From: Actinomarinicola tropica
Lineage (GTDB): Bacteria; Actinomycetota; Acidimicrobiia; Acidimicrobiales; SKKL01
DNA: 64,000 nucleotides
Assembly: GCF_009650215.1 (NCBI RefSeq)
Contig: NZ_CP045851.1
Location: forward strand, 2,197,001 to 2,261,000
Direction: 5' to 3'
Shown here: positions 1 through 64,000 of the stretch, piece by piece
How the letters are laid out: each line of letters starts with the position of its first letter
How positions within the stretch are numbered: the first letter of the stretch is position 1
The notes under the pieces: model-generated
Told to the model about the DNA's origin: nothing
The model's database searches: none
Seen by the model: the letters and a program-made list of their open reading frames with translations, nothing else
Made by a program: the position numbers and the translations under genes

Positions 1-164
1 GACCCTTGGTGTGACTGGCTGTGTGCCTTGTCGCTGATCTGTCGGCCCGGTCCTCGCCTGGGGGCGCGCAAGGAGCCTTGCCAGACCACCCTGAGTGTCC
101 TGTCCGACCGTCCCGGCCGGTGGTGCCCAGCCCCATCGACGAGACGAGGAAGGCAGCCACCAGC
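1..164 (+). other. IS110-type element, left non-coding end (partial)
   Basis: This is non-coding sequence upstream of the IS110 transposase start and is cut by the window edge. In the IS110 family the long non-coding end is known to be transcribed into the bridge (seeker) RNA that selects target and donor. This stretch is where such an RNA would lie if the element belongs to the IS110 rather than the IS1111 group. I see no secondary structure clear enough to draw its limits, so this is a positional inference only. Confidence 0.3.
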
Positions 165-845
165 ATGACCCAACCCGAACCCGGCATCTACGGCGGTGTC
201 GACACCCACCGCGATGTGCACGTCGCAGCGGTGGTCGACCAGACCGGCCGGATCCACGACGTCGAGTCGTTCCCCGCCACCCCGGCGGGCTACCGCCAGC
301 TGCTCGGATGGATGCGAGGCCATGGCGAGGTCGTCCGGGTCGGAGTTGAAGGCACCGGCAGCTACGGCGCCGGCCTGGCCCGCCACCTGGTCAGCAACGG
401 GGTCGACGTGGCGGAGGTCAATCACCCCAACCGCCAGACCCGCCGTCAGCGAGGCAAGAACGACACCGTTGACGCCGAAGCCGCCGCCCGAGCTGCGCTC
501 AACGGTGAAGCTACCGCTGTTCCCAAAGCCGCAGATGGAATCGTCGAGTCGATCCGCGCTCTGCGGGTGGTGTTCTGCTCGACCCGCAACGCTCGCACAC
601 GGATCGCCAACCAACTCCGAGACCTCGTCGTGACCGCTCCTGATGCGCTCCGCCAGGACCTCGAGCCGCTCGACACACCCGAGCGTGTCGAACGTGCTGC
701 CCGGTTCCGGCCCGCCAACCCCGTCCACCCGGTCGAAGCCATCAAGCTCGCCATGCGAACCCTCGCCCGCCAACACCAAGCCCTCACCGGCGATCTCGAC
801 AACCTGCGCCGCCAGTGGAGTTGCCCCGCTTCGGTGGACACCTGA
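165..845 (+). pseudogene. IS110-family transposase, N-terminal part (truncated)
   Basis: ATG at 165 follows a GAGGAAGG purine run. Residues 1 to about 217 are the DEDD (RuvC-like) transposase domain: GVDTHRDVH near residue 7, EGTGSYG near 60, and KNDTVDAEAAAR near 98 carry the acidic catalytic residues. The reading frame then runs into foreign sequence at about 816 and stops at 843-845. The C-terminal domain with the catalytic serine is missing here. A matching tail piece lies at 932-1279 in another frame, so this gene is broken and almost certainly inactive. An earlier GTG at 21 would extend the frame but has no family support. Confidence 0.85.
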
Positions 846-931
846 TTCTGGGGGAGACCCTGGAGGAAGGAGGCCCGTGTGGGTCGTCCAGCGAAGTACC
901 CCGCCGAGTTCCGTCGTGAGGCAACCGCCAA
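816..931 (+). mobile_element. IS3-family element end with start of orfA
   Basis: From about 816 the sequence reads like the terminal inverted repeat and leader of an actinobacterial IS3-family element (TGGAGTTGCCCCGCTTCGG onward). A strong purine-rich ribosome site at 862-873 follows, then a GTG at 879 beginning VGRPAKYPAEFRREA, the usual start of an IS3 OrfA helix-turn-helix protein. Only about 17 codons remain before the sequence becomes IS110 again near 932. An IS3 insertion into the IS110 gene followed by a deletion explains the arrangement. The junctions are estimates because no intact copy is present for comparison. Confidence 0.65.
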
Positions 932-1279
932 GCGAACCACGCTCTCTGGCGCATCGCCATGGTCCGACTCACCTGCGACCCCGCCACCCGCGCCTACGCC
1001 CAACGACGACGCGCCGAAGGCAAGACCACCCGCGAGATCATCCGTTGCCTGAAGCGCTACATCGCTCGCGAGGTCTACCGGCACCTCACCAACCCCCAGC
1101 CCATCGCCGACCGAACAGAGCTCCGAGCCGCCCGCACAGCCGCTGGACTCAGCCTCCGTCAAGCCGCCGACGCCCTCAGCACCATCCCCAGCCGCCTCAG
1201 CGAGATCGAACGAGACATCCGCCGCAACGGTGACCTCGAAGCCCGCTACCGAACCTGGCTCGGCCTCACAGCCGCTTGA
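932..1279 (+). pseudogene. IS110-family transposase, C-terminal part (fragment)
   Basis: Translation from 932 gives ANHALWRIAMVRL, then CDPATRAYAQRR and IIRCLKRYIAREVY, the conserved tail of IS110/IS116-type transposases. A short HTH-like extension follows (LRAARTAAGLSLRQAADAL...). An ATG at 959 lies inside the conserved motif and is not a real start. The frame differs from that of the N-terminal piece at 165-815. About 75 residues that normally join the two, including the catalytic serine region, are missing. This is a remnant, not a free-standing HTH gene. Confidence 0.8.
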
Positions 1280-1313
1280 CCACCCATAGGAGCATCAGCG
1301 AACGTCCCGCTCG

Positions 1314-1865
1314 TCAGGTGGTGAGGTCCAGCCGCCAGACGACCTCGATGCCGATCTCGCCGGGGGCGCTCACCTCGTCGGGGTGCTCCTCGATCCGGCT
1401 GAAGCCCGCCTTCTCGGCCACCCGGCCACTGGCGAGGTTGGCCGCGTCGTGGTGGATCTCGAGGCGGTCGACCCCGTCGACCGTGGACACGGCGCCGACC
1501 ACGGCACCCACCGCCGCCGAGGCGACACCCCGACCCGTGCGGTCGCTCCGCACCCAGTAGCCGACCTCCAGGCCGCCCGGACCGATCCGTCGGTGTGCCC
1601 CGCAGGCACCGAGCAGCTCCCCGCCTGCTGCATCGACGATCGCGAAGCTGAAGTCGCTCCCGGCGTCCCAGGCCGTCATCCACGTCTCGACCAGCCCGCA
1701 GCGCTCGGCGAAGGTCAGCGGCTCGCCGGCCACCCACGGCATCCACGGGCGGAGGTGCTCGAGGTTCGCCAGCACGAGCACGTGGAGGGCCGAGGCGTCC
1801 TCCGGGCGCCACCGGCGCACCTCGACGCCGACGACGGCGATCGGTTCGGCGGGCTGGGCGGCCAT
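1314..1865 (-). CDS. GNAT-family N-acetyltransferase (RimJ/RimL type)
   Basis: 183 residues. Probably transfers an acetyl group from acetyl-CoA to an amine; the substrate is unknown. The fold reads as a RimJ/RimL-type GNAT: an opening strand with RRWRPEDA, ALHVLVLANLEHLRPWMPWV near residue 26, the acetyl-CoA pyrophosphate loop RSDRTGRG at about 106-113, and NLASGRVAEKAGF near 143. ATG start at 1865. It lies 51 nt downstream of rluD on the same strand and next to insertion-sequence debris. It may be a late passenger of the lspA-rluD operon. The class is certain, the substrate is not. Confidence 0.85.
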   Translation of the reverse strand: MAAQPAEPIAVVGVEVRRWRPEDASALHVLVLANLEHLRPWMPWVAGEPLTFAERCGLVETWMTAWDAGSDFSFAIVDAAGGELLGACGAHRRIGPGGLEVGYWVRSDRTGRGVASAAVGAVVGAVSTVDGVDRLEIHHDAANLASGRVAEKAGFSRIEEHPDEVSAPGEIGIEVVWRLDLTT

Positions 1866-1916
1866 GCCCCAGCCTGCCCGCGAGCGCGGCGCACGGCGAG
1901 CCGGTTGTGCGCTGAG

Positions 1917-2837
1917 TCAGCCGAGGGTGCCGAGGACCGCCTCGAGATCGGCGGGCAACGGCGAGGTGGCCTCGACCGGCTCGCCGGTCACCGGGTGGGC
2001 GAACGAGAGGCGCGCCGCGTGGAGGAAGGGACGATCGACCGGGACGGGGCTGCGTGCGCCGCCGTAGCGGTCGTCGCCGACCACGGGGTGGCCGATGGCC
2101 GCCATGTGCACCCGGATCTGGTGGGTGCGCCCGGTCTCGAGCCGGCAGCGGACGAGGGCGAGGGGCACGGGGTTGTCGAAGGTGCGCACGACCTCGTAGT
2201 GGGTGCGGGCGTGGCGGCCCCGGTTGGACACCGCCATCCGGGTCGGGTCACGCCCGGAGCGACCGATCGCCGCGTCGACGACCCCGTGGGTGGCCTCCGG
2301 TCGGCCCCACACCAGCGCCAGGTACTCGCGCTCCACGTCGTGGGCGGACAGCGCGGCGACGAGGGCGTCGTACGCCCGGGGCGTCCGGGCCACGGCGAGC
2401 AGGCCGCTCGTCCCCTTGTCGATGCGGTGGACGATGCCCGGCCGCTCGGGCTCACCGACGTCGACGATCTCCGGGTAGCGGGCGACGAGGGCGTTGACGA
2501 GCGTGCCGTCGAGGTTCCCCGCCCCCGGGTGGACCACGAGGCCGGCCGGCTTGTCGATGACCACGACGTCGTCGTCCTCGTGCACGACCCGCAGGTCGAT
2601 CGATGCGTCCGGCGCGACGAGCGGACCCTCCGGGACATCGGGGAGCACGATCCGCACGCGCTGGCCCTCGCGCACCTTGATCGAGCCCTTGGTGACCTCG
2701 TGTCCGTCCACGAGGACACCGCCGTCGGCCAGGATCGACGACGCCTCCGAGCGCGTGACGGCGGTCAGCATCGCCACCACCCGGTCGACCCTCTCCCCGT
2801 CGAGCGCCGCGGGGATCGTCTCCTCGACGGCGGTCAC
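1917..2837 (-). CDS. rluD: RluA/RluD-family 23S rRNA pseudouridine synthase
   Basis: 306 residues. Isomerises uridines to pseudouridines in large-subunit rRNA. Residues about 15-66 form an S4 RNA-binding domain (SEASSILADGGVLVDG). The catalytic motif HRIDKGTSG begins at residue 137 with Asp140 as nucleophile. GRTHQIRVH further on is the second family signature. The GTG start at 2837 overlaps the lspA stop as GTGA, which fixes the start against a longer upstream frame that only shadows lspA. The lspA-rluD pairing is common in bacteria. Which uridines are modified cannot be read from sequence. Confidence 0.93.
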   Translation of the reverse strand: MTAVEETIPAALDGERVDRVVAMLTAVTRSEASSILADGGVLVDGHEVTKGSIKVREGQRVRIVLPDVPEGPLVAPDASIDLRVVHEDDDVVVIDKPAGLVVHPGAGNLDGTLVNALVARYPEIVDVGEPERPGIVHRIDKGTSGLLAVARTPRAYDALVAALSAHDVEREYLALVWGRPEATHGVVDAAIGRSGRDPTRMAVSNRGRHARTHYEVVRTFDNPVPLALVRCRLETGRTHQIRVHMAAIGHPVVGDDRYGGARSPVPVDRPFLHAARLSFAHPVTGEPVEATSPLPADLEAVLGTLG

Positions 2838-3364
2838 ACGGCCTCCGGTCCGGAGCTGGAGTCGGCGTCGGCCTCGCGTGGCGAGCTCTCCCCGAGCCGC
2901 CAGGTGCCGACGAGGAGCAGCAGCGCCCCGCCGACCACACCGATGTCGGCGACGTTGAAGATCGGCCACCACTGGAGGTCGATGAAGTCGACGACCGCCC
3001 CGCCGAGGAACCCGGACCCGTCGCGGAAGATCCGGTCGACGAGGTTGCCGAGGGCGCCGCCGACGATGATGCCGGCCGCGAAGAGGTTGAGCCGGCCGGG
3101 CACCGTGCGGATGAAGCGCAGCAGGGCGATGACCACCACGACGACGATCACGGCGAACACCGGGCCCATGCCGGAGCCCATGCTGAACGACGCCCCGGTG
3201 TTGAACGCCAGGTTGAACCTCAGGCTGCCCACGAGGTCGATCGTGCGGTCGTCGGACAGCGCGCCGAGCGCCCAGTGCTTCGTCGCCTGGTCGAGGGCGA
3301 CGACGACGGCCGCGATCCCGAGCGCCCGGATCCAGCGGGCCGACCCGGCCGCCGCTCGGTTCAC
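2834..3364 (-). CDS. lspA: Lipoprotein signal peptidase II
   Basis: 176 residues. An integral membrane aspartyl protease that cleaves the signal peptide of prolipoproteins after diacylglyceryl modification. Four hydrophobic segments are visible (about 13-28, 67-84, 92-108, 141-158). The family signature FNTGASFS is at 54-61, GALGNLVDRI at 103-112, and the catalytic aspartates are in VVDFID (Asp126) and NVAD (Asp140). GTG start overlaps the preceding stop (GTGA), and its own stop overlaps the rluD start the same way. An acidic, Ser-rich tail of about 15 residues follows the last helix. Confidence 0.95.
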   Translation of the reverse strand: MNRAAAGSARWIRALGIAAVVVALDQATKHWALGALSDDRTIDLVGSLRFNLAFNTGASFSMGSGMGPVFAVIVVVVVIALLRFIRTVPGRLNLFAAGIIVGGALGNLVDRIFRDGSGFLGGAVVDFIDLQWWPIFNVADIGVVGGALLLLVGTWRLGESSPREADADSSSGPEAV

Positions 3365-3981
3365 CGGTGGCCGAAGCCCCCGACCTTGTGCTCGACGCGC
3401 ACCGACGCCCACGGGATCGCCTCGAGGCGCTCCTTCGGGATCGGCTCGCCGGACACCGTGCAGATGCCGTAGGTGCCGTCGTCGATGCGGGCCAGGGCGG
3501 CCTCGATCTCCTCGACGGCGGCGAGGGCCTGGGCGGACAGCGCGAGGTCGCGGTCGCGCTCGACGGCCACGGTGTTGGCGTCGCCCGACTCCTCGTCGAA
3601 CTGGACGTCGCCGGGGTCGCCGTCCTGGGTGAGCGAGTCCGCCTCCTGGCGGAGGGACGTCGCCTGGCGCATGTAGCGCTCGCGCTCCTCCTCGAGGGCC
3701 TTGCGCTGCTGCTCGATGAAGCTGGCGCTGAACGGCGAGCCCTTGGCGGAGGCCTTCTTGGCCGGAGCCTTCTTCGCGGGTGCCTTGGCCGCGGGGGCCT
3801 TCGTCGCGGGCACCTTCTTCGCCGGCGCCTTCTTCGCCGGCGCCTTGGCTGCGGGGGCCTTCTTGGCGGGGGACTTCGTCGCGGGCGACTTCTTCGCGGG
3901 CGCCTTGGCGGCAGGCGCCTTCTTCGCCGGAGCCTTCTTGGCCGTCGAGCCCTTCGACGTGGACGTGGTGGCCTTGGCCAT
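3361..3981 (-). CDS. DksA/TraR-family protein with Lys/Ala/Pro-rich histone-like N-terminus
   Basis: 206 residues in two parts. Residues 1-80 are tandem AKKAP / AAKAPAKK repeats resembling eukaryotic H1 tails and actinobacterial HU/HupB tails, likely to bind nucleic acid. Residues about 85-206 are a DksA/TraR-like coiled coil ([23 protein letters not shown]) and the region that is normally a four-Cys zinc finger ([23 protein letters not shown]). Only one of the four zinc cysteines is present. DksA-type proteins bind the RNA polymerase secondary channel; whether this one does is inference. ATG at 3981 is preceded by GAGAGGA. First gene of an operon with lspA and rluD. Confidence 0.85.
3740..3960 (-). 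repeat. Imperfect tandem coding repeats (AKKAP units)
   Basis: Low-complexity DNA encoding repeated AKKAPA / AKSPA / AAKAPAKK units of the DksA-like protein. Units of about 12-30 bp built from gccttcttcgccgg and similar blocks recur with third-base differences. They are therefore selected at protein level and are likely to vary in number between strains. Confidence 0.8.
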
Positions 3982-4062
3982 CAGGAGTTCCTCTCAGCTG
4001 CGACGGGTGCGACGACGCGGACCGTGCCCGCGGTCCCGTCCGGGTCGGTCGATGGTCGGGGG

Positions 4063-4068
4063 AGCCTA
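4063..4068 (-). promoter_or_regulatory. Putative -10 box for dksA-like/lspA/rluD
   Basis: The minus strand reads TAGGCT here, with a TCGACA-like -35 sixteen bases further upstream. It lies about 80 nt before the dksA-like start. It fits the TANNNT pattern seen at other promoters in the window. The -35 match is only moderate. Confidence 0.4.
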
Positions 4069-4119
4069 TCTGGTCCCGCACGCGTGTCGATCTCACCCGG
4101 GGCGCAGGGGTGCCGCCGG

Positions 4120-4125
4120 TATGCT
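4120..4125 (+). promoter_or_regulatory. Putative -10 box for ileS
   Basis: TATGCT, the best -10 hexamer in the dksA-ileS divergent region, 37 nt before the ileS ATG. No convincing -35 is seen. The leader lacks the T-box consensus found before many ileS genes. Confidence 0.4.
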
Positions 4126-4162
4126 GCACGGGCTGCCCGACCCCCTCACGAGGCCCTCTCCG

Positions 4163-7309
<3,147 letters not shown>

Positions 7310-7325
7310 CCCCGCGGGCCGGAGC

Positions 7326-8321
7326 TCAGCGCCGGCGGCCGAACCGCCGGGTGCGCTCCTCCTCGTCGTCCTGGTCGAAGAACGCGGCCATGGCCGCGTC
7401 GTCGTCCTCGGCGTGGGTCTCGGCGCGCGGATCCTCGCTGCTGACCGCCCGCCTCAGCTCGTCGAGGTGCGACGAGCCGACGTCGTCGGGATCGGCCCCG
7501 ACCACCGGCGTGGCCTGCGTGGGCGGACCGCCGTCGGTGAGGTCGACGGACTCGTCCTCGGCCCGGGGGGCGAACAGCGTGCCCGCCGCCCGGTCGTCGT
7601 CCTCCGCGAGCTCGCGCTCGGCGGGATCGGCGGCGGGGCCGTCCCAGCCGACCGGAGGCGGCGGGAGGTCCTCGAGGTCGTCGCCGTCGGCGTCGTCGGT
7701 GGCGCCCGAGGTCATCGGAGCGGAGAGGTCGACCGCCGGCTCCTCGCTCCCCGAGGGCTCGGGGTCGGCGCCGGGGACGGGGGCCACGCGCAGCGACTCG
7801 TCCTCGACGGCGGCCCGCAGCTGGTCGACCTGGTGGCGGAGGCGATCGCGCTCGGCGTCGAGGTGGGCGCCGAGCTCGACGATGCGGTCGTGCAGCTGGC
7901 CGCGTCGACCCTCGAGGTCGCGGATCTCGGCCTGGAGGCGGTCGCGGGTGGCGCCGACCTCGCGGCGCACCTGCTCCTCGGCCGAGGCGATCATGCCGTC
8001 CGCCTTCTGGCGGGCCTCGGCGACGATGCGAGCCGCCTCGTCCTGCGCCTCCTTGATGGCGGCGTCGGCCGTGCGCTGGGCGAGCACGAGCGTGCGCCGC
8101 AGCGTCTCGTCGGAGTCGCCGCGGTCACGGGAGGACGACTCGGCCTCGGCGGCCCGCTTCTCGGCCTCGGTGACGCGCTGCTCGAGCTCGCGCAGCCGCG
8201 TGTGCTGACGGGCGAGGTCCGTCGCCGCCCGGTCGAGGAACTCGTCGACCTCGTCGAGGTCGTAGCCCTTCTTGGCCTCGCCGAACTCGACGGTGCGGAG
8301 CAGCTCAGGGGTCAGATCCAT
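7326..8321 (-). CDS. DivIVA-domain protein (polar growth/division scaffold)
   Basis: 331 residues. The N-terminus (MDLTPELLRTVEFGEAKKGYDLDEVDEFLDR) is the membrane-curvature-sensing DivIVA domain. Residues about 35-165 are a long heptad-rich coiled coil (LRELEQRVTEAEKRAAEAE). The remainder is acidic and Pro/Asp/Glu-rich with a basic last stretch (RTRRFGRRR). DivIVA/Wag31 homologues sit at poles and septa and organise wall synthesis. ATG at 8321 has no Shine-Dalgarno but a TAGCAT box ending 7 nt upstream, so a leaderless transcript is likely. Last gene of the division cluster, tail-to-tail with ileS. Confidence 0.92.
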   Translation of the reverse strand: MDLTPELLRTVEFGEAKKGYDLDEVDEFLDRAATDLARQHTRLRELEQRVTEAEKRAAEAESSSRDRGDSDETLRRTLVLAQRTADAAIKEAQDEAARIVAEARQKADGMIASAEEQVRREVGATRDRLQAEIRDLEGRRGQLHDRIVELGAHLDAERDRLRHQVDQLRAAVEDESLRVAPVPGADPEPSGSEEPAVDLSAPMTSGATDDADGDDLEDLPPPPVGWDGPAADPAERELAEDDDRAAGTLFAPRAEDESVDLTDGGPPTQATPVVGADPDDVGSSHLDELRRAVSSEDPRAETHAEDDDAAMAAFFDQDDEEERTRRFGRRR

Positions 8322-8328
8322 GGGTCGG

Positions 8329-8334
8329 ATGCTA
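8329..8334 (-). promoter_or_regulatory. -10 box TAGCAT for leaderless divIVA mRNA
   Basis: The minus strand reads TAGCAT, ending 7 nt before the divIVA ATG. Transcription would begin at or beside the start codon. Confidence 0.55.
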
Positions 8335-8379
8335 GCGAAGCGCCGCGCGCCGACCGTGTCAGCGCCGGTCACCCGACGT

Positions 8380-8631
8380 TCAGCAGATGATGCCCATGAG
8401 GATGTTGACGCCGAAGAGCACGATCAGCGGCGAGAGGTCGAGGCCCATGGCCCCGATGCGCACCGGCGGGATGGCCCGACGCAGCGGGCCGAGCACCGGC
8501 TCGGTCAGTGCGTACAGCACCGTGGCGATGGGCTCGACCGGTGAGCCCCGACTGATCGGGAACCAGCTGAGGACGATCCTGGCGAGCAGGACGAGCATGT
8601 AGGCCGTGAGCAGCCAGCAGATGACGTCCAC
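8380..8631 (-). CDS. yggT: YggT-family membrane protein
   Basis: 83 residues with two hydrophobic segments (about 4-22 and 60-82) and the family hallmark ISRGSPVEPIATVLYALTEP followed by LGPLRRAIPP. YggT proteins are small membrane proteins conserved beside sepF and divIVA in Gram-positive division clusters. A role in osmotic tolerance has been reported for some, but the molecular function is unknown. GTG start at 8631, 3 nt after the sepF stop. Confidence 0.9.
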   Translation of the reverse strand: MDVICWLLTAYMLVLLARIVLSWFPISRGSPVEPIATVLYALTEPVLGPLRRAIPPVRIGAMGLDLSPLIVLFGVNILMGIIC

Positions 8632-8634
8632 TCG

Positions 8635-9288
8635 TCAGGAGTCGTAGAGGCCGCGCTCCTGGAGGCGCTGGCGCTCCTCCGCGGAGACCTCGACGTCGAC
8701 CGGGGTCAGCAGGAAGACGTCGGTCGCGACCTTCTCCATCTGACCGCCGATCCCGTAGCAGAGCCCGCTGGTGAAGTCGACGAGGCGACGCGAGAGGTCG
8801 CGGTCGACCCCTTGCAGGTTGATGATGACCGGCTGCTTCGACTTGAAGGTGTCGCCGACCTCCTGGGCGTCGCTGAACGAGCGAGGGGCGACGACGTGCG
8901 GCTTGGCGTTCGGCCGGGGGATCGTGCGCACACCGCTCGCGACGGCGGTGGACGCCGCCGGCGTGACCCGGACGCGCTCGTCGCGTGCGGACGGCACGGG
9001 CTGCACGGTGGGCTGCTCGGGCGGCCCGCCGTGGGTGGGGAAGCGCATCGACCCGCCCGCCTCGCGCTCGGGGCGGGTCAGCGGCGAGACCGACGCAGCA
9101 CGATCCGGGACGGGCTGGACGGACCGGGGCTGCACGGCCCGGCTGGCGGGGCGGGGCTGCACGGCCCGTGGCTCCTCGGCCGGGGGCGGCGCCGGGGCGC
9201 GCCGGACGGGCTGGTCGTCGTAGTCGTCGTACTCGTCGTCGTCGCCCAGTCCCAGTTGGACCATGGCCTTGCGCCACATGCTCGACAT
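8635..9288 (-). CDS. sepF: SepF, FtsZ membrane anchor and septum organiser
   Basis: 217 residues. The N-terminal helix (MSSMWRKAMVQLGLG) is a typical amphipathic membrane anchor. A Pro/Arg-rich linker follows to about 125, then the SepF (DUF552) domain (VAPRSFSDAQEVGDTFKSK, VIINLQGVDRDLSRRLVDF, GLCYGIGGQMEKVATDVFLLTP). SepF polymerises on the membrane and binds the FtsZ C-terminal peptide, replacing FtsA in most actinobacteria; no ftsA is present here. ATG at 9288 has a GAGAGGAG ribosome site. A TAGCAT box at 9313-9318 may give it a separate promoter. Confidence 0.96.
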   Translation of the reverse strand: MSSMWRKAMVQLGLGDDDEYDDYDDQPVRRAPAPPPAEEPRAVQPRPASRAVQPRSVQPVPDRAASVSPLTRPEREAGGSMRFPTHGGPPEQPTVQPVPSARDERVRVTPAASTAVASGVRTIPRPNAKPHVVAPRSFSDAQEVGDTFKSKQPVIINLQGVDRDLSRRLVDFTSGLCYGIGGQMEKVATDVFLLTPVDVEVSAEERQRLQERGLYDS

Positions 9289-9312
9289 ACGGCTCCTCTC
9301 GAAGTGGCTTCG

Positions 9313-9318
9313 ATGCTA
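9313..9318 (-). promoter_or_regulatory. Possible internal -10 box for sepF
   Basis: The minus strand reads TAGCAT, overlapping the stop codon of the PLP-binding protein gene, 24 nt before the sepF ATG. It matches the -10 form seen elsewhere in the window. No -35 was identified. Confidence 0.35.
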
Positions 9319-9984
9319 CTTCGCGCCAGGTGGCGACACGCGGCGCGGCCCGAACAGAGCGGTCCCGAGTCGGACCATGGTCGTGCCGCAGGCGACCGCC
9401 GCCTCGAGGTCGCGCGACATCCCCATCGACAGGGTGCGGAGGCCGAGGCGGTCGCGCGCGGCTCGCACGCGGTCGAACGCCGGGCGGGGGTCGACCTCGG
9501 GATCGGTGGGTCCGACGGTCATCAGACCGTCGACGTCGAGGCCCAGATCGATGAGCGACCCCACCAGGCGGTCGAGCTCGGCGAGCGGGCAGCCGCCCTT
9601 GCCGGGCTCGTCGGTGGCGTCGACCTGGACGAGGACGCGTGCCCCGGGGGCTCGCCGGGCGATCTCCTCGCCGAGCGGCAGTCGATCGACGCTCTGCCAC
9701 AGGTGGACGTGCGGCGCGATCTGGCGGACCTTGTTGCGCTGGAGCCGACCGATGGCGTGCCACCGCGGGGCGGGCGAGAGGTCGGCGAGCGCGTCGACCT
9801 TGGCGAGCATCTCCTGGGCGTAGTTCTCGCCGACGTCGACGAGGCCGTGCGCGCCCGCGGCACGCACGACGTCGGGCCCGAACCCCTTGGTGACCGCGAG
9901 GACCTGGATCGACCCGGGCTCGGCCCCGGCCGCCGCCAGCCGCGCCCGGACGACGTCGAGGCGGTCGGCGACCGTGCCGGTCAC
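9316..9984 (-). CDS. yggS: YggS/PLPBP-family pyridoxal-phosphate homeostasis protein
   Basis: 222 residues. A single alanine-racemase-like TIM barrel that carries PLP but has no known catalysis. It is thought to balance vitamin B6 and amino-acid pools. The PLP lysine is Lys33 in VLAVTKGF. Other hallmarks are DVGENYAQEML, WHAIGRLQRNK and SMGMSRDLEAAVACGTTMVRLG. The GTG start at 9984 lies 7 nt past the ftsZ stop. An upstream in-frame start would lie inside ftsZ and was rejected. It sits between ftsZ and sepF as in many Gram-positive clusters. Confidence 0.94.
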   Translation of the reverse strand: MTGTVADRLDVVRARLAAAGAEPGSIQVLAVTKGFGPDVVRAAGAHGLVDVGENYAQEMLAKVDALADLSPAPRWHAIGRLQRNKVRQIAPHVHLWQSVDRLPLGEEIARRAPGARVLVQVDATDEPGKGGCPLAELDRLVGSLIDLGLDVDGLMTVGPTDPEVDPRPAFDRVRAARDRLGLRTLSMGMSRDLEAAVACGTTMVRLGTALFGPRRVSPPGAK

Positions 9985-9991
9985 GGTCCCC

Positions 9992-11110
9992 CTAGCGGAG
10001 GAACGACGGCACGTCGAAGTCGTCGTCGCCGTCGATGTCGACGTCGGCGTCGTCCTCGCCACCGAAGATGTCGGGGGTGTCGCCGGTGTCGACCGGCTCG
10101 CGGTCGAGCAGCGAGGACCGACGCTCCGGCGCCGCGGAGGTGCCGGCCTTCTTGTTCTCGTCCCAGCGGTCGAACCCGGCGGCGATCACCGTCACGCGGA
10201 TCTCGTCGCCCATCGCGTCGTCGATCACCGCGCCGAAGATGATGTTGGCGTCGGGGTGGGCGACGGCGTGGATGACCTCGGCGGCCTCGTTGACCTCGAG
10301 CAGGCCGAGGTCGCTGCCGCCCGACACGTTGAGCAGGATGCCGCGAGCGCCCTCGATCGACGCCTCGAGCAGCGGGGAGGAGATGGCGGCGCGCGCGGCG
10401 TTGAGCGCGCGCCCCTCGCCGGAGCCGAAGCCGATGCCCATGAGGGCGGAGCCGGCGTCGTGCATGATCATCTTCACGTCGGCGAAGTCGGTGTTGATGA
10501 GGCCGGGCGTGGTGATGAGGTCGGTGATGCCCTGCACGCCCTGGAGGAGGACCTCGTCGGCCATCTTGAAGGCGTTCAGCATCGACGTCTTGTCGTCGGC
10601 GATGGTGAGGAGCCGGTCGTTCGGGATGACGATCTGGGTGTCGACCTTCTCCCGCAGGCGCTGGATGCCGGCCTCGGCCTGGACCGAGCGGCGTCGCCCC
10701 TCGAAGGAGAACGGACGGGTGACGACGCCGATGGTCAGCGCGCCGAGCGCCTTCGCGATCTCGGCCACGACCGGCGCCGCGCCGGTGCCGGTGCCGCCGC
10801 CCTTGCCCGCGGTGATGAAGACCATGTCGGCCCCCTCGAGGGCCTCCTCGATCTCCTGGCGGTGGTCCTCGGCCGCCTGGCGGCCGACCTCGGGGTCGCT
10901 GCCGGCACCGAGGCCGCGCGTGAGCTCGCGCCCGATGTCGAGCTTCACGTCGGCGTCGCTCATGAGCAGCGCCTGCGCGTCGGTGTTGATGGCGACGAAC
11001 TCGACGCCCTTCAACCCGGCGTCGATCATGCGGTTGACGGCGTTGACGCCGCCGCCACCGACGCCGACGACCTTGATGACGGCCAAGTAGTTCTGCGGGA
11101 TGCCGGCCAT
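9992..11110 (-). CDS. ftsZ: Cell division GTPase FtsZ
   Basis: 372 residues. The tubulin-like GTPase that polymerises into the Z ring. The GTP signature GGGTGTG lies at 104-110; the T7 synergy loop region ([12 protein letters not shown]) follows near 205. The core ends around 310, followed by an acidic variable linker and the conserved C-terminal peptide DVPSFLR, which binds SepF. I place the start at ATG 11110 because AGGTGGAGGT lies just upstream; a GTG six codons earlier falls inside that ribosome site. Directly downstream of ftsQ, separated by a 193-nt region with an inverted repeat. Confidence 0.98.
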
Positions 11111-11215
11111 GGCGGGGGCTACCTCCACCTCGGGGAACGGGACTGTGAACGAGGCTGGCTCGCCGGAACCGGCCGAAGGCCGGGCAACGCGCGGTCGCCC
11201 GGCCTCACGATGAAC

Positions 11216-11243
11216 TCGAGGTCGAGTGAACCCTCGACCTCGA
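11216..11243. repeat. Perfect 11-bp inverted repeat in the ftsQ-ftsZ interval
   Basis: Arms TCGAGGTCGAG (11216-11226) and CTCGACCTCGA (11233-11243) are exact reverse complements separated by 6 nt. It lies about 105 nt before the ftsZ start. There is no T-tract, so it is not an intrinsic terminator. A repressor operator or an mRNA hairpin tuning ftsZ expression are both possible. Confidence 0.8.
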
Positions 11244-11303
11244 CTGAGGGGTCAGACGGTACCGGCGACATCGGAACGGGGTCAAGGAACACGAGGGGCG
11301 CCC

Positions 11304-12176
11304 TCATCCGGTCGCCTCCCCGTCCTGATCGTCCTCGGTGTGCTCGACGCGGGTGACGACGGGGTTCGACGGCACCCGGACGTCGACGACGTCGAGGTCG
11401 TCGAGGGCCACCTGCGAGAGGATCGTCGACGCCGCGAGGACCTGCTCGTCGACGGCGCGGAGGTCACCGAAGCGGATGTGGCCGCCGTCGGTCCGCGCCG
11501 CCCCCTCGGCGTCGACCTCACCCGGGCGGGGGTGGAGCCGGATCCAGGTCTCGCCCTCGTCGAGGACCACCGCCGCGGTGGCGCTGCGCACCTCGCCGTC
11601 GAGGGCCGTGACGAGGTCGATCACGTGGGCGGGGAGGTCCTCGACGCGCCCGCCGACCGCGGCGGGGCTCGCGCCCTCGACCACCACGTGACCGGCGACG
11701 ACGTCGGTCGCCGAGGCCTCGTCGAGCACGACGGCCTCGCGGTCGACGAGCCAGCTCCGCCCGTCCGCTCCTGCGACGACCGCGACCGGCACCCGTTCGA
11801 CGACCTCGACGCTCACCGTGCCGCCCCAGGAGCGGTGGACGGTCGCCTCGGCCACCCAGGGCAGCGCCGCGACCCGGGTGCGCGCGGCGTCGAGGTCGAG
11901 GTCGGTGAGGGTCTCGCCCCGCACGATGCCCGTCGCCTCGGTGACCGCCGCCTCCCCCGAGCGTGCCGCGCCGCGCACGACGACCTCGTCGACGTCGAGC
12001 AGCGGACTGCGCGTGGCGGCCCACGCGGCCGCGACGACGAGGGTGAGGACCACGAGGACGATCAGCTTCCGGAGGCGGCGCCGTCCCTCGGAGCGACGGA
12101 CCTCGATCCGCCGGGCCCGGATGCGGGCGTCGATCCCCGGTGGGCTCGGTGGTCGCTCGAGGACCGAGCCGCTCAC
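11304..12176 (-). CDS. ftsQ: Cell division protein FtsQ/DivIB
   Basis: 290 residues, bitopic. A basic cytoplasmic N-terminus (about 1-37, ARIRARRIEVRRSEGRRRLRK) precedes one transmembrane helix (38-55). A POTRA domain (about 58-128, starting LLDVDEVVVRGA) and a beta domain with VVERVPVAVV and SWLVDREAVVLDE follow. FtsQ links FtsL/FtsB and regulates septal synthesis. GTG at 12176 overlaps the murB stop (GTGA). Standard order murB-ftsQ-ftsZ. The last 30 residues are poorly conserved and acidic. Confidence 0.93.
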   Translation of the reverse strand: MSGSVLERPPSPPGIDARIRARRIEVRRSEGRRRLRKLIVLVVLTLVVAAAWAATRSPLLDVDEVVVRGAARSGEAAVTEATGIVRGETLTDLDLDAARTRVAALPWVAEATVHRSWGGTVSVEVVERVPVAVVAGADGRSWLVDREAVVLDEASATDVVAGHVVVEGASPAAVGGRVEDLPAHVIDLVTALDGEVRSATAAVVLDEGETWIRLHPRPGEVDAEGAARTDGGHIRFGDLRAVDEQVLAASTILSQVALDDLDVVDVRVPSNPVVTRVEHTEDDQDGEATG

Positions 12177-13096
12177 GGCTGCTCCTCGGGGTCGGGGAGC
12201 CGCGCACCGACGATGCGGGTCTCGGGCTCGAGCAGGACGCCGGCGTGGTCGAGCACCCGTCGGCGGACCTCCGCCATCACGGCGAGGACGTCGTCGGCCG
12301 AGCCGCCGTCGTCGGCCTGGATGAAGTTGGCGTGCTTGTCCGACACCGCGGCCGTGCCGATGCGGAAGCCCTTGGCCCCGGCGGCGTCGATGAGGCGGCC
12401 GGCGCTGTCGCCGGGCGGGTTGGTGAACACCGAGCCGGCGTTCTGGCCACCGGGCTGGTGCGCGCGGCGCCAGCGGACGATGTCGGAGATCTCCCTCTCG
12501 GACGCCCCACGGTCGCCGGGGGACAGCTCGAGCACGGCCTCGACGACGACCTGCGAGGGCCGCACGTTCGAGTGCCGGTAGCGGAGCTCGAGGGCGGACG
12601 CGGGCACGGCCACATCCTCGCCGCCTCGCAGGTCGATGACGTGGATGCTGCGCAGCACGGCGGCCATGTCGGAGCCGTGCCCACCGGCGTTCATGCGCAC
12701 CGCGCCGCCGACCGATCCCGGCACGCCGACCGCCCACTCGAACCCGGCGAGCCCCGCGGCCGCCGTGCGCCGCGCGACCACGGGGAGCGACGCGGCACCG
12801 CCGGCTCGCACCGTGGTGGCCTCGACGTCGATGTGCGCGAGCCCCTCCCCCAGCGTCAGTGCCACGCCCTCGAAGCCGGCGTCGGCGACGAGCAGGTTGG
12901 ATCCCCGCCCGACCACCAGGACGGGCACGTCGAGGCCGCGGAGGGCGTCGGCCACCGCGCGGAGGTCGTCGACGGAGTCCACGTCGACGAGCGCGGCAGC
13001 CGCGCCACCCACCCTGTAGGTGGTCAGCGGACCGAGCGGCGCGTCGTGACGGGCCCGGTCGCCGAGGCGGTCGAGCGCGAGGGCGAGGTCGCTCAC
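12173..13096 (-). CDS. murB: UDP-N-acetylenolpyruvoylglucosamine reductase
   Basis: 307 residues. FAD-dependent enzyme reducing UDP-GlcNAc-enolpyruvate to UDP-MurNAc with NADPH. FAD-binding hallmarks: TTYRVGG (25-31) and VVGRGSNLLV (61-70). GFEWAVGVPGSVGGAVRMNAG follows mid-protein. The catalytic serine lies in NAGSVFTNPPG, and the C-terminal VLLEPETRIVG carries the active-site glutamate. GTG start at 13096 overlaps the murC stop (GTGA). The arrangement of the second domain points to a type I or II enzyme; I could not decide which. Confidence 0.95.
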   Translation of the reverse strand: MSDLALALDRLGDRARHDAPLGPLTTYRVGGAAAALVDVDSVDDLRAVADALRGLDVPVLVVGRGSNLLVADAGFEGVALTLGEGLAHIDVEATTVRAGGAASLPVVARRTAAAGLAGFEWAVGVPGSVGGAVRMNAGGHGSDMAAVLRSIHVIDLRGGEDVAVPASALELRYRHSNVRPSQVVVEAVLELSPGDRGASEREISDIVRWRRAHQPGGQNAGSVFTNPPGDSAGRLIDAAGAKGFRIGTAAVSDKHANFIQADDGGSADDVLAVMAEVRRRVLDHAGVLLEPETRIVGARLPDPEEQP

Positions 13097-14487
13097 GGAG
13101 CACCCTCGGTCAGCGCGGGCAGCAGCTCGTCGGCGAGGCGGGTGATGTCGCCGGCGCCGAGGGTGAGGCACAGGTCGCCGGGGACGAGGAGGCGCGCGAG
13201 CGTCGGCACGAGCGCGGACCGGTCGTCGAGGTAGCTGAGCTGCATCTCGGGGTGGGCGGCGACGACGGCGTCGGCGATCATCCGTCCGCTCACGCCGGGG
13301 ATCGGATCCTCGCCCGCCGGGTCGAGCGCGGTGACGACCACCACGTCGGCCCCGGTGAAGCTGTCGGCGAACTCACGCCACAGGTCGGCGGTCCGGCTGT
13401 AGCGGTGGGGCTGGAAGACGACCACCACACGGCCCCACCCCCCGCTCGCTGCGGCCCGCACCACGGCGCGGACCTTGCCGGGGTTGTGGGCGTAGTCGTC
13501 GACGAGGGTGACGCCCGCCGCCTCGCCCCGGCGCTCGAACCGCCGGCCCACACCTGCGAACGTCGCCAGCGTCGCGGCACCTTCCTCGAGCGGCACGCCG
13601 AGGCCGGCGGCGGCGAGGAGGGCGCCCGCGGCGTTCGTCGCGTTGTGCTCTCCCGGCAGCGGCAGCGCGACGTCGACGACCCGCCCACCGTCGTGGAGCG
13701 AGAACGTGGTGCGGCCACGGTCGATCGCGACGTCGGCGACCCGGAGGTCGGCGTCGGGTGCGATCCCGTAGGTGCGGGCGCCGTGTCGACGCCCGAGGCG
13801 GGCGGCGATCGGGTCGTCCGCACAGACGACGCGGTCCTCCCCGGCCTGGTCGAGGAACCGGTCGAACGCCTGCTCGATCGCGTCGAGCGTGCCGTAGTGG
13901 TCGAGGTGGTCGGCTTCGACGTTGGTGACCACCACCCGGGACGCGCCGAGCTCGAGGAACGTCCCGTCGCTCTCGTCGCCCTCGACCACGAACCACCCGC
14001 CGGGGGTCCACCGCACACCGCCTGCGGCGCCCCCGAGGTCGCCGCCGACGATGAACGACGGGTCGCGGCCGGTCTCGAGGAGGACGTGCACGAGCATCGC
14101 CGTCGTCGTCGTCTTGCCGTGCGTGCCCGAGACCGCGACCGTCGGCCGGGTGCGGGCGATCGCCCCCTGCGCGGCCGGCCGTCCGGCCACGGGCACACCG
14201 TGCGCACGGGCGGCGACGACGTCGGGGTGGTCCGGGCGGACGGCCGTCGAGGCCACGACGAGGTCCGCCGCCGCAGCGCGCTCGGGATCGACGCCGACGT
14301 GGGCGTGCACGCCGGCCGCCCGCAGGCGGGAGAGCACCGGCACGTCGTTCGGGTCGGACCCCGAGACCGTGTGACCCATCCCCGCGAGGATCTCGGCGAT
14401 GGCGCTCATCGCCTTGCCCCCGACGTAGACGACGTGGACGGCGCGCGGCTCGTCGAGGCGCAGGTCGGTCGCGTGCAGCTCAGCCAC
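13093..14487 (-). CDS. murC: UDP-N-acetylmuramate--L-alanine ligase
   Basis: 464 residues. ATP-dependent Mur ligase adding L-Ala to UDP-MurNAc. N-terminal Rossmann domain (HVVYVGGKAMSAIAEIL), P-loop GTHGKTTT at 121-128, ligase motifs EGDESDGTFLEL, ADHLDHYG and GEHNATNAAGAL, and the C-terminal DDYAHNPGKVRAVV, which is diagnostic for MurC. GTG at 14487 overlaps the murG stop by 8 nt. The usual GxGGxGMS entry loop is VYVGGKAMS here, a mild deviation. Confidence 0.96.
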   Translation of the reverse strand: MAELHATDLRLDEPRAVHVVYVGGKAMSAIAEILAGMGHTVSGSDPNDVPVLSRLRAAGVHAHVGVDPERAAAADLVVASTAVRPDHPDVVAARAHGVPVAGRPAAQGAIARTRPTVAVSGTHGKTTTTAMLVHVLLETGRDPSFIVGGDLGGAAGGVRWTPGGWFVVEGDESDGTFLELGASRVVVTNVEADHLDHYGTLDAIEQAFDRFLDQAGEDRVVCADDPIAARLGRRHGARTYGIAPDADLRVADVAIDRGRTTFSLHDGGRVVDVALPLPGEHNATNAAGALLAAAGLGVPLEEGAATLATFAGVGRRFERRGEAAGVTLVDDYAHNPGKVRAVVRAAASGGWGRVVVVFQPHRYSRTADLWREFADSFTGADVVVVTALDPAGEDPIPGVSGRMIADAVVAAHPEMQLSYLDDRSALVPTLARLLVPGDLCLTLGAGDITRLADELLPALTEGAP

Positions 14488-15631
14488 GGGCGTGCTCCTC
14501 GCAGAGCGCGGCGACGCGTCGAGCGGCGTCCGGGTGCCCGGCGTCGAGCGCGGCGCGTCCCGTGGCGGCGAGGACGGCGCGGTCCGAGATGAGCTCCGCG
14601 ACGACGGCCTCGAGCCGCGCGCCGGTGAGCTCGGCGTCGGCGACGATGCGGGCCGCACCGACCTCGACGAGGAGCTCGGCGTTGGCGCGCTGCGCGTCGC
14701 GGGGAGCGATGGGGAGCGGGACGAGGATGGAGGCCAGCCCGACGACCGCGAGCTCGGCCACGGTGGACGCCCCCGACCGACCGATGAAGAGGTCGGCGGC
14801 CGCCATCCACCGCGGCGTCTCGTCCTCGTACTCGACGGGGTCGTACACGAGCCCGCCGTCGACCGTCGTGGGCGTCGGCGCGTGCTCGGTGTGCCAGTCC
14901 CGGCGACCGATGACGTGGCGGACGTGGACGTCGTCACGCTCGGCGAGGCGGCCGACGAGGTCGATGACGGCTCGGTTGACCGAGCGCGCGCCGAGGCTGC
15001 CGCTCTGGACGAACACGAGCACCTGGTCCTCGCCGACGCCGAGCTCGGCGCGGAGCGCCGCCCGGCGGACCGGATCGGCGGCGACCTCGGCCGCCTCCAC
15101 GATCTCCGGCCGGACCGGGTTGCCGGTGACGACGGCGCGCGGCAGGTCGGTACGCGCAGCGGGCACGGCGCAGGCGCGCGCGACACGCCCGGCCAGGCGG
15201 TTCGCCAGCGACGCCCGGGCGTTCTGCTCGGTCACGACCACCGGCACCCGCCAGATCGCCGCGCCGACGACCCCGGGGACGGCGGCGTAGCCGCCGAGCG
15301 ACAGGACGACCGAGGGGCGCAGTCGACGCACGACCCCGATGCCCCGGACGACACCACGCACGATGCCCCACGCGGCGCGCAGGTTCTCGAGGTTCACCCG
15401 TCGGTCGTTCAGTCCCCGCCCGGGCAGGACGGTCAGGGGGTGCCCGGCCGCAGGGACCATCGAGGTCTCGGTCCCGCGAGCCGACCCGAGGAAGTGGATC
15501 GACTCGGGTGGGTGCCCGGCGTCGACGAGGGCCCGGGCCACGGCCAGTCCGGGGACGACGTGTCCGGCGGTCCCCCCTCCGGCGACGAGGCACCACGTGC
15601 GCGGCTCGGTCGGCGGCACGGGGTCGGTCAT
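14480..15631 (-). CDS. murG: UDP-GlcNAc:lipid I N-acetylglucosaminyltransferase MurG
   Basis: 383 residues. GT28 glycosyltransferase converting lipid I to lipid II at the inner face of the membrane. The N-terminal glycine-rich loop GGGTAGHVVPGLA lies at 18-30. LSLGGYAAVPG and VTEQNARASLANR form the lipid-binding half. The UDP-GlcNAc site is marked by QSGSLGARSVN and GRSGASTVAELAVVGLASILVPLP. ATG at 15631 overlaps the ftsW stop (ATGA). Confidence 0.97.
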   Translation of the reverse strand: MTDPVPPTEPRTWCLVAGGGTAGHVVPGLAVARALVDAGHPPESIHFLGSARGTETSMVPAAGHPLTVLPGRGLNDRRVNLENLRAAWGIVRGVVRGIGVVRRLRPSVVLSLGGYAAVPGVVGAAIWRVPVVVTEQNARASLANRLAGRVARACAVPAARTDLPRAVVTGNPVRPEIVEAAEVAADPVRRAALRAELGVGEDQVLVFVQSGSLGARSVNRAVIDLVGRLAERDDVHVRHVIGRRDWHTEHAPTPTTVDGGLVYDPVEYEDETPRWMAAADLFIGRSGASTVAELAVVGLASILVPLPIAPRDAQRANAELLVEVGAARIVADAELTGARLEAVVAELISDRAVLAATGRAALDAGHPDAARRVAALCEEHARG

Positions 15632-16803
15632 CGTTCCAGTGTCGCCCCTCCACGGGCCTGGCGGGCCACGTTGAGCAGGATCCCGGTGGCCGCCATCGTC
15701 GAGAGCATCGAGGACCCGCCGAAGGAGACGAACGGCAGCGGGACGCCGGTGATCGGGAGGATGCCGACCACGGCGCCGATGTTGACGAACGCCTGAGCCG
15801 CGAGCCAGGTGGTGATGCCGACGGCCAGCAGGGTGCCGAAGCGGTCGGGGGCCCGCAGCGCCGCGGCGACGCCGAGCCAGCACAGCGCCATGACCAGGAG
15901 GACGACGGCCGACGCACCGAGCAGGCCGGTCTCCTCGGCGATGATCGCGAAGACGAAGTCGGTGTGGGCGAAGGGCAGGAAGCCCCACTTCGAGCGACTG
16001 GCGCCCAGGCCGACGCCCAGCCAGCCGCCCTGCGCCGTCCCGATCAGGCTCTGGATCGTCTGGTAGCCCTCGCCCCGGGGATCGGCCCACGGATCGAGGA
16101 AGCCCGAGACGCGTGCGCGGCGGTAGGGCGCGGCGAGCGCCAGCCCCACCGCGGTGACGGCTGCACCCATCGAGATGCCCGCGAGGGGCAGCAGCGGCAT
16201 CCCCGAGACGAGCAGCATCGCGCCGACGATCGCGCCGGTGACCATCGTCGTGCCGAGGTTCGGTTGCAGCATCAGGAGGGCGCAGACGATGCCGGCCATG
16301 ATGAGCACCGGCTGCAACGTCAGCCGGAGGTGGCCGATGCGGTGGGCCCGGCGGGCGAGCAGGTCGGCGATGAACAGGATCAGGCCGAGCTTGGCGAACT
16401 CCGAGGGCTGGATCTGGATCGGGCCCGCGCCGAGCCACCGCGTGGAGCCGTAGACGCTCACGCCGATCCCCGGCACGAGCACGAGTCCGAGAGCGACGAT
16501 CGAGCCGAGGAGCAGCGGAGAGGCGAGGCGGCGCCACAGCCGGTAGTCGATCCGCATGGTGACGACGAGGACGACGAGGCCCACGGCGAGCCAGATGACC
16601 TGGCGCTTGACGAAGTACCAGGACGACCCGAACTGGTAGAGGCCGACGACCGACGACGCCGACATCACCATGACGAGGCCGACGACGCACAGCAGCAGGA
16701 CGACGGTGAGGAGGCCGAGGAAGACCCCGGTGCGCCGACCGCTCGGTCGGCCGAGCCGCAGGCGGGGCCGCGACCGCTCGGGTCGGGTGGTGAGAACCGT
16801 CAC
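15628..16803 (-). CDS. ftsW: Septal peptidoglycan polymerase FtsW (SEDS)
   Basis: 391 residues, about ten transmembrane helices. SEDS glycosyltransferase polymerising lipid II at the septum with its partner FtsI. Diagnostic segments are SVYGSTRWLGAGPIQIQPSEFAKLG, HTDFVFAIIAEETGLLGA and GVPLPFVSFGGSSMLS. The location in the mur/fts cluster, and ftsI in the same operon, favour FtsW over RodA. GTG at 16803 overlaps the murD stop (GTGA). The short Arg-rich N-terminus is typical of actinobacterial FtsW. Confidence 0.95.
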   Translation of the reverse strand: MTVLTTRPERSRPRLRLGRPSGRRTGVFLGLLTVVLLLCVVGLVMVMSASSVVGLYQFGSSWYFVKRQVIWLAVGLVVLVVTMRIDYRLWRRLASPLLLGSIVALGLVLVPGIGVSVYGSTRWLGAGPIQIQPSEFAKLGLILFIADLLARRAHRIGHLRLTLQPVLIMAGIVCALLMLQPNLGTTMVTGAIVGAMLLVSGMPLLPLAGISMGAAVTAVGLALAAPYRRARVSGFLDPWADPRGEGYQTIQSLIGTAQGGWLGVGLGASRSKWGFLPFAHTDFVFAIIAEETGLLGASAVVLLVMALCWLGVAAALRAPDRFGTLLAVGITTWLAAQAFVNIGAVVGILPITGVPLPFVSFGGSSMLSTMAATGILLNVARQARGGATLER

Positions 16804-18146
16804 GCCGAGGCCTCCTCGATCATCGAGCGGACGAGCCGGGCGAAGTCGTCGCCCCGTTCGCCGTAGTTCGCGTACCAGTCCTGCGAGGCGCCCCCGGGCG
16901 ACAGGAGCACGACGTCACCGGGTCGGGCGGCGGCACGGGCCGCGGCCACGGCCTCCGCCATCGACGACGCGGTCGTGACCGCCACACCGGCGCCACGGAA
17001 GAGCGCCTCGAGGGCAGGGGCCGACTCGCCGATGGCCACGACGGCCCGGAGCCGCTCGGGCAGGCTCGCCAGCGGTGAGGGGTCGAGCCCCTTGCCCTTG
17101 CCACCCGCGATGAGCACCACGGCGTCGAAGCCGCTGATCGCCGCCACCGCGGCCTGGGGGACGGTGGCCTTGGAGTCGTCGACGTAGCGGACGCCGTCGA
17201 GCTCGCCCACGGGTGCGACGCGGTGCGGGAGCCCGGTGAAGGCGCGCAGCACGTCGGCCACCGCCGCGGTGGACGCACCGGCGGCCCGGGCCGTCGCCGC
17301 CGCGGCGAGGGCGTTGGCGATGTCGTGGGGCTGCCGGCGCGGCAGCTCGTCGACCGCGACGATCCGCTCCCCGTCGTCGGCGACGAGCCAGCCGTCGACC
17401 ACCCGGTAGTCGCCCTGCGTCGGGGAGAAGGTGACGCGGCGCGCCGGACCGGCGTGCGCCATGACGACGGGGTCGTCGGCGTTGAGCACCGCGACGTCGT
17501 CGGCCGACTGGTCGCGCAGCAGCTGGGCCTTGGCCGCCTCGTAGGCCTCGAGCGAGGCGTGGACGTCGAGGTGGTCGGGGGCGAAGTTGAGCCAGGTGGC
17601 CACGGCGGGAGCGAACCGGTGGGAGTGCGCGATGCGGAACGACGACGCCTCGACGACGAACACGTCGATCGACGGGTCGTCGATGGCCTCGACGAGGGGC
17701 ACGTCGGTGTTGCCCGCCGCCACGGCGCGACGTCCGCTCGCGGTGAGCATGTCGGTGACGAGGGTCGTCACCGTGGTCTTGCCGTTGGTGCCCGTGACCG
17801 CGATGCGGGGCCGGTCGTCCCACTCCCCCGCGAGGTCGAGCTCGGAGCGGATGGGCGTCCCCAGCGAGCGGGCGACGACCATCGCCGGATGGCGATCGGG
17901 GACGCCGGGGCTCGGCAGCAGCCGGTCGGCGCGGGCGACGAGGTCCCGGACGTCGGACGGGTCGGGCGCCGGCACGAGGGTGACGCCGAGCTCGTCGGCG
18001 GCGTCGCGCACCGCGTCGGTGGGGCGGTCCTCGATCGCGACGACGTCCTCGCCCCGATGACGCAGCGCCGCGGCGACGGCCCGGCCGGTGATGCCGAGCC
18101 CGACGACCAGGTTGGCGATGCGTCCGGCGGTGCGCTCGGTGGTCAC
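16800..18146 (-). CDS. murD: UDP-N-acetylmuramoyl-L-alanine--D-glutamate ligase
   Basis: 448 residues. Mur ligase adding D-Glu to UDP-MurNAc-L-Ala. The N-terminal nucleotide-sugar loop is VVGLGITGRAVA (14-25), with P-loop GTNGKTT at about 119-125. VVEASSFRIAH replaces the usual EVSSFQL, NFAPDHLDVHAS is the metal-binding region, and DDSKATVPQAAVAAISGF and LIAGGKGKGLD are C-terminal MurD signatures. GTG at 18146 lies 4 nt past the mraY stop. Its stop overlaps the ftsW start. Confidence 0.95.
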   Translation of the reverse strand: MTTERTAGRIANLVVGLGITGRAVAAALRHRGEDVVAIEDRPTDAVRDAADELGVTLVPAPDPSDVRDLVARADRLLPSPGVPDRHPAMVVARSLGTPIRSELDLAGEWDDRPRIAVTGTNGKTTVTTLVTDMLTASGRRAVAAGNTDVPLVEAIDDPSIDVFVVEASSFRIAHSHRFAPAVATWLNFAPDHLDVHASLEAYEAAKAQLLRDQSADDVAVLNADDPVVMAHAGPARRVTFSPTQGDYRVVDGWLVADDGERIVAVDELPRRQPHDIANALAAAATARAAGASTAAVADVLRAFTGLPHRVAPVGELDGVRYVDDSKATVPQAAVAAISGFDAVVLIAGGKGKGLDPSPLASLPERLRAVVAIGESAPALEALFRGAGVAVTTASSMAEAVAAARAAARPGDVVLLSPGGASQDWYANYGERGDDFARLVRSMIEEASA

Positions 18147-18150
18147 GGCG

Positions 18151-19185
18151 TCACCTGCCCACGCCGGTGATCGAGATGTAGTCGGCGTAGTAGGTCCCGA
18201 GGGCGATCGCGGTGGACATGCCGGCGAGGATCCAGAACCGGATGATGATCTTGGTCTCGGGCCAGCCCGCCAGCTCGAAGTGGTGGTGGATCGGCGCCAT
18301 CCGGAAGATGCGCTTGCCGGTGAGCTGGTAGCTCCCGACCTGGAGGATCACCGACATCGTCACGAGGACGTAGAGCCCGCCGACGATCGGGAGCAGCAGC
18401 TGGGTGTTGTTGCCGAGCGCGAGGGTCGCGAACGCCGCGCCGATGGCGAGGGCGCCGGTGTCGCCCATGAAGATCTGCGCCGGGGAGGCGTTCCACCACA
18501 GGAAGCCGGTGCAGGCACCGAGCATCGCCGCGGCGACCACGGCCAGGTCGAGGGCGTGCGCGTACTCGTAGACCCCGGGGTTGCGGAAGGCCCAGAAGCC
18601 GATGACGGTGAAGGCGGCGAACCCGAGAGCCGCAGATCCGGCGACCAGGCCGTCGAGGCCGTCGGTGAGGTTGACCGCGTTGGTGCTGCCCAGGATGAGC
18701 AGGAGCGCCCACACCGCCCAGCCGCCGTTGCCGAGGTCGATGCCGAGCGTCCCTGCCCGGGTGAACGACAGCTCGGTGGACACGTTGGTGAACGCGAGCA
18801 TCGACACGGCGAAGCCGCCGGCGACGAGCACCAGCCCCGTGGCCTTCGCCCGCTTCGTGAGCCCGAGGTTGCGCTCGCTCGTCACCTTGATCCAGTCGTC
18901 GATGAAGCCGACGACGCCGGCGAGGGCGATGGTGACGACGATGATGAGCCCCGTCCGCGTGTAGACGCCGCGGAACAGGTTGGTGATGCCGTAGGCGAAC
19001 AGGAGCCCGAGGACGATGGCGATGCCGCCCATGGTGGGGGTCCCGGCCTTGATCGTGTGCCCCTCGGGCACGTCCTCGTGGATCGGCTGGCCGATCTCGT
19101 GCTCGGTGAGCCAGGTGATGAGGTAGCGGGTGGCGCCGAGCGAGACGACGAGTCCGACGCCGGCGGCGATGAGCAGCTGGATCAC
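18151..19185 (-). CDS. mraY: Phospho-N-acetylmuramoyl-pentapeptide transferase
   Basis: 344 residues, ten predicted transmembrane helices. Transfers phospho-MurNAc-pentapeptide to undecaprenyl phosphate, making lipid I. Signatures: GTPTMGGIAI, GFIDDWIKV, NAVNLTDGLDGL, FMGDTGALAIGA and the basic-loop APIHHHFELAGW. I choose GTG 19185 over GTG 19191 because GGAGG lies 9 nt before the former and only 3 nt before the latter, and the former also gives a GTGA overlap with the murE stop. No murF lies between murE and mraY, where it is usual. Confidence 0.96.
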   Translation of the reverse strand: MIQLLIAAGVGLVVSLGATRYLITWLTEHEIGQPIHEDVPEGHTIKAGTPTMGGIAIVLGLLFAYGITNLFRGVYTRTGLIIVVTIALAGVVGFIDDWIKVTSERNLGLTKRAKATGLVLVAGGFAVSMLAFTNVSTELSFTRAGTLGIDLGNGGWAVWALLLILGSTNAVNLTDGLDGLVAGSAALGFAAFTVIGFWAFRNPGVYEYAHALDLAVVAAAMLGACTGFLWWNASPAQIFMGDTGALAIGAAFATLALGNNTQLLLPIVGGLYVLVTMSVILQVGSYQLTGKRIFRMAPIHHHFELAGWPETKIIIRFWILAGMSTAIALGTYYADYISITGVGR

Positions 19186-20612
19186 GCGCACCCACCTCCG
19201 AGCCGGGCGTGCTCCTCGCGGACGACGACCGCGTCGTCGAACGGGCGCTGCTCCCCCGCGACCTCCTGGTACTTCTCGTGACCCTTGCCGGCGACGATGA
19301 CGAGGTCGCCGGGTCCGGCCGCCTCGAGCGCCGTCGCGATGGCCGCGCGGCGGTCGGGCTCGACGACGACCCCCTCGGTGCGGCGCACCCCCGCGAGCGT
19401 GTCCTCGATGATCGACCGTGGGTCCTCGCTGCGCGGGTTGTCACTCGTGAGCACGACGGTGTCGGCGAGGCGGTCGGCGACCTCTCCCATCGCTGGCCGC
19501 TTGGTGCGGTCCTTGTCGCCGCCGCAGCCGAACACGACGTGGACGCGGTGCTCTCCGACGACCTCCCGGGCCGCCTCGAGGACCCGCGCCAGGCCGTCGG
19601 GCGTGTGGGCGAAGTCGACGACGACGGTGTAGGGCGCGCGCAGGTCGATCACCTCGAACCGACCGGCGATCGACGGCAGCCGGGCCAGGCCGTCGGCGAC
19701 CGCCTGCGGTGAGGCACCGAGCAGCGCCGCGGTCGTCGCCGCGGCGAGGGCGTTCGAGACGTTGAAGCGCCCGCCGAGCGGCAGCTCCACGGCGACGTCG
19801 CGCCATGTGAAGCGCGAGCGGTCGAGGCCGAGCTCGAGGTCGGCGGCGTCGTCGAGCGAGTAGCCGACGGTGGGGACCTGGGCGGCGTCGAGCAGCAGGC
19901 GGCCGTACGGGTCGTCGAGGTTGACGACGGCGCGCTCTGCCAGCTCCGGCTCGAACAGCCGGGCCTTGGCCTGGAAGTAGGCCTCCATCGTGCCGTGGTA
20001 GTCGAGGTGGTCGCGGCTGAGGTTGGTGAAGACGGCGACGCGGAAGCGGGTGGCGTCGACGCGGTGCTGGGCGAGGGCGTGCGACGAGACCTCGATCGCC
20101 GCGGCGGTCCGCCCGCTGTCACGCAGCTCGGCGAGGCGGCGCTGCAGCTCGGGCGCCTCCGGCGTCGTCCGCACCCCGGAGAGCGTGCCGATCACGCCGG
20201 TCGGACGGCCCGATGCCTCGAGGATCGCCTGGACCATGTGGGTGACCGTGGTCTTGCCGTTGGTGCCGGTGACGCCCACGACATCGAGCGCGGTGGACGG
20301 ACGCCCGTGGACCTCGGAGGCGAGCAGCGCCATGGCCGACCGCCCGAAGCGGGTGCGGATCTCGGGCACGCCCAGGCCGAGCGGGCGCTCGCACAGGAGG
20401 GCCACCGCACCCGACTCGATCGCGGCGGCGGCGTGGTCGTGGCCGTCGGAGGTCTGGCCGACGAGCGCGCAGAAGATCGAACCCGGCGTCACCGCGCGGG
20501 AGTCGAGCACGACGTCGGCGACGCGGATCCCCTCGGTCGAGCCGGCGACGGAGAGCTCGGGCATCGCCTCGCGGAGGGTCGCCACGAGGGCGTCGAGCTC
20601 GACGTCAGCCAC
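19182..20612 (-). CDS. murE: UDP-MurNAc-tripeptide synthetase (DAP-adding)
   Basis: 476 residues. Mur ligase adding the third stem residue. P-loop GTNGKTT at 116-122; EVSSHALAQHRVD, NLSRDHLDYHG and the carbamylated-lysine region MEAYFQAKARLF are present. The selectivity motif DNPR begins at about 391 (TSDNPRSEDP), which in characterised MurE enzymes marks diaminopimelate rather than lysine as substrate. VIVAGKGHEKYQ closes the C-terminal domain. GTG at 20612 overlaps the ftsI stop by 8 nt. The stem peptide here is therefore probably DAP-type. Confidence 0.96.
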   Translation of the reverse strand: MADVELDALVATLREAMPELSVAGSTEGIRVADVVLDSRAVTPGSIFCALVGQTSDGHDHAAAAIESGAVALLCERPLGLGVPEIRTRFGRSAMALLASEVHGRPSTALDVVGVTGTNGKTTVTHMVQAILEASGRPTGVIGTLSGVRTTPEAPELQRRLAELRDSGRTAAAIEVSSHALAQHRVDATRFRVAVFTNLSRDHLDYHGTMEAYFQAKARLFEPELAERAVVNLDDPYGRLLLDAAQVPTVGYSLDDAADLELGLDRSRFTWRDVAVELPLGGRFNVSNALAAATTAALLGASPQAVADGLARLPSIAGRFEVIDLRAPYTVVVDFAHTPDGLARVLEAAREVVGEHRVHVVFGCGGDKDRTKRPAMGEVADRLADTVVLTSDNPRSEDPRSIIEDTLAGVRRTEGVVVEPDRRAAIATALEAAGPGDLVIVAGKGHEKYQEVAGEQRPFDDAVVVREEHARLGGGCA

Positions 20613-22464
20613 GGGCCGCGACCTCGTCCTCGTCGCCACGACCGGCGGGTTCGGCACGCACCCGGCCGGCGGGCTGCTCGTCGCCGTCGGGCAGGGTGTC
20701 GACGGTGAGCACGCCGTCCTCGTCGGTGGTGACCGGCGGGACGTCGAGGACCCGCAGCGCGTGCTCGGCGATCTGCGAGAACGCCGGGGCCGCCGCCGAT
20801 CCCCCGGAGTAGACGTTGCCCGGCTGATCGATCACGACGATCACCGAGACACGCGGGTCGTCCACCGGGGCGAACCCCACGAAGGTCGCCATGTAGTCGT
20901 GGCCTCCGGCGGCGTTCTCGAACGACCCGTCCTCCTGCTGCTTCCACGCCGTGCCGGTCTTGCCGGCGACCTCGTAGCCGGGCACGGCGGCCTGCGAGCC
21001 GGTGCCGTCCTCGACCACCCCGGTCAGCATGTCGGCCAGCTCGTTGCTCGTGCGCTCGGAGACGACGCGGTGGGAGCCCTGCTGGGGCTCAGGGTGGCGG
21101 ACCCCCTCGGGGTCGATGCGGGCCTCGACGAGGCGGGGGGCGACATAGACACCATCGTTGGCGATCACGTTGTACGCCGCCAACACCTGCATGGCCGTCG
21201 TCGACACGCCGGTGCCGATCACGACGCCGGCGTAGTCGGAGCCGTGCCACTCCTCCCAGGGCCGCACGAGGCCCGCGGCCTCGCCGGGGAAGGACAGGCC
21301 CGTCGGCCGGCCGAAGCCGAACCGGTCCAGGTAGTCGCCGATGCGCTCGTTCCCCAGCTCGCCACCGACGCGGATCGCGCCGACGTTGGACGACTCGACG
21401 AGGATGCGCCGCAAGGGCCACGTCTCGGTGCCGTGCTGAGAGGCGTCCTGGAACTCGTGCCCGCCGACCGTGAGCGCGTAGGGGACCTCGATCGGCCGGT
21501 CGGGGGTGCTCAGCCCCTCCTCGAGCGACGCCCCGATGGTGACGACCTTCAGGACCGAGCCGGGCGCGAAGCTGTCGACGACCGTGCGGTTGTAGCCCGC
21601 CGGCACGACCTCCCCGGTCGCCTCGTCGACCGAGAGGCTGGCCATGGCCAGGATCTCGCCGGTCCCCGGCACCATGACGATGACCATCCCGCCCCGGGCG
21701 TCGGTCTCCTCGATGCGAGCGGCGAGCGTCTGCTCGACGACGTACTGCAGGTTGCGGTCGAGGGTGAGCACCACGTCGTCGCCGGGACGAGCGGGCTGCA
21801 GCTGGTGCTCCCCCACGGGGATCTGCACGCCGGCGGCCAGGCTGCGCTCGTAGAGCACCTCGCCGGGTGTGCCGGTGAGGACCTCGTCGAACTGCTGCTC
21901 GAGACCCGAGACGCCGATGCCGTCGAGGTCGGCCCGGCCGAGCACGGCCATCGCGGTCTGGCCCGCCGGGTGCGTGCGGGTCGGCTCGGGCTGGATGAAG
22001 ATGCCGGTGAGGCGCTCGGCGCGCACCGCTGCGGCCACGTCGTCGTCGACCTGGCGCGCCAGGTACTCGAAGGCCGAGTCGGCGCCGAGGCGCTCCTCGA
22101 GCACCGCGACGTCGGCGTCGAGGATCGGGGCGAGCCGTGCCGCCGCCTCGGCGGGGTCCTCCACCATGCGGGGATCGGCGACGATCGTCGACGCCGGGAC
22201 CGACAGGGCCAGCTCGGCGCCGTTGCGGTCGAGCAGCGAGCCGCGGGAGGCAGGCAGCGTCTCGGCCCGGATGCGCTGGGACTCGCCGTAGGCGACGAAC
22301 CGCTCGTCACCGACGACCTGGAGGTCGACGAGCCGGCCGACGATGCCGGCGAACGTCAGGGTGAGGACCGCGAGGAGACCCACGAGCCGCCCGCGGGGCG
22401 GTCCGACCATCCGCTGCCCGGATCGTGGGGTGGCCGTCCCCAGGATCGGGTGGCGGACGCTCAC
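20605..22464 (-). CDS. ftsI: Septal class B penicillin-binding protein FtsI (PBP3)
   Basis: 619 residues. Transpeptidase crosslinking septal peptidoglycan with FtsW. Short cytoplasmic tail, one transmembrane helix (about 27-47), pedestal domain starting RAETLPASRGSLLDRNG, then the transpeptidase domain. The nucleophile motif SVLK has Ser303, SSN is near 358 (VESSNVGAIR), and KTG is in VAGKTGTAWK. The C-terminus is an acidic, low-complexity tail of about 50 residues. GTG at 22464 overlaps the stop of the ftsL-like gene (GTGA). Confidence 0.96.
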   Translation of the reverse strand: MSVRHPILGTATPRSGQRMVGPPRGRLVGLLAVLTLTFAGIVGRLVDLQVVGDERFVAYGESQRIRAETLPASRGSLLDRNGAELALSVPASTIVADPRMVEDPAEAAARLAPILDADVAVLEERLGADSAFEYLARQVDDDVAAAVRAERLTGIFIQPEPTRTHPAGQTAMAVLGRADLDGIGVSGLEQQFDEVLTGTPGEVLYERSLAAGVQIPVGEHQLQPARPGDDVVLTLDRNLQYVVEQTLAARIEETDARGGMVIVMVPGTGEILAMASLSVDEATGEVVPAGYNRTVVDSFAPGSVLKVVTIGASLEEGLSTPDRPIEVPYALTVGGHEFQDASQHGTETWPLRRILVESSNVGAIRVGGELGNERIGDYLDRFGFGRPTGLSFPGEAAGLVRPWEEWHGSDYAGVVIGTGVSTTAMQVLAAYNVIANDGVYVAPRLVEARIDPEGVRHPEPQQGSHRVVSERTSNELADMLTGVVEDGTGSQAAVPGYEVAGKTGTAWKQQEDGSFENAAGGHDYMATFVGFAPVDDPRVSVIVVIDQPGNVYSGGSAAAPAFSQIAEHALRVLDVPPVTTDEDGVLTVDTLPDGDEQPAGRVRAEPAGRGDEDEVAARG

Positions 22465-22961
22465 GGCGCCGCCAGACCCGGCTCGTCCGGCGGCGGGGCC
22501 GGGACCGTGCCATCGGCCGGCGCGTCGGGGAGGAGGTACACGCGGTCCTCCGGGACGACCATGCCGAGCTCGGTGGCCGAGGCGACGACCGCGGCCGGCG
22601 ACTCCAGTCGCGCCACCTCGACGCGGCGGGCGTCGATCTGGTCGCGACGCTCGGCGACGCTCTGCTCGAGGCGGTCCTTCTCGAACTGGGCCTGGACGAC
22701 GAGGCTGTGCATCGCCGCGAGGGCGAACACGCCGAGGAACACGGCCACCAGGCACATCGTCGACAGGAGGCCGACGCTCAGGCGCTTGGGGCGCGCCGGC
22801 GGTTCGACCAGCCGGAGCGGCGGACGCGACGGGGCGGTGCGGGGACCGTGGTCGGGGACGCCGGGGGCCCGGCGACGCGCGGGCGCGCCGGTGGCACGGG
22901 CGGCGGCAGCCTCCGCCGCGGCGGCGAGGCGGCGGCTCTCGCCTGTCGTGAGGACGCTCAT
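22461..22961 (-). CDS. ftsL: FtsL-like bitopic cell division protein
   Basis: 166 residues. An Ala/Arg/Pro-rich cytoplasmic N-terminus (1-60), one transmembrane helix (about 62-85), then a heptad-bearing coiled coil (VQAQFEKDRLEQSVAERRDQIDARR split around 88-112) and the FtsL/DivIC-like tail SPAAVVASATELGMVVPEDRVYLL. Position between rsmH and ftsI and this topology identify it as FtsL, which bridges FtsQ/FtsB and FtsWI. Sequence conservation in the family is low, so the call rests on context and architecture. ATG overlaps the rsmH stop (ATGA). Confidence 0.85.
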   Translation of the reverse strand: MSVLTTGESRRLAAAAEAAAARATGAPARRRAPGVPDHGPRTAPSRPPLRLVEPPARPKRLSVGLLSTMCLVAVFLGVFALAAMHSLVVQAQFEKDRLEQSVAERRDQIDARRVEVARLESPAAVVASATELGMVVPEDRVYLLPDAPADGTVPAPPPDEPGLAAP

Positions 22962-23941
22962 GCCGCACCCCCGAGCTTCTCGACGGCGCGCAGGCGGGCG
23001 CTCGCCGAGCGCGGGTTGCCCTCCTGCTCGGCCGCGGACGGCGTCCACCCGCCACGGCGGAGGAGGCGGACGGACGGCGTCGCCCCGCAGACGCAGGGCA
23101 GGCCGGGCGGGCAGGTGCAGCCGCCCGACTCGGCGTGCAGGAAGCGCTGCTTGACGATGCGGTCCTCGCCGGAGTGGAAGGTCAGGGCGAGGCACCGCCC
23201 GCCAGGGGCGAGCACCTCGATGGCCTGGTCGACGGCGTCGGGCAGGACCGCGAGCTCCTGGTTCACCTCGATGCGGATCGCCTGGAAGGTGCGGGTCGCC
23301 GGATGGCCGCCGCGACGACGGGCCGGCGCGGGGATGGCGTCGCGGACGACCTCGGCCAGCTGCGTCGTGGTCCGGAGGGGGCGCGCGGCGACGATCGCAC
23401 GCGCGATGCGGCGGGCGTGGCGGTCCTCGCCGTGGGCGACGAGGACGCGCCGGAGCCGCTCCTCGTCGTAGGTGTTGACCACCTCGTCCGCGGTGAGCGA
23501 GCGCCGCCGGTCCATGCGCATGTCGAGCGGCCCCTTCTGCCGGTAGGAGAAGCCGCGTGCTGCCTGGTCGAGCTGGGGCGAGCTGACGCCGAGGTCGAAG
23601 AGGACGGCGACCACCGGCTCGCCGTCGGCCAGCTCGGCGCGGACGGCGTCGGCCAGCTCGTCGAAGCGCCGGCGACGGACGACGGCCCGGTCGCCGAGGT
23701 CGGCGAGCGACGACCGCGCGGCCTCGACGGCCGTGTCGTCCTGGTCGAGCCCGACCAGGCGGAGGTCCGGTCGGGAGCGCAGGATCGCTGCGGCGTGACC
23801 GGCCCCACCGAGGGTGGCGTCGACGTAGACCCCTGCCGGCACCTCGGCGACGAGGGCCACGATCTCGTCGAGCATCACGGGCCGGTGCGCGAAGGACCCG
23901 GCCGTGGTCGGCTCGTTCGGCTGGGCGTCGGGATCGGTCAT
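22958..23941 (-). CDS. rsmH: 16S rRNA (cytosine-1402-N4)-methyltransferase
   Basis: 327 residues. SAM-dependent methylation of C1402 in the ribosomal P site. Signatures: SFAHRPVMLDEIV at the start, VDATLGGAGHAAAIL (SAM loop), GLDQDDTAVEAA, FDLGVSSPQLDQAARGFSYR, GPLDMRMD and LTFHSGEDRIVKQRF. A Cys-rich turn (CTCPPGLPCVCG) precedes the end, as in other RsmH. ATG at 23941 was chosen over a longer frame running into the leader. That 193-nt leader contains a 16-bp stem (see separate entry). Confidence 0.96.
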   Translation of the reverse strand: MTDPDAQPNEPTTAGSFAHRPVMLDEIVALVAEVPAGVYVDATLGGAGHAAAILRSRPDLRLVGLDQDDTAVEAARSSLADLGDRAVVRRRRFDELADAVRAELADGEPVVAVLFDLGVSSPQLDQAARGFSYRQKGPLDMRMDRRRSLTADEVVNTYDEERLRRVLVAHGEDRHARRIARAIVAARPLRTTTQLAEVVRDAIPAPARRRGGHPATRTFQAIRIEVNQELAVLPDAVDQAIEVLAPGGRCLALTFHSGEDRIVKQRFLHAESGGCTCPPGLPCVCGATPSVRLLRRGGWTPSAAEQEGNPRSASARLRAVEKLGGAA

Positions 23942-23971
23942 GGTCAGGGCCTCTGCGGCTGGTCCGCTCGT

Positions 23972-24078
23972 CTGCAACCCCCCGGCCACCGAACGCCCGC
24001 CGGGATGTCTCCCCGGTCGGGCTGAATGGGAAGCGGGCGGAGTAGGGGCCTTCCATCTCGGAGGCCGGGAGGTTGCAG
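23972..24078 (-). promoter_or_regulatory. Structured RNA leader upstream of rsmH (mraW-RNA-like position)
   Basis: Segments 23972-23987 and 24063-24078 are inverted repeats of 16 bp. In the minus-strand RNA all 16 positions can pair (15 Watson-Crick, one G-U). The loop holds a nested 7-bp stem (23994-24000 with 24033-24039) and a small hairpin (24000-24004 with 24012-24016). It lies 31 nt before the rsmH start. A structured mraW RNA motif has been described in actinobacterial leaders of this gene. I infer a possible relation by position but cannot confirm a sequence match. Confidence 0.6.
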
Positions 24079-24134
24079 GCGAGCGGCGGGTGCGCCGCAG
24101 GTCGGTGGTGCAGGGACGGGGGGCGGCCGCCGGC

Positions 24135-24554
24135 TCAGATGCCCAGGTCGACGACGGCATCGGCGAGGTTCTGGTCGGCGGTGGTGGCGACGTCGTTCCA
24201 GCGATCGACGCTCCAGATCTCGATGCGGTCGAGACGGCCGTTGACGATCAGGTCACGCTCGAAGCCCGCGAAGTCGCGGAGCCTCTGCGGGATGGAGATG
24301 CGGCCCTGCGAGTCGGGGCGCACCTCGGCGGCGTCGGCCGCGAAGACGCGCAGCGCGTCGGAGCTGACCTGCCCCTCCCGCACCCTGTCTCGCAGCAGTG
24401 ACGCCACCGTCTCGAACTCCTCCGGGGTCCACAGGCCGAGGCAGCCATCGAGCTTGGACAGGAAGCCCCGATCCGCGACGTAGCTCCGGAACGTCGAGGG
24501 GAGGACGACCCGCCCCTTGTCGTCGAGCGAGTGCTCGAACGTCCCGACGAACAC
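24135..24554 (-). CDS. mraZ: MraZ, transcriptional regulator of the dcw cluster
   Basis: 139 residues. Two SpoVT-AbrB-like half domains with repeated signatures: DKGRVVLPSTFR near residue 12 and SQGRISIPQRLR near 85. MraZ forms a ring and binds tandem TGGG-type boxes at its own promoter, repressing the cluster in studied bacteria. GTG at 24554 (VFVGTFEHSLDD) has AAGGAG a few bases upstream. Boxes fitting its known targets lie at 24635-24670. First gene of the division cluster. Confidence 0.95.
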   Translation of the reverse strand: MFVGTFEHSLDDKGRVVLPSTFRSYVADRGFLSKLDGCLGLWTPEEFETVASLLRDRVREGQVSSDALRVFAADAAEVRPDSQGRISIPQRLRDFAGFERDLIVNGRLDRIEIWSVDRWNDVATTADQNLADAVVDLGI

Positions 24555-24634
24555 GGCGCTCCTTCGCTGGTCTGGGGCCGGCGCGGCCGGCGGCTCGATG
24601 ACGGCAGCAGAGCGATCAGGACCCCTCCCTTTCG

Positions 24635-24670
24635 CCCCACTTCGTGCCACACTATGCCCCACTCCCCCAC
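24635..24670 (-). promoter_or_regulatory. Putative MraZ operator: four GTGGGG-like boxes
   Basis: On the minus strand GTGGGG occurs at 24665-24670, 24657-24662 and 24635-24640, with a weaker GTGTGG at 24647-24652. The step between boxes is 8-12 bp, close to one helical turn. They overlap the promoter spacer and -10, as expected for autorepression by MraZ. Confidence 0.6.
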
Positions 24671-24677
24671 CAGTCAA
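24649..24677 (-). promoter_or_regulatory. Promoter of the division cluster (Pmra)
   Basis: The minus strand carries TTGACT (24672-24677), a 17-nt spacer and TAGTGT (24649-24654). This is the best housekeeping-type -35/-10 pair in the window, about 95 nt before the mraZ start, with GTGGGG boxes inside the spacer. The spacing and -35 match make it credible without experimental data. Confidence 0.65.
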
Positions 24678-24826
24678 CCACCAGATGCACGAACGGGCCG
24701 GATGGCCCACCCGCTCCGACCACCACGGAGCGCGCGAGATCCCTGCGCACGACGGGTGGGGGCCGACCGCTCAGCGCGCGAACGCGGCGGTGGGGCGCCG
24801 TGGGGCGCCCTGGTGCGGCGTGCGGG

Positions 24827-25507
24827 TCAGCCCGGCAGGTGGGCGACGAGCGCCGCGACGAGGTCGCGGGCGTCGCGGTCGACGGCGGCGGTCGTCGCCG
24901 TCAGGTGCGCGCCGAGCCCATCCGGTGCGACGTCGAGCTGCAGCACGTCGACGAGCGCTGCCTGCCGGACCGGGCCCAGGTCGGCCACGGTCTGGAAGCG
25001 GGCCCACGCCCGGGTGCGTCGCTGCGAGATGCCGACGACCTTCCGTCCTGCCGGGTCGACGACCTCGCCGGGCCCGAGGCCTGCGAAGCACACGTGTCGC
25101 GACCACGGGGTGCGCACCATCGGACCCCGGTGGACCCGTGCAGCGACGCCCAGCGCACCGAGCGCCTCCGCCCAGAGCTCCCCCACCCAGTGCATCGCCC
25201 GGCCGACGTCCTCGTCCCACAGGTCGTGTCCGGCGGGGATCAGGAGGTCGACCCACAGGCACGCGTCGGGCACGACGAGCACGGCGCCGCCGCCGCTGCG
25301 CCGACGGACGACCTCGAGGCCGCGGGCCTCGACGGCGGTCCGGTCGACGTCGTCGTCGGGCTGGGCGCTGCCGAGCACCAGCGCGGGGGCCGTGGCCTCG
25401 AGGACCCACATCGACGGCACCAGCGGGGTCGGCACCTCGGCGGCGTGCAGGGCGCCTGCGGTGCCCCGCCGCTCGTCGACCGCCCACCCCGAGGGGAGGA
25501 CGGTCAC
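24827..25507 (-). CDS. Lipoate-protein ligase A / BPL-LPL family protein
   Basis: 226 residues. Resembles ligases that attach lipoate or octanoate to acyl-carrier domains. The lipoyl-AMP loop RRRSGGGAVLVVPDACLW lies at about 60-77, the catalytic-lysine region GRKVVGISQRRTRAWARFQ around 158. No C-terminal accessory domain is present. GTG at 25507 overlaps the stop of the MenC-like gene (GTGA). The pairing with an enolase-superfamily enzyme is not a textbook operon, so the substrate remains open. Confidence 0.8.
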   Translation of the reverse strand: MTVLPSGWAVDERRGTAGALHAAEVPTPLVPSMWVLEATAPALVLGSAQPDDDVDRTAVEARGLEVVRRRSGGGAVLVVPDACLWVDLLIPAGHDLWDEDVGRAMHWVGELWAEALGALGVAARVHRGPMVRTPWSRHVCFAGLGPGEVVDPAGRKVVGISQRRTRAWARFQTVADLGPVRQAALVDVLQLDVAPDGLGAHLTATTAAVDRDARDLVAALVAHLPG

Positions 25508-26598
25508 CGGCGCTCCCCGACCCACCGCTCGACCGTGACGTCCTCGAGCACCGCTGCGTCGGGGGTCACGCCGATGCCGGGGCCGTGGGGCACCGGCAGC
25601 GCGCCGTCGGCATCGAGCTCGATCGGCGGCACCAGGTCGCGACGCACGTAGGCGGACGTCGGCCCGATGTCGGCGCCGTCGGACACCAGGACGGACCCCG
25701 CGACGGCCAGCGAGACAGCGCGCCCGACGCCGAGCTCGTACATGCCGCCGCACAGCACCCGCAGCCCGGCCTCGCGGGCGACCCGGGCCACCTCGGTCGC
25801 CGCGGTGAGCCCCCCGACCCGGGCGGGCTTGAGGTTGACCACGTCGACCGCGCCGAGCGCCACCGCCGCGGCCAGGTCGTCCGCACGGACGAGGCTCTCG
25901 TCGAGGGCCAGCGGGACGTCGGTGAGCTGACGGAGCCGGGCCGCGCCGACCAGATCGCCGGCGGGCAGCAGCTGCTCGACGTGGTCGAGGCCCATGTCGT
26001 CCACCGCCCGCAGGAGCGCCTGCGCCGCGTCGAGGTCGTAGGAGCCGTTGGCATCGGCCGCGAGCGCCAGGTGGGGCCACGCCGAGCGGACCGCCCGCAG
26101 CGGCTCGACGTCCGCACCCGGGCGGATCTTCAGCTTGACCGCACGGTGACCTGCGGCGATCCGCTCACCCACGGCGTGGACCAGCGCGTCCGGGTCCGTG
26201 GCGATGCCGACGACCGCCCGGCTCGCCACGGCCGGCCGGGCGGCGCCGAGCACGTCGACCAGGCGTCGGTCCGCAGCGCGGAGCGAGAGGTCGACCAGCG
26301 CGACCTCCACCGCGGCCCACGCCATCGGGTGACCCACCACCTTCGGGGGACGCCCGTCGAGCACCGCGGGGACGACGTGGTCGCGCAGGACCGCCCACGC
26401 CCCGTCGTGCCACTCGGAGGTGTAGGTCGGCGCGGCCAGCGCCTCGCACTCCCCCCAACCGCTGCGCCCCTCCTCGTCGACGACGCGCACCAGGACGACC
26501 TTGCGCACGGACTCGACGCCGTGGGCGGCCACGATCGGCGCGACGAGCGGGACCTCGACGCGGCGGAGCTCGACGGCGACGGGCGGACCGGCGCTCAC
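25504..26598 (-). CDS. MenC-like enolase-superfamily enzyme (o-succinylbenzoate synthase or N-acylamino acid racemase)
   Basis: 364 residues. N-terminal capping domain (ELRRVEVPLVAPI, WGECEALAAPTYTSEW) and a barrel domain with the lysine pair KLKIRPG, metal ligands at DANGSYD, EQLLPAG and LDES, and the second acid/base lysine in NLKPARVGG. The YTSEW and GMYELGVGRA motifs fit the o-succinylbenzoate synthase/N-acylamino acid racemase subgroup. No other menaquinone gene lies nearby, so the menC role is probable but not proven. GTG at 26598 overlaps the HNH gene stop. Confidence 0.8.
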   Translation of the reverse strand: MSAGPPVAVELRRVEVPLVAPIVAAHGVESVRKVVLVRVVDEEGRSGWGECEALAAPTYTSEWHDGAWAVLRDHVVPAVLDGRPPKVVGHPMAWAAVEVALVDLSLRAADRRLVDVLGAARPAVASRAVVGIATDPDALVHAVGERIAAGHRAVKLKIRPGADVEPLRAVRSAWPHLALAADANGSYDLDAAQALLRAVDDMGLDHVEQLLPAGDLVGAARLRQLTDVPLALDESLVRADDLAAAVALGAVDVVNLKPARVGGLTAATEVARVAREAGLRVLCGGMYELGVGRAVSLAVAGSVLVSDGADIGPTSAYVRRDLVPPIELDADGALPVPHGPGIGVTPDAAVLEDVTVERWVGERR

Positions 26599-27104
26599 GC
26601 CGGTTGGAGGCGTGCCGGGTCGAGGTAGGGCTGCCAGTGGTCCGGGGCGTCGGGCGCCGCGACGAGCGCCCACGTGAGCGGCCGGGGCGCGACCGGGTGA
26701 CGGGCCAGCCGCATCGCCGTCTCGGACAGGAGCCGGTCGCCCTTGGAGGAGTTGCAGCGTCGACAGGCGGCCACGACGTTCTCCCAGACGTGGGCCCCTC
26801 CCCGGCTGCGGGGCACGACGTGGTCGATGCTCTCGGCGGCGGAGCCGCAGTACTGGCACAGGTGGGCGTCGCGGTGGAACACGGCGCGGCGCGTCAGGGC
26901 GGTGTGGCGGGGGTACGGGACGTGCACGTAGTGCCGGAGGCGGATCACCGAGGGGACCGGCAGCGACATCCGCTCGGAGCGCACGACCGCCCCCGACCCG
27001 TGGAGGAGGTCGGCCTTGTCGGCGAGGACGAGGACCACGGCGCGTCGGGCCGCGACGACGCCGAGCGGTTCGAAGCTCGCGTTGAGCACCAGGGCCCGAC
27101 CCAT
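26595..27104 (-). CDS. HNH endonuclease family protein
   Basis: 169 residues. The C-terminal half is an HNH domain: CQYCGSAAESIDHVVPRSRGG (Cys pair and the first His), then NVVAACRRCNSSKGDR with a second Cys pair. The N-terminal MGRALVLNASFEPLGV is a widespread actinobacterial arrangement of chromosomal HNH proteins with no known restriction partner. ATG at 27104 is preceded by a TACCCT box ending 6 nt upstream and no ribosome site, suggesting a leaderless transcript. The function is unknown; DNA cleavage is inferred from the motif. Confidence 0.88.
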   Translation of the reverse strand: MGRALVLNASFEPLGVVAARRAVVLVLADKADLLHGSGAVVRSERMSLPVPSVIRLRHYVHVPYPRHTALTRRAVFHRDAHLCQYCGSAAESIDHVVPRSRGGAHVWENVVAACRRCNSSKGDRLLSETAMRLARHPVAPRPLTWALVAAPDAPDHWQPYLDPARLQPA

Positions 27105-27110
27105 GGCGGC

Positions 27111-27116
27111 AGGGTA
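27111..27116 (-). promoter_or_regulatory. -10 box TACCCT for leaderless HNH-gene mRNA
   Basis: The minus strand reads TACCCT, ending 6 nt before the ATG at 27104. No Shine-Dalgarno is present. Confidence 0.5.
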
Positions 27117-27148
27117 GTTCCAGCCGTTCCACCGCGACGGGCGCGATG

Positions 27149-27427
27149 TCAGCGGCGCACGACCGAGGGCCACGCCCGGCACCACTCGAGGTACGCGACG
27201 ACCTCGTCGGGGTCAGGGGCGCCCCCCTCCCCTCCGAACGCCGTCACCGACCGGAACGTCCAGTACGCCCGGTCGGGCACCGGGAGGAACGGCGGTCGTC
27301 GCCACCACCCAGGCCGAGCCGTGCGGTGCACGACGCGCAGGGCGGTCGGCCAGAGGGCCGGGAGCGTGAGGACCCGCCACACCGAGCGGGCCCACGAGGG
27401 CCGGCGGACGGTGGTCGTGGGGCGCAC
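27149..27427 (-). CDS. Small conserved hypothetical protein
   Basis: 92 residues, basic, no recognised domain. A Trp/Arg-rich middle (WRVLTLPALWPTALRVVHRTARPGWWRRPPFLP) leads to RAYWTFRSVTAFGG and a defined acidic/aromatic end (PDPDEVVAYLEWCRAWPSVVRR). Third-position GC is as high as in neighbours, and the start (GTG 27427) has a TACCCT box ending 7 nt upstream, which support a real gene. Lies between the HNH gene and a ROK kinase. No function is proposed. Confidence 0.65.
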   Translation of the reverse strand: MRPTTTVRRPSWARSVWRVLTLPALWPTALRVVHRTARPGWWRRPPFLPVPDRAYWTFRSVTAFGGEGGAPDPDEVVAYLEWCRAWPSVVRR

Positions 27428-27434
27428 GGCCGAG

Positions 27435-27440
27435 AGGGTA
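27435..27440 (-). promoter_or_regulatory. -10 box TACCCT for leaderless mRNA of the 92-residue protein
   Basis: The minus strand reads TACCCT, ending 7 nt before the GTG at 27427. No ribosome site is visible. Confidence 0.45.
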
Positions 27441-27462
27441 GCGGCGGGCCGGGACGGGGCCG

Positions 27463-28335
27463 TCAGGCGATCCCGAGCGCCGTCCCCTGGCCACGCAGCG
27501 CGACCGCGGCCGCGCCGACGAGCGGTCCGTCGGCGCCGAGCCCGGCGGGCACGATCCGGGCGCCGCGCGAGAAGTCGAGCAGGCAGAGCCGGTCCATCTC
27601 CGCCTGGGCCGCCCGGAAGAACGGCTCGCCGTAGCCGAGGGCGACCGAACCGGCGACGACGACGAGTCGGAGGTCGAGCAGGTTGCACACGGAGGCCGCG
27701 CCCCGGCCGACGACGCGACCGACCCTGGCGACCGTCTCGGCGTCGGCCTCCGCGGCGGGGCGGCCGGTGCGGCGCGCGATCGCGAGTCCCGATGCCTCCC
27801 CCTCGAGGGTGCCCTGCGCGTGCCCGGGCATGGTGTCGCCGTCCGGCTCGACGATCACGTGGCCGACGTGTCCGGCGTTGCCGCCTGCCCCGTCGAGGAG
27901 GCGGCCGTCGAGGACGATGCCGCCCCCGACCCCGGTCGACACGACCATCGCCATGTAGTCGCGCACGCCCGTCGCCGCCCCCCGCCACCCTTCGGCCAGG
28001 GCCAGCGCCTTGGCGTCGTTGTCGACGTGCACCGCCAACCCGGTGCGCTCCGCCAGACGGGCGCGGAGCGGGAAGGCCCGCCAGCCGGGGATGTTCAGCG
28101 GGGACACGTGGACGCCGCCGGGCGCCATCGGTCCGCCGCAGCCGACCCCGAGCGCGACCGCACCCGCGACGTCGCCGACGGCGTCCAGCGCGCCGCAGAG
28201 CGTCGCCCAGAGCTCTGCGGCCGATGCCGCGGCGGGTGTGGGCCGGACCTCGCGGCGCAGGACCCGCCCGTCGAGGTCGACGAGCCCGACGTCCATCTTG
28301 GTGCCGCCGATGTCGATCGCCAGCACCGTGGTCAC
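27463..28335 (-). CDS. ROK-family sugar kinase, zinc motif missing
   Basis: 290 residues. ASKHA-fold kinase: phosphate-binding LAIDIGGTKMDVGLV at the N-terminus, VHVDNDAKALALAE with the catalytic Asp, and STGVGGGIVLDG. GHVGHVIVEPDG provides the first ROK signature. The following CxCGxxGC zinc cluster seen in most ROK kinases is replaced by PGHAQGTLEGEASG with no cysteine. A sugar or amino-sugar is the probable substrate. GTG at 28335 with TACGGT ending 8 nt upstream. The second ROK protein in the window (45111) keeps the zinc motif. Confidence 0.85.
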   Translation of the reverse strand: MTTVLAIDIGGTKMDVGLVDLDGRVLRREVRPTPAAASAAELWATLCGALDAVGDVAGAVALGVGCGGPMAPGGVHVSPLNIPGWRAFPLRARLAERTGLAVHVDNDAKALALAEGWRGAATGVRDYMAMVVSTGVGGGIVLDGRLLDGAGGNAGHVGHVIVEPDGDTMPGHAQGTLEGEASGLAIARRTGRPAAEADAETVARVGRVVGRGAASVCNLLDLRLVVVAGSVALGYGEPFFRAAQAEMDRLCLLDFSRGARIVPAGLGADGPLVGAAAVALRGQGTALGIA

Positions 28336-28343
28336 GGCGCGAC

Positions 28344-28349
28344 ACCGTA
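28344..28349 (-). promoter_or_regulatory. -10 box TACGGT for leaderless ROK-gene mRNA
   Basis: The minus strand reads TACGGT, ending 8 nt before the GTG at 28335. Confidence 0.45.
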
Positions 28350-28466
28350 GCCACTCCCCGTCGGCTCGCCGCCCGCCGCCGGCCACGGCGACGCCGTACC
28401 CTGTGGCAGGGCCAGGCGGCCTCGCGGACGCGCTGCCACGGCGCCAGACACGGAGGAGCACCGGAC

Positions 28467-29441
28467 TTGGCCACCCACGAGACGGACACGCAGACCTCGA
28501 CCTTCGCCCAGCAGGCGCGGGCGATCGTGGACAACGTCGAGCGCGTGATCCAGGGCAAGCGGGAGGTGATCGAGCTGATGCTCGTCACCCTGCTCGCCGA
28601 GGGCCACCTCCTGCTCGAGGACGTCCCGGGCGTCGGGAAGACGTCCCTCGCCAAGGCCCTGGCCCGGTCGATCGACATCTCGTTCGGGCGCATCCAGTTC
28701 ACGCCCGACCTGCTGCCCTCCGACGTCGTCGGCCTCACCGTGTGGAACCGCACGGACAGCAGCTTCGAGTTCCGTCCGGGGCCCATCTTCAACGGGATCG
28801 TGCTCGGCGACGAGATCAACCGCGCGTCGCCGAAGACCCAGTCCGCCCTCCTCGAGGCCATGGCGGAGGAGCAGGCCACCGTCGACGGCACCACCTACCA
28901 CCTGTCGTCGCCGTTCATGGTGATCGCGACCCAGAACCCCATCGAGTACGAGGGCACATACCCGCTGCCGGAGAGCCAGCTCGACCGGTTCCTCATGCGC
29001 ATCTCGATCGGCTACCCCACCTCGGCGGGCGAGCTCGAGATCCTCTCGACGCACGGCCGGGGCAGCACGCTCGACGCCATCGAACCCGTCGTCTCGAGCG
29101 CCGAGGTGCTCGACATGATCGCCGCGGTGCGCAACGCCCACGTCAGCAAGGAGGTCGCCGCGTACCTGGTCGACCTCGCCGACGCGACCCGTCGCCACCC
29201 CTCGCTCGCCCTCGGCATGTCGCCCCGCGCCACCCTCGCCTGGCAGCGGGCGGCGCGCGCCTACGCCGCCCTCGCCGGCCGCAGCTTCGTGATGCCCGAC
29301 GACGTGAAGGCCCTCGCCCACCACGTGCTCGGCCACCGGCTGCTGCTCACACCGGAGGCCGAGCTGCAGGGCCGCTCCACCGCCGACGCCGTCGACGACG
29401 TGCTGCGGACGGTCCCCACGCCGGCCTGGTCCGGCCGGTGA
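28467..29441 (+). CDS. MoxR-family AAA+ ATPase
   Basis: 324 residues. AAA+ chaperone-like ATPase of the MoxR Proper group. Walker A is GVGKTS (55-60), Walker B is IVLGDEINRA, sensor-1 region is FMVIATQNPIEYEGTYPLPESQLDRF, and a C-terminal lid domain is present. The start is TTG at 28467: GGAGGA lies 9 nt upstream and no ATG or GTG fits. MoxR proteins typically act with the DUF58 and transglutaminase or VWA proteins encoded next to them, as here. The client is unknown. Confidence 0.93.
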   Translation: MATHETDTQTSTFAQQARAIVDNVERVIQGKREVIELMLVTLLAEGHLLLEDVPGVGKTSLAKALARSIDISFGRIQFTPDLLPSDVVGLTVWNRTDSSFEFRPGPIFNGIVLGDEINRASPKTQSALLEAMAEEQATVDGTTYHLSSPFMVIATQNPIEYEGTYPLPESQLDRFLMRISIGYPTSAGELEILSTHGRGSTLDAIEPVVSSAEVLDMIAAVRNAHVSKEVAAYLVDLADATRRHPSLALGMSPRATLAWQRAARAYAALAGRSFVMPDDVKALAHHVLGHRLLLTPEAELQGRSTADAVDDVLRTVPTPAWSGR

Positions 29442-29445
29442 GCCG

Positions 29446-30660
29446 GTGATCCTCACCCCCCAGGGATGGGCGCTCGGCGTCGCCGCCGTCGCCCTCGTCG
29501 CGGCGGGACGGTTCTTCGGCACGCTCGAGCTGTTCCTCCTCGGCGCCGCGGCGGCCACGCTGCTGCTGGCCGTCACCGTGCGGGCCGCCCTCACGCGGCT
29601 CGACGTCAGCGTCCGCCGGGAGGTCCACCCCCCGAGGGTGCACGCCGGCACGCCGAGCCGCATCGACCTCGAGATCACCAACCGGGGACGCCGACGCACG
29701 CCGGTGCTGCGCATCACCGACGCGGTGAGCGGCACCCGAGGCGCCGACCTCGGCCTCGGGCCGATGGCGCCGGGCTCGGTCACCCGTGCGGCCTACCGGC
29801 TCCCCACCGAGCGGCGGGGCCTGGTCGAGATCGGGCCGCTGCACCTGCTGCTCACCGATCCGTTCGGGCTCACCGCGGCACGCATCCCCGCCGCGGGGCG
29901 CACCGAGCTCACCGTGTACCCGCGGATCGACCCCATCGCCGAGATGCCGGAGACCGCCGGCCACGACCCCGACGCCGCCCAGCAGTCGCCGACGTCGCTC
30001 GGCCGGTCGGGCGAGGAGTTCTTCGCGCTGCGGCCGTTCCAGATCGGCGACGAGCTGCGCAAGGTCCACTGGCCCTCCACGGCCCGGTTCGACGAGCTGC
30101 AGGTCCGCCAGACCGAGCTGCCCTGGCAGGGCCGGGCGACGGTCCTCCTCGACCTGCGCGACGAGGTGCACCCGTCCGACGCGTCGCTCGACGTGGCCGT
30201 CTCCGCCGTCGCCAGCATCATCACCGCCACCCGCCGCTCGGGCGACCTCGTCCGCCTCGTCGCCACCGACGGCACCGATTCCGGGTTCCTCCCCGGCAAC
30301 GCCGCCTACGCCGCGATCCTCGAGTACCTGGCCGTCGTCCCCCGCTCCCCTGGCGCGAGCCTCGTCCGGCTGCTCGACTCGCTGGCCCGGTCCTCCCACG
30401 GCGGGGCGCTCCTCGTCGTGTCCGGCGCCCTCGGTCCGCACGACCGCACCCGGATCGCCGCGATCCGCCACCGCTTCGCCACCTCCGTGAGCGTCCTCGT
30501 CGACCGCTCGGCCTGGGACGACACCGCCGTCGACCCGGCGCTGCCGGGCGTCGAGCCCGACGAGATCCACATCACGCGCGACCGCCCGTTCCCGCAGGGG
30601 TGGAACCAGGTGATGAGCCACCGCCGCCGAGGCCGCCACCCCGCCGGAGCGCTCCGGTGA
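29446..30660 (+). CDS. DUF58-domain membrane-associated protein
   Basis: 404 residues. Two N-terminal hydrophobic segments (about 8-22 and 27-43) precede an extracytoplasmic-like beta region. The DUF58 block follows (EEFFALRPFQIGDELRKVHWPSTARFDELQVRQ) and a VWA-like C-terminal half (ATVLLDLRDEV). GTG 4 nt after the moxR stop. DUF58 proteins form the middle member of MoxR/DUF58/transglutaminase operons; the biochemical role is not established. Confidence 0.9.
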   Translation: MILTPQGWALGVAAVALVAAGRFFGTLELFLLGAAAATLLLAVTVRAALTRLDVSVRREVHPPRVHAGTPSRIDLEITNRGRRRTPVLRITDAVSGTRGADLGLGPMAPGSVTRAAYRLPTERRGLVEIGPLHLLLTDPFGLTAARIPAAGRTELTVYPRIDPIAEMPETAGHDPDAAQQSPTSLGRSGEEFFALRPFQIGDELRKVHWPSTARFDELQVRQTELPWQGRATVLLDLRDEVHPSDASLDVAVSAVASIITATRRSGDLVRLVATDGTDSGFLPGNAAYAAILEYLAVVPRSPGASLVRLLDSLARSSHGGALLVVSGALGPHDRTRIAAIRHRFATSVSVLVDRSAWDDTAVDPALPGVEPDEIHITRDRPFPQGWNQVMSHRRRGRHPAGALR

Positions 30661-32957
30661 TCGTGCGCGGCCCGCGGGTCGTCGCCGCCGAGCTCGCGCT
30701 GGTCGCCGTCAGCGCGTCGGTCGTCGTCGGCTTCGGCCGGCTGTTCCTCGGCACGTCGTGGCGCCTGCCGCTCCTGCTCACCGCGCTGCTCGTCCACGCG
30801 TCGTCCGCCCTCGTGCGCCGCCTGGGGATGGGCATCCTCGGCCAGGTCGCGGCGGCGACGGTCGGTGTCGCGCTCCTCGTCGGATGGGCCCTCGCGCCGG
30901 AGACCCTCCGCTGGGCCCTCCCCACCACCGAGACGTGGTCCGCTCTCGGGGCGGCGCTCGACGACGCCGTCCGCGCCTACCCGACAGCCCGGGCGCCGGT
31001 GGAGCCCTCCGACGGCTTCGTGCTGGCGTCGATGGTCGGCGTGGCCATCGTGGCCCTCATGGCGAACGTGGCCGCCTTCACCCTGCGCGCACCGCTCCAG
31101 GCCCTGATCCCGCCCTTCACCCTCTTCGTGCTCGGTGCGCTCCTCGGCTCCGGCGAGCACCGCGTCGCCGCGAGCGTCGCGTTCATCATCACCGCGCTGG
31201 CCTTCGTCCTCGCCGTGCGGGGCATCGAGATCGCGACGTCGACGTCGTGGCTGCCCGGAGACCGCACGCGTGGGCCCGACGCGCACATGCGCGTCGGCGG
31301 GGCGCTGATCGCGACGGCGGCGGTCGCCGCGCTCGTCGTCGGACCGGCGCTCCCCGGCGCCACCGAGGAGCCGCTCTGGACCTGGCGCGGCGGCGGGGGC
31401 GGAGGGGACCGGACGATCATCAGCCCGCTGGTCGACATCCAGCGCCGCCTCGTCAACCAGTCGCGCTCGGTCGCGTTCGTCGTCGAGTCGCCGACGCCGT
31501 CGTACTGGCGCCTGATGTCGCTCGACGAGTTCGACGGCCGGCAGTGGCGGATGAGCGCCAGCATGCGCGAGGTCTCCGGCGTCTTCGACCCGATGCGTGG
31601 AGCGGCGGGGGCCCGGGTCCGCCAACGGATCGAGATCCGGTCGCTCGACTCCGAGTACCTGCCGGCGGCCTACGCCCCGATCGCCCTCGAGGCCGGCGAC
31701 GCGAGCGTCTCGTGGGACGACCGCTCCTCGACCCTCCTCCTCGACCGCCGCGCGCCGACCGGCTTCCGCTACGAGGTCGAGTCCGTCCTCCCGGACCACT
31801 CCCCCGAGCAGCTGCGAGCGGTGGACGGTCCGGTCGCCCCGTCGGTGGCCCAGCGGTACCTCCAGCTGCCCGAGCTCGACCAGCGGGTCGTCGACCTGGC
31901 CGAGGAGATCACGGCCGACGCGCCGACCGACTACGACCGCGCGCTCGCCCTGCAGACGTTCTTCCGCGAGGAGTTCGAGTACTCGCTCGACATCCCCGAC
32001 GGCTCGGGCACCGACGCCATCACCCGCTTCCTGTTCGACGACCGTCGCGGGTACTGCGAGCAGTTCGCGGCGTCGTTCGCGGCCATGGCCCGGGTCCTCG
32101 GCCTCCCGGCGCGGGTCGCCGTCGGGTTCACCGAGGGCGACCAGGGAGGGCCGCGCGATACCACCTTCACCGTGCGCGGCGCGGATGCGCACGCCTGGCC
32201 GGAGGTGTACTTCGGGGGGCTGGGCTGGGTCCCGTTCGAGCCGACGCCCGGTCGGGTCGCGCCGGGAGCGTCGGCGTGGACGGGCCTGGAGGACGAGAGC
32301 GCGGACGAGGACGACCCCTCGACGACCCCGACCACGGCGCCGTCGGACACGACCGTGCCCACGATCCCTCCCGAGCTCGAGGACTCGATCTTCCCGCCCG
32401 AGCTCGAGGGCGACGGTGCCGTCGGCTCGGCGGGCGACGACGGCGGCCCGATCCCTCCGGCTCTGCGCCCGGTCCTGGCCGGTTCGCTGGCGGTCGCCGC
32501 GTGGTTCGGCCTCGTCGGCGGCGCGGCCCGGGGCGTGCACGCCCTGCGCCGGCGCCGGGCCGGGAGCGACCCGGGCGCCCGGGTCGGCCTCGCCTGGGCC
32601 GAGACGGTGGAGCTGCTGTCGTGGCGGGGCCGGCCGCCGCGGGCCACCGAGACCTACCTCGAGTACGCGTCCCGTGTGGGTCCCAGCTCGCCGTCGACGG
32701 CCGCCGATCTCACCGACCTGGCCCGTGCCGCCACGGTCGCGCGCTACGCCCCGTCGGTCGGCGACGACGACGTCGTCCGGGCCACCGAGCTCGGTCGGCG
32801 CATCCGCCGCAGCGTCCTCGACCGGCTGGCCTGGTGGCGGCGGGTCCTGCGTGCCGGCGATCCCCGGCGGCTGTGGGCCGCCGTGCGCTCAGCGGCGGGT
32901 CACTCGTCCTCGCCGCGGAAGCGGTCGCGCATCCTCTGGCTGGTCGAGCCGAAGTAG
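30657..32957 (+). CDS. Multi-pass membrane transglutaminase-like protein (TgpA type)
   Basis: 766 residues. Several N-terminal transmembrane helices (to about residue 225), an extracytoplasmic region, then a transglutaminase-like domain: Cys467 in GYCEQFAASFAAMARVLGLPARV, His512 in ADAHAWPEVYF, and FEPTPG near 527 where an acidic third residue lies. A Thr/Pro/Glu linker, one more transmembrane segment (about 600-622) and a DUF4129-like C-terminal domain follow. GTG overlaps the DUF58 stop (GTGA). The last 19 codons run antisense over the neighbouring DUF3040 gene. Confidence 0.92.
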   Translation: MIVRGPRVVAAELALVAVSASVVVGFGRLFLGTSWRLPLLLTALLVHASSALVRRLGMGILGQVAAATVGVALLVGWALAPETLRWALPTTETWSALGAALDDAVRAYPTARAPVEPSDGFVLASMVGVAIVALMANVAAFTLRAPLQALIPPFTLFVLGALLGSGEHRVAASVAFIITALAFVLAVRGIEIATSTSWLPGDRTRGPDAHMRVGGALIATAAVAALVVGPALPGATEEPLWTWRGGGGGGDRTIISPLVDIQRRLVNQSRSVAFVVESPTPSYWRLMSLDEFDGRQWRMSASMREVSGVFDPMRGAAGARVRQRIEIRSLDSEYLPAAYAPIALEAGDASVSWDDRSSTLLLDRRAPTGFRYEVESVLPDHSPEQLRAVDGPVAPSVAQRYLQLPELDQRVVDLAEEITADAPTDYDRALALQTFFREEFEYSLDIPDGSGTDAITRFLFDDRRGYCEQFAASFAAMARVLGLPARVAVGFTEGDQGGPRDTTFTVRGADAHAWPEVYFGGLGWVPFEPTPGRVAPGASAWTGLEDESADEDDPSTTPTTAPSDTTVPTIPPELEDSIFPPELEGDGAVGSAGDDGGPIPPALRPVLAGSLAVAAWFGLVGGAARGVHALRRRRAGSDPGARVGLAWAETVELLSWRGRPPRATETYLEYASRVGPSSPSTAADLTDLARAATVARYAPSVGDDDVVRATELGRRIRRSVLDRLAWWRRVLRAGDPRRLWAAVRSAAGHSSSPRKRSRILWLVEPK

Positions 32958-33277
32958 TCGCGCAGCCCGGCGCCCCGCATCGACTGGGTCATCTGCTCGA
33001 GGCCGGCGCGACCCAGCTTGCGGGCGTTGCGCTCGGCGAACAGCGCGGAGCCGAGCATCACGAGGAAGCCGCCGAAGGCGACGAGGAACGACACCGACAG
33101 GGTGAGGATCATGATCGCCACGCCGACGACGAAGCCGAGGAGGGCGAGCTTGATGTTGCGGAAGGCGTGCGAGTAGAGCGTCGTGGTCGCGACCTCGCGC
33201 GCCAGCGCCGGATCGCTCTCGTAGAGCTGTGCCTCGATCTGCTGCAGGATGCGCTGCTCGTCCTCGGAAAGCGGCAC
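32900..33277 (-). CDS. DUF3040-family membrane protein
   Basis: 125 residues. Begins MPLSEDEQRILQQIEAQL, the hallmark of DUF3040, an actinobacteria-restricted family. It has two adjacent transmembrane helices (about 42-62 and 64-82) and a basic C-terminus. GTG at 33277 with GAGGGAG just upstream. In many actinobacteria it neighbours dinB or the division cluster; the function is unknown. Its 3' end overlaps the transglutaminase gene by 58 nt on the opposite strand. Confidence 0.9.
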   Translation of the reverse strand: MPLSEDEQRILQQIEAQLYESDPALAREVATTTLYSHAFRNIKLALLGFVVGVAIMILTLSVSFLVAFGGFLVMLGSALFAERNARKLGRAGLEQMTQSMRGAGLRDYFGSTSQRMRDRFRGEDE

Positions 33278-33373
33278 GGTCGCTCCCTCAACCTTCTGAG
33301 CCGGGTGTGGCTCTTGTCTCTGTCGGTCAGTCTCGCACAGGACTGAGGCTCCAACAACGCGCCCGACCGACGT

Positions 33374-34654
33374 TCACCCCTGCGCGCCCTCGTCCGGGTC
33401 GCCGGGGCCCCACTGCTGGGCGCCGCGCCGGACGAGCTTCAGCCCCTGGCTCGTCGTCGCCGCGGCCGGCCCGATCGCGGCGTCGCCGAACCGGTCGCGG
33501 ATCAGGTCGACGGCCCGGCTGGCGTCCTCCCATCCGGCGCCGACGTCGATGAGGCTGAGCTGCCGGCCCGAGTCGTCGCCCAGCCCCGAGACGCCGACAC
33601 CGAGGAGGCGCACGCCGCCGGCCAGGTCGAGCCGGTCGAGCAGCGCCTTCGCGGCCCGGGCGATCTCGGGGCCGGTGTCCAGGGGGACGTCGAGGGTGGT
33701 CGACCGGGTGATCGTGCGGAAGTCGCCGAAGCGCACCTTGAGCTGGACCGTCCGCCCCGTGAGCCCGGCCCGTCGCAGGCGGCTGGCCACGGCGTCTGCC
33801 TGGCGGACGACCTCGCGCCGCAGCACCGCGAGGTCGACGAGGTCGGTGGCGTAGGTCTCCTCGTGGCTGACCGACTTCGGCGGTGCGTCGGGCACCACGG
33901 GGCGATCGTCGCGGGCGTGGGCCAGCTCGTGCAGGTGCCGACCGGCGGCGTCGCCGAGCACGGATCGCAGGACGTCGACGTCGAGCGCGGCGAGCTGCGC
34001 CACGGTGCGCACGCCCAGTCGCTGGAGCTTCTCGAAGGTGGCCGGCCCGACGCCCCACAGCTCACGTACGTCGAGCCGCTGCACGAAGCGCCGCTCGTCG
34101 CCGGGGGCCACGACGACGACGCCGGGTCCGGGACGGGGTCCCTCGGGCGTGGCCCGCGGCTTGGCGGCCTTCGATGCCAGCTTCGCCACGAACTTGGAGG
34201 TCGCGACGCCGACCGAGCAGGTCAACCCCTCCTCGGCGCGCACCCGGTCGCGCAGGGACCGGGCGATGGTCGGCCCGTCGCCGTGGAGGCGTCGCACGGA
34301 CGTGACGTCGAGGAACGCCTCGTCGAGGGAGAGCGGCTCGACGAGCGGCGTGACCTCCCCGAACGCGGCCATCACCCGTGCGCTGACCTGCGCGTAGGTG
34401 GCGTGGTCGCCCGCGAGGAACACGGCGTGGGGGCACAGCTGGCGCGCCCTCGTCGACGGCATGGCCGAGAACACGCCGAACGCGCGCGCCTCGTAGGAGG
34501 CCGCCGCCACGACGCCACGCGGTCCGCTCCCGCCGACGACCACCGGGCGCCCGCGCAGCTCCGGCCGGCGGAGGAGCTCGACCGACACGTAGAACGCGTC
34601 CATGTCGACGTGCAGGATCGTGCGCGGGCCCGGCCCCGGGTCTCGTGCGCTCAC
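33374..34654 (-). CDS. dinB: DNA polymerase IV (Y family)
   Basis: 426 residues. Error-prone translesion polymerase. Catalytic acidic residues in VDMDAF (16-21) and SLDEAF (109-114); steric-gate region FYVSVE; helix-hairpin-helix thumb LWGVGPATFEKLQRLGVRTVAQLA; little-finger domain after about 235; and a C-terminal end with QLSLID, part of a QLxLF-like clamp-binding motif. GTG overlaps the Nudix stop (GTGA). No SOS box is visible nearby, so regulation may be constitutive. Confidence 0.95.
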   Translation of the reverse strand: MSARDPGPGPRTILHVDMDAFYVSVELLRRPELRGRPVVVGGSGPRGVVAAASYEARAFGVFSAMPSTRARQLCPHAVFLAGDHATYAQVSARVMAAFGEVTPLVEPLSLDEAFLDVTSVRRLHGDGPTIARSLRDRVRAEEGLTCSVGVATSKFVAKLASKAAKPRATPEGPRPGPGVVVVAPGDERRFVQRLDVRELWGVGPATFEKLQRLGVRTVAQLAALDVDVLRSVLGDAAGRHLHELAHARDDRPVVPDAPPKSVSHEETYATDLVDLAVLRREVVRQADAVASRLRRAGLTGRTVQLKVRFGDFRTITRSTTLDVPLDTGPEIARAAKALLDRLDLAGGVRLLGVGVSGLGDDSGRQLSLIDVGAGWEDASRAVDLIRDRFGDAAIGPAAATTSQGLKLVRRGAQQWGPGDPDEGAQG

Positions 34655-35136
34655 ACCCGCCGGACGACGAGGTCGGCGGGGTTCGCGCCGTCGACGTGGT
34701 ACCCGAACGAGCGCTCGTCGTCCCAGCGCTCGGCGAGCCACTCGACGAGCGGTTCCCGCACCCACGGGTGGGTGGTCGCCAGCCGCTCGCCGCAGACGTC
34801 GACGTCGACCCAGGCGGCGTCGACGACGATGCCGTCGGGATCGTCGATGGCCAGCTCGCCGCTCACCTCGACGGCCAGGTGGGCCTCGAAGCGCATGTGC
34901 CAGCCGAGCCCCGGTGCCATCGTCTCCAGGCGGTACACGGGCCCGAGCCAGCTCTCGACCGTGAGGCCGGTCTCCTCCTTCACCTCGCGCGTGAGGCCGG
35001 TGACCAGGTCCTCGCCTTCGTCGATCACACCGCCCGGCGGCGTCCAGTCGGCCCGCCCGTTGCGGCGCACGTTCTTCACGAGGAGGAGCCCCTCCGGGCC
35101 GAGGATGAGGCCCCCGGCGACCAGCCACTCACGCAC
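34651..35136 (-). CDS. Nudix hydrolase
   Basis: 161 residues. Hydrolyses nucleoside diphosphates linked to another group. A complete Nudix box begins at Gly36 (GVIDEGEDLVTGLTREVKEE then TGL). GTG at 35136 was chosen because GGGAGA lies about 10 nt upstream; the longer frame runs into the glycosyltransferase. The coupling to dinB would suit sanitation of damaged nucleotides, but no substrate motif is present, so this is inference. Confidence 0.9.
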   Translation of the reverse strand: MREWLVAGGLILGPEGLLLVKNVRRNGRADWTPPGGVIDEGEDLVTGLTREVKEETGLTVESWLGPVYRLETMAPGLGWHMRFEAHLAVEVSGELAIDDPDGIVVDAAWVDVDVCGERLATTHPWVREPLVEWLAERWDDERSFGYHVDGANPADLVVRRV

Positions 35137-35162
35137 GGGACGAGTCTCCCACGTCGGAGGGG

Positions 35163-35894
35163 TCAGGCGACGTCCGGCGCCCGGCGGAGGATCCGGTCCC
35201 GCACGCCCCACCAGGTGACGAGGAGCATCGCCTCGACGACGATCCGCCCGGACATCTTGGACGTGCCGCGGACGCGGTCGGTGAACGCGATCGGCACCTC
35301 GACGATGGTGCCGCCCCGCCGGGCGACGGCGTAGGCCATCTCGATCTGGAAGGCGTAGCCGTCGGCTCGGACGCCGCGCAGGGGGATCCGGGCCAGCATC
35401 GTGGCCCGGTAGGCCCGGAAGCCGGCGGTGGCGTCCCGCACCGGGAGGCCGAGCACCGTCGCCGCGTACCGGTTGCCCCAGCGCGACAGCAGCAGCCGGT
35501 GCGTCGCCCAGTTGGGGATCGCCCCGCCGGGGACGTAGCGGGATCCGATGACGAGGTCGGCACCGCCGTCCAGGGCGGCGAGCAGCTGGGGCAGGGCGTC
35601 GGGGTCGTGGGACAGGTCGGAGTCCATCTCGACGAGCGCCTCGTAGCCCTCGCGGAGACCGACCGCGAAGCCCGCTCGGTACGCCGACCCCAGTCCCGCC
35701 TTCCCGGGTCGACGCAGGACGCTGACGCCGCCGAGCCGGGCGCCGACGGCCTCGGCCAGGTCGGCGGTGCCGTCGGGGCTGCCGTCGTCGACCACGAGGA
35801 CGTCGGCGTCGGGCACGGCGCGGCGGACCCGTCCGAGCACCTCCTCGATGTTCTCCGCCTCCTGGTAGGTCGGGAGGACGACCAGCGTGCGCAC
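35163..35894 (-). CDS. GT2 polyprenol-phosphate (dolichol-phosphate-like) mannosyltransferase
   Basis: 243 residues. Catalytic domain of the DPM1/Ppm1 type with no membrane domain. Nucleotide-sugar signatures: VVLPTYQEAENIEEVL, VVDDGSPDGTADLA, EMDSDLSHDPDALPQLL, VIGSRYVPGG. The acceptor region DATAGFRAYRATML and the C-terminal FTDRVRGTSKMSG match known polyprenol monophosphomannose synthases. GTG at 35894. It would supply lipid-linked mannose for cell-envelope mannosylation; GDP-mannose as donor is inferred from family. Confidence 0.88.
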   Translation of the reverse strand: MRTLVVLPTYQEAENIEEVLGRVRRAVPDADVLVVDDGSPDGTADLAEAVGARLGGVSVLRRPGKAGLGSAYRAGFAVGLREGYEALVEMDSDLSHDPDALPQLLAALDGGADLVIGSRYVPGGAIPNWATHRLLLSRWGNRYAATVLGLPVRDATAGFRAYRATMLARIPLRGVRADGYAFQIEMAYAVARRGGTIVEVPIAFTDRVRGTSKMSGRIVVEAMLLVTWWGVRDRILRRAPDVA

Positions 35895-35920
35895 GGCGGG
35901 GGACTCTACGGCCCGAGCCC

Positions 35921-35926
35921 TAGCAT
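35921..35926 (+). promoter_or_regulatory. -10 box TAGCAT for leaderless mRNA at 35934
   Basis: TAGCAT ends 7 nt before ATG 35934. An ATG at 35925 in the same frame overlaps the box, which favours 35934 as the true start. Confidence 0.5.
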
Positions 35927-35933
35927 GGGTCGG

Positions 35934-36260
35934 ATGAGCACCCCCGACGCCGCACCGAACGGTCGGGCGCCGATCGGCGGCCCGGACCTCCCCGCTGCCC
36001 TGCCCTCCCCCGTCGCCCGCGCGCTCGCCTTCGTCGCGATCGCCGCCGCCGGCGTCTGCGGGGGCCTGATCGGGTACGCGGTCGTCGACCTCCAGGTCGA
36101 CGGCGACGGTGGAGCCGCAGCGGCGCTCGGCGGCGTCGTCGGTGCGGTGCTCGCGGCGGCCGGCGTGGCGGTCGTGGCCGTGCTGACGCTCCGGGCGATG
36201 ACCGAGTGGTCGTCGATCGAGGAGCGCCGGCGCCGCCAGGCCCCCGACGGACGGCCCTGA
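35934..36260 (+). CDS. Small two-helix membrane protein, hypothetical
   Basis: 108 residues. Two transmembrane segments (about 28-50 and 63-87) separated by a short acidic loop (DLQVDGDGG). A basic C-terminus (RRRRQAPDGRP) would lie in the cytoplasm. No known domain. The start is placed at ATG 35934 from the leaderless-type promoter. Two nucleotides separate it from the downstream phosphatase gene, so the two are co-expressed. No function is proposed. Confidence 0.65.
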   Translation: MSTPDAAPNGRAPIGGPDLPAALPSPVARALAFVAIAAAGVCGGLIGYAVVDLQVDGDGGAAAALGGVVGAVLAAAGVAVVAVLTLRAMTEWSSIEERRRRQAPDGRP

Positions 36261-36262
36261 CG

Positions 36263-37099
36263 GTGGAGGACCTCGACCACCTGGCCCGCATCGCCGAGCG
36301 CCTCGCCCTTGGAGCCGCCGAGCTGCTCCTCGACGGGCTCGGGCGCGCCACCCTCGAGGTCGGTACGAAGAGCACGGCCACCGACCTCGTCACCGACGTC
36401 GACCGCGCCTCCGAGCGCTTCCTCGTCGAGGGCATCCTCGCGGTGCGACCCGACGACGGCATCCTCGGCGAGGAGGGCACCGACATCGCCGGCACCACGG
36501 GCGTCCGGTGGGTGATCGACCCCCTCGACGGCACGACCAACTACGTCTACGGCCATGCCGGCTTCTCGGTGTCGGTGGCCGCGGTGGTCGACGGCGTCCC
36601 GAGCGTCGGCGTCGTCGTCGATCCCGTCCAGGACGACCTGTTCTCGGCCCGGCTCGGCGGCGGCGCCCACCGGAACCAGGCGCCGATCCGCTGCTCCGAC
36701 CTCGACGAGCTCGGCACGGCGCTCGTCGCGACGGGCTTCGGCTACGTGCCCGACACCCGTGCGGCCCAGGCCCAGGTCCTCACCGAGGTGCTGCCCTCGA
36801 TCCGCGACGTGCGCCGGATGGGCGGTGCGGCGGTCGACCTGTGCTCCACGGCCTGCGCCCGCGTCGACGCCTACTACGAGCGGGGCCTCGCCCCCTGGGA
36901 CATGGCGGCAGGGGTCGTCATCGCCCGCGAGGCCGGCGCCCGCGTCGGGGACCTGCGAGGCGGCGAACCCTCGGGCGAGTTCGTGCTCGCCGCCCCGCCG
37001 GCGCTGTTCGAGCCGCTCGCCGAGCTCCTCCTGCGGGCCGGTGCCGACCAGCCGTTCCCGGCTCCCGTGGAGGCCTCCCCCCGTGCAGGCGCCCGATGA
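36263..37099 (+). CDS. Inositol-monophosphatase-family phosphatase
   Basis: 278 residues. Mg-dependent phosphatase of the IMPase/SuhB/HisN superfamily. Metal ligands in GEEGTD (69-74) and VIDPLDGTTN (84-93), and WDMAAGVVIAREAGA with the third Asp. The substrate may be inositol-phosphate, histidinol-phosphate or similar; no motif separates these. GTG at 36263 is 2 nt past the upstream stop. Followed 15 nt later by the response regulator. Confidence 0.9.
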   Translation: MEDLDHLARIAERLALGAAELLLDGLGRATLEVGTKSTATDLVTDVDRASERFLVEGILAVRPDDGILGEEGTDIAGTTGVRWVIDPLDGTTNYVYGHAGFSVSVAAVVDGVPSVGVVVDPVQDDLFSARLGGGAHRNQAPIRCSDLDELGTALVATGFGYVPDTRAAQAQVLTEVLPSIRDVRRMGGAAVDLCSTACARVDAYYERGLAPWDMAAGVVIAREAGARVGDLRGGEPSGEFVLAAPPALFEPLAELLLRAGADQPFPAPVEASPRAGAR

Positions 37100-37114
37100 G
37101 GCACCATTCCTGAC

Positions 37115-37795
37115 GTGGGAACGAGGATCCTGACCGTTGAGGACGACGAGCGCATCCGCACCGCGGTGAAGCTCGCGCTCGAGGACGAGGGGTGGATCGT
37201 CGACGAGGCGGACAACGGCGAGGACGCCCTCGAGCTGTTCAACCGCAACCCCACCGACGTCGTCCTCATCGACATCATGCTCCCCGGCATCGACGGCTTC
37301 GAGGTCTGCCGGTCGATCCGGCGCACGTCCGACGTCCCGATCGTCATGGTCACCGCCCGCGCCGACACCCACGACGTCGTCGCCGGCCTGGAGGCCGGGG
37401 CCGACGACTACCTCACCAAGCCCTTCGCCCCGAAGGAGCTCTCGGCCCGCATCCGGGCCCTGCTCCGGCGGGTGCGCTCCTCGGACCCGGGCTCCGCCCA
37501 CGTGAAGCTCGGCGACCTCGAGATCGTGCCCGACGAGGGCGTCGTCACCCGCGACGGCCAGGAGGTCCACCTCACCAAGACCGAGTTCCGCCTCCTCGTC
37601 GAGCTGGCGTCGAGTCCCGGTCGGGTGTTCAGCCGCGAGGTCCTCCTCGAGCGGGTGTGGGGCTACGGCTACTTCGGCGACGGCCGCCTCGTCGACGTGC
37701 ACATCCGCCGCCTGCGCACGAAGGTCGAGGTCGATCCCGCCAACCCGCGCCACGTGGTGACGGTGCGCGGCCTCGGCTACAAGCTCCAGCCCTGA
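37115..37795 (+). CDS. mtrA: OmpR/PhoB-type response regulator, MtrA-like
   Basis: 226 residues. Receiver domain with phospho-acceptor Asp53 (VLIDIMLPGIDG), switch Thr in VTARAD and conserved Lys in YLTKPF. The C-terminal winged helix has LTKTEFRLLVELASSPGRVFSREVLLERVWGY and VDVHIRRLRTKVE. The sensor kinase and a GerMN lipoprotein follow directly, the mtrA-mtrB-lpqB order that in actinobacteria controls wall and division genes. The symbol rests on that synteny as well as on similarity. Confidence 0.88.
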   Translation: MGTRILTVEDDERIRTAVKLALEDEGWIVDEADNGEDALELFNRNPTDVVLIDIMLPGIDGFEVCRSIRRTSDVPIVMVTARADTHDVVAGLEAGADDYLTKPFAPKELSARIRALLRRVRSSDPGSAHVKLGDLEIVPDEGVVTRDGQEVHLTKTEFRLLVELASSPGRVFSREVLLERVWGYGYFGDGRLVDVHIRRLRTKVEVDPANPRHVVTVRGLGYKLQP

Positions 37796-37803
37796 GGTCG
37801 GCG

Positions 37804-39306
37804 ATGCGGCTGCGGCCCCGTCCACTCGGTCTGCGGTCGCGGATCACGCTCGCGTTCGGACTCGGCTCGCTCATCCTCGCGGTCACGCTCGCCAGCTCCA
37901 CGTGGGCCTTCACGAGGGAGTCGCAGCTCAACCTGCGCGAGGACGAGTACCTCGACACCGTCATCCGCAACGCCGAGCGGGTCCGGTCGTCGCTCACCCA
38001 GGGTCGCCCCGAGGAGATGCGGGAGTTCCTGGCCCAGCTGTCGACGAGCGCGGCCAGCCCGATCATCCGGGAGAGCATCTCGCGCGGCGGCGAGATCCCC
38101 ACCACCTCCCAGCCGCCGGGCGCGTTCGACACCGTGCCACGCAGCGTCCGCCAGGCCGTCGAGGGCGACGGCAAGGCATCGCTGATGCACTACCGCCTCG
38201 CCGACACGCCGGTGCTCGTCCTCGGCATCCCGATCCCGAGCGTCGACGCCGCCTACTACGAGATCTTCGAGCTCGACGAGCTGGAGCGGACCCTCGACCT
38301 CCTGGCGGCCTACCTGACCGGAGCGACGATCCTCGTCACCCTCGCCGGCGCGACCCTCGGCTGGTGGGCGAGCCGCCGCACGCTGCTGCCGCTGACCGAC
38401 GTCGGCCTCGCGGCGCACGCGATCGCCGGCGGCCGGCTCGACACGCGCCTCGAGGTCGCCAACGACCCGGACCTCACCGTCCTCGTCTCGTCGTTCAACG
38501 AGATGGCGGCCACCCTCCAGGCCCGGATCGAGCGCGACGCCCGGTTCGCGTCCGACGTCAGCCACGAGCTCCGGAGCCCGTTGATGACCCTCGCGGCGTC
38601 GCTCGAGGTCCTCCAGACCCGCCGCGACGACATGCCCGAGCGGGCCCAGTCCGCCCTCGACCTGCTCGTCGACGACGTCAACCGGTTCCAGCAGCTGGTG
38701 TCGGACCTGCTCGAGATCTCGCGGTTCGACGCCGGCGCCGCCCACCTGCAGCTCGAGGAGGTGCTCCTGCCCGAGTTCCTCAGCCGGGCCGTCGCCGCCG
38801 CGGCCCACGAGCCGATCCCCGTCGTCACCGACGCCACCTCCGCCGACCTCGTCGTCGAGGTCGACAAGCGGCGCATGGCCCAGGTCATCGCCAACCTCCT
38901 CGACAACGCCCACAAGTACGGCGACGGCGCGACTGCTGTGCGCGTCACCCGCTCGGCCGACGCCGACGAGGTGGTGATCTCGGTGGAGGACCACGGACCG
39001 GGCGTCGACGCCGAGGACCGCGACCGCATCTTCGAGCGGTTCTCCCGCGCCGTGTCCACCGCGGGCACCCGCGGCTCGGACACCGGCTCGGGGCTCGGGC
39101 TGGCCCTGGTCGCCGAGCACGTCGCGCTCCACGGCGGGCGGGTCGGCGTCGAGGACCGCCTCGACGGCGAGCCAGGCGCCCGCTTCACGGTCACCCTGCC
39201 GATCCAGGCGGCACCGTCCGAGGACGACCTGTCCCGCGTCCTCCCGGTGGAGGTGGGGTCCCCGCACCTGCTGGCCGAGGAGCACCCGGCGGAGATCGAA
39301 CGATGA
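37804..39306 (+). CDS. mtrB: Membrane sensor histidine kinase, MtrB-like
   Basis: 500 residues. Transmembrane helices at about 20-40 and 162-183 flank a periplasmic sensor. HAMP domain (about 185-238), HisKA with His254 in DVSHELRSPL, then HATPase with N box NLLDNAHKYGDG and G boxes DHGPGV and GSGLGLALV. It should phosphorylate the MtrA-like regulator encoded 8 nt upstream. Stop overlaps the next start (ATGA). The stimulus is unknown. Confidence 0.9.
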   Translation: MRLRPRPLGLRSRITLAFGLGSLILAVTLASSTWAFTRESQLNLREDEYLDTVIRNAERVRSSLTQGRPEEMREFLAQLSTSAASPIIRESISRGGEIPTTSQPPGAFDTVPRSVRQAVEGDGKASLMHYRLADTPVLVLGIPIPSVDAAYYEIFELDELERTLDLLAAYLTGATILVTLAGATLGWWASRRTLLPLTDVGLAAHAIAGGRLDTRLEVANDPDLTVLVSSFNEMAATLQARIERDARFASDVSHELRSPLMTLAASLEVLQTRRDDMPERAQSALDLLVDDVNRFQQLVSDLLEISRFDAGAAHLQLEEVLLPEFLSRAVAAAAHEPIPVVTDATSADLVVEVDKRRMAQVIANLLDNAHKYGDGATAVRVTRSADADEVVISVEDHGPGVDAEDRDRIFERFSRAVSTAGTRGSDTGSGLGLALVAEHVALHGGRVGVEDRLDGEPGARFTVTLPIQAAPSEDDLSRVLPVEVGSPHLLAEEHPAEIER

Positions 39307-39905
39307 GGCGCAGGGTGCTCGGTGCGCTCGCCCTGGTCGCGGTCGTCGCCGGCTGCGCGCTGCCCTCCGACGAGGGACCACGGACGATCGACGACCCGGC
39401 GGCGCTCGACGTCATGCGACCCTCGACCACCACCACGTCGACCACCGTGGAGGACGTCTCGCGCGAGCGGATCCTCTTCTACTTCGACGGCCGCGAGGAG
39501 CTCCTCGCCGCCGAGGAGCGGTCGGTGCCCTTCGACGCCACGATCGTCGACGTGCTCAACCTGCTCACCGAGCCCCCGCAGTCGAGCCTCCTGCGCACCG
39601 CCGTGCCCGCCGACGTGGTCGTCGCCGGCGCCGAGCTGTCGGGGGACACGCTGCTCATCGACCTCGCCGACGACGCGCTGTTCGACGCCGCCGGCAACGA
39701 GCTGTTCCGCGCCGTCGCCCAGATGGTCGTCACCGCGGTGGCCTTCGAGGACGGCGAGGTCGCCGACGTCCGGTTCCTGATCGACGGCGAGCCGCAGGCC
39801 GTCCCGAGCGGCGAGGAGGGCGTCGACACGCGCGAGGCCGTCGGCGCCTGCGACTACGCCCGCTTCCTCGCGAACCGGGACTGCACGACGCTGCCGGAGC
39901 CCTGA
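39303..39905 (+). CDS. GerMN-domain lipoprotein (LpqB-like, short form)
   Basis: 200 residues. Signal peptide with lipobox VVAGC (Cys18), so exported and lipid-modified by Lgt and LspA (the latter is in this window). A Thr/Ser linker leads to a GerMN domain (about 55-165; RILFYFDGREELLAAEERSVP, TLLIDLADDALFDAAGNELFRAVAQMVVTAV). Mycobacterial LpqB has the same domain followed by a beta-propeller and modulates MtrB. Here the propeller is absent and the protein ends about 30 residues after GerMN. A regulatory role on MtrB is inferred from position. Confidence 0.85.
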   Translation: MRRRVLGALALVAVVAGCALPSDEGPRTIDDPAALDVMRPSTTTTSTTVEDVSRERILFYFDGREELLAAEERSVPFDATIVDVLNLLTEPPQSSLLRTAVPADVVVAGAELSGDTLLIDLADDALFDAAGNELFRAVAQMVVTAVAFEDGEVADVRFLIDGEPQAVPSGEEGVDTREAVGACDYARFLANRDCTTLPEP

Positions 39906-39909
39906 GCGG

Positions 39910-40941
39910 TCAGCTGAAGAACTGCGACGCCGCGTCGTACAGCTCGGCGCTGACCGTCTTCAGCCGGCCGGTGGCCTCGCTCAGCGGGACGCGGACGATC
40001 TGGTCCGAGCTCAGCGCGACCATCTGGCCGAACGCCCCCTCGTGGATGGCGTCGATGGCCGCGACGCCGTAGCGGGACGCGAGCACCCGGTCGAACGAGG
40101 TGGGCGTGCCGCCCCGCTGGATGTGGCCGAGGATCGTCACCCGCGTCTCGTAGCCCGTGCGGCGCTCGATCTCGCCCGCCACGACCTGGGCGATGCCGCC
40201 GAGCCGTTCGTGGCCGAAGCGGTCGAGCTCCGGCGTCGGCATCTCGAGCGTGCCGGCGAGCGGACGCGCCCCCTCGGCGACGACCACGATGGTGGCGTAG
40301 CGCTTCCCTCGCTGGTGACGACGGAGGATCGACTCGCACACCGCCTCGATGTCGAAGGGGTGCTCGGGGATGAGCGTCAGCGACGCGCCGCCGGCGAGGC
40401 CGGAGCGGATCGCGATGTGCCCGGCGTGGCGGCCCATGACCTCCACCACCATCACCCGGTCGTGCGACTCGGCGGTGGTGTGCAACCGGTCGATGGCGTC
40501 GGTGGCGATCTGGACCGCGGTGTCGAAGCCGAACGTCATCTCGGTGGCGTCGATGTCGTTGTCGATGGTCTTCGGGACGCCGACGATCGGGATGCCGTCG
40601 TCGTGCAGGTCCCGCGCCGCGCCGAGCGACCCCTCGCCGCCGATGGCCACGAGGGCGTCGACGCCGAGCTCCGACATCGTCATGCGGACGCGCTCGACCC
40701 CGTCGTGGAAGGTGTACGGCTGGATGCGCGAGGTGCCGAGGATCGTGCCGCCCCGGGGCAGGATGCCCCGGCACCGCTCGATGTCGAGCTCGGTCCAGTC
40801 GTTGTCGAGCAGCCCGCGGTAGCCGTCGTGGAAGCCGACGACCGAGTCGCCGTAGTGGCGCTCGGCCTTGCGCACCACGGCGCGGATCACCGCGTTGAGC
40901 CCTGGGCAGTCGCCCCCGCCCGTCAGCACCCCGATGCGCAC
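39910..40941 (-). CDS. pfkA: 6-phosphofructokinase, group with Gly104/Lys124
   Basis: 343 residues. Phosphorylates fructose 6-phosphate. Signatures: GVLTGGGDCPGLNAVIR, GGEGS (101-105), PKTIDNDI (123-130, catalytic Asp), MGRHAGHIA and GHIQRGGTPTSFDR. Residue 104 is Gly, as in ATP-dependent enzymes (PPi-dependent ones have Asp), while 124 is Lys, as in the actinobacterial and PPi-type group. ATP as donor is the more likely choice. GTG at 40941 has GAGGAGG about 6 nt upstream. Divergent from glpK. Confidence 0.93.
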   Translation of the reverse strand: MRIGVLTGGGDCPGLNAVIRAVVRKAERHYGDSVVGFHDGYRGLLDNDWTELDIERCRGILPRGGTILGTSRIQPYTFHDGVERVRMTMSELGVDALVAIGGEGSLGAARDLHDDGIPIVGVPKTIDNDIDATEMTFGFDTAVQIATDAIDRLHTTAESHDRVMVVEVMGRHAGHIAIRSGLAGGASLTLIPEHPFDIEAVCESILRRHQRGKRYATIVVVAEGARPLAGTLEMPTPELDRFGHERLGGIAQVVAGEIERRTGYETRVTILGHIQRGGTPTSFDRVLASRYGVAAIDAIHEGAFGQMVALSSDQIVRVPLSEATGRLKTVSAELYDAASQFFS

Positions 40942-41013
40942 ACCAGACCTCCTCGATCCTCGCGGACCGCCCGTCGACCGACGTCGTGTCCGCCTCACGC
41001 TATCGACGTTGCC

Positions 41014-41019
41014 TAGGGT
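41014..41019 (+). promoter_or_regulatory. -10 box TAGGGT for leaderless glpK mRNA
   Basis: TAGGGT ends 8 nt before the glpK ATG. No ribosome site is visible. Confidence 0.5.
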
Positions 41020-41027
41020 GGCGCCCC

Positions 41028-42533
41028 ATGCCCATCGTCGTCGCCATCGACGCCGGGACCACGGGCGTCCGGACGCTCGCCGTCGACGCCGCCGGTCAGC
41101 CGGTCGCCTGGTCCTACCGAGAGTTCACGCAGCACTTCCCGGCGCCGGGCTGGGTGGAGCACGACGCGGTGGAGATCTGGGAGGCGGTCCGCACCACCAT
41201 CGCCGAGGTCGTCGCGGAGCTGGACGAGCCGGTCGCCGCGATCGGCATCACCGACCAGCGCGAGACCGTGGTCGCGTGGGACCGCCGCACCGGCGCGCCA
41301 CGCCACCGGGCGATCGTCTGGCAGGACCGCCGCACCGCCGACCGCTGCCAGGCGCTGACCGAGGCCGGGCACCTGCCGCTCGTCCGGGAGCGCACGGGAC
41401 TCGTCCTCGACCCCTACTTCTCGGCCACGAAGATCCGCTGGATGCTCGACCACGGGGTCGCCGACGACGCCGACCTCGCCGTCGGGACGATCGACTCGTG
41501 GCTCGTCTGGAACCTCACCGGCGGCGCGGTCCACGCCACCGACCCGTCGAACGCGTCCCGCACGCTCCTCTACGACATCCGCGAGCTCCGGTGGTCCGAG
41601 GAGCTCTGCGACCTGTTCGGCTGCCCGCCCGGTGCGCTGCCCGAGGTGCGACCGAGCTCGGGGCGCATCGGCGTCACGGACGGGTCGACGGCCCTCGGTG
41701 CGGGGGTGCCGATCAGCGGGATCGCCGGGGACCAGCAGGCGGCGCTGTTCGGGCAGGCGTGCGTCCGCCCGGGTCTCACGAAGAACACCTACGGCACCGG
41801 GTCGTTCGTCCTGATGAACGTCGGCGACACCTGTCCCGAGCCCGTGGAGGGGCTCCTCACCACCGTGGCCTGGACCCTCGGCGGGCGCGACGGCGCACCC
41901 GACACCACGCACTACGCGCTCGAGGGCGCGATCTTCGTCACCGGCGCCGCCGTCCAGTGGCTGCGGGACGGGCTGGGCGTCATCGCCGCGGCCGACGAGG
42001 TCGGCCCGCTCGCCGAGCGGTGCGACGACACCGGCGGTGTCGCGTTCGTGCCCGCCTTCACCGGGCTGGGCAGCCCGTGGTGGGACCCGTACGCCCGGGG
42101 CACGATCGTGGGCATCACCCGCGGCACCGGGCGAGCCGAGCTGGCCCGCGCGGTGGTCGAGTCGATGGCGTTCCAGACCCGTGACGTGGTCGACGCCATG
42201 TGCGACGCGGCAGGTCGCGAGGTCGAGGACCTGCGCGTCGACGGCGGCGCGAGCGCCATGGACCTGCTCCTGCAGCTGCAGGCCGACCAGCTCGGCGTGA
42301 CCGTGACCCGCTCCGCCCACCAGGAGACGACGGCGCTCGGTGCCGCCTACCTCGCCGGTCTCGCCGAGGGCGTGTGGTCCTCGCCCGAGGAGGTCGAGGC
42401 GCTCTGGGCCCGCGCCGGCCGGTTCGAGCCCACGTCCGACCGCGCGGCCGCGGACGCCGCGCACGCCGTGTGGCTCCGGGCGGTCGAGCGCTCCCGCGGC
42501 TGGGCGCTCGCACCGGACGACGCGACCACCTAG
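41028..42533 (+). CDS. glpK: Glycerol kinase
   Basis: 501 residues. FGGY-family ASKHA kinase making glycerol 3-phosphate from glycerol and ATP. VVAIDAGTTGVRTLAVD at the N-terminus, ITDQRETVVAWDRRTG with the substrate contacts, ATDPSNASRTLLYD, catalytic Asp in GIAGDQQAALFGQ, NTYGTGSFVLMN, and VDGGASAMDLLLQLQAD near the end. Product feeds GlpD, encoded at 60380. ATG at 41028; an in-frame upstream start lies in the promoter. The stop TAG shares three bases with the antisense stop of the ACT-domain gene (CTAG). Confidence 0.95.
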   Translation: MPIVVAIDAGTTGVRTLAVDAAGQPVAWSYREFTQHFPAPGWVEHDAVEIWEAVRTTIAEVVAELDEPVAAIGITDQRETVVAWDRRTGAPRHRAIVWQDRRTADRCQALTEAGHLPLVRERTGLVLDPYFSATKIRWMLDHGVADDADLAVGTIDSWLVWNLTGGAVHATDPSNASRTLLYDIRELRWSEELCDLFGCPPGALPEVRPSSGRIGVTDGSTALGAGVPISGIAGDQQAALFGQACVRPGLTKNTYGTGSFVLMNVGDTCPEPVEGLLTTVAWTLGGRDGAPDTTHYALEGAIFVTGAAVQWLRDGLGVIAAADEVGPLAERCDDTGGVAFVPAFTGLGSPWWDPYARGTIVGITRGTGRAELARAVVESMAFQTRDVVDAMCDAAGREVEDLRVDGGASAMDLLLQLQADQLGVTVTRSAHQETTALGAAYLAGLAEGVWSSPEEVEALWARAGRFEPTSDRAAADAAHAVWLRAVERSRGWALAPDDATT

Positions 42534-43222
42534 TTCAGGCGCCCGACCCCGGCGTCGGCGGTCGCGGGGTGCCAGGTGCGGGACCGGCGCTGTGCGAGGT
42601 CGCGAAACCGGGTGTCGGCGATCCTCGCCAGGGCGGCGACGTGCCTCCGCTCGAGGGCCCTGAAGGCCGTGCCGCTGCGACCGAGGAGCAGGGCGACCCC
42701 CGATGCGGGCAGCGGCGCCCAGGCGACGTCCTCGGGGGCCGCCTCGTCCGGTGCGACCATCCGCGTCCCCTCGACGAACGCGGTGAGCCACGCGCTCGGT
42801 GGGCAGTCCCCGTCGGTGACCCAGACCGCGCCCTCCTCGAGGTCGACCACCGCCGCCCACGACGCGCCGATCGTGCGTCGGGCGTGGACGCTCAGGGCGT
42901 CGAGCAGGTCGTCGGGCGTCCCGGCCCCGACGAGGACCGCAGCGGTCTCGAGGGCGTCGAGCCGAGGATCGTGGACCGCGCCCTCGATCGGCTGGATGAG
43001 CTCGACGTCGACGCCGTCGACCTGGCCGATCTCCTTGGCGAGCAGGTCGAGGAGGTGGTCACCCGGCAGCTCGACGACGAGCTCGTCGATCGCCCGGCCG
43101 GCACCACGCTCGAGGATCTCGATGCCCACGACGCTGCCACCGACCGCGCCGATGCGGCTGGTGACGGCGCCGAGGGCACCGGGACGATCGGCGAGCCAGA
43201 GTCGCACCACGTAGGTCTCCAT
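42530..43222 (-). CDS. ACT-domain protein
   Basis: 230 residues. Residues about 4-70 form an ACT regulatory domain (YVVRLWLADRPGALGAVTSRIGAVGG) of the type that binds amino acids in enzymes and regulators. The remainder has no clear family match but contains a GAF-like alternating pattern (ASWAAVVDLEEGAVWVTDGD, GVALLLGRSG). It may be a stand-alone amino-acid sensor. ATG at 43222 with TACGGT ending 7 nt upstream. Tail-to-tail with glpK and divergent from a TetR regulator. Confidence 0.75.
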   Translation of the reverse strand: METYVVRLWLADRPGALGAVTSRIGAVGGSVVGIEILERGAGRAIDELVVELPGDHLLDLLAKEIGQVDGVDVELIQPIEGAVHDPRLDALETAAVLVGAGTPDDLLDALSVHARRTIGASWAAVVDLEEGAVWVTDGDCPPSAWLTAFVEGTRMVAPDEAAPEDVAWAPLPASGVALLLGRSGTAFRALERRHVAALARIADTRFRDLAQRRSRTWHPATADAGVGRLN

Positions 43223-43229
43223 GGACGGC

Positions 43230-43235
43230 ACCGTA
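43230..43235 (-). promoter_or_regulatory. -10 box TACGGT for leaderless ACT-gene mRNA
   Basis: The minus strand reads TACGGT, ending 7 nt before the ATG at 43222. Confidence 0.5.
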
Positions 43236-43307
43236 CGAGGCCACTGTGAACGGGCGGTTTCCTCCCGTGGACGTGTCCGTGTCGTCCGTCGCCGAGCACC
43301 TCGCTGG

Positions 43308-43313
43308 TAGCGT
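43308..43313 (+). promoter_or_regulatory. -10 box TAGCGT for leaderless tetR-type mRNA
   Basis: TAGCGT ends 8 nt before the ATG at 43322. Confidence 0.5.
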
Positions 43314-43321
43314 CCGGCTCG

Positions 43322-43942
43322 ATGACGGAGCGGCGACTGACCCCTCGAGGCCGTGAGCGGCGGCGTCAGATCATGGACTTCGCCACCGCCCGCTTCGCCG
43401 AGAAGGGCTACGACCCCACCTCGGTGGCCGACATCGTCGACGGCCTCGGTGTCGGCAAGGGCGTCTTCTACTGGTACTTCCAGAGCAAGGAGGACCTCCT
43501 CGTCGAGATCCTCGTCGAGGCCCAGGACGAGCTCGCCCGGGTCCAGGACCGGGCGATGGGCGACGAGGCCGACGCCGTGCGGCGCATCGAGCTCGCCATC
43601 CGCGCCACCGTCGACTGGCAGTCCCGGAACCGCGACCTGGCCACGATCCGCCGCTTCGCCGCCGGCGAGGACCGCTTCGCCGACGCCCTGCGGCGCAACC
43701 ACGAACGCGCCGTGGCCGGGTGGGTGGCCCTCGTGAAGGCCGGCATCGCCGACGGTCGCATCCGCCCGGACCCGCCGACGATGCTCGCCAACGCCATCGT
43801 CGGCGTGATCACCAACTTCGACCGCGTGCTCATCAAGCACGGCAGCGACCCGCAGGCGGTGGCCGACGTGGCGGTGCGGTTCTGCCTCGGCGGGCTGGTG
43901 GCCGAGGGGGCCGCCTCGGTGGGGTCGGCTAGAGCTTCGTGA
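43322..43942 (+). CDS. TetR-family transcriptional regulator
   Basis: 206 residues. N-terminal TetR helix-turn-helix: IMDFATARFAEKGYDPTSVADIVDGLGVGKGVFYWYFQSKEDLL (about 17-60). The C-terminal ligand domain is all-helical. It is divergent from the ACT-domain gene with 99 bp between, which would hold its operator; no clear palindrome was found there. The 3' end overlaps the alaC 3' end by 14 nt on the opposite strand. Ligand unknown. Confidence 0.92.
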   Translation: MTERRLTPRGRERRRQIMDFATARFAEKGYDPTSVADIVDGLGVGKGVFYWYFQSKEDLLVEILVEAQDELARVQDRAMGDEADAVRRIELAIRATVDWQSRNRDLATIRRFAAGEDRFADALRRNHERAVAGWVALVKAGIADGRIRPDPPTMLANAIVGVITNFDRVLIKHGSDPQAVADVAVRFCLGGLVAEGAASVGSARAS

Positions 43943-45101
43943 GCGCTCGGCGGAGGTTGCGCACCGCCTGGCCGATCCGCTGCTCGTTCTCGATGAGGGC
44001 GAAGCGGACGAACCCCTCGCCACCGCTCCCGAAGCCGCTCCCCGGGGACGTCGCGACGTCGGCCTCGGTGACGAGGTGCGAGGCGAACTCGACCGAGGTC
44101 ATCTCGGCGTAGGGCTCGGGGATCGGGGCCCAGGCGAACATCGTGCCCTTGGGCCGCGGCACGTCCCACCCGATGCGGGCCAGACCGTCGATCAGCGCGT
44201 CGCGGCGGCCCTGGTAGATCCCGCGCATCTCGCTCGGGTACTCCTGGGCCTCGTTCAGGGTGACCGTGGCGGCGATCTGGATCGGTTGGAACGTGCCGTA
44301 GTCGAGGTACGACTTCAGCTTGCCCAGCGCGGCGATGACCTCGGGGTTGCCCACCATGAACGCCACCCGCCACCCGGCCATCGAGAACGACTTGGTCATC
44401 GAGTACAGCTCGACGGCGACGTCCTTGGCCCCCGGGACCTGCAGGATCGAGGGCGGGTCGTAGCCGTCGAAGCCGAGGTCGGCGTAGGCGTTGTCGTGGA
44501 CGAGCAGCACCTCGCGCTCACGGGCGAACTCGACGGTCTTGGCGAAGAAGTCGAGGTCGACGCAGGTGGTCGTCGGGTTGTGCGGGAAGGAGAGCACGGC
44601 GACGCGCGGCTTGGGCCACGCGTACTCCCAGGCCTCCTCCATGGCGGCGAAGAAGTCGTCGCCCGTGCCGAGGGGGACCTCGGTGATGTTGGCGCCGGCG
44701 AACAGGGGGCCCCAGATGTGGATCGGGTACGACGGCGACGGCACGAGGGCGGTGTCGCCGGGCTGGAGGAGCACCCACATCAGGTGGCTGAAGCCCTCCT
44801 TGGCGCCGATCGTGTTGATGACCTCGGTGTCGGGGTCGAGCTCGACGCCGAAGCGGCGCATGTACATGTCGGCGACCGCCTGGCGCAGCTTCGGCAGCCC
44901 GCGGCTCTGCGAGTACCGGTGGTTGCGGGAGTTCTGCACCGCCTCGATCATCTTGTCGACGGCGATGTCGGGCGACGCGAGGTCGGGGTTGCCGAACCCC
45001 AGGTCCACGACGTCGCGACCGGCCCGGCGTGCCTCGATCTTCAGGTCGTTGATGATCGCGAAGACGTAGGGCGGCAGGCCGGTGATGCGACGGAACTCCA
45101 T
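43929..45101 (-). CDS. alaC: Pyridoxal-phosphate aminotransferase, AlaC type
   Basis: 390 residues. Class I/II aminotransferase, most like AlaC (glutamate-pyruvate transaminase): starts EFRRITGLPPYVFAIINDLK, GFGNPDLASP, YSQSRGLPKLRQAVADMY, FPHNPTTTCV, VHDNAYADLGFDGY, PLP-lysine 237 in SMTKSFSMAGWRVAFMVGN, and VRFALIENEQRIGQAVR. It makes alanine from pyruvate and glutamate. The AlaC/AlaA group has neighbours of other specificity, so the substrate is probable. ATG at 45101 with a TAGCCT box. Confidence 0.9.
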   Translation of the reverse strand: MEFRRITGLPPYVFAIINDLKIEARRAGRDVVDLGFGNPDLASPDIAVDKMIEAVQNSRNHRYSQSRGLPKLRQAVADMYMRRFGVELDPDTEVINTIGAKEGFSHLMWVLLQPGDTALVPSPSYPIHIWGPLFAGANITEVPLGTGDDFFAAMEEAWEYAWPKPRVAVLSFPHNPTTTCVDLDFFAKTVEFAREREVLLVHDNAYADLGFDGYDPPSILQVPGAKDVAVELYSMTKSFSMAGWRVAFMVGNPEVIAALGKLKSYLDYGTFQPIQIAATVTLNEAQEYPSEMRGIYQGRRDALIDGLARIGWDVPRPKGTMFAWAPIPEPYAEMTSVEFASHLVTEADVATSPGSGFGSGGEGFVRFALIENEQRIGQAVRNLRRALTKL

Positions 45102-45107
45102 CTGCGC

Positions 45108-45113
45108 AGGCTA
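45108..45113 (-). promoter_or_regulatory. -10 box TAGCCT for leaderless alaC mRNA, overlapping the ROK stop codon
   Basis: The minus strand reads TAGCCT, ending 6 nt before the alaC ATG. The box begins with the TAG stop codon of the upstream ROK gene, so one triplet serves both. Confidence 0.5.
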
Positions 45114-46121
45114 CCGCTGCGCCGCGGACCCCGGATCGAAGGTTCGGGGCCGGACCTCGCCGTCGGGCCGGAGCGCGTCGGCGGCGAGGAGCGCGGCGCC
45201 GACCGCCGCCGCGTGCTCGCCGAACACGGCGGGCAGGACGGGGACCGGGGGACGGTGGCTGGATCCGATGATCAGGTCGGCGACCGCGGAGCGGAGGGGG
45301 TCGAGCAGCACCGGTCCGGCCTCCACGACCCCGCCGCCGATCACGACGACCGACGGGTCGAGGGCGTTGACGAACCCGGCGAGGCCGAGCGCCACCCAAC
45401 GGGCGAAGGCGGCCATCACCGCCAGGCCCTCGGGGTCGCCGGCGGCGGCCGCCGCCACCGCGTGCTCGCCGGTGACGTCGTCGGCGCGCTCGGCACCGGC
45501 TGCGGCGAGGATCCCTGCGCCGCGGCCGTCGAGCACCGCCTCCCGTGCCTGCTCTCCGAGCGCGGATCCGGATGCCAGCCGCTCCCAGCACCCCTGTCGA
45601 CCGCACCCGCACAGGGGCCCGTCGGGGTCGATCACCACGTGACCGAGCTCGCCGCCGAACCCGTGCGCGCCGCGCCGCAGCGCGCCGTCGAGGACGATGC
45701 CGCCACCGATGCCCGTGCCGAGGGCGACGTAGAGCGCGTCGTCCACGCCTCGCGCCGCGCCGAGGCGGTGCTCGGCCACGGTCGCCGCGGTGGCGTCGTT
45801 GTCGACCGCCACGGGGAGGCCGAGCCGATCGCCGAGCAGGCCGACGAGGTCGAGGTCGACGACCCCCGGCAGGTTCGGCCCGTAGCGGAGCACACCCGAC
45901 GTGTCGACGAGGCCGGCGGCGCCGACGCCGACGGCGCGGATCGGACGCCCGCTCCCTTCGGCGAGGGCATCGACGACGGTGCCGAGGGCATCGGCGACCT
46001 CGGCCCGGCCCTGGGGCGTCGGCACGCGCCGCTCGGCGAGGACCTCGCCCGACCCGAGGTCGACCGCGAGACCCAGGATCTTCGTGCCCCCGATGTCGAG
46101 GCCGACCGCTGCGTCGCCCAC
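45111..46121 (-). CDS. ROK-family glucokinase-like sugar kinase
   Basis: 336 residues. VGLDIGGTKILGLAVD at the N-terminus, AVDNDATAATVAEHRLGAA with the catalytic Asp, GTGIGGGIVLDG, HVVIDPDGPLCGCGRQGCWERLASG (ROK signature with intact CxCGxxGC zinc cluster at 171-178) and VVVIGGGVVEAG. This set is typical of glucokinases in actinobacteria. GTG at 46121, 1 nt after the stop of the eRF1-like gene, so probably co-translated. Confidence 0.9.
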   Translation of the reverse strand: MGDAAVGLDIGGTKILGLAVDLGSGEVLAERRVPTPQGRAEVADALGTVVDALAEGSGRPIRAVGVGAAGLVDTSGVLRYGPNLPGVVDLDLVGLLGDRLGLPVAVDNDATAATVAEHRLGAARGVDDALYVALGTGIGGGIVLDGALRRGAHGFGGELGHVVIDPDGPLCGCGRQGCWERLASGSALGEQAREAVLDGRGAGILAAAGAERADDVTGEHAVAAAAAGDPEGLAVMAAFARWVALGLAGFVNALDPSVVVIGGGVVEAGPVLLDPLRSAVADLIIGSSHRPPVPVLPAVFGEHAAAVGAALLAADALRPDGEVRPRTFDPGSAAQR

Positions 46122-46122
46122 G

Positions 46123-47232
46123 TCAGAAGCGGAGGAGGGCGCCGATGCGGCCCATCACGTCGAGGTCGGCGTTGCCGACGCACACCTCGACCCGACAGGA
46201 CTGGGCCAGCGCCTCGTGCACCGCCTCCTCGACGACGTCGTCCACGCGCTCCATCGTCGCTCCGCACGAGGGGCACGTGGGACCGACGGCCGCGAGCGCG
46301 CCGCAACCGCAGCGCCACCCGGCCTCGGCGTAGTCGTCCGACACGAGCAGGTGGTCGGCCCGACGCTCGTGCAGGGCACCGAGGGTGCCGGCGAGACCGG
46401 CGACGCCCTTGCGACCGGCGCCGACGGCGTCGCGCAGACGGGCGACGGCCGTGGCCTCGGCGGCGCGCTCGGCCTGGGCCTGCACCTCGAGCACCTGCTC
46501 GTGCACCTCCTCGACGGTGGCCCCGGCGCCGACGCGGATGCGCTCGGTGAGCCGCTCCTTCAGGTAGGGGTGCAGGAGCGCCTCGACCTCGGCGGTGGCC
46601 TCGGGGCTGCCGCCGACGGTGACGAGGCCGACCTTGCGCTCGTTGAAGAGCTGGAAGGCGGCGGAGGCCGCGTGCCGCAGGTGCTGGTGCACCAGCTCGT
46701 CCACGTGGGGCTCCACGCTGCCCCGAGCGGACTGGTCGCGGACGTCGTAGTCGCGCGGCAGCTCGTCGACGACCTCGCTGCGCTCGACGAGCTCGCCCAT
46801 CTCGTAGACGAAGAGCCGGGAACGCTGGCGGTCGACGAGGATCACGCCGATCGGGCGCAGCTCCTGGACGATCGACTCGAGCTGGCCCAGCGCGGGCGCG
46901 TGGCCGATCGTGATGCGGCTGTGCACCCGCACGGGCAGGGGGATCACCCGCCACAGCTCGCGCGGCGAGCACGAGAACATCGCGAGCCCCCGCACTCCCC
47001 CCTTGCGCTCGAACCCGTTGCGGACGTGCGCCTGGAACCGCTGGAGGTCGTCGCCCACCGACGGCTCGTCGGCGACGTGCGCCGACGCCCGACGCACCAG
47101 CCGGTCGAGCTCGCGCTCGACGTCGACCGGTCGCACGTTCTGGCGCCCGTCGACGTCGAGGTAGCAGGTGGTCACCGGAGCACCGTCTGCGTCGAACTCG
47201 GCCAGCTCACGCACGACCTGATCGTTGATCAC
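46123..47232 (-). CDS. Bacterial archaeo-eukaryotic release-factor-1-like (baeRF) protein
   Basis: 369 residues. Resembles archaeal/eukaryotic eRF1 middle and C-terminal domains found sporadically in bacteria. VTTCYLDVDGRQNVRP begins the family core. RPIGVILVDRQRSRLFVYEMGELVE is the domain-2 strand pair. RDQSARGSVEPHVDELVHQHL aligns with the GGQSAQRF loop of aRF1, so Gln167 is kept but the two glycines are Arg-Asp. Near residue 300 a zinc ribbon CGCGALAAVGPTCPSCG follows. A ribosome-rescue or peptidyl-tRNA role is inferred. GTG at 47232 with AGGAGG upstream. Confidence 0.75.
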   Translation of the reverse strand: MINDQVVRELAEFDADGAPVTTCYLDVDGRQNVRPVDVERELDRLVRRASAHVADEPSVGDDLQRFQAHVRNGFERKGGVRGLAMFSCSPRELWRVIPLPVRVHSRITIGHAPALGQLESIVQELRPIGVILVDRQRSRLFVYEMGELVERSEVVDELPRDYDVRDQSARGSVEPHVDELVHQHLRHAASAAFQLFNERKVGLVTVGGSPEATAEVEALLHPYLKERLTERIRVGAGATVEEVHEQVLEVQAQAERAAEATAVARLRDAVGAGRKGVAGLAGTLGALHERRADHLLVSDDYAEAGWRCGCGALAAVGPTCPSCGATMERVDDVVEEAVHEALAQSCRVEVCVGNADLDVMGRIGALLRF

Positions 47233-47263
47233 GTTGCGTCACCCTCCTGATGGCGTCCGCGCC

Positions 47264-47269
47264 ATCGTA
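47264..47269 (-). promoter_or_regulatory. Possible -10 box TACGAT for the eRF1-like gene
   Basis: The minus strand reads TACGAT, 31 nt before the GTG at 47232. An AGGAGG ribosome site lies between them, so this would be a leadered promoter. Confidence 0.35.
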
Positions 47270-47305
47270 GGCCCGCGCGTCGCGGCGGGCCGCCGGGGGG
47301 TGGGA

Positions 47306-49567
47306 TCAGATCGCGGGCTGGCCGGGCCGGACGACGGCGGCGACGTCGAGGCCCTGCGCCCGAGCCCAGGCGGCGACCGCCGGGGTGTCGCCGACGTACA
47401 GGATCTGCACGGTGCGAGCGACCTTGGCCAGCGCGGCGCAGAGGCTCTCGACGTGGTCCTCGGAGAGGCCCCGGAACGCGTCGTCGAGGACGAGCGGCAC
47501 GGTGCCGGACGGCGCCGCGGTGCGGAGCGTGGCGACCCGGCCGAGCAGGAACCACTCGATGGGCTCGACCCCTGCGTCGTCCAGGTTCCACTCCACCTCC
47601 GGCGGCGGACCCCCGGTGACCTCCTCCTCGAGGGAGGCGGCGGCGTGGGCGGCGTCGTCGTGGCGCGCCTGGACCTCGCGCTCGGCGCTGCGGGCGCTGC
47701 GCAAGCGGCCCTGGAGCTCGTCGGCGAGGGCGACCGCGTCGCGGTGCCGGGCGAGCCGCGCCTCGGCCACCGCGAGCTGTTCGTGTGCGCCGCGCACGGC
47801 CGGGTCCTGGGCGACGCGCGGGTCCTGGGCGGGGTCGGCCGGGGCCGACGCGGCGAGCGCGTCGAGCGCGGCCTCCACCTCGGCCACCCGACGGGCGTGC
47901 TCCTCGGCGACGTCCTCGAGCTCGGCCAGCGCCGCGTCGGCGGTCGCGGCCCGGGCGTGGAGGTCGTCGACGCGTCGTGCGGCAGCCTCCACCGGACGCT
48001 CGACGGGGACGGGCACCTCGTCGTCGGCGGCTCGGCGGGCGTCGAGCTCGGAGCGGGCCAGCGCAGCGTCGGCGAGGAACGTCTCGGCGGCGCCGACGAG
48101 GGTGCGCTCGTCGTCGCCGCGGCGGTCGATGCCGAGGCGGTCGAGCAGCGCCCGGAGCTCGTCGACGGCGGGGTGGTCGGACTCCGCCGGCACGCGCAGG
48201 GCGCGCAACGCCGACTCGACGTCGTCGGGCAGGGTGGCGAGCAGGTCGCGGGCCGCGGCCCACAGCTGGTCGCGCTCGGCGCGCAGCATCAGCACCCGGG
48301 CATCACGCTCGAGGATGCTGGCGGCCTGGTCGAGCTGCCCCTCGAGGTCGGCGACCCGGTCGGTCGCGGCGTCGAGGCGACGCCGGGCGTCCACGTCGAT
48401 CGTGGGTGCGATCCGCCCCATGACGTAGGCGGCGTAGGTCGGGTAGCCGACGCGGTCGAGGATGGCGTCGAGCGCGTCGCACGCCTCCTGGTAGGCCGAT
48501 TCGGTCGACTTGCCGGAGCGGCGCGACGACCGCTTCTCCCCCAGGTCGACGACGATGTCGTGGAGGCGCTCGATCTCGGCGTCGTCCTCCGGCGAGATCA
48601 CCTTCGGACGGGCGGCCTCCTGCGCGGCCTGGACGTCGAACTGCGCCGCCGACAGCTCGTCCTGGAGGGCGACGACGTCGATCCCCTCGTCGCGCAGCGT
48701 CTGCTCCAGCGCGTCGTGGCGCTCGTTGTGCTCCCGGATCCGATCCGCCAGGTCGAGCGCCTCGGGGGAGGTGACCATCGGCGCCGGCGGCGGGCCCATC
48801 CGGACCAGCTCGAGGGCCTGCTCGACCGCAGCGACGTGCTCGGCGGGCGGCACGACGGGAAGGTCGGGCTCGGTCGGGGCCTCGGCCGCCTCGGCGGCGT
48901 CGTCCGCGCTCAGCTGGTCGTGCTCGGCGCGGGCGGCCTCGAGGTCCTCGAGGAGCTCGAGCAGCGCCAGGCGCTCGGCGTCGAGACGGGCCTCGTGCCG
49001 CGCGGCGGCCTCGCGCGCCTCGGCGAGCGCGGACTCCAGACGGACCCGCTCGTCGGTGGCGGCGGTGCCCTGGAGGCGGGCGACGGCTGCCGCCTCGGCC
49101 TCCCGCACGGCGGCCACGGCCGCGTCGTGGGCGTTGATGGCGAAGTCGTCGACGCCGCGGCGGGCCTCGTCGAGCTGGTTGGTGGCGGTGGCCACGGCGC
49201 GACGGGCAGCGGTGAGCTCGTCCTCCAGCTCGGCCAGCGCGGCTCGGGCGGCGGACAGGCGGGCGTCAGCGTCGGTGTCCGAGCCGCCCGCGCCCACCAG
49301 ACGTGCGCCGGGGAGCTGCTCGGCCCGCACGAGCACCTCGGTGTCGGGCGGGAGGTCGAGCGCAGCGAGCGCTCCGGAGGACAGCTCGCTCAGCACCTCG
49401 TCGGACTCGATGAGGCCGCTCGTCCCTGCGGCGTCGCCGCGGGTCAGCCGCACGAGGCGGTCGACGACGCGACGGTGGACGTCGGGGTCGAGGCCACCGA
49501 GCACCGTGACGTAGGGATGGAGGTCGAGCTCCTCCCCGTCCTCGAGGTCGAGTCGAAGGATCCGCAT
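47306..49567 (-). CDS. SMC/RecN-like coiled-coil protein lacking Walker A
   Basis: 753 residues. Short N-terminal globular part (1-95), very long coiled coils (about 98-310, 395-640) around a GYPTYAAYVMGR hinge-like segment near 370, and a C-terminal globular end. The end has a Walker B-like strand VPLVLDDAFRGLSEDHVESL and ATPase-type closing strands (QILYVGDT). Where SMC proteins carry the P-loop, the sequence is VTVLGGLDPDVHRR with no GKS/T, and no LSGG signature is present. It looks like an SMC-type ATPase that has lost nucleotide hydrolysis. ATG with GAGGACC. Upstream of the eRF1-like gene. Confidence 0.7.
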   Translation of the reverse strand: MRILRLDLEDGEELDLHPYVTVLGGLDPDVHRRVVDRLVRLTRGDAAGTSGLIESDEVLSELSSGALAALDLPPDTEVLVRAEQLPGARLVGAGGSDTDADARLSAARAALAELEDELTAARRAVATATNQLDEARRGVDDFAINAHDAAVAAVREAEAAAVARLQGTAATDERVRLESALAEAREAAARHEARLDAERLALLELLEDLEAARAEHDQLSADDAAEAAEAPTEPDLPVVPPAEHVAAVEQALELVRMGPPPAPMVTSPEALDLADRIREHNERHDALEQTLRDEGIDVVALQDELSAAQFDVQAAQEAARPKVISPEDDAEIERLHDIVVDLGEKRSSRRSGKSTESAYQEACDALDAILDRVGYPTYAAYVMGRIAPTIDVDARRRLDAATDRVADLEGQLDQAASILERDARVLMLRAERDQLWAAARDLLATLPDDVESALRALRVPAESDHPAVDELRALLDRLGIDRRGDDERTLVGAAETFLADAALARSELDARRAADDEVPVPVERPVEAAARRVDDLHARAATADAALAELEDVAEEHARRVAEVEAALDALAASAPADPAQDPRVAQDPAVRGAHEQLAVAEARLARHRDAVALADELQGRLRSARSAEREVQARHDDAAHAAASLEEEVTGGPPPEVEWNLDDAGVEPIEWFLLGRVATLRTAAPSGTVPLVLDDAFRGLSEDHVESLCAALAKVARTVQILYVGDTPAVAAWARAQGLDVAAVVRPGQPAI

Positions 49568-49663
49568 CTGGTCCTCAGATCGGTCGGCGGGGCCCGCTTG
49601 TGAGCGTCGAGCAGCGGTCGAGGCGTGGGCCGAACGGCCCTTCTCGCGACGACCGCGTCCAGA

Positions 49664-50116
49664 TCACGACGCGACGGCCTCCACGCGCGCCTTCAGCTCG
49701 GGCAGGGCGGTGCGGAGGATCTTCGCCTCGGCGCGGCGCTTGACGAAGCCGGGCAGCGGCACCACGAGGTCGACCTCGAGGTGGTAGACGACCTCGGTGC
49801 TCGAGGCATCGCCCTCGACCGGGTTGAAGTCGTACACCCCGTCGAGCACCTGCGTGAGGTCACCCTCCACGAGGTACCACGAGAGGCGCTGGGGCGCGGC
49901 GGCGTAGTCGTAGCGGAGCGTGTAGCTGGTGCTGCGACCCATCGCCGCGGTGCGGAAGGCGACCTGCACGGGACGCCCCTCGTCGTCCCGCTCGAGCACC
50001 GTGGCGTCCTTCACGTCCTTGGCCCAGTCCGGGTAGCGCTCGACGTCGGCCGCGACCTCGTAGCACGCCTGTGCGGGGGCGTGGATCACGATGCGCTCGT
50101 TGGCCTGCTCCGACAT
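49664..50116 (-). CDS. SRPBCC (START-like) family protein
   Basis: 150 residues. Helix-grip fold: IVIHAPAQACYEVAADVERYPDWAKDVKDATVLERD is the COQ10/polyketide-cyclase-like start, with HLEVDLVVPLPGFVKRRAEAKILRTALPELKARVEA as the C-terminal helix. Such proteins bind hydrophobic ligands and serve as lipid carriers or cyclases; no catalytic motif is evident. ATG at 50116 with AGGAG. Between a membrane protein and the SMC-like gene on the same strand. Confidence 0.88.
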   Translation of the reverse strand: MSEQANERIVIHAPAQACYEVAADVERYPDWAKDVKDATVLERDDEGRPVQVAFRTAAMGRSTSYTLRYDYAAAPQRLSWYLVEGDLTQVLDGVYDFNPVEGDASSTEVVYHLEVDLVVPLPGFVKRRAEAKILRTALPELKARVEAVAS

Positions 50117-50182
50117 CGACGGCTCCTGGATCGGCGGTTGTGCTCACCGCATTCTGGCCGATGGGCTCCCCTGCGTCACACG

Positions 50183-50731
50183 TCAGCGGGCGCGTGGCGC
50201 GAAGCGACCGTGGCGGGCGACCCACCAGCCGGCGAGGCCCAGGCCGAACACCGGTGCCAACGACGTGAACACGAGCGAGCTGAACGGGCGGGCGGCCACC
50301 GCCACCACCACCAGGGCCACCTGGAGGCCGAGGGACCACATCATCGAGCGCCGCACCGGGGCAGGTGCCGTGCCGGACATGAAGTAGAGGCCGCCGATGC
50401 CGATGAGCTCGTGGCGGCTCCGCCCGACGGCGATGGCGTAGGCGACGAAGAAGGCCACGCTGCCGAGGACGAAGAGCGCCCCCGAGACGGCGACGACGAG
50501 CGGGCCGACGTCGTCGATGGCGACCACGCCCGCGGCCACGATCGCCGCGAGCACGGCGGTGCCGGCCCACGACGCACAGATCAGGCCCCGACCGGGCGCC
50601 TCCCCGACCGGTCGACCCTCGGGTCCGCCGACCGCCCCCTGCTCCCGGGGGGACGAGGCGGCGCGCCCGACGGGACGGTCGCGGTCGCGGACCTTCGGCG
50701 GGCGGTCGGCGTCGCGACGGCGGGGGCTCAC
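50183..50731 (-). CDS. Four-helix integral membrane protein, hypothetical
   Basis: 182 residues. Charged Arg/Pro-rich N-terminus (1-50), then four transmembrane helices (about 50-74, 76-102, 126-147, 150-172). No known domain. GTG start overlaps the stop of the glycosyltransferase gene (GTGA), so translation is coupled. It might serve as a membrane partner, but nothing in the sequence shows this. Confidence 0.75.
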   Translation of the reverse strand: MSPRRRDADRPPKVRDRDRPVGRAASSPREQGAVGGPEGRPVGEAPGRGLICASWAGTAVLAAIVAAGVVAIDDVGPLVVAVSGALFVLGSVAFFVAYAIAVGRSRHELIGIGGLYFMSGTAPAPVRRSMMWSLGLQVALVVVAVAARPFSSLVFTSLAPVFGLGLAGWWVARHGRFAPRAR

Positions 50732-51858
50732 GTGGGGACCTCGATGCCGAGCGCATCGGCGAGGCGCCGGGCGAGGACGTCGTAGGTGAGCTCGGTCTCG
50801 ACGCGCGCGCGGGCGGCCCGGCCCATCTCGCGTCGCCGCTCGGGATCGACCACCAGCTGCTCGATCGCCCGCGCCACCTGCCCGGCGTCGGTGGGGTCGT
50901 CGACGACGAGACCCGTCGTGCCGTGGTCGACCGCCTCGTGGGAGCCGCCGCTGCGGCCGGCGACCTGGGGCACGCCCGCCGCGGCGGCCTCGAGGAACAC
51001 GATCCCGAAGCCCTCCTGCTCGAGCCCCGCCCAGCGGTTGCCCCGGCAGACCATGGCGAAGAGGTCGGCGCAGCCGTAGAGGGCCGGCATGTCGGCGTCG
51101 GGCACGCGCCCGAGGAACCGGACCGGTGCGCCCCGGCGGCGAGCCAGCCGCTCGAGCCGGGCGCGGTCGCGCCCACCGCCGCCGATGGCGACGAGGAGCG
51201 AGGGGTGGTGCGGGGCGAGGCGGGCCGCGGCCTCGATCACGACGTCGAACCCCTTGCGGGGGACGAGCCGGCTGAGCCCCAGCACGACGAGCGCCTCGTG
51301 CGGCAGCCCGAGGCGGGCGCGGGCGCGGCGGCGTGCGGCGTCGTCGAGGGGCACGAACCGCTCGACGTCGACCCCCGGCGGCACCTGGACGACCGGCAGC
51401 GGGCGCCCGGCGGCCCGCTCCCCCTCCGCCGCCGGGTAGCCGCCGGCCGCGATCACGAGGTCGGCGCCGCGGAGGACGCGCCCGAGCAGCTGACCCGAGC
51501 CCGGGAGCCGCCCGTAGGCGGTGACCTCGGCGCCGTGGAGCACGACGCCGTAGGGACGACCGAGGCGGGGCCCGACCGCACCCACGGGCAGCGCCGGGTC
51601 GAGCACGACGAGGTCGGCGTCGACCTCGTCGGCGAGGGCGCCGATCTCCTCGGCCATCGCCGGGGCGGGCAGCAGGACGCGGTGGGACGAACGGACGACC
51701 CGGAACGGCTGCTCGGCGTCCCACGCCGCCGCGCCGGCGTAGGGCGTGGTGAGCACGGCGAAGCTCTCGGGCGGGAGCCGCCGCCACAGCTCCCACAGGT
51801 AGCTCTGGATGCCGCCGAGCTTGGGCGGGAAGTCGTTGGTGACGAGCAGGTGGGTCAC
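50728..51858 (-). CDS. GT4 glycosyltransferase, PimB-like
   Basis: 376 residues. GT-B fold with two Rossmann domains: LVTNDFPPKLGGIQSYLWEL at the N-terminus (PimB/PimA-type GGIQ motif), and in the C-terminal half VVLGLSRLVPRKGFDVVIEAA, VRFLGRVPDADMPALYGCAD and EGFGIVFLEAAAAGVPQVAGRSGGSHEAV (retaining-enzyme E-x7-E). It is closest in style to actinobacterial mannosyltransferases that elongate phosphatidylinositol mannosides. Acceptor and donor are inferred. GTG overlaps the queG stop (GTGA). Confidence 0.87.
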   Translation of the reverse strand: MTHLLVTNDFPPKLGGIQSYLWELWRRLPPESFAVLTTPYAGAAAWDAEQPFRVVRSSHRVLLPAPAMAEEIGALADEVDADLVVLDPALPVGAVGPRLGRPYGVVLHGAEVTAYGRLPGSGQLLGRVLRGADLVIAAGGYPAAEGERAAGRPLPVVQVPPGVDVERFVPLDDAARRRARARLGLPHEALVVLGLSRLVPRKGFDVVIEAAARLAPHHPSLLVAIGGGGRDRARLERLARRRGAPVRFLGRVPDADMPALYGCADLFAMVCRGNRWAGLEQEGFGIVFLEAAAAGVPQVAGRSGGSHEAVDHGTTGLVVDDPTDAGQVARAIEQLVVDPERRREMGRAARARVETELTYDVLARRLADALGIEVPT

Positions 51859-53000
51859 GCGGACCTCGGGGTGACGGGGACCGTGAGCTCATCGCGCACC
51901 TCGGGCGCCGGGTCGGCCGACGCGGCGCGGACCACGTGGTGGAGCCCGAGTCGGCGCGCCGCCCAGACGGCATGGGCGCGGACCATCGGGTCGTCGTGGT
52001 GGGCGGCGTCCTCGACCGCCTGCGCCACCCGGGGATCGGCGGGGTCCCCGACGTTGCCCAGGGCGACGAGGGCGTTGCGCCGCAGGTACCGCGGGTCCCG
52101 TCGCGGCACGTACCAGCGGCCGTGGCGGGCGAGCAGGGTGGCGTCGTCGGTGGCCAGCAGCTCGAGGAGGTCGACCCAGGGCTCGTCGCCGGACCCCGGG
52201 GCCCGGCGCACGTCGAGCCGGTCGGCCCGATGGTTCGGAGGGCACACCTCCTGGCAGTCGTCGCACCCGTAGATGCGGTCGCCCAGGGCCTCGCGGTGGT
52301 CGTGCGGCAAGGCGCCGGGCGACTGCACGAGCCACGCCAGGCACCGTCGGGCGTCGACCACCCCCGGTGCGACGATGGCACCGGTGGGGCAGGCGTCGAT
52401 GCAGCGCGTGCAGCTGCCGCACCCGTCGGCGACGGGGGCCTCGGCCGGCCGCAGCGGGGCGTCGGTGACCACCGACCCGAGCACGAACCACGAGCCGGCG
52501 CCGGGCAGGAGCAGGTTGGAGCTCTTGCCGTACCAGCCGATCCCGGCCCGGTGCGCCGCCTCGCGGTCGACGAGCGCGTTCTGGTCGGCGACCACGACGG
52601 CGCGCCAGCCCTCGGCGCGGAGGTGCTCGGCGACGACCTCGAGCGCGGCACGGAGCCGCGCGTAGTCGTCGGTCCAGGCGTAGCGGGCGACGCGCGCCGC
52701 GGGTGTGCCGGCCGGCGGCTCAGGGTCGGGGCGGCGGTACGCCAGCGCCCCGACGACGAGGGCCGCCGCCCCCTCGAGCGTGCGACCGGGATCGGTCGAG
52801 CGGGCCGGGTTCCGGTACGTGAACTGCATGTCGGACGACAGCCCCGCCGCCCGGCGCTCCTCGAGGATCCGACGCGTCGCGTCGAAGGGCTCGGCGGGCG
52901 CCACGCCCACCGCGCTGAGGCCCGCGCGCCGTCCGACGTCGAGGACCGGCTCGGGATCGAGCAGGTCGTGGGGCGGTGGAGCGACGGGGGCCTGGGGCAC
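51855..53000 (-). CDS. queG: Epoxyqueuosine reductase
   Basis: 381 residues. Cobalamin- and Fe-S-dependent reductase in the last step of tRNA queuosine synthesis. DUF1730-like N-terminal domain (GLSSDMQFTYRNPARSTDPGRTL), DQNALVDREAAHRAGIGWYGKSSNLL, and two 4Fe-4S clusters in CGSCTRCIDACPTGAI and IYGCDDCQEVCPPN. The C-terminus has HEAT-like repeats (LRRNALVALGNVGDP). The start is uncertain; GTG 53000 gives the family's normal length. Other queuosine genes are not in the window. Confidence 0.93.
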   Translation of the reverse strand: MPQAPVAPPPHDLLDPEPVLDVGRRAGLSAVGVAPAEPFDATRRILEERRAAGLSSDMQFTYRNPARSTDPGRTLEGAAALVVGALAYRRPDPEPPAGTPAARVARYAWTDDYARLRAALEVVAEHLRAEGWRAVVVADQNALVDREAAHRAGIGWYGKSSNLLLPGAGSWFVLGSVVTDAPLRPAEAPVADGCGSCTRCIDACPTGAIVAPGVVDARRCLAWLVQSPGALPHDHREALGDRIYGCDDCQEVCPPNHRADRLDVRRAPGSGDEPWVDLLELLATDDATLLARHGRWYVPRRDPRYLRRNALVALGNVGDPADPRVAQAVEDAAHHDDPMVRAHAVWAARRLGLHHVVRAASADPAPEVRDELTVPVTPRSA

Positions 53001-53020
53001 CGACCCATGGTCGCACGAGG

Positions 53021-53218
53021 TCAGCCGGAGCGGGGAACGTGCCGCAGCTCCGGGACGAGCCCCACGGCCCCCAGCTGGCGGAGGGCCAGGCGCTCGGTGA
53101 CGTCGACGACGAGGGCCTCGTCGGCGGACCGGGAGCAGATGAACGTGACGACGCAGTCGTCGCACGTGGAGGTGTGCTGGCGGATGCAGTCGTCGCAGTC
53201 GATGGTCATGTCGCTCAC
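53021..53218 (-). CDS. Small Cys-rich conserved protein
   Basis: 65 residues from GTG 53218 (or 62 from ATG 53209). Cysteines form CDDC, then CDDC, then a single C in FICSR within residues 8-30. The rest is VTERLALRQLGAVGLVPELRHV. The spacing suggests a metal site and is common to small actinobacterial proteins of unknown role. A longer upstream frame is rejected because it overlaps the next gene and lacks conservation. Both candidate starts have weak AGG-type ribosome sites. Confidence 0.7.
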   Translation of the reverse strand: MSDMTIDCDDCIRQHTSTCDDCVVTFICSRSADEALVVDVTERLALRQLGAVGLVPELRHVPRSG

Positions 53219-53262
53219 CCTGCGATCTTCCTCAGGGGGTGTGACAGTCCCGTCGGATCCCG

Positions 53263-53463
53263 TCAGATCGCCTCGACTGCGGCGCCGTTCCCGCACCAGC
53301 GACAGGAGACCTCCTCGACGTCCTCGGCCAGGACCTCCTCGTCCTCGACCTCCAGGGCCCCACCGACCGTGTAGTGGTGGAACGCGCGGGTGCGTCGGGT
53401 GGAGGTGACGTCGAAGCGGGTGAGGTTCCCGCAGGCCGTGCAGCGATACCGAACCGGGGTCAC
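53263..53463 (-). CDS. Small zinc-ribbon protein
   Basis: 66 residues. CTACG at 8-12 and CRWCG at 54-58 make a two-part zinc ribbon separated by an acidic linker (LEVEDEEVLAEDVEEVS). The function is unknown; such proteins often bind nucleic acid or act as redox or metal modules. GTG at 53463 follows TAGGCT by 6 nt with no ribosome site, so a leaderless transcript is likely. It lies 44 nt before the other small Cys protein on the same strand. Confidence 0.75.
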   Translation of the reverse strand: MTPVRYRCTACGNLTRFDVTSTRRTRAFHHYTVGGALEVEDEEVLAEDVEEVSCRWCGNGAAVEAI

Positions 53464-53469
53464 CGGCGC

Positions 53470-53475
53470 AGCCTA
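53470..53475 (-). promoter_or_regulatory. -10 box TAGGCT for leaderless zinc-ribbon mRNA
   Basis: The minus strand reads TAGGCT, ending 6 nt before the GTG at 53463. Confidence 0.5.
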
Positions 53476-53497
53476 GCGACGGCGCAGGAACGCCCGA

Positions 53498-53968
53498 TCA
53501 CGGGTGTGCGTGGGGTTGCGGCGCCCAGCCGTCCCCGTAGCCCTCCTCCTCGAGCAGCACCGCCTGGAGCGCGTCGCTGGGGCTGGCGAACACCGCCACC
53601 TGCTCGGTGGCGCCGTGCCGGCGGAGCAGCACGAGCGCGCTCAGGCGGTCGCACACGAGGCAGAGCCGGTGCGGGTCGTCGCCCGCCGCCACGAGCTCGT
53701 CGAGCACCTCGCAGAGGCCGGCCGGGTTCACGAGCGTCGCCCCCCGCAGGTCGATGACGAGCCGGACGTCGGGCCCGAGGGCGAGCAGCTCGAGCGCCAG
53801 GGCGTCGGCCCAGGGACCGGCCGCCAGCCCGCTCACCTCGACGATGGTGGCCCCGCAGTCGTCGGTGTGGAGGGCGATCGTCGCCCCGTCGTCGAGCACC
53901 ACCCGCTCGGGGATCGGCAGCACGTGGGCCGCGGCGCCCGGTCGTCGGGACGCGGGGTGGCTCGTCAT
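53498..53968 (-). CDS. Degenerate STAS-domain protein
   Basis: 156 residues. The middle is STAS-like: IVEVSGLAAGPWADAL, VRLVIDLRGATLVNPAGLCEVLDELVAAG, RLCLVCDRLSALVLLRRHG. The site where anti-anti-sigma factors carry the phosphorylated serine (DSTGL) reads NPAGL at 81-85, so phospho-regulation of the standard type is lost. It sits just downstream of the sigma gene and may belong to the same control circuit. ATG at 53968; a TACTCG hexamer 6 nt upstream is a poor -10. Confidence 0.75.
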   Translation of the reverse strand: MTSHPASRRPGAAAHVLPIPERVVLDDGATIALHTDDCGATIVEVSGLAAGPWADALALELLALGPDVRLVIDLRGATLVNPAGLCEVLDELVAAGDDPHRLCLVCDRLSALVLLRRHGATEQVAVFASPSDALQAVLLEEEGYGDGWAPQPHAHP

Positions 53969-54027
53969 GACCGACGAGTACCCGTCCCTCCCTGGCTCCA
54001 TGCCACCCCTGGGGGTGTCCGGACCGG

Positions 54028-54795
54028 TCAGGAGCGACCCGCGGCGCGAGGGTCGGTCAGGCTGGTGCGCAGCTCCGCCAACGCCGTCCGGAGGAGCCGC
54101 GAGACGTGGGGTTGGCTGATCCCCACGCGCTCGGCCACCTCGGCCTGGGAGAGCCCCTCGAAGTAGCGGAGCACGAGGACCCGACGGCTCCGGGGCGGCA
54201 GCCGCTCGAGGAGCTGGCGCACGAGGAGCTTGTCGTCGGCCGCCGCGAGCTCGTCCACGGACTGGCGGACGGTGCGCACGTCGAGCACCGAGGGACCCTC
54301 GTCGTCGGTGGGGCCGTCCGCGGAGAGCGGCCGGGCCGCCGCCGACGCCTCCCACGCCTCGCGCACGGCGCTGGGGGCGACGCCGAGCCGGTCGCCCAGC
54401 TCGTCGGCGGTCGGCGTGCGGCCGAGGTCGCTCGTCAGCTCCTCGGTCGCCGAGGTCACCTGGACGCTGAGGTCCTTGACCCGCCGCGGCACCCGGACCC
54501 GCCACGTGGCGTCGCGGAAGTGGCGACGGACCTCACCCAGCGCCGTGGGGATGGCGAAGGCCGGGAACGTGCTGCCGGCCGTCGGGTCGAACCGCTCCAC
54601 CGCGGCGACGAGGCCGAGCGCCGCCACCTGCTCGAGGTCGTCGTTCGGCTCCCCCTTGCCCTGGTAGCGCCGCACGACGTAGGTGACCACCCACCAGTGG
54701 TCGCGGACGATCTCCTCCCGCAGGTGGGGGTCCCCCGTCGCCCGGTACCGGACGAAGCGCTCGTCGGGCGCCGCCGGTCCACCGTCGGCCGCCAC
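54028..54795 (-). CDS. Sigma-70 family factor of the SigB/SigF group
   Basis: 255 residues. Regions 2-4 are present: region 2 (VVTYVVRRYQGKGEPNDDLEQVAALGLVAAVERFDPTAGSTFPAFAIPTALGEVRRHFRD), region 3 (VPRRVKDLSVQVTSATEEL) and region 4 (LLERLPPRSRRVLVLRYFEGLSQAEVAERVGISQPHVSRLLRTAL). No region 1.1, as in stress or sporulation sigma factors. GTG at 54795 is 1 nt after the upstream stop with AGGGGC nearby. The upstream rsbW-like and rsbV-like genes indicate partner-switch control. Confidence 0.93.
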   Translation of the reverse strand: MAADGGPAAPDERFVRYRATGDPHLREEIVRDHWWVVTYVVRRYQGKGEPNDDLEQVAALGLVAAVERFDPTAGSTFPAFAIPTALGEVRRHFRDATWRVRVPRRVKDLSVQVTSATEELTSDLGRTPTADELGDRLGVAPSAVREAWEASAAARPLSADGPTDDEGPSVLDVRTVRQSVDELAAADDKLLVRQLLERLPPRSRRVLVLRYFEGLSQAEVAERVGISQPHVSRLLRTALAELRTSLTDPRAAGRS

Positions 54796-54796
54796 G

Positions 54797-55207
54797 TCAG
54801 CCCCTGGATGCGACCGGGCTCCGATCGAAGCTGAAGCGGCCACGACCGCCGGAGATGTCCAGCTCGTGGCGATCGGTGACCGCGGAGAGGATCATCTCCG
54901 AGAGCTCGCGGCGGACCTCGTCGATCGCCGGCTCGGACTCGGTGGACATCTCGCCCTCGGCGTGGATCGATCGACCGTCGGTGCGCAGCTCGAGGCACAT
55001 CGTGGCGTCGGCCCGGCCGACCTCGAGGAGCGTGGAGCACAGCTCGTCGATCGCCGCCCGGCAGTCCTCGACCTCGTCGAGGCCCATCGGGGTGATCGAG
55101 GCGACGCCGCTCACCACCAGTCGGGCCAGTCGGAGCAGCTCCGGATCGGGATCGAGCTCGAGGGTGACGCAGGCGATCGGTCGATCGAAGAGCGGCGTCG
55201 CGGACAT
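54797..55207 (-). CDS. RsbW-like anti-sigma factor with degenerate ATPase motifs
   Basis: 136 residues. The N-terminal half resembles HATPase_c_2 anti-sigma kinases (ITLELDP-like opening, ARLVVSGVASITPMGLDEVEDCRAAIDELCST). The N-box Asn is absent: AIDELCST (52-59) stands where DEACTNA-type sequence is expected. No DxGxG or GxGL boxes follow, so ATP binding is doubtful. It probably still binds the sigma factor encoded next to it. ATG at 55207; TAGGCG 7 nt upstream is an imperfect -10. Confidence 0.7.
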   Translation of the reverse strand: MSATPLFDRPIACVTLELDPDPELLRLARLVVSGVASITPMGLDEVEDCRAAIDELCSTLLEVGRADATMCLELRTDGRSIHAEGEMSTESEPAIDEVRRELSEMILSAVTDRHELDISGGRGRFSFDRSPVASRG

Positions 55208-55260
55208 GCGCGGGCGCCTACCCCCACCCCCGGAGCGCTACGCCTGGCGGCAGGACAGGG

Positions 55261-55590
55261 TCAGCCGACGACGGTGACGAGGTCGCTGATCCCGCTGATC
55301 TCGAGCGTGCGCAGCACCGGCGGGCGCACGGCGCGCAGCTGCACCGCCTCCTTGACCCGCCCGGTGTCGTGGTAGGCGCGGATCAGCGCGCTGAGCCCGG
55401 TGGAGTCCATGAACGACGTGTCGGACATGTCGATGACGAGGCGGGCGTCGCGCTCGAGCGACTCGGCAATCGCCTCGCGGAAGCGCTCCGCGGTGGCCAC
55501 GTCGATCTCGCCGCGGACCCGGACGACGGGGCGTCCGGCCTCGTCGACGACCTCGACGCGGAACTCGTCGTCACCCCTGCCGTTCGACAC
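55261..55590 (-). CDS. Anti-sigma factor antagonist (RsbV/SpoIIAA, STAS)
   Basis: 109 residues. Complete STAS domain: VVRVRGEIDVATAERFREAIAESL, then LVIDMSDTSFMDSTGLSALI with the phosphorylatable Ser63, and the C-terminal LRTLEISGISDLVTVV. Known members bind and remove the anti-sigma kinase when unphosphorylated. GTG at 55590 with GAGGGGAC just upstream. It is the first gene of the partner-switching set. The kinase that would phosphorylate it is not obvious here because the adjacent RsbW-like protein is degenerate. Confidence 0.93.
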   Translation of the reverse strand: MSNGRGDDEFRVEVVDEAGRPVVRVRGEIDVATAERFREAIAESLERDARLVIDMSDTSFMDSTGLSALIRAYHDTGRVKEAVQLRAVRPPVLRTLEISGISDLVTVVG

Positions 55591-55681
55591 GTCCCCTCGC
55601 TTCCCGTCGTGCTCGCGCCTCGCTGCGTGATGAGTGTGGACCCTCCGTCAGGAGCGCGCAACCGGGCTGGTGCTTGCCGAC

Positions 55682-55695
55682 CGAACAGGTGTTCG
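55682..55695 (+). promoter_or_regulatory. LexA (SOS) box upstream of the exonuclease-UvrC fusion
   Basis: CGAAC-AGGT-GTTCG is a perfect match to the actinobacterial/Gram-positive LexA half-sites (CGAAC N4 GTTCG). It lies 15-28 nt before the ATG at 55710, directly upstream of the TACACC -10 candidate (55698-55703), where repressor binding would block polymerase. Confidence 0.75.
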
Positions 55696-55709
55696 GCTAC
55701 ACCCGGGGC

Positions 55710-57407
55710 ATGTCGACGCCCCCTCTCACCGGCCAGCGCTCCTTCGACGACCTGGGGACGCCGCTGCACGACGTCACCTTCTGCGTCATCGACCTCGAGA
55801 CCACGGGCGGGTCCGCCGCGGACTGCGGCATCACCGAGGTCGGCGCGGTCCTCCTGCGGGGCGGCGAGTGCCTCGGCACCTTCCAGACGCTCGTCAACCC
55901 GGGGTGCGCCATCCCGCCGGAGATCACCGTGCTCACCGGCATCACCCAGTCGATGGTGGTGCCCGCGCCCCGCATCGACGCGGTGCTCCCGTCGCTGCTC
56001 GAGTTCCTCGGCGGCGCGGTGGTGGTCGGCCACAACGTGCGGTTCGACGTCGGCTTCCTCAACGCCGCCCTGGCTCGCCACGGCCGGCCCCGACTCACGA
56101 ACACCACGGTCGACACCGTCGCGCTGGCGCGCCGGCTCGTGCGCGACGAGGTCCCCAACTGCCGGCTGGGCACGCTCGCCGACCGGTTCCGGCTCCCCCA
56201 CCGACCGAGCCACCGGGCCCTCGACGACGCCCTCGCCACCGGCGACCTCCTCCACGTCCTGCTCGAACGGGCGGGGTCCCTCGGCGTGACGGGGCTCGAC
56301 GACCTGCTGGCCATGCCGAAGATCGACGGGCACCCCCAGGCGGCGAAGCTGCGCCTCACCGACCGCCTCCCCCGCCGCCCGGGCGTCTACCTCTTCCGGG
56401 ACGGCGAGGGCCGGGTGCTGTACGTGGGCAAGGCCAGCAACCTCCGGACGCGGGTGCGCTCGTACTTCTCGGGCGACGAGCGTCGCAAGATCGGCCAGCT
56501 GCTCCGCGAGACGCAGGCGATCGACCACGTCGTCACCGTCGGCACCCTCGACGCGTCGGTGCTGGAGGTGCGCCTCATCCACGAGCACCAGCCCCGGTTC
56601 AACCGCCAGATCAAGCGCTGGAGCAGCTACTCGTACCTGAAGCTCACGAACGAGCGGTTCCCGCGGCTGTCGATCACGAAGGTGGCGCGCCCCGACGGGG
56701 CCACCTACCTCGGCCCGTTCTCCTCCTCCCGGGCCGCACGGCTCGCCGCCGAGGCCATCGAGTCCGCGGCGCCCCTGCGCCGCTGCACGGCGCGCCCGAG
56801 CCCCGACCGCCCGCGTGCCACGGCGTGCACCGCCGCCCAGCTCGGGGTGGCCACCTGCCCGTGCGCGGGCGCCATCAGCGAGGCGGACTACGGCCGGATC
56901 GTGGAGCGGGTCGTGCGCGGCCTGCGGGTGGAACCAGCGCTCCTCCTCGAGCCGCTCGACGCCAAGATGCGCGCCCTCGCGGCCGAGGAGCGCTACGAGG
57001 AGGCCTCGTCGGTGCGTGACCGCGCCGCGGCGCTGTCCACCGCAGTCACCCGCCAGCGCCAGCTCGACGCGCTCCGCTCCGCCGGCCACCTCGTCGTCGA
57101 GGCCGACGACGGCAGCGGGGCGGAGATCGACCACGGGCTGCTCGTGCGGGCGTGGGGCCCGGACGAGTCGGCGGCCCCGACGCTGCCCGGCCTGCTCGTC
57201 GCCACGCCGAGCGACCTCTCGCTGCCACCGGCCCGCGAGCAGGTCGACGAGCTCCTCTGCGTGGCCCGGTGGCTCGACGAGCGCGCGGGTCGGCTGCGCG
57301 TCGTGCACGCCGACGGTGGCCTCGCGCACCAGCTCGTCGAGCTCCCCCGCTTCGACCCCCGCCGACGTCCGACCCGGTCGGGCCCGCGTGCCGCCGCCCT
57401 CGTCTGA
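55710..57407 (+). CDS. DEDDh exonuclease fused to a UvrC/Cho-like GIY-YIG nuclease
   Basis: 565 residues. N-terminal DnaQ-like 3'-5' exonuclease: DLETTG (28-33) with the first Asp-Glu pair, VVVGHNVRFDVGFLN, and SHRALDDALATGDLL with the His-Asp pair. From about 222 a GIY-YIG domain follows: PGVYLFRDGEGRVLYVGKASNLRTRVRSYF, EVRLIHEHQPRFNRQIK, and a UvrC-type middle region with a Cys-rich segment and a UVR-like helix (EERYEEASSVRDRAAAL). The UvrC C-terminal RNase-H half is absent. The fusion occurs in actinobacteria; repair of damaged DNA is inferred. SOS box upstream. Confidence 0.9.
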   Translation: MSTPPLTGQRSFDDLGTPLHDVTFCVIDLETTGGSAADCGITEVGAVLLRGGECLGTFQTLVNPGCAIPPEITVLTGITQSMVVPAPRIDAVLPSLLEFLGGAVVVGHNVRFDVGFLNAALARHGRPRLTNTTVDTVALARRLVRDEVPNCRLGTLADRFRLPHRPSHRALDDALATGDLLHVLLERAGSLGVTGLDDLLAMPKIDGHPQAAKLRLTDRLPRRPGVYLFRDGEGRVLYVGKASNLRTRVRSYFSGDERRKIGQLLRETQAIDHVVTVGTLDASVLEVRLIHEHQPRFNRQIKRWSSYSYLKLTNERFPRLSITKVARPDGATYLGPFSSSRAARLAAEAIESAAPLRRCTARPSPDRPRATACTAAQLGVATCPCAGAISEADYGRIVERVVRGLRVEPALLLEPLDAKMRALAAEERYEEASSVRDRAAALSTAVTRQRQLDALRSAGHLVVEADDGSGAEIDHGLLVRAWGPDESAAPTLPGLLVATPSDLSLPPAREQVDELLCVARWLDERAGRLRVVHADGGLAHQLVELPRFDPRRRPTRSGPRAAALV

Positions 57408-57449
57408 AACCCGACCGAGCCAGCCGCGGCCAGGCGCTAGAAGAACGCC

Positions 57450-57767
57450 ATGATCGCGAGCACGCCCGAGCCCCCGTACACCGCGGTGATCTTCACCGCC
57501 GTCCCGAGCGAGGACCGGTCCGGCTACCTCGAGACGGCGATGCGCATGCTCGAGCTCGTCGCCGACCAACCGGGCTTCCTCGCGGTGGAGAGCTCCGAGG
57601 GACCGCCGGAGATCACGGTGTCGTACTGGGCGAGCGACGAGCACGCCCGGGCGTGGAAGGCCGCCGCCGAGCACCTGGTCGCCCAGAGGCGCGGGCGGGA
57701 GGAGTGGTACCGCGACTACCGCGTGCGGGTGGCGCGGGTCGAGCGGGACTACGGACCCGTCGGTTGA
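57450..57767 (+). CDS. Antibiotic-biosynthesis-monooxygenase-like protein
   Basis: 105 residues, ABM fold (ferredoxin-like): YTAVIFTAVPSEDRSGYLETAMRMLELVADQPGFLAVESS, EITVSYWASDEHARAWKAAAEHLVAQRRGREEWYRDYRVRVARVE. Family members include small monooxygenases and stress proteins such as YgiN; no substrate can be assigned. ATG at 57450 with TAGAAG ending 6 nt upstream. It stands alone between the fusion nuclease and trpD. Confidence 0.85.
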   Translation: MIASTPEPPYTAVIFTAVPSEDRSGYLETAMRMLELVADQPGFLAVESSEGPPEITVSYWASDEHARAWKAAAEHLVAQRRGREEWYRDYRVRVARVERDYGPVG

Positions 57768-57779
57768 CGTCCTGCGGGC

Positions 57780-58844
57780 TCAGCCCGCGGGCGTGGCCAG
57801 CTCGAGCGAGAGCTCGACCAGGCGCTCCAGCGCCGCAGCGGCCCGGCCCTCGTCGATCGAGGTGACGGCCAGCTCGATGCCCTCGGTGAGGGAGTCGACG
57901 GCGCCGCCGACGTAGATGCCGGCGGCGGCGTTCAGGACGACGATGTCGCGGGCCGGGCCCTGCTCCCCCGCGAACACGCTCTTCGCGATCTCGGCGTTGG
58001 TGAGCGGATCGCCGCCGCGCAGCTCGTCAGCGGACCGCAGGGCGATCCCGTGGTCCCGCGGGTCGAGCTCCCACTCGCTGACCTCGCCGTCGCGGATCTC
58101 GTGGACGAGGGTCGGGCCGGTGAGGGTGATCTCGTCGAGGCCGTCGGAGCCGTGGACGACGAGCGAGCGCGGCAGGCCGCGCGACGCGAGCACCCCGGAG
58201 GTGAGCGGGAGCATCCGCGCCTCACCCACGCCGATGACCTGCCGGTCGATCTTCGAGGGGTGGGCGAGCGGGCCGAGGACGTTGAACACCGTGGGGATCC
58301 CGAGCTCGGCGCGGACGGGACCGGCGAAGCGCATGGCGGGGTGGAAGGCCCGGGCGAAGGCGAAGCCGATGCCGGCCTCGCGGACGCAGCGCGCGACGGC
58401 CGACCCCGACAGCTCGATCTCGACGCCGAGGGCCTCGAGCAGGTCGAAGGAGCCCGACGTGGACGAGGCCCGGCGGTTGCCGTGCTTGCAGACGGGCACC
58501 CCGGCCCCGGCGATGACGAACGACGCCATCGTCGAGACGTTGAGGGCGTGGAGCCGGCGCGCCGGGGACCCGCCGGTGCCGACGACGTCGACCGCGTCGA
58601 CGTTCAGGGCGAGCAGCTCGGAGGCGTCGAGCATGGCGTCGACCATGCCGTTGACCTCCTCGACCGTCTCACCCTTGATGCGCAGGGCGACGATGAACGC
58701 GGCGATCCGGGCGTCGGAGGCGTTGCCGGAGAGGATCTCCGACATCGCGGCGGCGCTCTGGGCGAAGGTGAGGTCGCGCCCCTCGGCGAGGGCGCCGAGG
58801 ACGGGCGTCCAGCCGCCGAGCTCGTCGAGGTGGTGCGCGACCAC
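57780..58844 (-). CDS. trpD: Anthranilate phosphoribosyltransferase
   Basis: 354 residues. Joins anthranilate and PRPP in tryptophan synthesis. Signatures: FAQSAAAMSEILSGNASDARIAAFIVALRIKGET, DVVGTGG followed by an atypical SPARRLHALNVST where standard enzymes have DGxxTxNxST, VCKHGNRRASSTSGSFDLLEALGV, FAFARAFHPAMR, and FNVLGPLAHPSK. The substituted glycine loop occurs in related actinobacterial sequences. GTG at 58844, just downstream of whiB. No other trp gene is present. Confidence 0.88.
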   Translation of the reverse strand: MVAHHLDELGGWTPVLGALAEGRDLTFAQSAAAMSEILSGNASDARIAAFIVALRIKGETVEEVNGMVDAMLDASELLALNVDAVDVVGTGGSPARRLHALNVSTMASFVIAGAGVPVCKHGNRRASSTSGSFDLLEALGVEIELSGSAVARCVREAGIGFAFARAFHPAMRFAGPVRAELGIPTVFNVLGPLAHPSKIDRQVIGVGEARMLPLTSGVLASRGLPRSLVVHGSDGLDEITLTGPTLVHEIRDGEVSEWELDPRDHGIALRSADELRGGDPLTNAEIAKSVFAGEQGPARDIVVLNAAAGIYVGGAVDSLTEGIELAVTSIDEGRAAAALERLVELSLELATPAG

Positions 58845-58849
58845 CGGTG

Positions 58850-59086
58850 TCAGGCCGTCCGCCGACGCTGCCGGATGATCCGGCGGCGCTCCTTCTCGGT
58901 GGCACCGCCCCAGATGCCGTCCTTCTCGCGGCGGGTGAGCGCGTGCTCGAGGCAGGCCTGCCGGATGGGGCACTGCTCGCACACCGCCTTCGCCGGTTCT
59001 GCATCCTCCTCGGCGTCGGACGACGGGTAGAAGATGCTCGGGTCGAGTCCTCGGCAGGCAGCCTGAAGGCGCCAGGACTGGCTCAT
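58850..59086 (-). CDS. WhiB-family Fe-S transcriptional regulator
   Basis: 78 residues. Four conserved cysteines, Cys11, Cys36, Cys39 and Cys45 (CEQCPIRQAC), bind a 4Fe-4S cluster. The GIWGG turn is at 57-61 and the C-terminus is basic (EKERRRIIRQRRRTA) for DNA contact. WhiB proteins exist only in actinobacteria and their phages and act with the housekeeping sigma factor. Size and layout are closest to WhiB1/WhiB2-type proteins. ATG at 59086; the promoter lies about 90 nt upstream. Confidence 0.94.
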   Translation of the reverse strand: MSQSWRLQAACRGLDPSIFYPSSDAEEDAEPAKAVCEQCPIRQACLEHALTRREKDGIWGGATEKERRRIIRQRRRTA

Positions 59087-59174
59087 GATCGGCACTCGGT
59101 GGGGTCGGGGACGGTTGCTGTGTTCACACCCGCCGCGCCCTCCGGTCCACCAGGGCGGCGGCAGCGGAACGGCG

Positions 59175-59204
59175 AGTATGGACGGACCCGCCGGGTGCTG
59201 TCCA
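59175..59204 (-). promoter_or_regulatory. Putative whiB promoter
   Basis: The minus strand carries TGGACA (59199-59204), an 18-nt spacer and CATACT (59175-59180), about 90 nt before the whiB ATG. Both hexamers are four or five of six to consensus. This gives whiB a leadered transcript, unlike its neighbours. Confidence 0.5.
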
Positions 59205-59220
59205 GATGGATCCCCGCAGG

Positions 59221-59607
59221 TCACGAGGGGTCCACGACGGCCCGCACGACGCCCCCCGCGGCGACGACGGCGTCGACCGGCGTCGCGTCCGGGGCGGGGG
59301 GCGCACCCACCCGGTCGGCCCACGCCGAGGCCCGCACCGCCTGCGGGAGGCCGACGACGGCCAGGCCGTCCCGGGGGACCACGCCGACCACGGCGCCGTC
59401 GTCGTCGACCTCCTTCACGGCATCGGTGACGGGACGCACGGTCGCGACGGCGTCGACGCCGTCGACGAGCGCGTCGAGGAGGTGGGCGACGACGTCCGAG
59501 GTGGGTGGCGCTCCGGCGTCGTGCACGACGACGACCTCGGCCCCCGGAGGCGGAGCGGGGAGCCCACCGGGCGGGGGCGGCCAGGCGAGGAGGTGGACGG
59601 GGCTCAC
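59221..59607 (-). CDS. Half-length IspD-like protein
   Basis: 128 residues. Resembles the C-terminal half of IspD/CDP-sugar cytidylyltransferases: AEVVVVHDAGAPPTSDVVAHLLDALVDGVDAV (HDA motif at 29-31), RPVTDAVKEVDDDGAVVG, and PRDGLAVVGLPQAVRASA. The CTP-binding N-terminal GGSGTRLG...K half is absent. GTG 59607 is the first plausible start, since extending upstream would run antisense through full-length ispD. Divergent from that gene by 25 nt. It may be a degenerate paralogue or a regulatory partner. Confidence 0.7.
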   Translation of the reverse strand: MSPVHLLAWPPPPGGLPAPPPGAEVVVVHDAGAPPTSDVVAHLLDALVDGVDAVATVRPVTDAVKEVDDDGAVVGVVPRDGLAVVGLPQAVRASAWADRVGAPPAPDATPVDAVVAAGGVVRAVVDPS

Positions 59608-59620
59608 CGTGGCCGCCCGG

Positions 59621-59626
59621 TAGCGT
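59621..59626 (+). promoter_or_regulatory. -10 box TAGCGT for leaderless ispD mRNA
   Basis: TAGCGT ends 6 nt before the GTG at 59633. The 25-bp interval also holds the start of the divergent half-length gene. Confidence 0.55.
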
Positions 59627-59632
59627 GCCGGC

Positions 59633-60370
59633 GTGGACCCGAGCAGCCCCCGCGCCGTCGCGATCGTGCTCGCCGGCGGGTCGGGGACTCGACTCGGCCT
59701 GGCCGACGGCCGCAACAAGGTGTACCTGCCCCTCGGTGGTCTGCCCTTGCTCGCATGGTCGCTCCGGACGCTAGACGGGCATCCGCTGGTGCGCCGCACC
59801 GTCGTCGTGGTGCGGCCCGGCGACGAGCGCGAGGCGCTGGCTGCGGCGTCGGCCGCCGGCGTCGATCCGGCGCCGACCACCGTGCCGGGCGGCGCGACGC
59901 GGTCGGCGAGCGAGTCGGCGGGCGTGCGGGCCCTCGCGGGGACGGTCGACCCCTCGACGGTGGTCCTCGTGCACGACGGTGCGCGGCCGTTCCTGCCCGT
60001 CGCGATGGTCGACGCCCTCGTCGCCGCCGCGGCGGCCCACGGCGCCGCCGTGCCGGGGCTGGCGCTCGACCCGTCGACGGTGCGGCGTGACGGCGACCGG
60101 CTCCGCGCCCTCGATCCGAGCCGCCTGCGGCGGGTGCAGACGCCCCAGGCGTTCACCGCGGAGGTCCTGCTCGCTGCCGTCGACCGAGCGGCGCGAGAGG
60201 GCATCGAGGGCCTCGACACCGCCGAGCTGGTCGCCGCGGCGGGTGGGCCGGCGGCGCGCGTCGTCCCCGGCGACGACCGCAACATCAAGGTCACCACCCC
60301 CGACGACGTGGCCCGCGCCGAGGCCATCGCCCGTCGCTGGCCCGCGGATCACGACCCCGTCCCCACGTAG
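59633..60370 (+). CDS. ispD: 2-C-methyl-D-erythritol 4-phosphate cytidylyltransferase
   Basis: 245 residues. Couples MEP to CTP in the non-mevalonate isoprenoid route, which supplies the undecaprenyl lipid used by MraY/MurG. Nucleotide loop AIVLAGGSGTRLG with Lys29 (NKVYLPLGG), VLVHDGARPFL, RRVQTPQAFTAEVLLAA and the C-terminal NIKVTTPDDVARAEAI. GTG start at 59633. Its TAG stop is the first triplet of the glpD -10 box. ispF is not adjacent. Confidence 0.94.
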   Translation: MDPSSPRAVAIVLAGGSGTRLGLADGRNKVYLPLGGLPLLAWSLRTLDGHPLVRRTVVVVRPGDEREALAAASAAGVDPAPTTVPGGATRSASESAGVRALAGTVDPSTVVLVHDGARPFLPVAMVDALVAAAAAHGAAVPGLALDPSTVRRDGDRLRALDPSRLRRVQTPQAFTAEVLLAAVDRAAREGIEGLDTAELVAAAGGPAARVVPGDDRNIKVTTPDDVARAEAIARRWPADHDPVPT

Positions 60371-60373
60371 GAT
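60368..60373 (+). promoter_or_regulatory. -10 box TAGGAT for leaderless glpD mRNA
   Basis: TAGGAT ends 6 nt before the glpD ATG and starts with the ispD stop codon. Confidence 0.55.
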
Positions 60374-60379
60374 CCAGCC

Positions 60380-62095
60380 ATGGGCCCTGGAACCTTCGAC
60401 CGCTCCGCCACCCTGGAGCGACTGGCTGCGCTGGCTCGCGAGGAGCAGGCGCTCGACGTCGTGGTGATCGGCGGGGGGATCACCGGCGCCGGCGTCGCGC
60501 TCGACGCCGCGTCACGTGGGTTGCGCACCCTCCTCGTCGAGCGTGACGACCTCGCCTCCGGCACCTCGTCGCGCTCCTCGAAGCTGGTGCACGGCGGGCT
60601 CCGCTACCTGCAGCAGGGCGACGTGCGCCTCGTCTACGAGGCGCTCGCCGAGCGCCAGCGCCTGCGCCGCAACGCCCCGCACCTCGTCAAGGTGCTCCCG
60701 TTCCTGCTCCCGATCTTCACCCGCGACGGCCTGTTCAACCGCAAGCTCGCCTGGGCGCTCGGCAAGGCGATGTGGATGTACGACCTCACGGGCGGGGCGC
60801 GCATCGGCAAGCTGCACCAGCGGCTCGACGTCGACGAGGCGCTCGGCTACATGCCCACGCTCCCCGCCGACCGCCTCGCCGGCGCCTACCTCTACTACGA
60901 CGCCACCACCGACGACGCCCGCCTCACGCTCACCGTGGCCCGCACCGCGGCGCTCGACCACGGCGCGCTCGTCCTCAACCGCGCCGCGGTCGTCGGCTTC
61001 CTGCGCGACGGCGAGCGGATCGCCGGCGTCCGGATCGACGTCGACGGCCTCGACGCGCCGCTCGAGGTCCGCGCCGGCCAGGTGGTGAGCGCGGCCGGCG
61101 TGTGGTCCGACCGCGTGCGCGGCCTCGACCGGGCCGAGGATCCGGACACGATCCGGCCGGCGAAGGGCGTGCACATCACGGTCCCGTGGGACAAGGTCCG
61201 CAACGAGATCGCCGCCGTCGTCCCCGTCCCGAAGGACCGCCGCTCGGTGTTCGTCGTCCCGTGGGGCGACCAGACCTACATCGGCACCACCGACACCGAC
61301 CACGAGGGCCCGCTCGACGACCCCCGCTGCACCGAGGAGGACGTCGACTACCTCCTGCGGGCGATCAACGGTTCGGTCCGTGAGCCGCTGACCCGCGACG
61401 ACATCACCGGCACGTGGGCCGGCCTGCGCCCTCTGGTGAAGACGGCGGCCAGCGGGCGCACGGCGGACCTGTCCCGCCGCCACCGGGTCACCGTCGACGA
61501 CGACGGGCTCGTCACGATCAACGGCGGGAAGCTGACCACCTACCGTGAGATGGCCGAGGACACCGTGGACGCCGTCGTCGAGCGGCTCGAGCCCGAGGTG
61601 CGCGGTCGGGTGCACCGCCGCAGCCGCACCCGCCGGCTCCCGCTCCGGGGCGCGGTCGGCTATGAGGCGCTGCACCGGGGCGGTGCGTCGTCTGCCGGGC
61701 GGTCAGGGCTCCACGACGACGCCGTCGCGCACCTCGCCGACCGCTACGGCGGGGAGGCCCGCATCCTCGTCGCCATGGTGGAGTCCGACCGGGCCCTGGG
61801 CGAGCGGCTCGTCGCCGACCACCCCTTCCTGCGGGTGGAGGTGCTGTACGCGGTCCGCTACGAGATGGCCCTGTCGGTCGACGACGTGCTGACCCGGCGG
61901 GTGCCGCTGCGCCTCCGGGACGCCGATGCCGCGGTCGAGCTCGCCGACGAGGTCGCCGGGGTGCTCGCCGCCGAGCTGGGCTGGGACGCCTCGCGGGCGA
62001 GCGCCGACGCCGACGCCTTCCGTGCCGCCGTCCTCGAGGACCGCCGCACCGCCGGCCTCCCGGCGCCTCCGTCCACGGCATCGGTCGACCGATGA
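60380..62095 (+). CDS. glpD: Aerobic glycerol-3-phosphate dehydrogenase (FAD)
   Basis: 571 residues. Membrane-associated flavoenzyme oxidising glycerol 3-phosphate to dihydroxyacetone phosphate, passing electrons to quinone. Dinucleotide fold VVVIGGGITGAGVALDAASRG at 27-47, TSSRSSKLVHGGLRYLQQGD, FVVPWGDQTYIGTTDTDHEG, and the GlpD C-terminal helical domain after about 400. ATG at 60380. Works with GlpK (41028) to use glycerol. Stop overlaps the next start (ATGA). Confidence 0.94.
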   Translation: MGPGTFDRSATLERLAALAREEQALDVVVIGGGITGAGVALDAASRGLRTLLVERDDLASGTSSRSSKLVHGGLRYLQQGDVRLVYEALAERQRLRRNAPHLVKVLPFLLPIFTRDGLFNRKLAWALGKAMWMYDLTGGARIGKLHQRLDVDEALGYMPTLPADRLAGAYLYYDATTDDARLTLTVARTAALDHGALVLNRAAVVGFLRDGERIAGVRIDVDGLDAPLEVRAGQVVSAAGVWSDRVRGLDRAEDPDTIRPAKGVHITVPWDKVRNEIAAVVPVPKDRRSVFVVPWGDQTYIGTTDTDHEGPLDDPRCTEEDVDYLLRAINGSVREPLTRDDITGTWAGLRPLVKTAASGRTADLSRRHRVTVDDDGLVTINGGKLTTYREMAEDTVDAVVERLEPEVRGRVHRRSRTRRLPLRGAVGYEALHRGGASSAGRSGLHDDAVAHLADRYGGEARILVAMVESDRALGERLVADHPFLRVEVLYAVRYEMALSVDDVLTRRVPLRLRDADAAVELADEVAGVLAAELGWDASRASADADAFRAAVLEDRRTAGLPAPPSTASVDR

Positions 62096-63627
62096 CCGAG
62101 CTGCGACGTCCCGCACCCCTCCCCCCGACCGGTCCGGGGGCGCCGACGCCTCCGATCGCCCTGCCCGACGCCGGCTCGGCACGATCCCTCGGCGCGGCCG
62201 AGGTGCCGGTGCCCGACGGGTTCGTCGAACGGCTCGGTGCCACGGGTGCCGAGGTGTCGATCGACGAGGCCGAGCGGGCCGAGGCCTCTCGTGACTGGTG
62301 GCCGCTCGGGATGATCCAGGCGCTCGACAACCGGCTCGTCGGACGGGCCGGCGTGGTCGTGCGCCCGGCGACGGTCGATCAGGTGCCCGAGCTGCTCGCC
62401 CTCTGCCACGAGGCCCGGGTCCCGGTCACGCCGGTCGCCGGTCGCAGCGGGGTCTGCGGGGCCTCGGTCCCGGTCCACGGCGGCGTGGCGCTCGACCTGA
62501 CGCTGCTCTCGGGGATCCGCTCGGTCGACGACGAGGGCTTGGTGCTCGACGCCCTCCCGGGCACGTTCGGCGACCACCTCGAGGCAGAGCTGCGGGGCTC
62601 GCACGGCCTCACCCTCGGCCACTGGCCCCAGTCCGTGGCCCTGTCCACCGTCGGTGGCTGGCTGGCGTGCCGCTCCGCGGGCCAGCTGTCGAACCGCTAC
62701 GGAAAGATCGAGGACCTCGTCGTGGGACTCGACGTCGCCCTCGCCGACGGTCGCGTGGTCCGCACCGGCGCGCCGGCCCGGAGCGCCGTCGGGCCCGACC
62801 TCACGCAGGTCTTCGTGGGATCGGAGGGCACGCTCGGCGTGATCACCGGTGCCCGGCTCGCGGTCCGCCCCGCCCCCGAGGTCGAGGCGCAGGCAGCGTA
62901 CGGGTTCGCTTCGTGGGACGAGGGGATGGACGCGTGCCGCCGGGTGCTCCGCCGGGGCGGCGATGCGGCGGTGCTGCGCCTGTACGACGAGGTCGAGTCC
63001 GACCGCAGCTACCAGACCGGCGACCTCCACGTGCTGCTCGTCCTCGACGAGGGCGACCCGGTGACCGTGCAGGCGAACATGGAGATCGTCGACCAGGAGT
63101 GCCGCGGTGCGGCGCGCCTCGACGACGCGCTGGTCGAGCGGTGGCTCGGCCACCGCAACGAGGTGGGCCAGCTCGAGAGCCTCGTCCGCAACGGCTTCGT
63201 CGTCGACACGATGGAGATCTCCGCCGGGTGGTCCGCCCTGCCGGGGATCTACCGCGCCGCGGTCGAGGCGCTGCGTGCCGTACCGGGCGTGCGGGCCGCG
63301 TCCGCGCACCAGTCGCACGCCTACGTGGACGGCGCCTGCCTGTACTTCACCTTCGCGGGACGTCCGCCGGGCGAGGGCGACGAGCGCGACCACGAGGCCA
63401 TGTACCGGGCGTGCTGGGAGGCGGGCACCCGCGCCGTGCTCGAGCACGGCGGCTCCCTCAGCCACCACCACGGCGTGGGCCTGAACCGCTCGAGGTTCGT
63501 CGACGACGCCCTGGGCTCGGGCACCGAGGTCCTGCACGCGCTGAAGGCGGCGCTCGACCCCCACGGGATCCTGAACCCGGGCAAGCTCGGGCTCCCGGAC
63601 CCGTTCGGGGAGGTCGGGTGGCCCTGA
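62092..63627 (+). CDS. FAD-linked oxidase, alkylglycerone-phosphate synthase (AGPS)-like
   Basis: 511 residues. VAO/PCMH flavoprotein: FAD_binding_4 domain (about 85-265, VTPVAGRSGVCGASVPVHGG, STVGGWLACRSAGQLSNRYGKIEDLVVGLDVAL, VGSEGTLGVIT), then a C-terminal cap with SHHHGVGLNRSRFV and DPHGILNPGKLG. The HHH loop and general length resemble AGPS, which makes the ether bond of plasmalogens from acyl-DHAP. Related D-lactate or glycolate oxidases are the alternative. ATG overlaps the glpD stop, linking it to DHAP supply. Confidence 0.82.
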   Translation: MTELRRPAPLPPTGPGAPTPPIALPDAGSARSLGAAEVPVPDGFVERLGATGAEVSIDEAERAEASRDWWPLGMIQALDNRLVGRAGVVVRPATVDQVPELLALCHEARVPVTPVAGRSGVCGASVPVHGGVALDLTLLSGIRSVDDEGLVLDALPGTFGDHLEAELRGSHGLTLGHWPQSVALSTVGGWLACRSAGQLSNRYGKIEDLVVGLDVALADGRVVRTGAPARSAVGPDLTQVFVGSEGTLGVITGARLAVRPAPEVEAQAAYGFASWDEGMDACRRVLRRGGDAAVLRLYDEVESDRSYQTGDLHVLLVLDEGDPVTVQANMEIVDQECRGAARLDDALVERWLGHRNEVGQLESLVRNGFVVDTMEISAGWSALPGIYRAAVEALRAVPGVRAASAHQSHAYVDGACLYFTFAGRPPGEGDERDHEAMYRACWEAGTRAVLEHGGSLSHHHGVGLNRSRFVDDALGSGTEVLHALKAALDPHGILNPGKLGLPDPFGEVGWP

Positions 63628-64000
63628 GCGGCACGGCACGGCAGCTCGACCGTCGCGCCCTCGGGCGGGCGATCGGCGTCGGCCTGCTGCTGGTCGGCGC
63701 GCTGGCCGCCGCCTCGTTCGTGCTCGCCGGCGACGAGGACGGGGCCGGAGGGCTCCGGGCCCTGGTGTTCGTCGCCACCGTCGTCGCGTTCGGCATCACG
63801 GGCGCGGTGGCGGGCCGTGGCTCTCCCGACGTGCTCCCCCACACGCACGGCGCGCTCGCGAGCTTCGCCACCTACGTGGCGACCCAGGCGGCGCTGCTCG
63901 TGGCGTCCGCTGCGGCGGGGCGCGACGTCGAGGCCAGCGGCTTCGGCATCGCGCTCTCCGCGCTCCTCGCCGCGCTCGCGGGCATGATCGGGTCGAGGAT
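63618..64000 (+). CDS. Integral membrane protein (cut by window end)
   Basis: Reads open from GTG 63618 to the window end (over 127 residues). The GTG overlaps the preceding gene by 10 nt. Starts VALSGTARQLDRRALG, then hydrophobic segments at about 16-33, 46-63, 80-95 and 107-125. No motif seen. Likely the third member of the glpD operon; the function is unknown. Confidence 0.65.
   Translation, partial: MALSGTARQLDRRALGRAIGVGLLLVGALAAASFVLAGDEDGAGGLRALVFVATVVAFGITGAVAGRGSPDVLPHTHGALASFATYVATQAALLVASAAAGRDVEASGFGIALSALLAALAGMIGSR

Follow-up and report, generated by a model that had tools for sequence, protein, structure and literature searches.

In this study, we identified a divergent member of baeRF family 10 in Actinomarinicola tropica and found that, judging from its alignments, the catalytic loop of the release-factor type is lost in its clade. 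The window, meaning the whole 64,000-nucleotide stretch that was analysed, carries the gene directly before that of a ROK-family sugar kinase (Table 1). On balance, and with modest confidence, we read the product as a non-hydrolytic, Balon-like factor of the ribosomal A site that would act in hibernation or protection and be made together with the kinase.

Table 1. Positions in the window of the baeRF gene, its parts and its neighbours.
Feature	Position	Strand	Remarks
baeRF family 10 protein gene	46123..47232	-	369 aa; PF18854 1.7e-21; model pLDDT 91.2; Balon Z 28.4
Shine-Dalgarno-like AGGAGGG	47242..47248	-	9 nt before the GTG start; sequence read directly
N domain, residues 1-112, with YLDVDGR	46897..47232	-	boundary approximate; without NIKS, without literal HP
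Middle domain, residues 113-251	46480..46896	-	PF18854 match
Loop at the GGQ-loop place, residues 156-173	46714..46767	-	no secondary structure; variable sequence and length
RDQ, residues 165-167	46732..46740	-	167 is Gln in 6/83 clade members; RDQ in 2/83
R170, aligned with the Gln of GG[WM]xQ	46723..46725	-	R or K in 72/83; from alignments
Zinc ribbon C308-x-C310 ... C320-x2-C323, in the C domain	46264..46311	-	sequence, clade alignment
ROK-family sugar kinase gene	45111..46121	-	PF00480 1.6e-70; start 1 nt past the baeRF stop
Class I aminotransferase gene, next in the block	43929..45101	-	closest NCBIfam model alanine transaminase, score below cut-off
SMC-like gene, upstream of baeRF	47306..49567	-	73 nt apart; SMC-like is our reading; no Pfam match over cut-off

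The open reading frame starts with GTG at 47232 and encodes 369 residues. Given this start, the AGGAGGG before it and the full-length relatives that a protein search recovered within the order (71 to about 37% identity), the frame is real. Searching the block by consensus revealed no promoter or terminator, a result that is uninformative in such GC-rich DNA. The SMC/Rad50-like protein encoded upstream has 753 residues and a weak PADLOC match to LmuB (1.2e-4). The place where we would expect its Walker A motif reads GGLDPDVHRR, without GKS/T, and what we take to be a Walker B-like stretch, VPLVLDDAF, is kept.

The family of the protein was determined by profile searches. PF18854, the Pfam model of baeRF family 10, matched at 77.4 bits against a curated cut-off of 27.1 (E 1.7e-21), with the next Pfam family at 24.0 bits; baeRF families 3 and 2 gave E-values of 5.6e-5 and 2.2e-4, both below their cut-offs. 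All 47 members of the alignment of relatives (A1) matched PF18854 at E <= 0.001. The NCBIfam hibernation-factor models NF052287, NF052288 and NF052289 scored 33.6, 62.0 and 42.1 bits against equivalog cut-offs of 330, 480 and 320, and TIGR03676, the aRF1 model, scored 23.8 bits against 234.7. The only strong sequence match in the PDB was Balon of Mycobacterium smegmatis (Msmeg1130; E 6e-11). A scan for related loci with the single window protein returned no matches. These results place the protein in baeRF family 10 as a divergent member by profile, as does the tree described below by descent, and they bear out the preliminary description in its placement of the protein in the eRF1 superfamily as a baeRF type. 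The kinship to Vms1/VLRF1 that it had also proposed found no support, and membership of that group was rejected, since neither Pfam nor NCBIfam listed acVLRF1 (PF18859, NF041024) at E <= 1.

We next describe the predicted structure. An AlphaFold2 model built from the alignment of 47 sequences reached a pLDDT of 91.2 and a pTM of 0.78. Searched with Foldseek and VIA-align, it ranked Msmeg1130 first (E 8.1e-26, Z 28.4), with the match spanning residues 1-369 (359 aligned, rmsd 4.3, 21% identity). The next matches by Z were Balon of P. urativorans (22.5) and Rv2629 (20.9), followed by eRF1/aRF1 at about 18, and Pelota entries appeared at about 14. The predicted protein thus has the three-domain eRF1 fold. 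In the model, strand 147-155 and helix 174-198 enclose the RDQ-bearing loop 156-173, within which residues 161-170 (mean pLDDT 54) are the least certain block of the whole prediction. Topology would set this loop at the tip of the middle domain, at the place of the GGQ loop, which agrees with the earlier proposal for RDQ. Neither of the two outcomes named as refuting that proposal, an RDQ distant from the tip or a missing superfamily match, was thus encountered.

To place the protein among its relatives, loci were collected at three levels. Within the order, the protein search matched 48 of 148 genomes and the best 30 loci were used; PF18854 searches matched 82 of 296 genomes in the class and 175 of 396 in the phylum, and at most 30 best-match loci were used from each. 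We added 80 named loci, the best 80 of the 104 relatives found, which are mostly titled Acidimicrobiia, Acidimicrobiales or Actinomycetota, with a few other titles. PF18854 also draws in other baeRF families, and family 2 is the better match for two of the loci (L072 and L002). Removal of 24 near-copies and 2 fragments from 161 proteins left 135 rows, from which a tree was built without the loop columns, with a midpoint root and SH-aLRT support only. The window protein fell in a clade of 83 rows (support 94), inside a set of 88 rows (98), among family-10 proteins carrying GGxxQ. Three sequences titled Bifidobacterium breve (L132, L142 and L148) grouped with Acidimicrobiia-type and Candidatus Microthrix-titled sequences, and these titles look wrong.

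We then examined the loop in the clade. The preliminary description had held that RDQSARGS (residues 165-172) keeps the Gln of GGQ. This is true of the letters of this one protein, and a weak phmmer alignment to aRF1 of A. pernix (3agk; E 0.74) sets Q167 on that Gln; in the family alignments, however, it is R170 that meets the Gln of GGWSQ, and Q167 is paired with the second Gly of this motif. Residue 167 was D in 27 clade members, E in 24, H in 12, S in 9, Q in 6, G in 3 and M in 1, with one more outside these seven commonest states, and residue 170 was R in 52, K in 20, Q in 7, H in 2, E in 1 and A in 1. Of GG[WM]xQ, whose Gln many other family-10 members have at this place, the clade has mostly lost the second Gly and the Gln. 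The members with Gln at 170 (L008, L116, L125, L128, L131, L133 and L151) are scattered across the clade. R, K and Q thus appear to replace one another at this residue, for which the tree needs at least 17 changes among the three states. RDQ at 165-167 occurred only in the window protein and its one congener, L004, and we rejected it as a conserved variant of GGQ; the literal RDQ of L029, L134 and L128 falls at other alignment columns. The stretch 160-184 also varied in length, with 25 residues in 56 rows, 28 in 17, 27 in 8, and single rows of 23 and 26, against 24 in all 17 relatives picked for GGxxQ. Mean entropy in the clade was 2.16 bits for residues 161-175 and 1.50 bits for the rest of the protein, although in variability the loop ranks 19th among 355 stretches of the protein, not first. 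Homology within the loop is uncertain by about one residue, and the conclusion of loop decay holds for column 167 as well as column 170, as Gln is conserved in neither. Family 10 varies beyond the clade too, with some groups having GGxxE.

These results bear on whether the protein is an active peptidyl-tRNA hydrolase for ribosome rescue, working through Q167 although its loop lacks both glycines, as the preliminary description had suggested. According to the available text of PMC6514570, the well-conserved Gln makes family 10 a possible peptidyl hydrolase, the phmmer alignment to aRF1 agrees with such a role, and three clade members (L030, L042 and L154) have a literal GGQ in the loop. Against it, Gln was found at 167 in only 6 and at 170 in only 7 of the 83 members, Asp or Glu occupies 167 in 51, and the loop is on average more variable than the remaining protein. 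Since Gln is not kept in the clade and the loop varies in sequence and length, the alignments make peptidyl-tRNA hydrolysis by the window protein unlikely, and we regard the hydrolase explanation as highly improbable. An unconstrained loop length is likewise described for baeRF families without Gln in the available text of PMC6514570.

The basic and His residues flanking the loop are conserved, as are several residues elsewhere. R160 was kept in 80, H184 in 81 and R or K at 186 in 80 of the 83 clade members, and D28, G29, H221, D356, L357 and D358 were invariant in all 83. NIKS was absent from all 161 proteins checked, and residues 1-112 of the window protein contain no literal HP, the motif that serves the decoding centre in Balon-type factors. 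The C-terminal zinc ribbon reported in the preliminary description is present (C308, C310, C320 and C323); under a fixed pattern, 54 of the 83 members have the four Cys and 19 more have three Cys and Asp, while in the remaining ten the ribbon is shortened (three) or most of the Cys are gone (seven). In the pairwise alignment, Msmeg1130 has other residues at the place of the ribbon, a site relevant to the EF-Tu beta-loop of Balon-type factors. Four clade members (L018, L026, L028 and L032) have lost most ribbon Cys and kept the remaining C domain, and they provide a natural test of the role of the ribbon.

A Balon-like fold, the missing release motif, a variable loop and constant basic and His residues around it led us to the preferred reading, a non-hydrolytic A-site factor. 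The protein would bind the ribosomal A site much like Balon, with the N domain towards the decoding centre, the middle domain towards the peptidyl-transferase centre and the C domain outward, and would occupy the ribosome without hydrolysing peptidyl-tRNA; its role would be ribosome hibernation or protection. Given the zinc ribbon, the contact to EF-Tu may differ from that of Msmeg1130. Among solved structures, ribosome-bound Balon proteins match the full length best, ahead of eRF1/aRF1, which favours this reading. The genome contains three PF00472 genes, so normal termination and rescue seem covered, and work on the ribosome other than normal termination, as proposed from the outset, is likely. 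Several observations weigh against the hibernation role: the best NCBIfam hibernation score was 62 against 480, RaiA is not adjacent, fewer than half of the genomes in the order matched (48/148), and 7 of the 83 clade members have Gln at 170.

A related explanation is that the protein acts as a non-catalytic rescue factor similar to Dom34/Pelota, which enters stalled ribosomes and helps to split rather than store them. It would share the fold and the absence of a catalytic loop, Pelota structures were among the matches, and such a role is proposed for inactive baeRF families in the available text of PMC6514570. The Balon matches were stronger in both structure and sequence, however, and no GTPase or ABCE1-type partner was found among the scanned neighbours in the window. 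We consider this explanation possible but unlikely.

Turning to the gene neighbourhood, a single base separates the baeRF stop from the start of the ROK kinase gene (TGA C GTG). Its best NCBIfam model was the ROK glucokinase TIGR00744, at 202.9 bits against a cut-off of 260.35; the label glucokinase was rejected for this reason, and the gene is called a ROK sugar kinase here. When ten window ORFs were used as queries against larger regions of other genomes, the ROK match was the next match downstream on the same strand in 19 of 20 regions, the exception (L109) having a baeRF that is only 36% identical. In the named set, a ROK gene begins no more than 300 bp away in 69 of the 77 loci with room for one; the pairing was missing from L150, L167, L176 and L187-L190, and L184 has its ROK match on the other strand. 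Over the tree, 88 of 131 rows with room showed the pairing; within the clade the share was 77 of 80, and elsewhere 11 of 51. Two GGWSQ loci of the same class (L033 and L038) were scored as lacking a direct ROK neighbour, as about 575 to 590 bases and a small ORF intervene. This small ORF, between baeRF10 and ROK, has a hydrophobic stretch and a TYCLSN motif.

Seven of the 11 paired proteins outside the clade have GGxxQ (L073, L074, L076, L078, L079, L183 and L186), which suggests that the pairing is probably older than the loss of the motif. The genomes of the first five lie in the phylum but not in the class of the window, and the pairing thus reaches beyond the class. Other frequent neighbours in the order were the aminotransferase gene and an SRPBCC-type (Polyketide_cyc) gene; neighbour counts for ORF941 were not used because it is probably a wrong-frame ORF. 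In another family of the phylum, a locus (L191) has an SRPBCC match (34%, 2.5e-18) before the ROK gene and no baeRF match in the stretch, and the kinase neighbourhood may therefore be older than its baeRF member.

We also considered whether baeRF10 is homologous to SCO2127, which we take to be the gene upstream of the Streptomyces glucokinase. In three genomes (group f109; L192, L194 and L195), the best ROK match follows a 164-203 aa protein and an ORF in place of baeRF10. By eye, we judge this protein to be acidic and the ORF to be ArsA-like, and our guess is that the group is Streptomyces. The upstream protein differs from baeRF10, and tblastn of the window baeRF against 12 ROK loci (L191-L202, with 1.5 kb flanks) found nothing; homology with SCO2127 was rejected on these grounds. 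The available text of PMC11043171 and PMC11472566 holds no description of the SCO2127 sequence.

The strength of the pairing raises another explanation, in which the protein has left the ribosome and become a partner or regulator of the adjacent ROK kinase. Its frequency in testable clade members (77/80 against 11/51 outside), together with the lost catalytic loop, would fit such a change. The basic and His residues flanking the loop, the DG of YLDVDG and the DLD of the C domain are highly conserved, as would be expected of a ribosome binder, and the three testable members L150, L167 and L176 have no ROK neighbour. We find this explanation quite unlikely.

In the preferred reading as a ribosome factor, the protein would be made together with the ROK kinase, probably by translational coupling, and its dose would follow the same, presumably carbon-dependent, control; it is the ROK pairing that suggests control by carbon supply. 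A bolder version, which we offer as speculative and rather doubtful, is that baeRF10 and the kinase form a two-gene module that couples ribosome silencing with the supply of sugar. Both would be made from a single message; the kinase would read or set sugar status, and the protein of this clade, descended from forms with the peptide-releasing motif, would have become a pure plug that parks ribosomes to match. GGxxQ members in other classes may then release peptides under the same control. Linkage to RaiA was rejected, since the sole RaiA-type gene of the genome lies at C1:2459708, about 215 kb away, and not beside the baeRF gene.

The available main text of PMC6514570 contains neither ROK, glucokinase nor 'sugar kinase', and that of PMC10901736 has no word starting with 'kinase' or 'ROK'. 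As far as the literature searched shows, neither a branch of family 10 without the motif nor its ROK pairing seems to have been reported. In the available text of PMC6514570, family 10 stands out as possibly the most notable of the baeRF families whose conserved Gln could make them active peptidyl hydrolases. The present clade shows that this family also includes a branch without the motif. This branch and its GGxxQ kin form a natural before-and-after pair for testing the function of the GGxxQ loop, and the conserved pairing with a sugar kinase gives a testable lead on the control of ribosome factors outside stress operons.

Compared with known systems, the protein shares the three-domain fold of aRF1 (4af1, 3agk; Z 18.0), whereas it lacks GGQ and NIKS and falls far below the TIGR03676 cut-off. 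Vms1/VLRF1 belongs to the same superfamily; the window protein differs in having RDQSARG in place of the GGxSQ motif and in its missing acVLRF1 match, and nine GGxxQ relatives in family 10 that were scanned do match acVLRF1 (8.7e-8 to 3.3e-19). The Rv2629-type factor of baeRF family 2 has the same fold (Z 20.9), but the window protein matches family 2 only at 2.2e-4. A family 2 or Rv2629-like paralogue is present in the same genome (L002:1171-2298, C1 near 2891167; PF18844 1.4e-39), and it differs from the window protein in its loop, GGWSQRRF, and in its neighbours; the ORF before the previous one there looks DJ-1-like to us.

Balon (MSMEG_1130; 8v9l, 8v9j) is the best structural match over the whole length, and GGQ and NIKS are absent from both proteins. 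The available text of PMC10901736 describes Balon as lacking these motifs and as having stress-operon neighbours, with RaiA the commonest, and baeRF neighbourhoods with HPF are noted in that of PMC6514570. Unlike Balon, the window protein has a zinc ribbon in its C domain and scores far below the NCBIfam cut-offs, and its gene adjoins that of a ROK kinase rather than RaiA or stress genes. The available text of PMC6514570 (Burroughs and Aravind 2019) states that most baeRF families are usually without the Gln and that family 10 is a notable exception. The window protein resembles family 10 in its three-domain eRF1 build, its C-domain zinc ribbon and its grouping in the tree with GGxxQ proteins, whereas the Gln that those authors found well conserved is R or K in 72 and Gln in 7 of the 83 members of its clade. 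These results indicate that the protein is a variant within a known kind of eRF1-fold bacterial protein.

Follow-up and report, generated by a model that had tools for sequence, protein, structure and literature searches.

A probable pseudo-ATPase family with SMC/Rad50-like architecture in Acidimicrobiia, represented by a P-loop-less protein of Actinomarinicola tropica

The window analyzed here, a 64,000-nucleotide stretch of the Actinomarinicola tropica genome (contig NZ_CP045851.1, positions 2,197,001 to 2,261,000), carries the following genes of interest:

49664 to 50116, minus strand: SRPBCC/polyketide-cyclase-like gene, upstream of the SMC-like gene, in the conserved block (domain scan, locus comparison)
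47306 to 49567, minus strand: gene of a 753-aa SMC/Rad50-like protein, predicted to be ATPase-dead (ORF, codon-position GC, GAGG before ATG, syntenic homologues)
46123 to 47232, minus strand: baeRF family 10 (Balon-like) gene, 73 nt downstream of the SMC-like gene (Pfam E 1.7e-21)
45111 to 46121, minus strand: ROK-family gene, in the conserved block (domain scan, locus comparison)

The 753-aa ORF starts with ATG just downstream of a GAGG, its codon-position GC (0.86/0.49/0.95) resembles that of the neighbouring real genes, and it is a real gene. Searches of Pfam, NCBIfam and PDB sequences with the window protein returned no credible match, and in the scans made the members of its family remained outside all Pfam, NCBIfam and PHROGs models. 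A PADLOC match to LmuB (E 1e-4, residues 396-643), as well as the PDB profile matches, was taken as coil similarity, since these matches lay mostly within coiled-coil regions.

The AF2 model of the full-length protein (pLDDT 88.9, pTM 0.42) displayed a head, two long arms and a helical middle, in agreement with the globular ends and the two long coiled coils reported in the first-pass annotation. The parts of the protein were assigned as follows:

49292 to 49567, minus strand: N-terminal half of the predicted ABC-type head, residues 1-92 (AF2 strands E2-7, E13-15 and E20-23, helix 28-42, strands 50-61)
49469 to 49501, minus strand: degenerate Walker A, residues 23-33 (LGGLDPDVHRR), with the first Gly kept, His at the Lys position and no S/T
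48800 to 49276, minus strand: predicted coiled-coil arm 1, residues ~98-256 (AF2 helices 98-137, 143-166, 169-228, 242-256)
48137 to 48766, minus strand: predicted all-helical middle/tip domain, residues ~268-477 (AF2, pLDDT mostly >90)
48422 to 48448, minus strand: GYPTYAAYV motif, residues 374-382, conserved in coil-bearing homologues and present in a looser form in the membrane branch
47615 to 48109, minus strand: predicted coiled-coil arm 2, residues ~487-651 (AF2 helices 487-513, 525-574, 589-651)
47309 to 47605, minus strand: C-terminal half of the predicted head, residues ~655-753, homologous to the YhaN/AAA_27 C-lobe (hhalign probability 98.1, E 1.1e-13)
47474 to 47500, minus strand: Walker B-like VPLVLDDAF, residues 690-698 (motif reading, homologue and profile alignments)

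The head was also modeled with a natural homologue devoid of the coil (L037, 191 aa, 38 aligned rows), for which AF2 reached pLDDT 87.6 and pTM 0.85. A Foldseek search of this model against the PDB gave the Thermotoga maritima SMC head as the best match (1e69, E 2.9e-5, TM 0.59 by query), while nearly all other matches were ABC ATPases. According to these data, a single ABC-type head is predicted to be built from the two terminal halves; the N-terminal head elements of the window protein recur in the modeled head-only homologue, which folds like ABC/SMC heads. ABC topology having been found by both AF2 and Foldseek, the SMC-like reading stands. The best PDB match of the full-length model was Rad50 (7zr1, E 5.6e-8), so that the protein shares the head-arm-tip plan with both SMC and Rad50, its head model being nearest to the former and the full-length model to the latter, but differs from them in its dead motifs and helical tip. 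The middle domain is all-helical but for two three-residue strands, and no alpha/beta SMC hinge was seen in the model; nor is there a CxxC zinc hook, because the middle of the protein contains a single cysteine (EACDAL). The GYPTYAAYV segment, previously described as hinge-like, is real and conserved, but, as it lies within this all-helical domain, the description is valid for its position only and does not make it an SMC hinge.

The nucleotide-binding motifs were analyzed in 35 aligned proteins of the window type (hereafter group A), 32 of which possess the N-lobe. In the window protein the Walker A place (residues 20-33) is occupied by VTVLGGLDPDVHRR, without GK[S/T], and no LSGG-type motif was found anywhere in the sequence, just as the first-pass annotation had stated. 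The same holds for the relatives: GxxxxGK[S/T] was present at the Walker A site in none of the 32 N-lobes, and the ABC signature (LSGG/LSxGT), carried by the canonical relatives, was absent from the aligned place in all 35 proteins. The His-switch position is never occupied by His (0/35), being Asp in the window protein and 25 of the 35. Judging from the sequences, the loss of P-loop, signature and His switch is thus a family trait rather than a local change; no close homologue with an intact P-loop was found, and a local mutation or sequencing error as the cause of the missing motif was ruled out by the homologues. The Walker B-like VPLVLDDAF noticed earlier does conform to the hhhhD[D/E] pattern, and its Asp residues are kept in most homologues, though not in several sub-branches. 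Pro691, Gln721 and Trp734 are invariant in the group A alignment.

The residues that persist could be regarded as parts of an atypical but active nucleotide switch, in which the Arg replacing the P-loop Lys would, together with the Walker B-like Asp pair, bind a nucleotide or some other phosphate ligand, making the head ligand-gated. Indeed, the Lys position is occupied by Arg in 21 of the 32 N-lobes (by His in three, including the window protein, and by Lys in one), the first P-loop Gly is kept in 31, and the Asp is widespread. Nevertheless, we consider such a switch improbable, as the Gly-rich cradle, the S/T, the signature and the His switch are all absent, and the Walker B Asp is itself dispensed with in the sub-branches mentioned. 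Moreover, both AF2 models begin the helix that follows the P-loop strand early, at residue 28, three residues past the conserved Gly25. The helix of a canonical P-loop starts later, near the Lys.

Comparison of profiles placed the nearest active relatives of the protein among YhaN/SbcC-like ATPases (AAA_27, PF13514). The C-lobe aligned with the profile of intact AAA_27/YhaN-like proteins with the high significance given above, whereas the N-lobe match to AAA_27 was weak (probability 26, E 7e-4), although in register, Gly on Gly; the YhaN descent therefore rests mainly on the C-lobe. In a tree of the C-lobe (about 95 columns, the signature region included), all P-loop-less proteins fell on one side and the canonical ones apart with 100/100 support; the segment of one protein in it (L144) was taken from a zinc-finger-like tail and that of another (L032) was shortened, the main split being judged independent of both. 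The window family has in common with the AAA_27 proteins the split ABC head, the long coiled coil between its halves and the homologous C-lobe; in addition, TM-like stretches occur in three AAA_27 relatives (L102, L106, L112), a middle pair in some AAA_27 members recalling the membrane branch of the window family. On the other hand, active AAA_27 relatives carry GPNEAGKS-type and LSxGT motifs, whereas the window family lacks P-loop, signature and His switch, and the window protein gave no match to the AAA_27 Pfam model over its cut-off. A metallophosphoesterase (YhaO/SbcD-like) gene adjoins the active relatives in the three loci checked (L102, L105, L106), while the window gene has no such neighbour, being accompanied by the SRPBCC, baeRF10 and ROK genes. 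The initial assignment to SMC should accordingly be narrowed: the SMC/Rad50-like shape with dead motifs holds, but, by motifs and C-lobe hhalign, the nearest active relatives are the AAA_27 ATPases and not SMC itself. Another SMC-related family that is distinct from SMC and Rad50 and confined to a lineage is that of the archaeal ClsN/Sph (ASRP) proteins; unlike the window family with its lost P-loop, they have both Walker motifs, A and B, and almost all of them a zinc hook as well (PMC9389158).

The genome of A. tropica also encodes a canonical SMC (L104), a SbcC-like protein and an intact YhaN-like ATPase with TM-like stretches (L102:6977-11447; G000:C1 about 2.90 Mb), located directly downstream of a metallophosphoesterase gene. 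By its sequence, the latter ATPase is the active counterpart of the family in this genome.

A single-sequence search detected homologues in 17 of 59 related genomes. Of 298 genomes from the order, 99 gave matches to a 12-row profile, a count that takes in canonical YhaN-like proteins and the membrane branch as well. When 396 genomes sampled across the phylum were searched with the N-lobe profile, no member came to light beyond the class Acidimicrobiia; the outside matches inspected (L154-L156) were rejected as ordinary P-loop proteins resembling RecF or RecN. In the scan of named genomes, made with the C-terminal alignment, the nearest records likewise belonged to Acidimicrobiia/Acidimicrobiales. 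Group A proteins vary in length from 190 to 991 aa. The shortest of them are natural head-only forms of 190-191 aa without coiled coil, encoded in three genomes of one genus (L037:5670-6242, L099:9383-9952, L100:9607-10179). Four proteins from the same class but outside the order (L144, L146, L147, L157) possess a C-terminal Cys-rich tail, putatively of the B-box-like zinc-finger type; a Pfam scan of two Cys-rich-tailed proteins gave no match.

A paralogous branch, group B, comprises proteins of about 440 aa with one or two hydrophobic stretches midway along the chain and is clearly related to group A in profile comparison (E 4e-56). Its P-loop-less, presumably membrane-anchored representative in A. 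tropica (G000:C1:243925-245253; L101:9926-11254, minus strand) divergently adjoins an EF-Tu gene, a second near-identical copy of which is present in the genome. A GNAT gene lies downstream of this paralogue and was found in six other loci.

The neighbourhood was surveyed in 78 loci, including the window, chosen for holding either the SMC-like gene or baeRF10. The conserved block of group A consists of genes for QueG, a glycosyltransferase, a membrane protein, SRPBCC, often an ArsA-like ATPase, the SMC-like protein, ROK and an aminotransferase. In many relatives an ArsA-family ATPase with an HSP20-like end is encoded between SRPBCC and the SMC-like gene (e.g., L099:10217-11389); no such gene occurs between them in the window. 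The pairing with an eRF1-like gene, called unusual in the first-pass annotation, is real in that the neighbour, a baeRF10 gene, lies directly downstream on the same strand; its product is related to MSMEG_1130 ribosome hibernation factors, belongs to the Balon/baeRF factors and forms no part of the SMC-like protein. However, the two genes occurred together in only 22 of the 78 loci, the SMC-like gene being found alone in 20 and baeRF10 alone in 36, and in 32 of these 36 the space upstream of baeRF10 was below 700 nt, which leaves no room for a full-length SMC-like copy. Since the loci were picked for holding one gene or the other, these counts are no test of co-occurrence and show only that neither gene needs the other. 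A dedicated pairing was rejected on this ground; baeRF10 is a positional neighbour and not an obligate partner.

For the same reasons we find it hardly probable that the protein is a translation- or dormancy-linked factor acting with the Balon-like baeRF10, the membrane branch working near EF-Tu, e.g., as a tether for hibernating ribosomes. This idea draws on the adjacency in the window and the 21 further loci with both genes, on the position of the membrane paralogue beside one of the EF-Tu genes, and on the fact that Balon acts with EF-Tu on ribosomes, its genes often being found in stress operons (PMC10901736). Yet baeRF10 is missing from 20 of the 42 loci with the SMC-like gene, and the SMC-like gene from 36 of the 58 with baeRF10, and the adjacency can be explained without function, because chromosomal synteny extends over the entire block.

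The protein diverges fast, sharing 56% amino acid identity with the copy from the same genus, and this, together with the wide range of lengths, could suggest a decaying functionless gene or a coiled-coil protein with a chance resemblance to SMC. Such a reading is highly improbable and already disfavoured: the frames were intact in the homologues examined, one and the same slot holds the SMC-like gene in 42 loci, and the ABC head fold was predicted with high confidence. Pairwise dN/dS among the head-only copies was 0.29-0.44, compared with 0.45 for the window gene and its same-genus copy, 0.34 for group B and 0.18-0.24 for the neighbouring genes. Selection on the family, the head-only form included, is therefore purifying, but looser than on the neighbours, whose dN/dS values it exceeds.

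The ABC/SMC head and the family-wide motif loss in the product of this real gene being well predicted, we infer a structural or regulatory role for it. Most probably, although with appreciable doubt, the protein is a pseudo-ATPase of the SMC/Rad50 superfamily from the YhaN/Rad50 line, serving as an ATP-independent scaffold, tether or regulator. It would have descended from YhaN/SbcC-like ATPases or share a common ancestor with them; its chain ends would come together as a single ABC-type head, with the central part running out and back as an antiparallel coiled coil that ends in a small helical tip. In the models the P-loop appears to be replaced by one more turn of helix, and neither signature nor His switch is left, so that the head is not expected to go through ATP-driven engagement and hydrolysis; with the ATP-binding and -splitting motifs lost throughout the family, an unpowered scaffold or regulator is the probable outcome. 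The head would be the indispensable binding module and the arm an adjustable spacer, because three genomes of one genus keep the head alone and the sister branch appears to anchor it to the membrane. A homodimer or an active head of the YhaN/SMC type may be favoured as the binding partner. Apart from the weak N-lobe match, the few columns of the tree and the looser constraint, two considerations speak against this pseudo-ATPase interpretation: a nucleotide site without any use would hardly be expected to keep the Walker B-like Asp in most members, and a scaffolding or regulatory role is what one would guess by default for any pseudoenzyme.

A more specific function, possible but rather unlikely, is that of a dominant-negative or allosteric regulator: the dead head would pair with a head of the cell's intact YhaN-like ATPase or its SMC and thereby stall the ATP cycle of this partner or set its timing. 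Suitable targets are encoded in the same genome (the YhaN-like ATPase by the metallophosphoesterase gene and the canonical SMC), and head-only forms exist. The nearest published precedent is SMCL-1 of Caenorhabditis elegans, for which such a mode of action has been proposed; this SMC-like protein lacks hinge and coil, has a defective ATPase domain and binds condensin SMC subunits (PMC5373644). The head-only homologues of the window family resemble it in the defective head and in being devoid of hinge and coil. However, SMCL-1 has not lost Walker A and is recognizable in just some Caenorhabditis species (PMC5373644), whereas the window family is bacterial, class-wide and without P-loop; besides, the long arms and own tip of most members are not needed by a head inhibitor, and linkage of the SMC-like gene to a yhaN or smc gene was not seen in the loci.

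Returning to the unpowered scaffold, we tentatively suggest, with rather low confidence, that the family represents a passive device of SMC architecture, which would order DNA, membrane or another SMC-type complex as its target, with no ATP cycle involved, and exist in cytosolic, membrane-anchored, zinc-finger-like and head-only versions. Our search of largely open-access literature found no other P-loop-less SMC-like bacterial family. The family may serve as a test set for proteins beyond the Pfam, NCBIfam and PHROGs models scanned. SMC and Rad50 are defined by their ATP cycle, and a motif-dead family with the same body plan would let the architecture be studied without the motor, the natural bare-head versions offering a direct route to what this architecture does on its own.
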